A stretch of DNA of 23,145 nt from a virus: IMG/VR virus record IMGVR_UViG_3300009370_000174, positions 1 to 23,145 of that record; one strand, given 5' to 3'. Both the position numbers and the translations under genes were made by a program. Shown piece after piece: positions 1 through 23,145 of this stretch. Positions within the stretch are counted from its first letter, which is position 1. Every line of letters begins with the position of its first letter. Under the pieces are notes generated by a model. It ran no database searches. It saw nothing but the letters and a program-made list of their open reading frames with translations, and was not told where the DNA came from.

Positions 1-1
1 G

Positions 2-3000
2 ACTGGAGATGTTGATTTAGGAAATGCAACAAGTGATACAATTACAGCAACGGGTAGATTTGATTCTGATATAGTACCATCTACAGATAGTGCTAGAGAT
101 TTAGGAACTTCTGCATTACAATTCGCAGAAGCTCATATTGATACAGGTCATATAGATGATATTACTGCTACAGGAACTTCAACACTTACAACAGTTGATA
201 TTAATGGTGGAGCAATTGATGGAACTACTATTGGTGCTAGTTCAGCAGCAGCTGGTACATTTACAAATTTAACAGTAACTACAGATGTTAATATTGATGA
301 CTCTGGTGGTGATGGAGCAATGGATGGTGTTATTATTGGAGCATCAAGCGCAGCCGCTGGTACATTCACAACATTAAACACAACAGGACTTACCACGATA
401 GGAGATGCGTCGGGTGATTCTTTAGTTATTAACGCAGCAACTATTAACCCAGCTAATATAGCAGCAGGAACAGATAATTCAGTTGTTGTTTATAATGGTT
501 CAACATTAGTTACAGATGAAATTGATTCAAGAGTTTGGGGAAGTACTTTAGTAGATACTGATGGTTCAGGAACAAATAATGAATTGGCAACTTGGTCTGA
601 TTCAGATACTATAATTGGAGAAGGTAATTTAACTTTTAATGGTTCAGTATTAGCAGTTACAGGTGATCAAACAATATCAGATACATTATCTGTAACAAAC
701 AGTATTACAGGTTCTATAGTTAGTGCTTCAACTGGTCAATTTACATCAATAACTGGCGTAACAACATTAACCGCTGGTGGAAATTTAGATATTGGAGCTC
801 ACGATTTAAGAGCAGCGACAATCACCGCAGACGGATTATCAAGTGGTAGAGTTGTATTCGCTGGAACAGCTGGAGTCTTATCAGACGATTCTGATTTAAC
901 ATTTAGTGGTGATACTTTAACCGCTACAAAGATAGGAGCTTTCACATTATCTGGAAAACTCACGGCGGGAAGCACAGAGATCGAAGGTTCGGCTTTTGAT
1001 ATTGATGGTGGAGATATTGCAAGTGGAGTAACAATTAATAAATCACCTGTAGTTAATTTTAATAGTGGTGATGTTCAAGGTTCAATAACTTTAAGTAATT
1101 TAGCAAGTGGTACAGGAGCACTAACAATTCAAGCCGATTCAGTTGAACATTCTATGATTAATGATAATTTAATTAGTGGATTTTCGAATTTAGGTAGTGC
1201 AGGAGTCGCTCAAGGTGATGAATTTTTATTCTCTGATAATGGAACTTTAAAAGCATTAACTTTTTCAAACCTTGAAGATACTATATTCGGTAATGTAAGT
1301 GGAGATGCCACAATCGCAGCAGGTGGTGCTTTAACAATTGGCGCAGGAGCAGTAGAAAACTCAATGTTGGCAAACTCAACAATTAGTGGAGTAGCACTTG
1401 GTAGTAACTTAAATAGTTTATCCATTACTGCAAATGGTGGTATTGGAATGACAAGTTATAATGGTTCTGCAGCAGTATCAAACTTAGCATTAGATATTGA
1501 TGGTATGACTGATATTGGAGCCGCAATTGTAGATGCAGATTTACTAATTATAGATGACGGAGCTAATGGTACAAATAGAAAAGCTACCATGTCAAGATTG
1601 AAATCCTATATGGGTGATATATCTGGTGGTTCTACATTAGGTAATGTTCAAGTTGGTGTAACTGCTGGTGGTGAAATAGATACATCAAGTGGTAATTTAA
1701 CAATAGATTCCGCAGGTGGAACAATTACGTTAGATGACCATGTAACAATTTCAGGTAATCTTACAGTCAATGGCGGCTCTACCGTTGTTTCAAGTAGTTT
1801 ATTAGATATTGGTGATAGAATTATCACATTAAATGCAAATTCTGCAGCAGGAGATGGTGGACTTTATGTAAATGATGCCGATTCAGCAGAAACAGGTTCA
1901 TTACTTTGGGATGTGAGTGAAGATAGATGGGTAGGTGGATTGAAAGGTGCTGAAGCTAATGTAGTTTTAATTAATACAACGGATACACTTACAAACAAAA
2001 CTTTAACAAGTCCTGATATTAATACACCAGATATTGATGGTGGTACTGTAGATGGGGCAACAATAGCAACTTCAGATATTACAGTTGGTTCAGGTAAAAC
2101 TTTAGATGTTAGTGGTGGTACATTAACATTAGCCGCTGATCAAATAAGTGGTAATGCCATTAATGGTGGAACGATTGGTTCTACAACAATTACATCATTG
2201 ACGACTTCAGGAATAACTATTGGTGGACACACAGTTGATGACATTGATATTACTTCAGAAGCTTCAGACGCTGATGACCACTTAATGACAGCAGCAGCGA
2301 TTAAGGCTAGAATAGATGATTTAAAAGGTGTTACTTCAAATGTAGCAGGAACAGGTATAAGTGTAAGTGGAGCAACTGGAGCCGTTACAATTTCAACAAA
2401 TGATGGTCAGATTGTTCATGATAGTTTAAGTGGATTTGTAGCAAATGAACATATAGACCATAGTGGAGTTGATTTAACCGCTGGTTCAGGTATGACTGGT
2501 GGTGGTACAATAGCAGCAAGTAGAACATTTAATGTAATTGGCGGAGATGGAATTACAGCAAACGCTAATGATGTTGCTGTAACAGCAGCACAAACTACTA
2601 TTACTTCAGTTGTAAATTCAAGTTTAGAAATAGGTAGAGATGCCGATAATAGAATTAAGTTTGGTACTGATAACCAAATAATTTTTGAAGTAGATGGTGG
2701 TGATAATGTAGTAATGAAAACAAGTGGTGAAATTGAGGCCACTTCATTAGATATTAGTGGGGATGTAGATGTAGACGGTACACTCGAAACCGACGCATTA
2801 ACAATCGGGGGAGTAACATCAGTTCCTTTTGAAAGTGCAGATCATAGTAAATTAGATGGAATAGAAGCATCTGCAGATGTAACCGATACAGCAAATGTAA
2901 CTGCAGCAGGTGCGTTAATGGATAGTGAATGTACTGACTTAGCCGCAGTTAAGGCAACAGAAGATGCATTTACAGCCGCACTTAAATCCAAACTTGATGG

Positions 3001-3646
3001 TATTGAAGCGTCAGCTACCGCAGACCAAACAATTACTTCTGGAACTGGTATGACAGGAGGTGGAAGTGGTGATATTACTCTTAATGTAGTAGGTGGAGAT
3101 GGAATTACAGCAAATGCTAATGATATGGCAATCACACCAGCTCAAACAACTATTACAGGTATACACAACACCTCACTTCAAATTGGTAGAGACTCACATA
3201 ATGAATTTGATTTCTCTACAGACAATGTAATAAAAGTTTCGGTTGATGCAGTTGATGATGAATTTAGATTTGCAGCAGGTGGAACATTTCACGCAGACGC
3301 AGATGTAGTTGCATATTCTTCAACTACTGCTTCGGATATAAGTTTGAAGAAAAATATTACAGATACAAAATATGGTTTAGATGATATTATGAAACTTCGT
3401 GGTGTTGATTATGATTGGAAACGAGAAGATATGGGACATGACGTTGGTGTGTTAGCACAAGAAGTTGAAGCAGTTATTCCTGAAATTGTGAAAGAATATG
3501 ATGGTATGAAGGGAAGAGAAAAGTTTAAAGCAGTGGATTATAATAAGTTAGTTCCTGTTTTAATAGAATCTATTAAAGAACTTAAATTTAAATTAGATGA
3601 GCAAGAAGCTATCATTAATGATATTAAAAGTATTGAACTCAACTAA
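2..3646 (+). CDS. Tail fibre / appendage protein with C-terminal S74 self-cleaving chaperone domain (5'-partial)
   Basis: The reading frame is open from the first complete codon at position 2, so the ATG at 320 is internal and the true start lies upstream of the window; 1214 codons are present. The body is rich in Gly, Thr, Ser, Asp and Ile, with recurring motifs such as DGTTIGASSAAAGTF, LTNKTLTSPDI, KLDGIEASA and GGDGITANAND, typical of trimeric beta-structured phage fibres. The C-terminus is a peptidase S74 (endosialidase-type intramolecular chaperone) domain: SDISLKKNI begins at 3332, followed by VGVLAQEVEAVIPEIV and DYNKLVPVLIESIKEL. The Ser codon at 3332 and the Lys codon at 3347 have the Ser/Lys spacing of the catalytic dyad in this family, so the chaperone is expected to cut itself off before that Ser after trimer folding. 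Inference: receptor-binding or distal fibre. The family match is clear; the precise tail position is not known. Confidence 0.85.
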   Translation, partial: TGDVDLGNATSDTITATGRFDSDIVPSTDSARDLGTSALQFAEAHIDTGHIDDITATGTSTLTTVDINGGAIDGTTIGASSAAAGTFTNLTVTTDVNIDDSGGDGAMDGVIIGASSAAAGTFTTLNTTGLTTIGDASGDSLVINAATINPANIAAGTDNSVVVYNGSTLVTDEIDSRVWGSTLVDTDGSGTNNELATWSDSDTIIGEGNLTFNGSVLAVTGDQTISDTLSVTNSITGSIVSASTGQFTSITGVTTLTAGGNLDIGAHDLRAATITADGLSSGRVVFAGTAGVLSDDSDLTFSGDTLTATKIGAFTLSGKLTAGSTEIEGSAFDIDGGDIASGVTINKSPVVNFNSGDVQGSITLSNLASGTGALTIQADSVEHSMINDNLISGFSNLGSAGVAQGDEFLFSDNGTLKALTFSNLEDTIFGNVSGDATIAAGGALTIGAGAVENSMLANSTISGVALGSNLNSLSITANGGIGMTSYNGSAAVSNLALDIDGMTDIGAAIVDADLLIIDDGANGTNRKATMSRLKSYMGDISGGSTLGNVQVGVTAGGEIDTSSGNLTIDSAGGTITLDDHVTISGNLTVNGGSTVVSSSLLDIGDRIITLNANSAAGDGGLYVNDADSAETGSLLWDVSEDRWVGGLKGAEANVVLINTTDTLTNKTLTSPDINTPDIDGGTVDGATIATSDITVGSGKTLDVSGGTLTLAADQISGNAINGGTIGSTTITSLTTSGITIGGHTVDDIDITSEASDADDHLMTAAAIKARIDDLKGVTSNVAGTGISVSGATGAVTISTNDGQIVHDSLSGFVANEHIDHSGVDLTAGSGMTGGGTIAASRTFNVIGGDGITANANDVAVTAAQTTITSVVNSSLEIGRDADNRIKFGTDNQIIFEVDGGDNVVMKTSGEIEATSLDISGDVDVDGTLETDALTIGGVTSVPFESADHSKLDGIEASADVTDTANVTAAGALMDSECTDLAAVKATEDAFTAALKSKLDGIEASATADQTITSGTGMTGGGSGDITLNVVGGDGITANANDMAITPAQTTITGIHNTSLQIGRDSHNEFDFSTDNVIKVSVDAVDDEFRFAAGGTFHADADVVAYSSTTASDISLKKNITDTKYGLDDIMKLRGVDYDWKREDMGHDVGVLAQEVEAVIPEIVKEYDGMKGREKFKAVDYNKLVPVLIESIKELKFKLDEQEAIINDIKSIELN
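212..376 (+). repeat. Tandem fibre module, two 60-base copies (212-271 and 317-376)
   Basis: Two in-frame copies, 105 bases apart, both encode Gly-Ala-[IM]-Asp-Gly-x-x-Ile-Gly-Ala-Ser-Ser-Ala-Ala-Ala-Gly-Thr-Phe-Thr. They differ at many silent third positions (for example tcagcagcagct versus agcgcagccgct), so this is an old duplication or a module kept by selection on the protein. Confidence 0.7.
2540..3250 (+). repeat. Duplicated fibre module, copies at 2540-2698 and 3092-3250
   Basis: Two copies offset by exactly 552 bases (184 codons) encode GGDGITANAND, then AQTTIT, then S-L-[EQ]-I-G-R-D, then a T-D-N-x-I segment. The N-terminal part of the module is nearly identical between copies and the C-terminal part has diverged. 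The KLDGIEASA motif also occurs twice here, near 2850 and 2990. Confidence 0.7.
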
Positions 3647-3647
3647 A

Positions 3648-3662
3648 AAAAACGAAGTTTTT
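3648..3662 (+). terminator. Possible weak terminator hairpin after the fibre gene
   Basis: AAAAAC-GAA-GTTTTT can form a 6-bp stem with a 3-base loop directly after the TAA stop at 3644-3646. It has only one G-C pair and a poor T tail, so termination would be weak. Confidence 0.3.
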
Positions 3663-3675
3663 ATTGTTTGAATTT

Positions 3676-3683
3676 ATATTTAT
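3676..3683 (+). promoter_or_regulatory. Candidate promoter octamer ATATTTAT upstream of the 108-residue gene
   Basis: ATATTTAT lies 22 bases before the ATG at 3706, within an AT-only stretch. The same octamer recurs in four other gaps of this window (4092, 6698, 8422, 17129), with a variant at 21024. Assignment as a promoter rests on this recurrence alone. Confidence 0.35.
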
Positions 3684-3705
3684 ATATAATAAATAAGGAA
3701 ATGTT

Positions 3706-4032
3706 ATGGCGACAGCAAAAAAAGAAGAATCAAAGTTAGTAAGTCAATTAGAGGAAGCACAAAAAGAAACTAAATTTTCACAAGAAGAGATGGATTCTTT
3801 ATCAAGTCTTCAGCAAAGATATCTTGAATGTCAAACCACATTTGGTCAAATATCAGTTCAGAAGTTACAACTTCAGCAACAGATAGATGGATTGTCCAAA
3901 GCTGAACAAGATAATGTCGAAGCGTATCAACAAGTTCAACAAGATGAACAAGAGATGGCCAAAAAGCTGAATGAAAAGTACGGAGACGGTACTCTAGATC
4001 CTCAAACTGGTGTATTTACACCAAATAGTTAA
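3706..4032 (+). CDS. Small coiled-coil protein of unknown function
   Basis: A 108-residue, Gln/Glu/Lys-rich protein. Residues of about 10-90 have the regular spacing of hydrophobic residues expected of a long helix or coiled coil (SLQQRYLECQ, VQKLQLQQQID); the last 18 or so (GDGTLDPQTGVF) look extended. The start follows an AAGGAA ribosome binding site in a gap carrying the recurring octamer. It lies between the fibre gene and the tail sheath, so a virion or assembly role is plausible. I do not recognise a family. Short coiled-coil proteins of this kind are common in T4-like marine phages, but similarity of composition is not evidence of function. Confidence 0.7.
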   Translation: MATAKKEESKLVSQLEEAQKETKFSQEEMDSLSSLQQRYLECQTTFGQISVQKLQLQQQIDGLSKAEQDNVEAYQQVQQDEQEMAKKLNEKYGDGTLDPQTGVFTPNS

Positions 4033-4062
4033 AGTTTTTTATAAAATATAGATAAAAATTAC

Positions 4063-4081
4063 CTCAGAATTGTATTTTGAG
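4063..4081 (+). other. Intergenic hairpin upstream of the sheath gene
   Basis: CTCAGAAT-TGT-ATTTTGAG forms an 8-bp stem (one G-T pair) with a 3-base loop, followed by AATTTTA. It could be a weak terminator for the upstream small gene or a mRNA processing site. It lies just before the octamer at 4092. Confidence 0.4.
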
Positions 4082-4091
4082 AATTTTACAT

Positions 4092-4099
4092 ATATTTAT
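4092..4099 (+). promoter_or_regulatory. Candidate promoter octamer ATATTTAT upstream of the sheath gene
   Basis: ATATTTAT lies 52 bases before the sheath ATG at 4152 and just after a hairpin. A separate transcript for the abundant sheath protein would be expected. Confidence 0.35.
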
Positions 4100-4151
4100 A
4101 TTTAATAAGATAAAACTTTTTATCTAAAATATATCATTTAGGAGAAAATCA

Positions 4152-6563
4152 ATGGCGGAAAGAATTGTAAGTCCAGGTGTCTTTACACGTGAACGAGACC
4201 TATCATTTCTTCCTCAAGGAATTGCAGAAATAGGGGCAGCAATTATAGGTCCAACTAAAAAAGGACCCGCATTCGTTCCAACTTTAATTCGCAATTTTTC
4301 TGAGTTTGAAGAAATGTTCGGTACACTCGACAAACGGTATTATACACCATATACTGTTCAGCAATATTTAAGAAGTGCTGGTACAGTAACAGTTGTGAGA
4401 GTATTAGGAATTGGTGGATATAAACCTGATGTTGTTGTTTTATCAGCAGTACGTAAGAACGGAGCGGGAGCTTCAGGCGCTAGAGGCACATTAGCTGTTT
4501 TAGCACCATCACGTGGTGGTTCAAACGGAACTGCAGATTTAACACCATCTACAGGAAGTGGCACTTGGGGATCATATTCGTTAGTAGTGAGTGGAAGTGG
4601 TGTAACCACTTTTTCAAAATCTATTTCGTTTAATACTGCAAGTGCAAATTATATCGGAGAAGTTCTTAGTAGAGACCCACAAGTTAATACAGACGGTAGT
4701 ACCACACACCCTGTATATCTTTATAAAGAGTTTAAAGGATTCGCATCCTCTACAGGTTCAAATGGTTGGCTTGGAGTAGTTACTGCTTCAGCAACTACAC
4801 TTGATTTAAATTCAGGTGTAACTACATTTGGAGCAAATGGAGATGCAGATACTTGGACAGGTAATAAAGATTATAGTGTAGCAAGAACACCGTATATTCA
4901 ATCACAAAAAGTTTCAGGAGCTAGATATAATCTATTTAGATTTTATACACGCTCACATGGAACAGGTATAAGTAGCAAATATAAAGTTAATGTGTTGAAT
5001 GTTAAGGCAGCAGCTTCGATACCAGGTTCAGACTATGGTGCATTTTCAGTTCAAGTTAGGACTCATAATCCAGGACAAACTGACGATAATCAAATAGTAG
5101 AACAATGGGATAATTTAAGTACTGATCCTGATTCAGCAAACTATTTTGCTAGAGTAATTGGTGATAGGTTTGTTGAAATTGATTCAAATGGCAAGTTAAC
5201 CTATAAAGGTGATTGGCCAAATATGAGTAAACATATTCGTATTGGTGATTACGCTAATTTAGAATCAATGCCTAAAACAGTTGTTCCTATGGGATTCGCA
5301 GCTTGTAATATACCTGTATCAGGTGCACCTAGTGCTTCTTTTGTAACTTCGCAGGTTAATAGTAATGGTGATTTCGATTCAAATATATTTTATGGATTTG
5401 ATTTTAGTTCAACGAACTATGACAATTTAGAATATTTAGCACCAATACCAAAATCTGCAGCTACTACAGGTAACGTAACTATGTCTCTTGAAGATATGTT
5501 AGGTGCTAACGATGCAAGTACATTGGCTAGTACTTATTCAGATGCTACAGAGAAAGTTACATTATCATTATCAGCAATTGGACAGAGAAAGTTTACAGTA
5601 CCTTTCCAATGGGGATTTGATGGAGATAATCCTGGAAATCCAAAATTAACAGGTAATGATATTACTGCAGCAAATACTATGGGATTTGACTGTTCAAGTG
5701 CAACAACAAGTGGTTCAATAGCATATAAAAGAGCTATTAACGCAATAAGTAATCCTGATGAATTTGATATCAACTTATTGGTAACACCTGGTATTATTCA
5801 TAGATTACATCCAAAAGTAACAAATCATTCAATCTTGAAAATAGAAGCAAGAGCGGATGCTTTTTATGTTATGGATGCAGCATCATGTGGAGATACTATA
5901 GCAGTAGTAACAAATACTGTAAGTGCACTTGATACAAATTACGCAGGAACATATTATCCCTGGGTTAAGATAGTTGACTCTAACACAAATAGACCTGTTT
6001 GGGTCCCACCTTCAGTTGTATTACCTGGAGTAATCGCATTTACTGATAAAGTGGCACATGAATGGTTCGCACCAGCTGGTCTAAATCGTGGTGGTTTAAC
6101 TACAGTATTAGAAGCTAAAACAAGATTAACACACGCTGAAAGAGATGATCTTTATGAAGAAAGAGTTAATCCAATAGCTTCATTTCCTGGTCAGGGAGTT
6201 GTGGTATTCGGACAGAAAACACTACAATCCAAACCATCAGCATTAGATAGAATCAATGTTCGTAGATTGTTGATTGCATTGAAGAAATTCATCGCATCAT
6301 CTTCAAGATACTTAGTATTCGAACAGAATACAGTAGCAACAAGAAACAGATTCTTGAATATTGTTAATCCATATCTCGAAAGTGTACAGGCTAATAGTGG
6401 TCTAAGTGCATTTAAAGTAGTAATGGATGAATCAAATAACACACCTGATGTTGTGGATAGAAACAAATTGGTAGGACAGATATTTATTCAACCTACGAGA
6501 ACTGCAGAGTTTATCGTACTTGATTTCGTTGTTCAACCTACAGGGGCAGCATTCCCTGAATAA
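4152..6563 (+). CDS. 18: Contractile tail sheath protein (T4 gp18-like)
   Basis: An 803-residue protein. The N-terminus SPGVFTRERDLSFLP followed by IGAAIIGPTKKGPAFVPTLI, then FEEMFGTLDKRYYTPYTVQQ and VTVVRVLG, matches the start of myovirus sheath proteins. The C-terminal polymerising domain (about residues 616-803) includes WVPPSVVLPGVIAFTD, DRINVRRLLIALKKFI, VFEQNTVATRN and QPTRTAEFIVLDFVVQPTG, all typical of the family. T4 gp18 is 659 residues; the excess lies mainly in the Ser/Thr/Gly-rich middle (about residues 98-480), likely surface-exposed insertion domains. The sheath polymerises around the tail tube and contracts to drive it through the envelope. TTAGGAG gives a good ribosome binding site, and a strong terminator follows. 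The identification is firm. Confidence 0.95.
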   Translation: MAERIVSPGVFTRERDLSFLPQGIAEIGAAIIGPTKKGPAFVPTLIRNFSEFEEMFGTLDKRYYTPYTVQQYLRSAGTVTVVRVLGIGGYKPDVVVLSAVRKNGAGASGARGTLAVLAPSRGGSNGTADLTPSTGSGTWGSYSLVVSGSGVTTFSKSISFNTASANYIGEVLSRDPQVNTDGSTTHPVYLYKEFKGFASSTGSNGWLGVVTASATTLDLNSGVTTFGANGDADTWTGNKDYSVARTPYIQSQKVSGARYNLFRFYTRSHGTGISSKYKVNVLNVKAAASIPGSDYGAFSVQVRTHNPGQTDDNQIVEQWDNLSTDPDSANYFARVIGDRFVEIDSNGKLTYKGDWPNMSKHIRIGDYANLESMPKTVVPMGFAACNIPVSGAPSASFVTSQVNSNGDFDSNIFYGFDFSSTNYDNLEYLAPIPKSAATTGNVTMSLEDMLGANDASTLASTYSDATEKVTLSLSAIGQRKFTVPFQWGFDGDNPGNPKLTGNDITAANTMGFDCSSATTSGSIAYKRAINAISNPDEFDINLLVTPGIIHRLHPKVTNHSILKIEARADAFYVMDAASCGDTIAVVTNTVSALDTNYAGTYYPWVKIVDSNTNRPVWVPPSVVLPGVIAFTDKVAHEWFAPAGLNRGGLTTVLEAKTRLTHAERDDLYEERVNPIASFPGQGVVVFGQKTLQSKPSALDRINVRRLLIALKKFIASSSRYLVFEQNTVATRNRFLNIVNPYLESVQANSGLSAFKVVMDESNNTPDVVDRNKLVGQIFIQPTRTAEFIVLDFVVQPTGAAFPE

Positions 6564-6595
6564 GTTTGACTTATAAACAACGCTGACGTATAATG

Positions 6596-6630
6596 AAAAA
6601 CCCTGATTTCGGTTGGGGTTTTTCTTTTTA
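6596..6630 (+). terminator. Rho-independent terminator after the sheath gene
   Basis: AAAAACCCTGA (6596-6606) pairs with TTGGGGTTTTT (6613-6623) around a TTTCGG loop, giving an 11-bp stem with two G-T pairs, followed by CTTTTTA. It lies 33 bases after the sheath stop codon and separates sheath and tube transcripts. Confidence 0.8.
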
Positions 6631-6697
6631 TATAAAAACTTCAATAAAACTAATAAGAAGTCTTATTTTCTAATATTGTTATTTTTTTAATTTTTTG

Positions 6698-6705
6698 ATA
6701 TTTAT
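6698..6705 (+). promoter_or_regulatory. Candidate promoter octamer ATATTTAT upstream of the tail tube gene
   Basis: ATATTTAT (context ttgATATTTATaatag) lies about 75 bases after the sheath terminator and 40 before the tube ATG. This is the best placed of the octamers, because the preceding terminator requires a new promoter here. Confidence 0.45.
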
Positions 6706-6745
6706 AATAGAAGAAGATATAATAATTGCTTTTAGGAGAAAAATA

Positions 6746-7234
6746 ATGCCTGATATCCTCGACACTAATGAGATATTTTTTACGCCGTTTGAACCGAAAA
6801 CGAAAAATCGGTATATCATGTACATTGAAGGTATACCATCCTATTTAGTTAAGACGGCAGGAAGACCTCAAATACAATTTGAAGAATTGGTTTTAGATCA
6901 TATTAATGTCAAAAGACATTTAAAAGGTAAAGGTACTTGGCAACCTGTAGACATTATGTTATATGATCCAATAGTTCCAAGTGGTGCGCAAGCAGTAATG
7001 GAATGGGTTAGGTTGTCTCATGAATCTGTAACAGGCCGTGATGGTTATGCAGATTTTTATAAGAAAGATGTAACTTTTAATATGTTAGGTCCAGTAGGAG
7101 ATATTGTTGAGGAGTGGACTTTAAAGGGCGCTTTTATATCAACCGCAAATTTTGGTGAAGTTGGATTCGCAGAAAATGATCCAGCAGAAATTACATTAAC
7201 TTTGCAGTATGATTACGCAGTCTTACAATTCTAA
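6746..7234 (+). CDS. 19: Tail tube protein (T4 gp19-like)
   Basis: I place the start at the ATG at 6746, preceded by TTAGGAG (6732-6738); the frame can be read back to a TTG at 6695 but that region is promoter-like and has no ribosome binding site. This gives 162 residues, almost exactly the length of T4 gp19 (163). Features of the tube family are visible: an N-terminal FTPFEPKTKNRYIMYIEGIP strand region, a central VDIMLYDPIVPSGAQAVMEW, and a C-terminal EWTLKGAFISTANFGEV followed by AEITLTLQYDYAVLQF. Stacked hexameric rings of this protein form the inner tube through which DNA passes. It directly follows the sheath gene, the normal myovirus order. Confidence 0.95.
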   Translation: MPDILDTNEIFFTPFEPKTKNRYIMYIEGIPSYLVKTAGRPQIQFEELVLDHINVKRHLKGKGTWQPVDIMLYDPIVPSGAQAVMEWVRLSHESVTGRDGYADFYKKDVTFNMLGPVGDIVEEWTLKGAFISTANFGEVGFAENDPAEITLTLQYDYAVLQF

Positions 7235-7252
7235 TTTAAACGGAGAATAAAA

Positions 7253-7405
7253 ATGAGCGAATGGCTAGCAGCAAATTGGGAATGGGTACTTTTGGGATTC
7301 TACACAGTAGAAAAAATCGTGCGTCTTTCCCCGTCTAAAAAGGACGACGTCATTTTCGATATGGTACTAAAACCAATATGGGATGCAGTATCTAAGAAAA
7401 AGTAA
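7253..7405 (+). CDS. Small hydrophobic protein, 50 residues, unknown function
   Basis: ATG at 7253 follows CGGAG (7241-7245) with good spacing and the frame ends at TAA 7403-7405. Residues 4-24 (WLAANWEWVLLGFYTVEKIV) are aromatic and hydrophobic and could form one short membrane-associated helix; the remainder is charged (SPSKKDDV) and ends in KKK. Codon use is more GC-rich than in neighbours (GAC GAC GTC, TCC CCG, GTG CGT), which may indicate separate acquisition. The ribosome binding site and spacing within the operon make it a credible gene. I do not recognise a family; a holin-like role is possible but unsupported. Confidence 0.65.
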   Translation: MSEWLAANWEWVLLGFYTVEKIVRLSPSKKDDVIFDMVLKPIWDAVSKKK

Positions 7406-7455
7406 TCTTATAGGGTTATAAAATTTTAAAAAACATTCAAATTACGGAGTAAAAT

Positions 7456-8214
7456 ATGAGTGAAGTTACATTTCCTACGGAAGAGGTTAATCTTCCATCT
7501 AAGGGTTTGTACTATGACAAATCCAACCCATTATCAAGTGGTAAAGTAGAAATAAAATATATGACAGCTAAAGAGGAAGATATTCTTACCTCAATAAACC
7601 TTATTCGTAAGGGAACTGTTATAGATAAAGTTCTTGAAGCTTTGATAGTTGATAAAAAAATCAAAATAGATGATTTATTGGTTGGGGATAAAAATGGTTT
7701 AGTCATAGCTACTAGAATTCTTGCTTACGGTAAAAATTACGAAATTCAGGCATTTTGTGATGATTGTCAAGAAGTAAGTCAATTAGTAGTTGATTGTACA
7801 AAACTTTCCGATAAGGAAATATCAACTAAAACAAAAGAAAATAAGTTCTCTATGGAACTTCCAAGAACAAAAGTTAGAATAGAATTCAAACTTTTAACTA
7901 GTGGTGAAGAGAAGTTGGTTGAAAAAGATGTAGTGGCTATGCAAAAAGCACAACCTGACCATGATTATACTAACACTTTCAGATTCAAACGAATGATTAC
8001 TTCAGTAGATGGAGACACTAAACAAACGGTTATTAACGATTTTGTTGATAATAGATTTTTAGCACAAGATTCGTTGGCATTTAGAAAGCATTTACAAGAC
8101 GTAACTCCTGATGTAAATATGGGTTATCCTTTTGAATGTGTTAAATGTGATCATGAACAGGAGGTAACGGTGCCATTGGGCACCACGTTTCTTTGGCCTG
8201 ACACATCTCAATAG
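7456..8214 (+). CDS. 26: T4 gp26-like baseplate hub / tail assembly protein (zero-frame product)
   Basis: A 252-residue protein. The N-terminus VNLPSKGLYYDKSNPLSSG, then VEIKYMTAKEEDILTS, is characteristic of the gp26-like family of T4-type phages. T4 gp26 (208 residues) is classically called a baseplate hub subunit. Two Cys pairs, C101-x2-C104 (CDDC) and C228-x2-C231 (CVKC), suggest a zinc ribbon joining the middle and C-terminal parts. The gene lies between tail tube and tape measure, the position held by tail assembly chaperones in other tailed phages. Its last 16 codons overlap an open +1 frame that continues to 8407 (see the entry at 8189), so this is probably the shorter of two products. 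The ribosome binding site is ACGGAG at 7445-7450. Confidence 0.8.
   Translation: MSEVTFPTEEVNLPSKGLYYDKSNPLSSGKVEIKYMTAKEEDILTSINLIRKGTVIDKVLEALIVDKKIKIDDLLVGDKNGLVIATRILAYGKNYEIQAFCDDCQEVSQLVVDCTKLSDKEISTKTKENKFSMELPRTKVRIEFKLLTSGEEKLVEKDVVAMQKAQPDHDYTNTFRFKRMITSVDGDTKQTVINDFVDNRFLAQDSLAFRKHLQDVTPDVNMGYPFECVKCDHEQEVTVPLGTTFLWPDTSQ
8159..8197 (+). promoter_or_regulatory. Probable programmed +1 ribosomal frameshift site
   Basis: Three elements lie in the last 20 codons of the gp26-like gene. First, AGGAGGT (8159-8165) is a perfect Shine-Dalgarno sequence with no usable start codon for the second frame after it. Second, GGTGCC-ATTG-GGCACC (8169-8184) is a perfect 6-bp stem with five G-C pairs, unusual in such AT-rich DNA. 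Third, ACG TTT CTT TGG C (8185-8197): a +1 slip at TTT re-pairs as TTC, and a slip at CTT re-pairs as TTT. CTT TGG C differs by one base from the CTT TGA C slip site of bacterial release factor 2 genes. A +1 shift enters the frame that stays open to 8407. Confidence 0.6.
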
Positions 8215-8407
8215 ACTTCAAGTACACGAAGAAATATTTAATCTTTTAAATTACGGTAATGGTGGTTACACTTTTAACGAAGTGTATAATATGCCTATAT
8301 ATCTAAGAAGGTTTTATCTAAAAAGACTCAATAAGGAATATAAAGATATTGCAGCTGAAAGAGATAAAGCTAATAGAAAGTCTCAACAAGTCTTGAAAAA
8401 GAAATAA
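8189..8407 (+). CDS. Frameshift extension of the gp26-like protein (tail assembly chaperone-like)
   Basis: This frame is open from 8168 to TAA at 8405-8407 and reads like real protein: FGLTHLNRLQVHEEIFNLLN, then YGNGGYTFNEVYNMPIYLRR, then a basic Lys/Arg-rich helix ending LKKK. The only ATG (8291) is 39 codons before the stop, lacks a ribosome binding site and would discard the conserved-looking first half. If ribosomes shift at CTT (8191-8193), the fused product is 246 plus 70, or 316, residues. A short product plus a longer frameshift product just upstream of the tape measure is the arrangement of lambda G/GT. Alternatives are a sequencing or assembly indel joining what is really one gene, or an independent gene with a non-standard start. 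Existence as coding sequence is well supported; the mechanism is inferred. Confidence 0.65.
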   Translation, partial: FFGLTHLNRLQVHEEIFNLLNYGNGGYTFNEVYNMPIYLRRFYLKRLNKEYKDIAAERDKANRKSQQVLKKK

Positions 8408-8421
8408 AATCTTATATTTCG

Positions 8422-8429
8422 ATATTTAT
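8422..8429 (+). promoter_or_regulatory. Candidate promoter octamer ATATTTAT upstream of the tape-measure operon
   Basis: ATATTTAT (context tcgATATTTATtattga) lies 44 bases before the ATG at 8474, in the 66-base gap that begins the tape-measure and baseplate operon. Confidence 0.4.
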
Positions 8430-8473
8430 TATTGACACAATCCTGTAACTAAAATTCAATTCGGAGTTAAACA

Positions 8474-8704
8474 ATGTCAAAGAAGATAAATGAAGGTATT
8501 GTTGATAAGGTTTTTGGTAAAGTCATAAATCTTGTTATGAAAGGGCAATCTAGAAAAGCTATGAATGCCTTCAAAAAAGATAAAAAACTACAGAGAGATA
8601 TAAAAGCCGCTGCTGATGCGCAAGATACTCTGAAGAAAAGTATTGAAAAATTAAGAAAAGACCCCGAATTCGAAAAGGAATATCAAAAGAGTTTAAAATT
8701 ATAA
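8474..8704 (+). CDS. Small basic helical protein, unknown function
   Basis: A 76-residue, Lys-rich protein (KAMNAFKKDKKLQRDIKAAAD, ending KDPEFEKEYQKSLKL) predicted by composition to be largely helical, with a short hydrophobic stretch near residues 9-22. The start follows CGGAG at 8462-8466. It sits between the gp26-like frameshift product and the tape measure, 12 bases before the latter, so an assembly role linked to the tape measure is possible. I recognise no family. Confidence 0.65.
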   Translation: MSKKINEGIVDKVFGKVINLVMKGQSRKAMNAFKKDKKLQRDIKAAADAQDTLKKSIEKLRKDPEFEKEYQKSLKL

Positions 8705-8716
8705 AAAGGGTAATGC

Positions 8717-10363
8717 ATGCCAACTAAACGGGAACAACAGCAGTTAAATGATGCGTTAAACCAAACTAAAGAACTAATATCATCTATCAATAAATCAGTA
8801 GGTGAGATGGATGGTGGATTTTCGGATATTGGTGGATCAATAAAAAATAACGCTAGTGCTTTGAATGCGTTTTTGAAAGTTTCTGCTAAAAATAATGAAG
8901 TAACAAAAGCAACAGTAAAAACTGGTAATCTTATAGCGGAAGCATATGATGATGTTGCTGAAAATCTTGAAGATGTTCTTAAAGGTAATAAACAATTTAA
9001 AGTAAGTTCAAAACAAATTGGTGATTTAATAAATGGTAGTATAAAGGGTGGAGCTTCAAAAAATGCTGAACATATGAGAGAACAAGCAGAAAATGTTCAG
9101 AAAATGTTGAAGGTGTTTGAAAATCCAAAATTCCAAACAGCTTTTTCAGGAATAGAAAAGGGTGCAGATAGGTTAACAGGTTTTATTAATAAACTCCCAG
9201 GTGGTCAAACGATGTCAAAAGCCTTTGGAGTAGATAAACAAATAGCTGCTAATACTAAGCAAATGCAAGGAAATATGTTGAAATTTGCTAAAAGTGGAAA
9301 AGTATCGGCTAAGGGTATAGGTGGTTTACTTAAAGGTACTAAGTTTCTTAAAATTGGAGTTCTTGGTGCAGCATTAGCGATGATATCTTTTGGATTAGAA
9401 GCTAATAAAACACAAAAAGCATTAGGTGGAACTTATACACAGGCAGCAAAGGTACTTGCTACGTCTAAAGCAATAGCTGCAGCAAATAAACTTAACGGTA
9501 TGACTCAAGAAGAATCAATGGATTTGATGATGGGTATTAATCGTGAGTTTGGTAATATGGATAAAGCTGCTTTAGGTGTAACTATGAAAGCAAGTAATTT
9601 AACTGCCAATTTTGGTTTGAGTGCAGGAAATGTTGGTAAGTTAGCTAGACAGATGCAGGCAGTTGGTTCTACAAGTTTAGAAGCATCTATAAATACTATA
9701 GAAATGGGTGGAGAGTTAGCAAGAGCAGCAAATGTTCCTGTAGCTGACGTGATGAATGATGTTGCACAGAATACAGAATTTTTCGCTAGATTTGCTAAAG
9801 ATGGTGGAGTTAATATAATAGCAGCAGGAATAGCAGCTAAGAAATTAGGTTTGGAAATGGCTAATCTTGCTTCTATAGCAGATAGTTTATTAGACTTCGA
9901 AAGCTCAATAACTAAACAAATGGAAGCTGAGGTTTTATTAGGTAAAGAATTAAATCTTGAAAAAGCAAGAGAGATGGTATTCAATAATGACATAGCAGGA
10001 GCTATGGCAGAAGTATCAAAGTTAGTTTCTCCTGAAGAATTTCAAAAGATGGATGCAGTTAGAAGAAGTACATTAGCAGGTGCCGTAGGTTTAGATGCAG
10101 CAACTTTTGCAAAAGCTATTAGTGGTGATACGACAGGAGTAGGAGATGCAGTTATTGCACCAGGAGGAAAAGTTATTTCAACATCACCACAAGATTATTT
10201 AATAGCAACTACAAATCCAGGAACATTAGGTGGTGGAATGGATACTTCAAAACTTGAAGGTTTGATGGCACAAGTAGCAGCGTCTGTAGATGGACTTAGA
10301 AATGATACAGTAGACGGAACTTATCAAACTAAAATAGCAATAGAAAGACAAGGAATAGCATAA
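8717..10363 (+). CDS. Tail tape measure protein (gp29-like role)
   Basis: A 548-residue protein, close to T4 gp29 (590 residues). The N-terminal 200 residues are helical with coiled-coil character (LNDALNQTKELISSINKSVG). A hydrophobic segment, KFLKIGVLGAALAMISFGL, lies near residues 209-228, as expected of tape measures that enter the membrane. Residues 240-460 are Ala/Leu/Met-rich helices. The C-terminal motif GKVISTSPQDYLIATTNPG resembles the end of many phage tape measures. Such proteins line the tube interior and set its length. The start at 8717 has AAGGG at 8706-8710; a nearby ATG at 8713 is in another frame. The stop overlaps the next start (TAATG). Assigned from architecture and gene order. 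Confidence 0.75.
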   Translation: MPTKREQQQLNDALNQTKELISSINKSVGEMDGGFSDIGGSIKNNASALNAFLKVSAKNNEVTKATVKTGNLIAEAYDDVAENLEDVLKGNKQFKVSSKQIGDLINGSIKGGASKNAEHMREQAENVQKMLKVFENPKFQTAFSGIEKGADRLTGFINKLPGGQTMSKAFGVDKQIAANTKQMQGNMLKFAKSGKVSAKGIGGLLKGTKFLKIGVLGAALAMISFGLEANKTQKALGGTYTQAAKVLATSKAIAAANKLNGMTQEESMDLMMGINREFGNMDKAALGVTMKASNLTANFGLSAGNVGKLARQMQAVGSTSLEASINTIEMGGELARAANVPVADVMNDVAQNTEFFARFAKDGGVNIIAAGIAAKKLGLEMANLASIADSLLDFESSITKQMEAEVLLGKELNLEKAREMVFNNDIAGAMAEVSKLVSPEEFQKMDAVRRSTLAGAVGLDAATFAKAISGDTTGVGDAVIAPGGKVISTSPQDYLIATTNPGTLGGGMDTSKLEGLMAQVAASVDGLRNDTVDGTYQTKIAIERQGIA

Positions 10364-13300
10364 TGGCATTAGTAGATATGAAATCAAATTTAGCTATTGG
10401 TGTTGGTTCAAAAGAATCACCTCAATCTTTTGCTGATGGTCATTCAGCGTATACTGTTACGGGACAAAGAAAATTTGAAACTGCAATAAGACATGATGTT
10501 GAAAAAGATGTATTTACTTCTTATAATCGTAAAGGTGATGAATTAAAATGGATGTTTAATGATGCTTTTTCAGGACAAGGTAGTATGTTAGTTCAAGCAA
10601 AAGAGTTTGACTTACGTGCATATTATGATAGAGCACTTAAAAATACAGATGTTTTAGGTGCAAGAAATAATAATAGATTAGGTTTTGACGAACCATTTAT
10701 TCTTAAACCAATTGGTGATAGATGGGGACCTGATACTTGGTCTGTAGATGAAGGAATGGTTAGAGCAGGTATACTTACACAATCAGCAAGAACTGTAGCC
10801 GATGTTCAAAGAATAGGTAAGTTTTTATTGACACCAAGAGGTGTTGGTTTTATAGCGAAACAAGAGGTTTTACAAATGCTGAATGCAGGTGGTTCAGTTT
10901 CAATGTCTACATTAAAAAGTAGAATAAATCAAGCATTAGGAAAAGATGTTTTAAGACAAGATTCAGTACCACAAAGATTTTCAGCAGGTAGAGATATATT
11001 TAAGAGTTCTTTTGCTAAAGTTGATGCAAAAACTGGTCATTATATGGGTGGTGGTCCAACCGTACAAAATTGGGAAGGTAGTGATATTAGAACTTGGAGA
11101 GGGCCAGAATCTATTATAGCATCACTTCCTATAGGAGCACATTTTGTAAGGCATAAAACACCAGTAGGATCTCCTACTATTAAATTAATTAACAATGTTG
11201 GTAACTTTATTGTTGATGCAGGTGGTGGAGTATTATCTTTATTGGATGGTATTCAAGTTGCTTGGCCTCATATTAGTATGAATCCAGATTTTAGAGCAGG
11301 TAGTTTACTAACAGGATTAGGTAATATAGCAGCAAATGTTGGTAGAGGTATGGGTGATATCTTTCCTAATATTTTTGAGAATGCTAAAACAGGGGTAGGA
11401 AATATTGCTGATGCATTAGGTAACGCATTTTCAAATGTAACTTTACCAAAAGTAAGTTTGGGTAGGGTTTCTGATTCACTATCAGGATTATTTCCAGGAT
11501 TAATAGGTGTACAAGGAATAGGAACTCCTGATTTTAGTGGAATGATGAGTTTGTTGGGTGGATTATCAAATAAATTAGGTAATTTAGTAAGTAGTCTACC
11601 TATACCAAGTATAAGTTTACCGCCATTACCAAGTTTACCATCTTTACCAAAAATAGATTTACCAGATTTAGGGAATCCATTTTCAGGTATATCAAGTTTT
11701 GTAAGTGGGATTAAATTACCAGGAATAAAATTTTCAGGAAGAGGTGGATTAGGATTAGGTAGTTTAAAAGGAGTATTACCTGCTATTAATTTTGGATTAA
11801 AAATTAAAGGTGGTAATTTAGGATTTGATTTATCTGCTTTTGATGATTTTAAATTTGGTTTTAATAAAGGATTAAAAGGATTAATTGATTTACCTGGATT
11901 TGATCTTAATATGGTAACAGCAAGAGGAATTCCACAACCAGGCGTACCTCTTTATGCAAGAAAAGGAGCATCAGGTCGTTATGGTGAAGATATAGCAAGT
12001 TTGAAAGAAGGTGTAGGTGGATCTCAACATTTAAATAGAGACGAAATAGAAGCTTATGGAGTACCAAAGTTATGGTATACAACTGCAAAAGATATTGGAG
12101 ACAATAGAGGTTCATTAGCAAATCTTTATGATGCGGATTTTCCATATACAAAATTGATATTAGGTAAAACAACTAAATCCGTATTATGGACTTTTGGCAT
12201 TGGCTTTTCAGACAAGATAAAGACAGACAATAAAATAACTGGAATACCATATGCAATAGGTGCTGGGTTTGCTGGTGGTAGGTTGGATCCAATAAATACC
12301 CCCAACTTTCCATTAAATCAGACAAAAGTATATAGGGATATTATTACACCCGAATTTCCTACAAATGTTCAAGATTCAAGTGGAACTAAAAATAAGATAC
12401 AAAAATATGAAATGTTATCTTATGGACAATTAGGTGGTGAAGCAGAGGGTTATGGTAAGAAGAATGAAAAAAATTCCGCTGATATTACAAGAGGAATAGG
12501 TTCTTATGGTAAAGCTGCTAGATTTATTCCAGCACCGGCAAAGGATGGAAAACCTCTTACTGATGTAGTGGCATCTGATGGTACAGGTGTATATAAAACA
12601 ACGTTACAAGATACAATAAATTTACATCCATATGGTGGTTCAATTGCTTCTCAACACGTTAATAATGAAAATAGCGACTTTGTTCCATTTAAGTTTAGAG
12701 ATATGGTAAATGGTAAGTGGATTATATTTAGAGCAATTATTGAGAGTGTTTCAGATACTTCATCCCCACAATTTGCAGAAGAAAGATACATTGGTAGACC
12801 AGATAAAGTTTATACATATCAAGGTTCTGATAGAAATGTTAATATTACTTTTAAAGTTATGCCAAAATCTGCACAAGAATTAGTTACTCTTTGGGAAAAG
12901 TTAAATTATTTGAGAGGATTAACTTATCCTACAGTAAAAAATAATCGTATGATAGCACCATTTTTTAGTTTGACATTAGGTGATATGTTTGATAGTCAAC
13001 CAATGATATTTCAGAGTTTAAATTTTAGTATTGATCAATCATCTTTATGGGAAATTAGACCAGGTTTAAGATTACCAAAATTAATACAATGTTCTGCAGA
13101 TATGAGAATAATTGAGAAAACTTTACCAACTTCTATAGGTAAACATTATGATTTAGATTGGTTACATGATGGACAGAATACAATTGGTGGAGATCCAATG
13201 ACTGATCCTACTTTAGTAGAACCCGATAGAAAAAAATATATAGATTTATGGAAAGAGTTGGGAATGAATGGAATGAGTGGTGAAGTTATGGATAATTTAA

Positions 13301-13422
13301 TGGCAGCAGCAGAAACGGTAGAGGCTTTACAAGAAGCGATAGATGCTGCTAAAAGTGTAGATGCTGGTATTGGCGCAGGAGCTTTGGATGCACCAAATAT
13401 AAATTTTAGTATCAGTAAGTAG
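10363..13422 (+). CDS. Large baseplate protein with C-terminal gp48/gp54-like tube-initiator domain
   Basis: A 1019-residue protein. Residues of about 773-930 carry the signature of T4-type tail tube initiators and caps: FKFRDMVNGKWIIFRAIIES, then YIGRPDKVYTYQGSDRNVNI, LWEKLNYLRGLTYPTV and PFFSLTLGDMF. T4 gp48 is 364 residues, so some 700 extra residues precede this domain. They comprise an unrecognised N-terminal domain (1-280) containing FLLTPRGVGFIAKQEVLQML, and a low-complexity middle (about 380-520) rich in Leu, Pro, Gly and Ser with repeated Leu-Pro steps (ISLPPLPSLPSLPKIDLPDL). The gene begins within the tape-measure stop codon. Expected to cap the baseplate hub and seed tube polymerisation. 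The C-terminal assignment is good; the N-terminal function is unknown. Confidence 0.75.
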   Translation: MALVDMKSNLAIGVGSKESPQSFADGHSAYTVTGQRKFETAIRHDVEKDVFTSYNRKGDELKWMFNDAFSGQGSMLVQAKEFDLRAYYDRALKNTDVLGARNNNRLGFDEPFILKPIGDRWGPDTWSVDEGMVRAGILTQSARTVADVQRIGKFLLTPRGVGFIAKQEVLQMLNAGGSVSMSTLKSRINQALGKDVLRQDSVPQRFSAGRDIFKSSFAKVDAKTGHYMGGGPTVQNWEGSDIRTWRGPESIIASLPIGAHFVRHKTPVGSPTIKLINNVGNFIVDAGGGVLSLLDGIQVAWPHISMNPDFRAGSLLTGLGNIAANVGRGMGDIFPNIFENAKTGVGNIADALGNAFSNVTLPKVSLGRVSDSLSGLFPGLIGVQGIGTPDFSGMMSLLGGLSNKLGNLVSSLPIPSISLPPLPSLPSLPKIDLPDLGNPFSGISSFVSGIKLPGIKFSGRGGLGLGSLKGVLPAINFGLKIKGGNLGFDLSAFDDFKFGFNKGLKGLIDLPGFDLNMVTARGIPQPGVPLYARKGASGRYGEDIASLKEGVGGSQHLNRDEIEAYGVPKLWYTTAKDIGDNRGSLANLYDADFPYTKLILGKTTKSVLWTFGIGFSDKIKTDNKITGIPYAIGAGFAGGRLDPINTPNFPLNQTKVYRDIITPEFPTNVQDSSGTKNKIQKYEMLSYGQLGGEAEGYGKKNEKNSADITRGIGSYGKAARFIPAPAKDGKPLTDVVASDGTGVYKTTLQDTINLHPYGGSIASQHVNNENSDFVPFKFRDMVNGKWIIFRAIIESVSDTSSPQFAEERYIGRPDKVYTYQGSDRNVNITFKVMPKSAQELVTLWEKLNYLRGLTYPTVKNNRMIAPFFSLTLGDMFDSQPMIFQSLNFSIDQSSLWEIRPGLRLPKLIQCSADMRIIEKTLPTSIGKHYDLDWLHDGQNTIGGDPMTDPTLVEPDRKKYIDLWKELGMNGMSGEVMDNLMAAAETVEALQEAIDAAKSVDAGIGAGALDAPNINFSISK

Positions 13423-13431
13423 GAATATAAT

Positions 13432-13728
13432 ATGAATAGATATGAAAATATAAGAGTGAAGATTAATAAACAAGGTAAAAGAGTTCGTGTATCAACTTTA
13501 TATCCACAAATTCCTATATCCGATGAGGATAAATTTATATATCCAAAGTATGGTGAACGATTAGATTTAATTGCACATAGACAATACAAAGATTCTACTT
13601 TGTGGTGGGTTATAGCAAAAGCAAATGGTTTAGGTAAAGGTAGAACAACTTTAAATCCAAATTTTCAAATAAGAATACCTGGTAATATAGAAAAAATAAT
13701 TGCTGACTATAATGCATTGAATAGGTAA
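13432..13728 (+). CDS. 53: Baseplate wedge protein, gp53-like with LysM-type fold
   Basis: A 98-residue protein. Residues of about 42-85 read YGERLDLIAHRQYKDSTLWW, then VIAKANGL, NPNFQIRIPGN: the pattern of a LysM-like repeat as found in gp53 and small baseplate proteins of contractile tails (a 'D-x-I-A-x-x-x-Y-x-D-x-x-L-W-W' core). T4 gp53 is 196 residues, so this is a short version holding little but the LysM-like part. TAGGAA precedes the ATG. Placement between the gp48-like and hub-like genes supports a baseplate role. Confidence 0.75.
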   Translation: MNRYENIRVKINKQGKRVRVSTLYPQIPISDEDKFIYPKYGERLDLIAHRQYKDSTLWWVIAKANGLGKGRTTLNPNFQIRIPGNIEKIIADYNALNR

Positions 13729-13731
13729 GTT

Positions 13732-16566
13732 ATGATTCAGTTAAAACCAATTGATTCAGAAGTTCAAAAAACTTTATTAGAAAAAATAAAAATGTCTGGT
13801 AAACAAGGTAAGGCTGTAACCGAACCATTATCAGGTGAAAAGTCTGATTATCTATCAGCAAGAACCGTTTGGGCAAGAATGATTGCACTTAGTACTTCTA
13901 CAAATAATCCAAGAACACCAATAGTAATTTCAGCAGGAGAAGAATCTGTAGAACCAATAGAATCTACAACTGATCCTATAACTGGCGGAACTGCACAATT
14001 TTCTCCAATTAAAGGTAGAATTCGTGGAACTTTTGATGAAGTTTATGATAGAACAAATTTACATAGACCAATAGCTGGTTTAAAAAGTATATCTACAGGT
14101 ATTGAAGGTGCATATAAAGCAGTAAGAAAAGCTGATATAAGATGGATATGTTGGGATTTTGATACATTAGAAAGGTTGACACCATTCTTTTTATCACCTG
14201 GAGTATCAGTAGCATTAGAGTTTGGTTGGATGTGGCCAGGTCACATACCACAAGAATTTATTTATGATAATTGGGCTGAAATGGATGCAAGAAAAATAGG
14301 TTCTTTAAGTGATGTTGTTAGAAAACAAGGTCAAGGACACCAAGATATGGTGTATGGAATTGTTAAAAACTTTTCGTGGACAGGAAGAGATGATGGTGGA
14401 TTTGATTGTTCTACTCAAATAATATCACCATCTATGAATGTTTTTAGTACACCATTGGGAGATTCAGAAAAAGCACCAACTTTTGAAATTCCAGAAGACT
14501 TAAAAAATCAAATAAGAGGTAAAAGAGAATGGTATCGGTCACGTAAAGGTGAACAAGAAGTAATTTTAAGTGATGAAGACATGATGGCAAGACTTAAAGA
14601 AGTAGGGCTTGGGGGCGATGAAGACAATAGTTATATAGAAAATGTTCCACCAAGATTATTATTTGATAATTTTAAACAAATGTTATTAGATCTTAGGTAT
14701 GGTGATCAAATGGAATCTTATATAAATACTATTATATGTTATAAAACTGATCTTAATGTTTCTAAACCACATATAGGACCATATGTTTCTTATGGTTGGT
14801 TTGAAGATAATATTTTAAATACGTGTGTTGGAAAAGTTGTTGATGGAGATAAATTAAGTTATTCTGTACGATCAGTAGATTTTTTTACTGAAAAGGGTGA
14901 TGGAGAAAAATGGTATAGAAGTACTACGATAAGTAATGATACAACAAGTCTTATTACTATAGATGCAGAAAAAGTTATTATTCCAGGACAGTTTCCATAT
15001 TCAACAAATTTTGAGAAAGAACTTAATAGAATGGAAGGTAAAGATGAAGGTAAGGATCGTAAAGATAAAGACTACGAATTTGAAACTCATTGGAAACGAA
15101 AAGTATGGAAAAAAATAGAAGAAAAGGTAAGGGAACTACCAGCATTTGCAGTAAAAGCGGAAGGTGAAGAAAAAGATGAAGATACTTTCGAAAGTTTTTC
15201 AGAAAGAGGGAAAAAATTACTTAAAGCAACTAAAGGTGAGGATAAAGATGGAGATTTTAAATATGGTAAAGAAAAGGGATATTTAAGAAATTTACTTATT
15301 CACGCAGATTTAATTAGTGAATCTATGAAAACTAGCAATACCTTTGAAGGTGGATTAAAAAATTTATTAGCTAATATAAGTGATGCTTGTGGTGGAATTT
15401 GGGATTTTGAGTTAGCAACTAGCGAAGACGGTAGTACGGTTAGGGTTATAGAAAAAGGTTCGCCAGAAAAACCTGTAAGAGCTTTACTTGATAATCAGAG
15501 TATAAATTTGGAAACAGGTAATGTTAAAGATAAATATAATAATAAAGGTTTAATGATATTTCCAACTTGGCAAACTAATTCTATAGTATTTAATCAAAAT
15601 ATGGTTACTAAATTACCATCACAGATGGCAACAGTAGCAATGTATGGAAGAAATTTATCTGCTAAAGAAGCTTCGAATGAAGAAATGTCAGGAGATAAAG
15701 CAGCAAGGACTTTAGGAAAGTTATTTAATTCTAAATTAAATAATGTAGAAGATGTTATTAATAAAAATATTGAGAGAATTTTAGGAAATACTGAAATTAA
15801 TAAGTTTGGATTAAATGAACTAAGTGGGTATCATGGTCTGACAAAAGAAATAGATGTGTCAGCCGAAAAAGGAATAGTAATAGATGCAGCAGAAATTATC
15901 AAACAATATACAGAAAAACAAATTATGGATATTTTAAATGATGGTATTGATTATGATAAAGAAAAAGACCCAACCGTTGAAGGAAAAAGAGAAAAAGACT
16001 CAACAGCATTAGATTATACATTTTTATATGATAGAAATGGTAAAATAAGAAAACATTATAAAGATGCTTTATTACATTTTTTACATCAAAGCCCAGGTTC
16101 TATAAAACAAACAGAAGATATTTTAACACCAATTGAGTTTGAAGTAACTATTGACGGTACAGGAGGAATTTTTCCAGGAGAGGCATTTTCAAGTACATAT
16201 ATTCCAAAAAGATATAGAGATGCAACAGTTTTTCAAATTATGGATATAAATCACAGAGTAGATGGTAGTGGTTGGAAAACTACATTAAGAGGTTTAATGA
16301 GAATTGATTATGGTTTGGGGGAAAAAAAACCAATGAGTGAAATGCTTGAAGAAATATATGCAGATAAAAAGGGTGATTCAAAAGCACCACCATATTTATC
16401 ATTTGCGGAATATTTAACAGCTAATGTAGGAAAGATATCTAAATATAAGATAACTCCTGAAAAACAAAAAGAAATTGATGCATCAGAGCAGTCTGATCAA
16501 CCTGAACCTTCCCCTGGCCTCAACAAAAATAACAGACCTATGGGCGGTGGTGGCAGGAACGTTTAA
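13732..16566 (+). CDS. Very large baseplate hub-like structural protein
   Basis: A 944-residue protein. The N-terminal third contains RPIAGLKSISTGIEGAYKAV, then DIRWICWDFDTLERLTPFFL, VALEFGW and YGIVKNFSWTGRDDGGFDCS. The C-terminal part has FEVTIDGTGGIFPGEAFSST and VFQIMDINHRVDGSGWKTTL, resembling the final domain of phage hub proteins (gp27 / gpD type), where such motifs are followed by the attachment of the central spike. A highly charged Lys/Glu/Asp linker lies near residues 440-520. T4 gp27 is 391 residues, so this is more than twice as long. No lysozyme domain is recognisable. The gene follows gp53-like with a 3-base gap. Hub assignment is an inference from motifs and position; virion structural role is likely. 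Confidence 0.6.
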   Translation: MIQLKPIDSEVQKTLLEKIKMSGKQGKAVTEPLSGEKSDYLSARTVWARMIALSTSTNNPRTPIVISAGEESVEPIESTTDPITGGTAQFSPIKGRIRGTFDEVYDRTNLHRPIAGLKSISTGIEGAYKAVRKADIRWICWDFDTLERLTPFFLSPGVSVALEFGWMWPGHIPQEFIYDNWAEMDARKIGSLSDVVRKQGQGHQDMVYGIVKNFSWTGRDDGGFDCSTQIISPSMNVFSTPLGDSEKAPTFEIPEDLKNQIRGKREWYRSRKGEQEVILSDEDMMARLKEVGLGGDEDNSYIENVPPRLLFDNFKQMLLDLRYGDQMESYINTIICYKTDLNVSKPHIGPYVSYGWFEDNILNTCVGKVVDGDKLSYSVRSVDFFTEKGDGEKWYRSTTISNDTTSLITIDAEKVIIPGQFPYSTNFEKELNRMEGKDEGKDRKDKDYEFETHWKRKVWKKIEEKVRELPAFAVKAEGEEKDEDTFESFSERGKKLLKATKGEDKDGDFKYGKEKGYLRNLLIHADLISESMKTSNTFEGGLKNLLANISDACGGIWDFELATSEDGSTVRVIEKGSPEKPVRALLDNQSINLETGNVKDKYNNKGLMIFPTWQTNSIVFNQNMVTKLPSQMATVAMYGRNLSAKEASNEEMSGDKAARTLGKLFNSKLNNVEDVINKNIERILGNTEINKFGLNELSGYHGLTKEIDVSAEKGIVIDAAEIIKQYTEKQIMDILNDGIDYDKEKDPTVEGKREKDSTALDYTFLYDRNGKIRKHYKDALLHFLHQSPGSIKQTEDILTPIEFEVTIDGTGGIFPGEAFSSTYIPKRYRDATVFQIMDINHRVDGSGWKTTLRGLMRIDYGLGEKKPMSEMLEEIYADKKGDSKAPPYLSFAEYLTANVGKISKYKITPEKQKEIDASEQSDQPEPSPGLNKNNRPMGGGGRNV

Positions 16567-17120
16567 TGGCTATATTACAAAACGATAACAGAATAGAACA
16601 AATAGAATATTCAGCAGGAATTACTGATATACAAGAGTTTGTGTATGAAAATAATCCAGATATTGCAGTTCCAAGTGGTATAGAATTTCATAAAATAATA
16701 ACTAAAAATAAACAAATTGTATATCAAACTCTTTCTTCACCAGCAAAGCATTCAGAAATAATTATTAGAAAGAGAAACCTAACAGATTTTGAAGGTTACT
16801 TAGAAGCCACAGATAATAATCCACCAACATCTTTTTATTTTCGAAATAAAAAAGTAGAACCAAAACCAGTTAATTATAAAAAAGGATTTTTTGATAGATT
16901 TTTTGTACAGTTAGCATCAGATACACACGCACCTATTTTGGAAATAGAAGGCAAAGATTTTAAAGTAGCAGACGCTACTTATGCCAAAGTTAAAATAAGG
17001 TGGTCTTTAAGTAGTAATCCAGAGGAGCAAGAAGAGTTAAATCGTAGAGCAGTAGATTTGGCAGAAGAAAAATTTCCACAAATTAGACATAAGATATATA
17101 ATTTAATTGAATTTGGGTAA
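16566..17120 (+). CDS. Probable baseplate/virion-associated protein, unknown function
   Basis: A 184-residue protein whose ATG overlaps the preceding stop (TAATG), implying coupled translation with the hub-like gene. It has no Cys, no membrane segment, and an alternating beta-like sequence (KQIVYQTLSS, EIIIRKRNLTDFEGYLEATD, ADATYAKVKIRWSLS) with an acidic C-terminal helix. It ends the baseplate block; a 36-base gap with a promoter-like octamer follows. I do not recognise it; it does not resemble gp25. Confidence 0.65.
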   Translation: MAILQNDNRIEQIEYSAGITDIQEFVYENNPDIAVPSGIEFHKIITKNKQIVYQTLSSPAKHSEIIIRKRNLTDFEGYLEATDNNPPTSFYFRNKKVEPKPVNYKKGFFDRFFVQLASDTHAPILEIEGKDFKVADATYAKVKIRWSLSSNPEEQEELNRRAVDLAEEKFPQIRHKIYNLIEFG

Positions 17121-17128
17121 TAAGCTTT

Positions 17129-17136
17129 ATATTTAT
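17129..17136 (+). promoter_or_regulatory. Candidate promoter octamer ATATTTAT upstream of the polymerase gene
   Basis: ATATTTAT (context ctttATATTTATgatcc) fills the 36-base gap before the polymerase start at 17157. Its presence here shows the motif is not confined to virion genes. Confidence 0.35.
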
Positions 17137-17156
17137 GATCCAATAAAGGTTATAAA

Positions 17157-18434
17157 TTGAAATTTATAGAAAATAGCATGGAATTCAATGCTTTCTTGCA
17201 AGACTATGAGGAAGCAAATCAAATCATAGCACTTCCCGTTCCCGTTGATTACAAAAAACATCCTGTAGAAACAAAATTATCTTTTGTTCTTTTTTTAATT
17301 GATGGAAAACCTTTCACACTTACATTTAATCATACAGATGCAAAAAATCTTCAGTTTGAAGATTTACGTATAATAAATAATAAAAACAAACCAATATACA
17401 CTCTTGATAAAAAACAAGCATATCATCTTACACATTTAGATAATTTCATTGATGTAAATTTACTTAACTATTGGAATACAGGTGAGAAAACTAATTTAGA
17501 TTTATATCTTAATGATACAATTCGAGATTATCATATGAAATATTATGAGAAAGAAGATATAAACGCATCTATTCCTATAATGAAATTCACATATCATTTA
17601 TATAAGATAGCAATGGAAATGCAGGTTATTCTTTCAAAATATGACACTTCTGACATTTTGACATATAATGATGAAATGTTTGATAACTTTATACATATAG
17701 AAAAAAATGGTTTACAAACAACTGATGGTATGGTATATTCAGAGTATAATCCATTCACATCTACAGGTCGTCCATCAAATAGATTTGGTGGAGTTAATTT
17801 CGCAGCATTAAATAAGAGTGATCGTAGTAGAGAAAAATTTATTAGTAGATTTGGTAGTGAGGGTAAATTGGTTGAGTTTGATTATGATGCATATCACTTG
17901 AGATTAATAGCAGATAAAGTAGAATATGAATTCCCCGAAGGTTCAGTACATGAGCATATGGCAAAATATTATAATTGTGATTATGAAGAATCAAAAAGGA
18001 GATCATTTCAGTATCTTTATGGTGGAATACCGATAGAAGTGTGGCAACTAAATCCATTTTTTTCAAGTGTATATGACTATGTAAATAATCTTTGGAATAT
18101 ATATAAAGAAGAACATTTTATCAAATCAGATATTTATAGTAGAGAAATAAAGGGAAGTAATTTTAACGCCAACAAATTGTTTAATTATTACATTCAATTA
18201 TTGGAAACTGAAACAAATGTGGTAGTTATAAAAAAGGTTAGACAATTAATGAATAAATATAAAAGTAAGTTTATATTGTACAGTTACGATTCATTTTTAT
18301 TTGATATGCATATAGAAGATGGATTACCATTTTTAAAAGAATTGAAAGATGTTTTGGAAAATAATAAGTTTCCAACAAAAGTTGCTTGGGGTAAAAACTA
18401 TGATGACCTTGTAGATATTACGGAGAAATTTTAA
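17157..18434 (+). CDS. Family A DNA polymerase (Pol I-like), short, with degenerate exonuclease domain
   Basis: A 425-residue protein. The TTG at 17157 is chosen because AAAGG (17145-17149) precedes it at 7 bases; the next ATG (17178) has no ribosome binding site. Polymerase motifs: TGRPSN at 203-208; motif A FDYDAYHLRLIA with D242; motif B KRRSFQYLYGG with K280, F284, Y288 and G289 in the spacing of the Pol I O-helix; motif C YSYDSFLFD with D378. Both metal-binding Asp are kept. Differences: the motif A Glu position is His247, the motif B Arg position is Tyr276, and the Glu after the motif C Asp is Ser379. Residues 1-125 resemble a 3'-5' exonuclease fold (DVNLLNYWNTGE) without the usual acidic residues. 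It is shorter than the Klenow fragment. Phage RM378, a distant T4 relative, is recalled to encode polymerase and exonuclease separately. Confidence 0.8.
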   Translation: MKFIENSMEFNAFLQDYEEANQIIALPVPVDYKKHPVETKLSFVLFLIDGKPFTLTFNHTDAKNLQFEDLRIINNKNKPIYTLDKKQAYHLTHLDNFIDVNLLNYWNTGEKTNLDLYLNDTIRDYHMKYYEKEDINASIPIMKFTYHLYKIAMEMQVILSKYDTSDILTYNDEMFDNFIHIEKNGLQTTDGMVYSEYNPFTSTGRPSNRFGGVNFAALNKSDRSREKFISRFGSEGKLVEFDYDAYHLRLIADKVEYEFPEGSVHEHMAKYYNCDYEESKRRSFQYLYGGIPIEVWQLNPFFSSVYDYVNNLWNIYKEEHFIKSDIYSREIKGSNFNANKLFNYYIQLLETETNVVVIKKVRQLMNKYKSKFILYSYDSFLFDMHIEDGLPFLKELKDVLENNKFPTKVAWGKNYDDLVDITEKF

Positions 18435-20575
18435 TGTTTGAATGGAAAACTTTTTTCAACGATTTTGCAGAAGAGTACTATTCAGTACCATACTTAGATA
18501 AGAAAGAGCACATATACGCTTTACAAAACTATCTTATAGCAAAAGGTATGTTAGTAGAGGATGTTGATTATGCCATTAAAACTCTTTTGGGTGAAGAAAC
18601 ACCTGTAAATTCTTGGAGTGATAGAAAAACACATAAAGAAGAAGAAAGAAAAAGAGTAGCCGAAGAGAAACCTAAGTACGCTAAGGCATCGGGTGGAAAA
18701 TATTATGTGAAAAATAAAGAAACAGGAAATGTTTATTCAGTTGTTAAACCTAATCCCGAAAAACATGATCCAATTAGCAGAGAGAAAGCAGAAAAAGAAG
18801 TAGAGAAAGATGGTGGTGGAAAAGAAGATAAAGCTCAAAGTTTCGCCAGAGAAAAATTTAAAAAGGCTTTAGATCATCAAATGAGTACAATAGAATTTGA
18901 GCCAGAAAGTGATAAAGAAGTTTTTCAAAAAGTTATTGATAAAGTAAGTAATCAAGATGCCAATTTTTCAGACGAGGAAAAGAAAATTGCTGGAAAATAT
19001 ATTGCTAAAAGTGATTCAGATAAAACAGCAAAACTTTATATTGCTAAAGTTGGTCCGCAAACTTTTGATGATAAAGCTAGACGTGGACAAGTTAATTATG
19101 CAAAAAGTAAGGCTGGAAGACAATATATAGATAAATTACAAAAAGTACTTAATCTTCCAACAACTGCTGCTCAAGCTAAGAAAACAGATGCGGGTAGAGT
19201 GGCTTCTAAAATTAGAACAAAAGATATATCACCCACAGATATAAATAAAGAAATTGAAGTTGGTGTATCTAGAGTAAAGGATTCCAAAGGTAATATTACA
19301 GCAGTTAAGTTTGGTAATAAAGAACATAAATTAGCATCTGTACCTGATAAACAAAAATTAAAACAAACTTTTATGGATAAAGGTATGTCTGACGAACAGG
19401 CAGAACTTAGAGCTAAAAAAGTTAGACGTTCAATTAGAAAACACAATGAATATTTAGTAGATTTAACACAAACTCTTGATAAAGAGTCGGGTGAATTTGT
19501 ACCTCGAAAAAACTTTAAAGTAGCAAGTATGATAAAAGGTGCTGATCCATCAACTGAAGAGGGTAGACAGAAAATTCTTGAAGAATATCCTAAAAAAATA
19601 CATCGTATTTTTAAAGACATTGTGGCAAAAAGTCCTGGTGGAATAACAGAAGATGAAAAAAGAGCTTTAAATACATTAAGAGATTTAAATTCTAATCTTT
19701 CAACTGAAGAGTATGAGAAAGAATGTCTAAATGTTATACATACTATTTTAAGGACTCCTTCACTTGCTTCTGGTGGTGCAGATTTGGCTGAAAGTATAAC
19801 AGGTTTGATACAAACTAAAAAAGGACATGAGATTTATTTTCCAAGTGATGTTACTTATAAAGTAGGTGATATGATTTCTTTGGGTGATTTAGGTGATTTA
19901 AATCCTACTGATCCTGATTATTATAATAAAGTTGCTGACGCTGCATCTTCTATTATAGTAACAGTTGAAGCTGAAGGACCTGCTAGTGTTAAAGTGGGTG
20001 CAGGAGCAGCTAGTTCTGCTGAAGAAAAAGTAAGAATGACAGAGTATGAGAATCCAAAAACAAGGTCAGCGTTAAGTGGTTTAGTATCAACTCATAAGTT
20101 AATGTTTGATAAACCTCAAGATTTAAATAAAGCAGATGAGAATATTCAGAAAGCAAGAGATCATGCTCTATCTATTGGTATTACACAAGAAGAGCTTGAT
20201 AAGATAGATGAAAAGGCAAAAGCACAATCAGCAAAATGGAAAGAACTTTGGAAAGGAAGAGCAAAGAAAGGTACTGAAGATTGGTCAGATGAAGATTGGG
20301 ATAAAATGGAACAAACTTTGGTTAGATTTGCACAATCTCACTTATTAATTCAAGATATTAATAATAAGGATATGATATACCAAAAATTTACAAACTATAG
20401 GTATAATGATAAAGTAAGTGGAACAGAAGTGGATAGAACTGATGGTGTTAATTGTTTAGGATCTATTAAAGCTGCTATGAATATGGGATTTACTTGGAGT
20501 GAAGGTGGTGGAGTGAGACCGCAGAATACTTTTTCAAGTAGAATTGGTAATACCTGTAAGGATGTGAAAAAATAA
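18434..20575 (+). CDS. Large charged protein of unknown function, coupled to the polymerase
   Basis: A 713-residue protein starting inside the polymerase stop codon (TAATG), with CGGAG 10 bases before. Residues 1-50 are helical (DKKEHIYALQNYLIAKGMLV). Residues 60-145 are very rich in Lys and Glu around a beta-like KYYVKNKETGNVYSVVKPNP. The middle is Lys/Asp-rich and helical. Residues of about 455-540 look globular (EIYFPSDVTYKVGDMISLGD, SIIVTVEAEGPASVKVG). The C-terminus has several aromatic residues and two Cys (DGVNCLGSI, GNTCKDVKK). No catalytic motif, signal peptide or membrane segment is evident. Its location suggests a replication or DNA-handling role, but a virion protein is equally possible. 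I do not recognise a family. Confidence 0.75.
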   Translation: MFEWKTFFNDFAEEYYSVPYLDKKEHIYALQNYLIAKGMLVEDVDYAIKTLLGEETPVNSWSDRKTHKEEERKRVAEEKPKYAKASGGKYYVKNKETGNVYSVVKPNPEKHDPISREKAEKEVEKDGGGKEDKAQSFAREKFKKALDHQMSTIEFEPESDKEVFQKVIDKVSNQDANFSDEEKKIAGKYIAKSDSDKTAKLYIAKVGPQTFDDKARRGQVNYAKSKAGRQYIDKLQKVLNLPTTAAQAKKTDAGRVASKIRTKDISPTDINKEIEVGVSRVKDSKGNITAVKFGNKEHKLASVPDKQKLKQTFMDKGMSDEQAELRAKKVRRSIRKHNEYLVDLTQTLDKESGEFVPRKNFKVASMIKGADPSTEEGRQKILEEYPKKIHRIFKDIVAKSPGGITEDEKRALNTLRDLNSNLSTEEYEKECLNVIHTILRTPSLASGGADLAESITGLIQTKKGHEIYFPSDVTYKVGDMISLGDLGDLNPTDPDYYNKVADAASSIIVTVEAEGPASVKVGAGAASSAEEKVRMTEYENPKTRSALSGLVSTHKLMFDKPQDLNKADENIQKARDHALSIGITQEELDKIDEKAKAQSAKWKELWKGRAKKGTEDWSDEDWDKMEQTLVRFAQSHLLIQDINNKDMIYQKFTNYRYNDKVSGTEVDRTDGVNCLGSIKAAMNMGFTWSEGGGVRPQNTFSSRIGNTCKDVKK

Positions 20576-20576
20576 T

Positions 20577-20999
20577 ATGAAGACACAATTATTAGCAACA
20601 TTTTGTAAAAGAAATAAACTATACGAAACTATAGATTTAATTATAGTGTGTAATGAAATCATTTTTGATAAGATATATGTATTTCAAAATGAAAATGATT
20701 ATCATCAATTGATTTGTACATATAATGTAGAAGCAACAGATGAATTTACAGATGGCACTATAGATACTATTTCTATACATAGAAAGAAACAATCCAATAC
20801 ATTGTACACTATAAATGCACTTAATGAATTGGTTAAAGAATTGAACAACGGGGTTTTGAATAATAAATTTCCAGTTCCCTGGGAGAATTATAGAAATCGT
20901 TTGCTATTGACAAACGATGAAGGACTATATGAGATACCTACAAGGGTATATTCAATAATACATACTAAGTCTTGGGAATCCAAATTAGACGAAAAATAA
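20577..20999 (+). CDS. Hypothetical protein, 140 residues
   Basis: The ATG is 1 base after the previous stop, so expression is probably coupled. Residues 18-60 look beta-rich (IDLIIVCNEIIFDKIYVFQN) and residues 80-115 contain TLYTINALNELVKELN then FPVPWENYRNRLLL, a pattern I associate with uncharacterised proteins of marine T4-like phages. T4 carries small regulatory genes upstream of gene 32, but nothing here identifies it as one of those. A hairpin begins directly after its stop codon. Confidence 0.65.
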   Translation: MKTQLLATFCKRNKLYETIDLIIVCNEIIFDKIYVFQNENDYHQLICTYNVEATDEFTDGTIDTISIHRKKQSNTLYTINALNELVKELNNGVLNNKFPVPWENYRNRLLLTNDEGLYEIPTRVYSIIHTKSWESKLDEK

Positions 21000-21000
21000 A

Positions 21001-21021
21001 TTGTATTTTCAGAAAGTACAA
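21001..21021 (+). other. Hairpin between the 140-residue gene and gene 32-like
   Basis: TTGTATTTT (21001-21009) pairs with GAAAGTACAA-type sequence (21013-21021) to form a 9-bp stem with one G-T pair around a CAG loop, starting right after the TAA at 20997-20999. No T tract follows, so it is not a classical terminator. It may protect or process the upstream mRNA, or form part of the gene 32-like leader if transcription reads through. Confidence 0.5.
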
Positions 21022-21023
21022 TG

Positions 21024-21031
21024 ATATATAT
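21024..21031 (+). promoter_or_regulatory. Candidate promoter, ATATATAT variant of the octamer, before gene 32-like
   Basis: The context gATATATATtattga differs by one base from gATATTTATtattga at 8421-8435. It lies 60 bases before the ATG at 21092. Confidence 0.3.
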
Positions 21032-21042
21032 TATTGATGTTA

Positions 21043-21065
21043 ATTGTTACACTAAGTAAAACAAT
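21043..21065 (+). promoter_or_regulatory. Leader hairpin upstream of gene 32-like, possible operator
   Basis: ATTGTTAC (21043-21050) can pair with GTAA (21056-21059) and CAAT (21062-21065) around an ACTAA loop with a 2-base bulge. The rest of the leader up to the ribosome binding site AGGAG (21080-21084) is almost pure A/T. In T4, gp32 represses its own translation by binding such a leader next to a folded element. Confidence 0.35.
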
Positions 21066-21091
21066 AATAAATGACAAATAGGAGATAGAAA

Positions 21092-21871
21092 ATGGATATT
21101 AGCGCAATCAAGAAGCGTCTTAATCAGCTTCAAACTACAAACACTCGTACATCAAATCTTTGGAAACCTCAACCAGGTACAACTCAGATTAGAATTGTTC
21201 CTTATAAACATAATAAGGAAAATCCTTTTATTGAGTTATTTTTCCATTATGATTTGGGTAGAAAATCTTATCTTTCACCCGTTTCATTTGGTCGTCCAGA
21301 CCCGATTGAAGAATTCGCACAGAAACTAAAATCTTCTGGTAATAAAGAAGACTATCGTTTAGGTAGAAAAATTGAAGCAAAAATGAGAACTTTTGCTCCA
21401 GTTGTAGTTCGTGGTGAAGAAAATGAAGGTGTTAAGTATTGGGGCTTTGGAAAAACAGTTTATCAAGAACTGTTATCTATAATCGCAGATCCTGATTACG
21501 GAGATATCACAGATCCAATGAATGGTCGTGATGTTTCTGTAGAATTCAAGACAGCAGAAGAGACAGGCGGTTCGTTTCCGAAAACGACTATTAGGGTTAA
21601 ACCTAATCAGACTCCAGTTACGGAAGATGCTGATGTTCTTGAACTAATGACTAACAACCAAACAGACATTCGTGAGATTTATAAGGAACAAACTTATGAA
21701 GAACTTACAGAAGTACTTAACGATTGGTTAAATCCTTCTGAAGACGAAACAGAAAAAAATGGTGTTAAGGCAGAGAGTTCGGATAAATCGGTAACACAAT
21801 CTGTAGTTAAAGAAGATGTAAAATCTACAGAAGATGTGTCGGCAGCATTTGACGATCTATTTAATAAATAA
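21092..21871 (+). CDS. 32: Single-stranded DNA-binding protein (T4 gp32-like)
   Basis: A 259-residue protein. The N-terminal basic helix (ISAIKKRLNQLQ) matches the cooperative-binding region of gp32-like proteins. Next comes a WKPQPGTTQIRIVPYKHNKE strand and FIELFFHYDLGRKSYLSPVS, the usual start of the gp32-like core. The Ser/Glu/Asp-rich tail ends in SAAFDDLFNK, typical of the acidic tail that recruits replication and recombination partners. There is no Cys at all, so the zinc site of T4 gp32 is absent, as in some other T4-like phages. It coats single-stranded DNA for the polymerase and recombinase. The uvsX-like gene follows, a sensible pairing. The ribosome binding site is AGGAG at 21080-21084. 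Confidence 0.9.
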   Translation: MDISAIKKRLNQLQTTNTRTSNLWKPQPGTTQIRIVPYKHNKENPFIELFFHYDLGRKSYLSPVSFGRPDPIEEFAQKLKSSGNKEDYRLGRKIEAKMRTFAPVVVRGEENEGVKYWGFGKTVYQELLSIIADPDYGDITDPMNGRDVSVEFKTAEETGGSFPKTTIRVKPNQTPVTEDADVLELMTNNQTDIREIYKEQTYEELTEVLNDWLNPSEDETEKNGVKAESSDKSVTQSVVKEDVKSTEDVSAAFDDLFNK

Positions 21872-21888
21872 AAAACAGACAATAAGTT

Positions 21889-21920
21889 GGGGAGTGATTG
21901 GTTTCGCTCCCCTAGGTTTT
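21889..21920 (+). terminator. Terminator hairpin between gene 32-like and uvsX-like
   Basis: GGGGAGTGA (21889-21897) pairs with TTCGCTCCCC-type sequence (21904-21912), a 9-bp stem with one G-T pair around a TTGGTT loop, followed by TAGGTTTT. The stem is strongly GC-rich for this genome. The T tract is short, so it may attenuate, letting some transcripts reach uvsX-like: no promoter octamer occurs in this 70-base gap. Confidence 0.65.
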
Positions 21921-21941
21921 GAATTGAAACGGAGTTTATAG

Positions 21942-23039
21942 ATGTCTACAAGAGACAAATTAGCAGGGGCTCTAGCTGAAAGTTTAAACAAAACATTCAA
22001 AGATACAAAAGTTGCATACTTTCTTGATGGTTCTGGCACAACACCTACAGATATAAAAGAATTTATTTCTACAGGTTCTACATTATTAGATTTAGCAATA
22101 TCAAATAAAGCAAATGGTGGTATTGCAGTTGGTAGAATTACAGAACTTAATGGATTGGAATCAAGTGGTAAATCTTTGGTTGGTGCACATCTTTTAGCAG
22201 AGACTCAAAAAAAGGGTGGAGTAGCAGTTTATATTGATACAGAAACCTCAGTAAGCCAAGACTTTTTAAAAGTTATTGGTGTAGATGTAGGTACAATGTT
22301 ATATCTACATTTAGAAACAGTTGAAGATATATTCGCAGCAGTAGAAGAGATTGTAGCAAAAGTTAGAGAGTCAGATAAAGATAGGTTAGTAACTATTCTT
22401 GTAGATTCACTTGCAGCTGCATCAACAAATGTAGAGATGGAAGCTGACTTTGATAAAGATGGTTGGGCTACAAGTAAAGCAATCATTATATCTAAAGCTA
22501 TGAGAAAAATAACACAAATGATTGGTAGACAGAGAGTAGCTCTTGTGTTTACAAATCAACTCAGACAAAAACTTGGTGTGATGTTCGGAGACCCCTGGAC
22601 TACAAGTGGTGGTAAAGCATTACCATTTCACGCATCTACAAGAATTAGATTGAAGAACAAAGGTCAAATCAAAGATACTAAAAAGAATACAATTGGTATG
22701 ACGATACTTGCACAAGTTATTAAGAATCGTTTAGGTCCACCTTTGAGAAGTTGTGAGTTCCCTCTATATTTTGAGAGTGGAATTGATGATGTGGGTAGTT
22801 GGTTAAAAGTGATGAAAGATCATAAGATAGTGAAACAGGCTGGTGCTTGGTATACTATAACTGACCATTTAGGTGAAGAACATAAATTTCAATCAAAAGA
22901 ATTCGCACATAAGTTATCAGACCCAGACTTTAAATCATATGTATATGACCAAATTTGTGAAAAGGTAATATTAAAGTATGATATAAAAGATTTAGGTATT
23001 GATGATGTTATTGAGACAGATGAGGTGGTTGGTGAATAA
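21942..23039 (+). CDS. uvsX: UvsX/RecA-like recombinase
   Basis: A 365-residue protein, near T4 UvsX (391) and bacterial RecA (about 350). Walker A is GLESSGKS at residues 71-78 with K77; Walker B is VTILVDSLAA with D155. The strand VAVYIDTETSVSQDFLKVIG matches the region before the catalytic Glu in RecA. The L2 region FTNQLRQKLGVMFGDPWTTS, then GGKALPFHASTRIRL, is closer to RecA than to T4 UvsX by eye. It forms filaments on single-stranded DNA displacing gp32-like protein, and drives strand exchange for repair and recombination-dependent replication. The acidic C-terminus (IETDEVVGE) is usual. CGGAG precedes the ATG. Whether to call it UvsX or RecA needs a phylogeny; recombinase function is firm. 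Confidence 0.92.
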   Translation: MSTRDKLAGALAESLNKTFKDTKVAYFLDGSGTTPTDIKEFISTGSTLLDLAISNKANGGIAVGRITELNGLESSGKSLVGAHLLAETQKKGGVAVYIDTETSVSQDFLKVIGVDVGTMLYLHLETVEDIFAAVEEIVAKVRESDKDRLVTILVDSLAAASTNVEMEADFDKDGWATSKAIIISKAMRKITQMIGRQRVALVFTNQLRQKLGVMFGDPWTTSGGKALPFHASTRIRLKNKGQIKDTKKNTIGMTILAQVIKNRLGPPLRSCEFPLYFESGIDDVGSWLKVMKDHKIVKQAGAWYTITDHLGEEHKFQSKEFAHKLSDPDFKSYVYDQICEKVILKYDIKDLGIDDVIETDEVVGE

Positions 23040-23145
23040 TGTCAAATGCCAAATATCTGTCTATATTTGAAGAGATAAAGAAAAAGGGGGGATCTGTAGA
23101 TTTTGATAACCCCGACAAAAAAGTTTTAATAGTTGACGGCTTGAA
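23039..23145 (+). CDS. Start of a further gene, possibly a 5'-3' exonuclease (3'-partial)
   Basis: The ATG overlaps the recombinase stop (TAATG). Thirty-five codons are visible before the window ends: MSNAKYLSIFEEIKKKGG, then DFDNPDKKVLIVDGL. A short N-terminal helix followed by a strand ending in an Asp (VLIVDGL) suits the first metal-binding strand of FEN-like 5' nucleases such as T4 RNase H, and such a gene would fit the replication block. Too little is present to be sure; any Rossmann-like enzyme could begin this way. Confidence 0.5.
   Translation, partial: MSNAKYLSIFEEIKKKGGSVDFDNPDKKVLIVDGL

Follow-up and report, generated by a model that had tools for sequence, protein, structure and literature searches.

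A probable programmed +1 frameshift, with a conserved upstream hairpin, in the gp26-like gene of environmental tailed phages

Frameshifted tail assembly chaperones and the locus

In phage lambda, two overlapping frames give a short protein, gpG, and a minor long form, gpGT, whose C-terminal T domain connects tape measure and tail tube (PMC5009743; here and below, papers given by PMC number were available in part). The Atkins review describes G–T frameshifting as widely conserved, with T4 as the exception, and the haloarchaeal virus HSTV-2 as very likely shifting by +1 (PMC5009743). Poly-T signals for −1 shifts are known in T4-like phages (PMC12846349), and the SEA-PHAGES training data of PRFect hold 350 cases of a forward-shift motif, most of the joined genes being chaperones (PMC10885494). 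Besides the HSTV-2 chaperone, structural genes of the Listeria phages PSA, A118 and A500 also shift by +1 (PMC5009743, PMC8211752), there at proline CCC sites unlike those described below (PMC8211752).

Elements 5′ of the slip site have been implicated in several systems. The release factor 2 gene, prfB, combines a stop codon in the A site with a Shine-Dalgarno sequence 3 nt away, and stimulation of +1 shifting by a Shine-Dalgarno sequence follows a 3-nt spacing rule (PMC5009743). At T4 gene 60, zippering of a 5′ stem loop at the exit channel has been proposed to pull the mRNA 5′-ward (PMC5009743). Upstream hairpins have been shown to promote +1 shifting in constructed messages; hairpins next to the E site stimulated it at CUUUGA in an E. 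coli 70S extract (Huang et al. 2018, PMC6321510), where the hairpin-dependent shift was seen only without RF2. Frameshifting in chaperone genes is thus known; a +1 shift accompanied by a covarying 5′ hairpin appears to be new. A literature search, with subscription journals mostly outside its reach, found no natural bacterial or phage +1 shift with a conserved, covarying 5′ hairpin, and no report of the +1 chaperone group described here. Vladimirov et al. in 2022 reportedly identified T4-like chaperone genes and may mention this group.

The locus lies on 23,145 nt of viral DNA (IMG/VR record IMGVR_UViG_3300009370_000174, positions 1 to 23,145; 'the window'), part of the genome of a contractile-tailed phage that has T4-like genes. 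We consider it probable, at roughly 0.86, that a programmed +1 frameshift in its gp26-like gene, G, yields chaperone forms of 252 and 316 residues, with a 5′ hairpin as stimulator. Judged from comparative sequence data, the programmed shift itself very likely exists, and the hairpin likely stimulates it. The features concerned are the following.

6743–7234, plus strand: tail tube protein gene, just 5′ of G (phrog_4542, 3.9e-26; the query started one codon upstream)
7456–8214, plus strand: G (TAC-N), gp26-like short form of 252 aa in the 0 frame, stop TAG at 8212–8214
8159–8165, plus strand: AGGAGGT, Shine-Dalgarno-like, 5′ of the hairpin, read from the sequence
8168–8407, plus strand: open +1 frame relative to G, preceded by TAA at 8165–8167 and closed by TAA at 8405–8407
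8169–8184, plus strand: upstream hairpin GGTGCC-ATTG-GGCACC, 6 bp, 3 nt 5′ of the slip site
8188–8197, plus strand: candidate +1 slip site TTT CTT TGG C, placed by alignment of 127 distinct junction rows
8189–8407, plus strand: T domain in the +1 frame, conserved FFGL..GxGG..VYNMPI.LR
7456–8190 joined to 8192–8407, plus strand: predicted long form (TAC-NC), 316 aa, with a slip on the first TTT
7456–8193 joined to 8195–8407, plus strand: predicted long form (TAC-NC), 316 aa, with a slip on CTT
8717–10363, plus strand: 548-aa ORF at the place of the tape measure gene, putative, by synteny only

An earlier, sequence-only reading of the window had located the overlap, AGGAGGT, the 6-bp hairpin and TTT CTT TGG C, all of them correctly. 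Across the junction the fused product would read ..TFFGL.. after a slip on codon 1 and ..TFLGL.. after a slip on codon 2. A Pfam and PHROG search with the 548-aa ORF returned no match with E < 0.03; a tape measure gene is annotated directly after T in Flavobacterium phage immuto and after the gp26-like gene in LIS04. A 76-aa ORF (8474–8704) in the gap from T to the putative tape measure gene has no Pfam or PHROG family match below E 0.02, and Microcystis phage Mel-JY01 has a small ORF at the equivalent place. At the window's edge, positions 2–3646 hold a repetitive 1214-aa reading frame, open at that edge, whose end we take to resemble tail-fibre proteins with an intramolecular chaperone.

The gp26-like family and its second frame

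G matches PF12322 (T4_baseplate) at 2.4e-11, with 44.2 bits against a curated cut-off of 24.5, and phrog_150 (baseplate hub) at 6.4e-12; of 48 aligned G members, 39 match PF12322 with an E no higher than 0.01. By these matches, G is a member of the T4 gp26/gp51 family. For the predicted model of G (mean pLDDT 93.3), the top PDB match in Foldseek was 2ob9, the HK97 tail assembly chaperone, at a non-significant E of 0.7. Re-alignment of residues 1–93 with VIA-align gave Z scores of 5.5 for 3klu (yqbN), which is presumably a prophage tail protein, and 5.1 for 2ob9, both weak, followed by 3.9 and 2.3; the absence of other families from this list is no evidence. The predicted N-terminal fold is thus suggestive of a weak resemblance to the HK97 chaperone. 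Searches of PDB by sequence gave nothing convincing (best E 0.15 for G and 0.56 for T).

A 2010 review (PMC3004832) counts T4 gp26 and gp51 among the hub assembly chaperones. Chaperone function agrees with this kinship as well as with a position before the tape measure gene, which is annotated in immuto, and we infer that G is a tail assembly chaperone. The arrangement is also that of a frameshifted chaperone, with a second frame that directly follows G and precedes the tape measure gene (in the window by synteny only), and with a conserved slip site. In Acinetobacter phage Stupor (MN662249), a gp26 homologue is already annotated as a tape measure protein assembly chaperone.

To survey the second frame, IMG/VR contigs were scanned twice, with G and with T as query, which gave 160 loci as the best 80 of at least 600 matches in each scan. 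This sample is not random and the family exceeds it; some contigs were retrieved by both scans, so the loci are not all independent. G and T profiles were applied to 167 sequences, and among the matches listed G was present in all 167, while T adjoined G in 163 and lay in the +1 frame in 162 of these. The sole exception, with T in −1, is a jumbo phage (LR756511, hereafter L004). Ten further loci came from a scan of bacterial and archaeal genome contigs; nine reach T, which is in +1 in all nine, and the tenth ends inside G. One of them (L189; CP070664.1, 2763491–2770258) has a gp26-like gene, T in +1 and TTT TTT TGG, and sits on a 2.85-Mb contig labelled candidate division WOR-3, as a prophage, a phage-derived particle or a mis-binned sequence.

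For the analyses below, 158 junctions were kept and nine sequences left out. In four, T was not found by the model: L007 and L025 terminate in or at G, and L005 and L006 show a T-like +1 frame by eye. L004 was left out for its −1 frame, and L104, L109, L110 and L111 were left out for a G model match stopping 331 nt before T. In these last four the G frame, as followed by the profile, stops short of T as if G were interrupted or split. Keeping sequences of < 0.8 similarity across the last 120 residues of the G frame gave 99 representatives, of which 96 remain once identical upstream stretches are removed.

Among phage records, tblastn found the second frame in six, namely Mel-JY01, immuto (four records) and the uncultured phage LR756508; in the three phage records examined, it overlaps the end of the gp26-like gene in +1. 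By eye, T is also in +1 in SP-15, LIS04 and GXN1. In Mel-JY01, immuto, LIS04 and SP-15, T had been missed, truncated or called a separate hypothetical gene, and their annotation can be corrected accordingly. The dN/dS ratio of T is 0.07–0.36 in 15 of 18 close pairs and was not computable in the other three: T is under purifying selection.

T-runs commonly carry indel errors, and a sequencing or assembly indel could in principle have made the overlap. Four other IMG/VR contigs, possibly from related samples, however match the window base for base along 920 nt spanning the junction, and the 162 loci that keep the frame relation include many divergent ones, so that this explanation was rejected, its probability being negligible. 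The comparison of homologues that the sequence-only reading had proposed comes out in its favour as regards the overlap.

A second alternative is that T is a separate protein, made from an internal start or by coupled re-initiation from AGGAGGT. Many representatives (77/99) carry a Shine-Dalgarno-like motif close to where G ends, some records annotate T, in whole or in part, as an ORF of its own, and 49 of the 158 loci do have an ATG, GTG or TTG in the T frame before T, an ATG in 15 of them. Yet the remaining 109 loci have no such codon, by which an independent start was rejected for most loci. In the window, the first candidates are the GTG and ATG of '..EVYNM..', within the conserved domain, which bears out the view that the second frame has no usable start. 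A separate T would also leave unexplained why the slip codons and the base preceding them are under selection, as described below, and we regard it as very improbable.

Slip codons and the hairpin ahead of them

The +1 frame opens only 2 nt 5′ of the slip site in 30 of the 158 junctions, and the 0-frame stop lies 15–36 nt past the start of the slip site; together these limits place entry into the +1 frame at the U-run. Among the 99 representatives, codon 1 is TTT in 97 and TTC in two (L133, L144), codon 2 is TTT in 83, CTT in 15 and CTA in one (L002), and codon 3 is TGG in 95, TAC in three and TTC in one, TTT TTT TGG being the commonest slip sequence in the relatives. Codon 2 is TTC in none of its 83 Phe codons, compared with 20% TTC among Phe codons elsewhere in G, and the base 5′ of the U-run is T in 0/99, where codon use in the same genes predicts 44.4. 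With TTT or CTT as codon 2 in 98 of 99 and never TTC, the proposed slip site is conserved among homologues. Re-pairing after a +1 slip is possible on codon 1 except in L133 and L144, and on codon 2 except in L002.

The likeness to the release factor 2 site CTT TGA C on which the sequence-only reading had drawn is partial. In its favour, codon 2 is CTT in 15 representatives, and prfB shares both the possible re-pairing of CTT T to TTT and a stimulating duplex just behind the E site; against it, codon 2 is TTT in 83 and the A site holds neither a stop codon nor a clearly slow codon. The slip may occur at the first TTT rather than at CTT.

A −2 slip would reach the same frame, with a product differing by one residue. 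Phage Mu offers a precedent for −2 shifting in a chaperone gene, and TTT TTT TGG allows two-base back-pairing. TTC TTT TGG (L133 and L144; 2/99), on the other hand, gives no good re-pairing after a −2 slip and re-pairs well only for +1, which favours +1; likewise, the base before the run is never T, and an upstream hairpin should hinder backward movement (PMC6321510). Together these points make the −2 route quite improbable. Nor does transcriptional slippage on the T-run, which would give a mixed mRNA, fit well. Most relatives have seven T in a row, a short run for such slippage, but the window and 14 others of the 99 have TTTCTTT, with a longest run of three, and this possibility appears extremely improbable.

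Immediately 5′ of the programmed slip site proposed here, the message is folded. Among 30-nt windows, mean folding energy is lowest at −30 to 0 of the slip site (−6.67, compared with −0.65 to −5.90 elsewhere). When the 3′ halves of a 24-nt stretch were exchanged among the 96 distinct sequences, folding at the hairpin weakened from −5.57 to −3.2 kcal/mol (z −11, 0/200; the representatives are still related, so this and the other z and P values overstate independence). Scanned along the gene, the half-swap test gave z −9.3 and −11.4 in two windows over the hairpin, values between −2.5 and 1.4 in 29 windows centred at −230 to −62, and −0.3 to −3.1 in the next ones toward the hairpin. Randomisation of synonymous codons gave z −18 at the hairpin (0/200), against −2.4 to 0.8 at seven control positions. 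The hairpin is selected at the RNA level.

Covariation in fixed columns is weak, as the register of the stem differs among lineages. Half swaps within registers, on rows that had been picked for having a stem, gave z −5.0, −5.3 and −4.1 (0/200 each), −3.4 (1/200) and −2.0 (15/200); a sixth register, with four sequences, shows no variation. Of the 99 representatives, 64 have a stem of set strength that ends no more than 7 nt from the slip site and 35 lack one, compared with 1–23 of 98–99 having it at twelve shifted places; with the synonymous-codon result, this upholds the suggestion that the hairpin is conserved in homologues. An Rfam search returned no match. In the 96 best stems, gaps of 3 nt (23) and 4 nt (18) to the slip site are most common. 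With codon 1 in the P site, a gap of 3 nt brings the end of the stem to the E-site codon, a geometry shared by the Shine-Dalgarno duplex of release factor 2.

The Shine-Dalgarno-like sequence is itself recurrent. A 4-mer of this kind starts at −36..−22 in 77/99, compared with 5–13/99 in four windows from −120 to −46; 23/99 have one at −22..−8 and 14/99 at −14..−4, and a 5-mer is found in 74/99. However, its distance from the slip site is 22 nt in the window and 22–26 nt in 34 of 43 representatives with the motif wholly 5′ of the stem. At 22 nt rather than 3 nt, AGGAGGT does not qualify as a +1 stimulator of the classical Shine-Dalgarno type; at that position lies the hairpin. The presence of AGGAGGT, and of a similar motif in relatives, stood; its role as a classical stimulator did not. 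In contrast to prfB, the window group has neither a Shine-Dalgarno sequence 3 nt before the P-site codon nor an A-site stop, but an intramolecular hairpin. That the hairpin might set a constant effective Shine-Dalgarno spacing was also considered and is unsupported (sd 4.0, compared with 3.7 for linear spacing).

Past the slip site, half swaps again gave strong values (z −8.6 at +12..42, −7.4 at +40..70, −5.3 at +66..96 and −4.3 at +62..92; in the scan, values down to −6.5, with −6.2 as far as +206..234), reflecting either further structure inside T or a test that is less clean there. RNA-level selection on the upstream hairpin is maintained in spite of them, since the synonymous-codon test is independent of these values. 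A downstream hairpin was called in 20 of 99 representatives, compared with 2–43 of 98–99 at shifted places, 43 being the place that catches the upstream hairpin, and other places inside T match the half-swap signal at +12..42. Four lineages (L033, L018, L138 and L055) have a strong hairpin starting about 11–12 nt past the start of the slip site, and lineages with a downstream hairpin often have no Shine-Dalgarno-like motif (Fisher p 0.0014, uncorrected for kinship).

These data also bear on the possibility that the shift is real but driven by the Shine-Dalgarno motif, by downstream structure or by the U-run alone, the hairpin being an attenuator, terminator-like or a limiter of −1 shifting. 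A hairpin followed by a U-run does resemble an intrinsic terminator, the Shine-Dalgarno-like 5-mer is found in more representatives than the hairpin (74 and 64 of 99), and the half-swap signal is strong downstream too. Against this, the window's U-run is interrupted and transcription has to continue along the tail operon, the motif lies mostly 22–26 nt from the slip site and coincides with Glu-Val codons, which AGGAGGT overlaps, and downstream hairpins are no more frequent than at some of the shifted places. We consider this possibility unlikely.

With the hairpin as stimulator, the following course of events can be proposed. Most ribosomes would stop at 8214 and release the short form. At UUU CUU UGG, a fraction would have their P-site tRNA re-pair one base forward, from UUU to UUC or from CUU to UUU, and continue in +1 to yield the 316-residue long form with the T domain. 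The 6-bp hairpin would refold where the mRNA exits, just behind the E site, and there block backward movement or pull the mRNA 5′-ward, taking the place held by the Shine-Dalgarno duplex in release factor 2. T4 gene 60, with its bypass, skips about 50 nt, whereas the window group would skip 1 nt. By analogy with lambda gpG/gpGT, coating of the tape measure would fall to the short form and recruitment of the tail tube protein to T; lambda slips by −1, and the window group would slip by +1 with a 5′ hairpin. The occurrence of frameshifting, its efficiency, the codon that slips, the mechanical role of the hairpin and the chaperone function are all inferred here. The proposal of the sequence-only reading, a gp26-like chaperone with forms of 252 and 316 residues made by a +1 shift, is supported by T being in +1 at 162 of 163 loci and by the conservation of the slip codons.

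Shift direction within the gp26/gp51 family

The same gene family also includes a sister lineage that shifts the other way. The gp26 genes of cyanophage Bellamy, KVP40, phiAS5 and Rhizobium phage IC12 have the T domain in the −1 frame. In a set made up of 86 retrieved loci (80 of them with the Bellamy query) and five phage records, T is in −1 at all 91 loci, two of the five records, KVP40 and phiAS5, being duplicated among the 86 (as L271 and L273, respectively). The slip context is NNT TTT TTC, the −1 heptamer, in 86 of 87 distinct contexts. These T4-like chaperones (Bellamy, KVP40, phiAS5) share with the +1 group the gene family, a homologous T and a slip at Phe-Phe codons that end G. They differ in having T TTT TTC, with stronger downstream folding (40 nt; −8.95 in the −1 group, −4.91 in the +1 group) and weaker upstream folding (24 nt; −2.50 and −5.65, respectively), whereas the +1 group has T in +1, no T before the run and a 5′ hairpin.

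T4 itself has two PF12322 proteins, gp26 and gp51, encoded by two separate genes. Beside gene 26, no T frame or overlap was found. The extra C-terminus of gp51, however, appears related to T: hhalign against the gp51 C-terminus together with −1-frame T domains gave 82% and E 1.1e-5. Taken singly, T sequences give weak E-values (0.0045 at best among those not used to build the model, 0.23 for that of the window), and a profile of the full-length fused G–T protein had no significant match to gp51 (probability 0.9%), though T alone matches. The call for a fresh look at T4 gp26 and its neighbour was thus rewarded in part, not by an overlap beside gene 26 but by a paralogue with a T-like C-terminus.

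In a tree of 40 G proteins, with several long branches and weak deepest joins, the +1 sequences group with L004 (100/100) and T4 gp26 joins gp51 (99/94). Since L004 has T in −1 and groups with +1 sequences, the direction of the shift may have changed there. One gene family thus appears to have arrived at three solutions: a −1 shift, a +1 shift and duplicated genes.

The +1 arrangement appears to belong to a large group of tailed phages, most of them environmental. With −1 and +1 lineages of one gene at a near-identical slip site, what sets the direction of a shift becomes directly testable. Going further, we lean towards the view that these phages hold a widespread natural +1 signal in which a hairpin at the E site replaces the Shine-Dalgarno duplex, and that sister lineages flipped the direction of shifting, be it from −1 to +1 or from +1 to −1, on a shared Phe-Phe U-run through the base before the run and an exchange of 3′ structure and 5′ hairpin.
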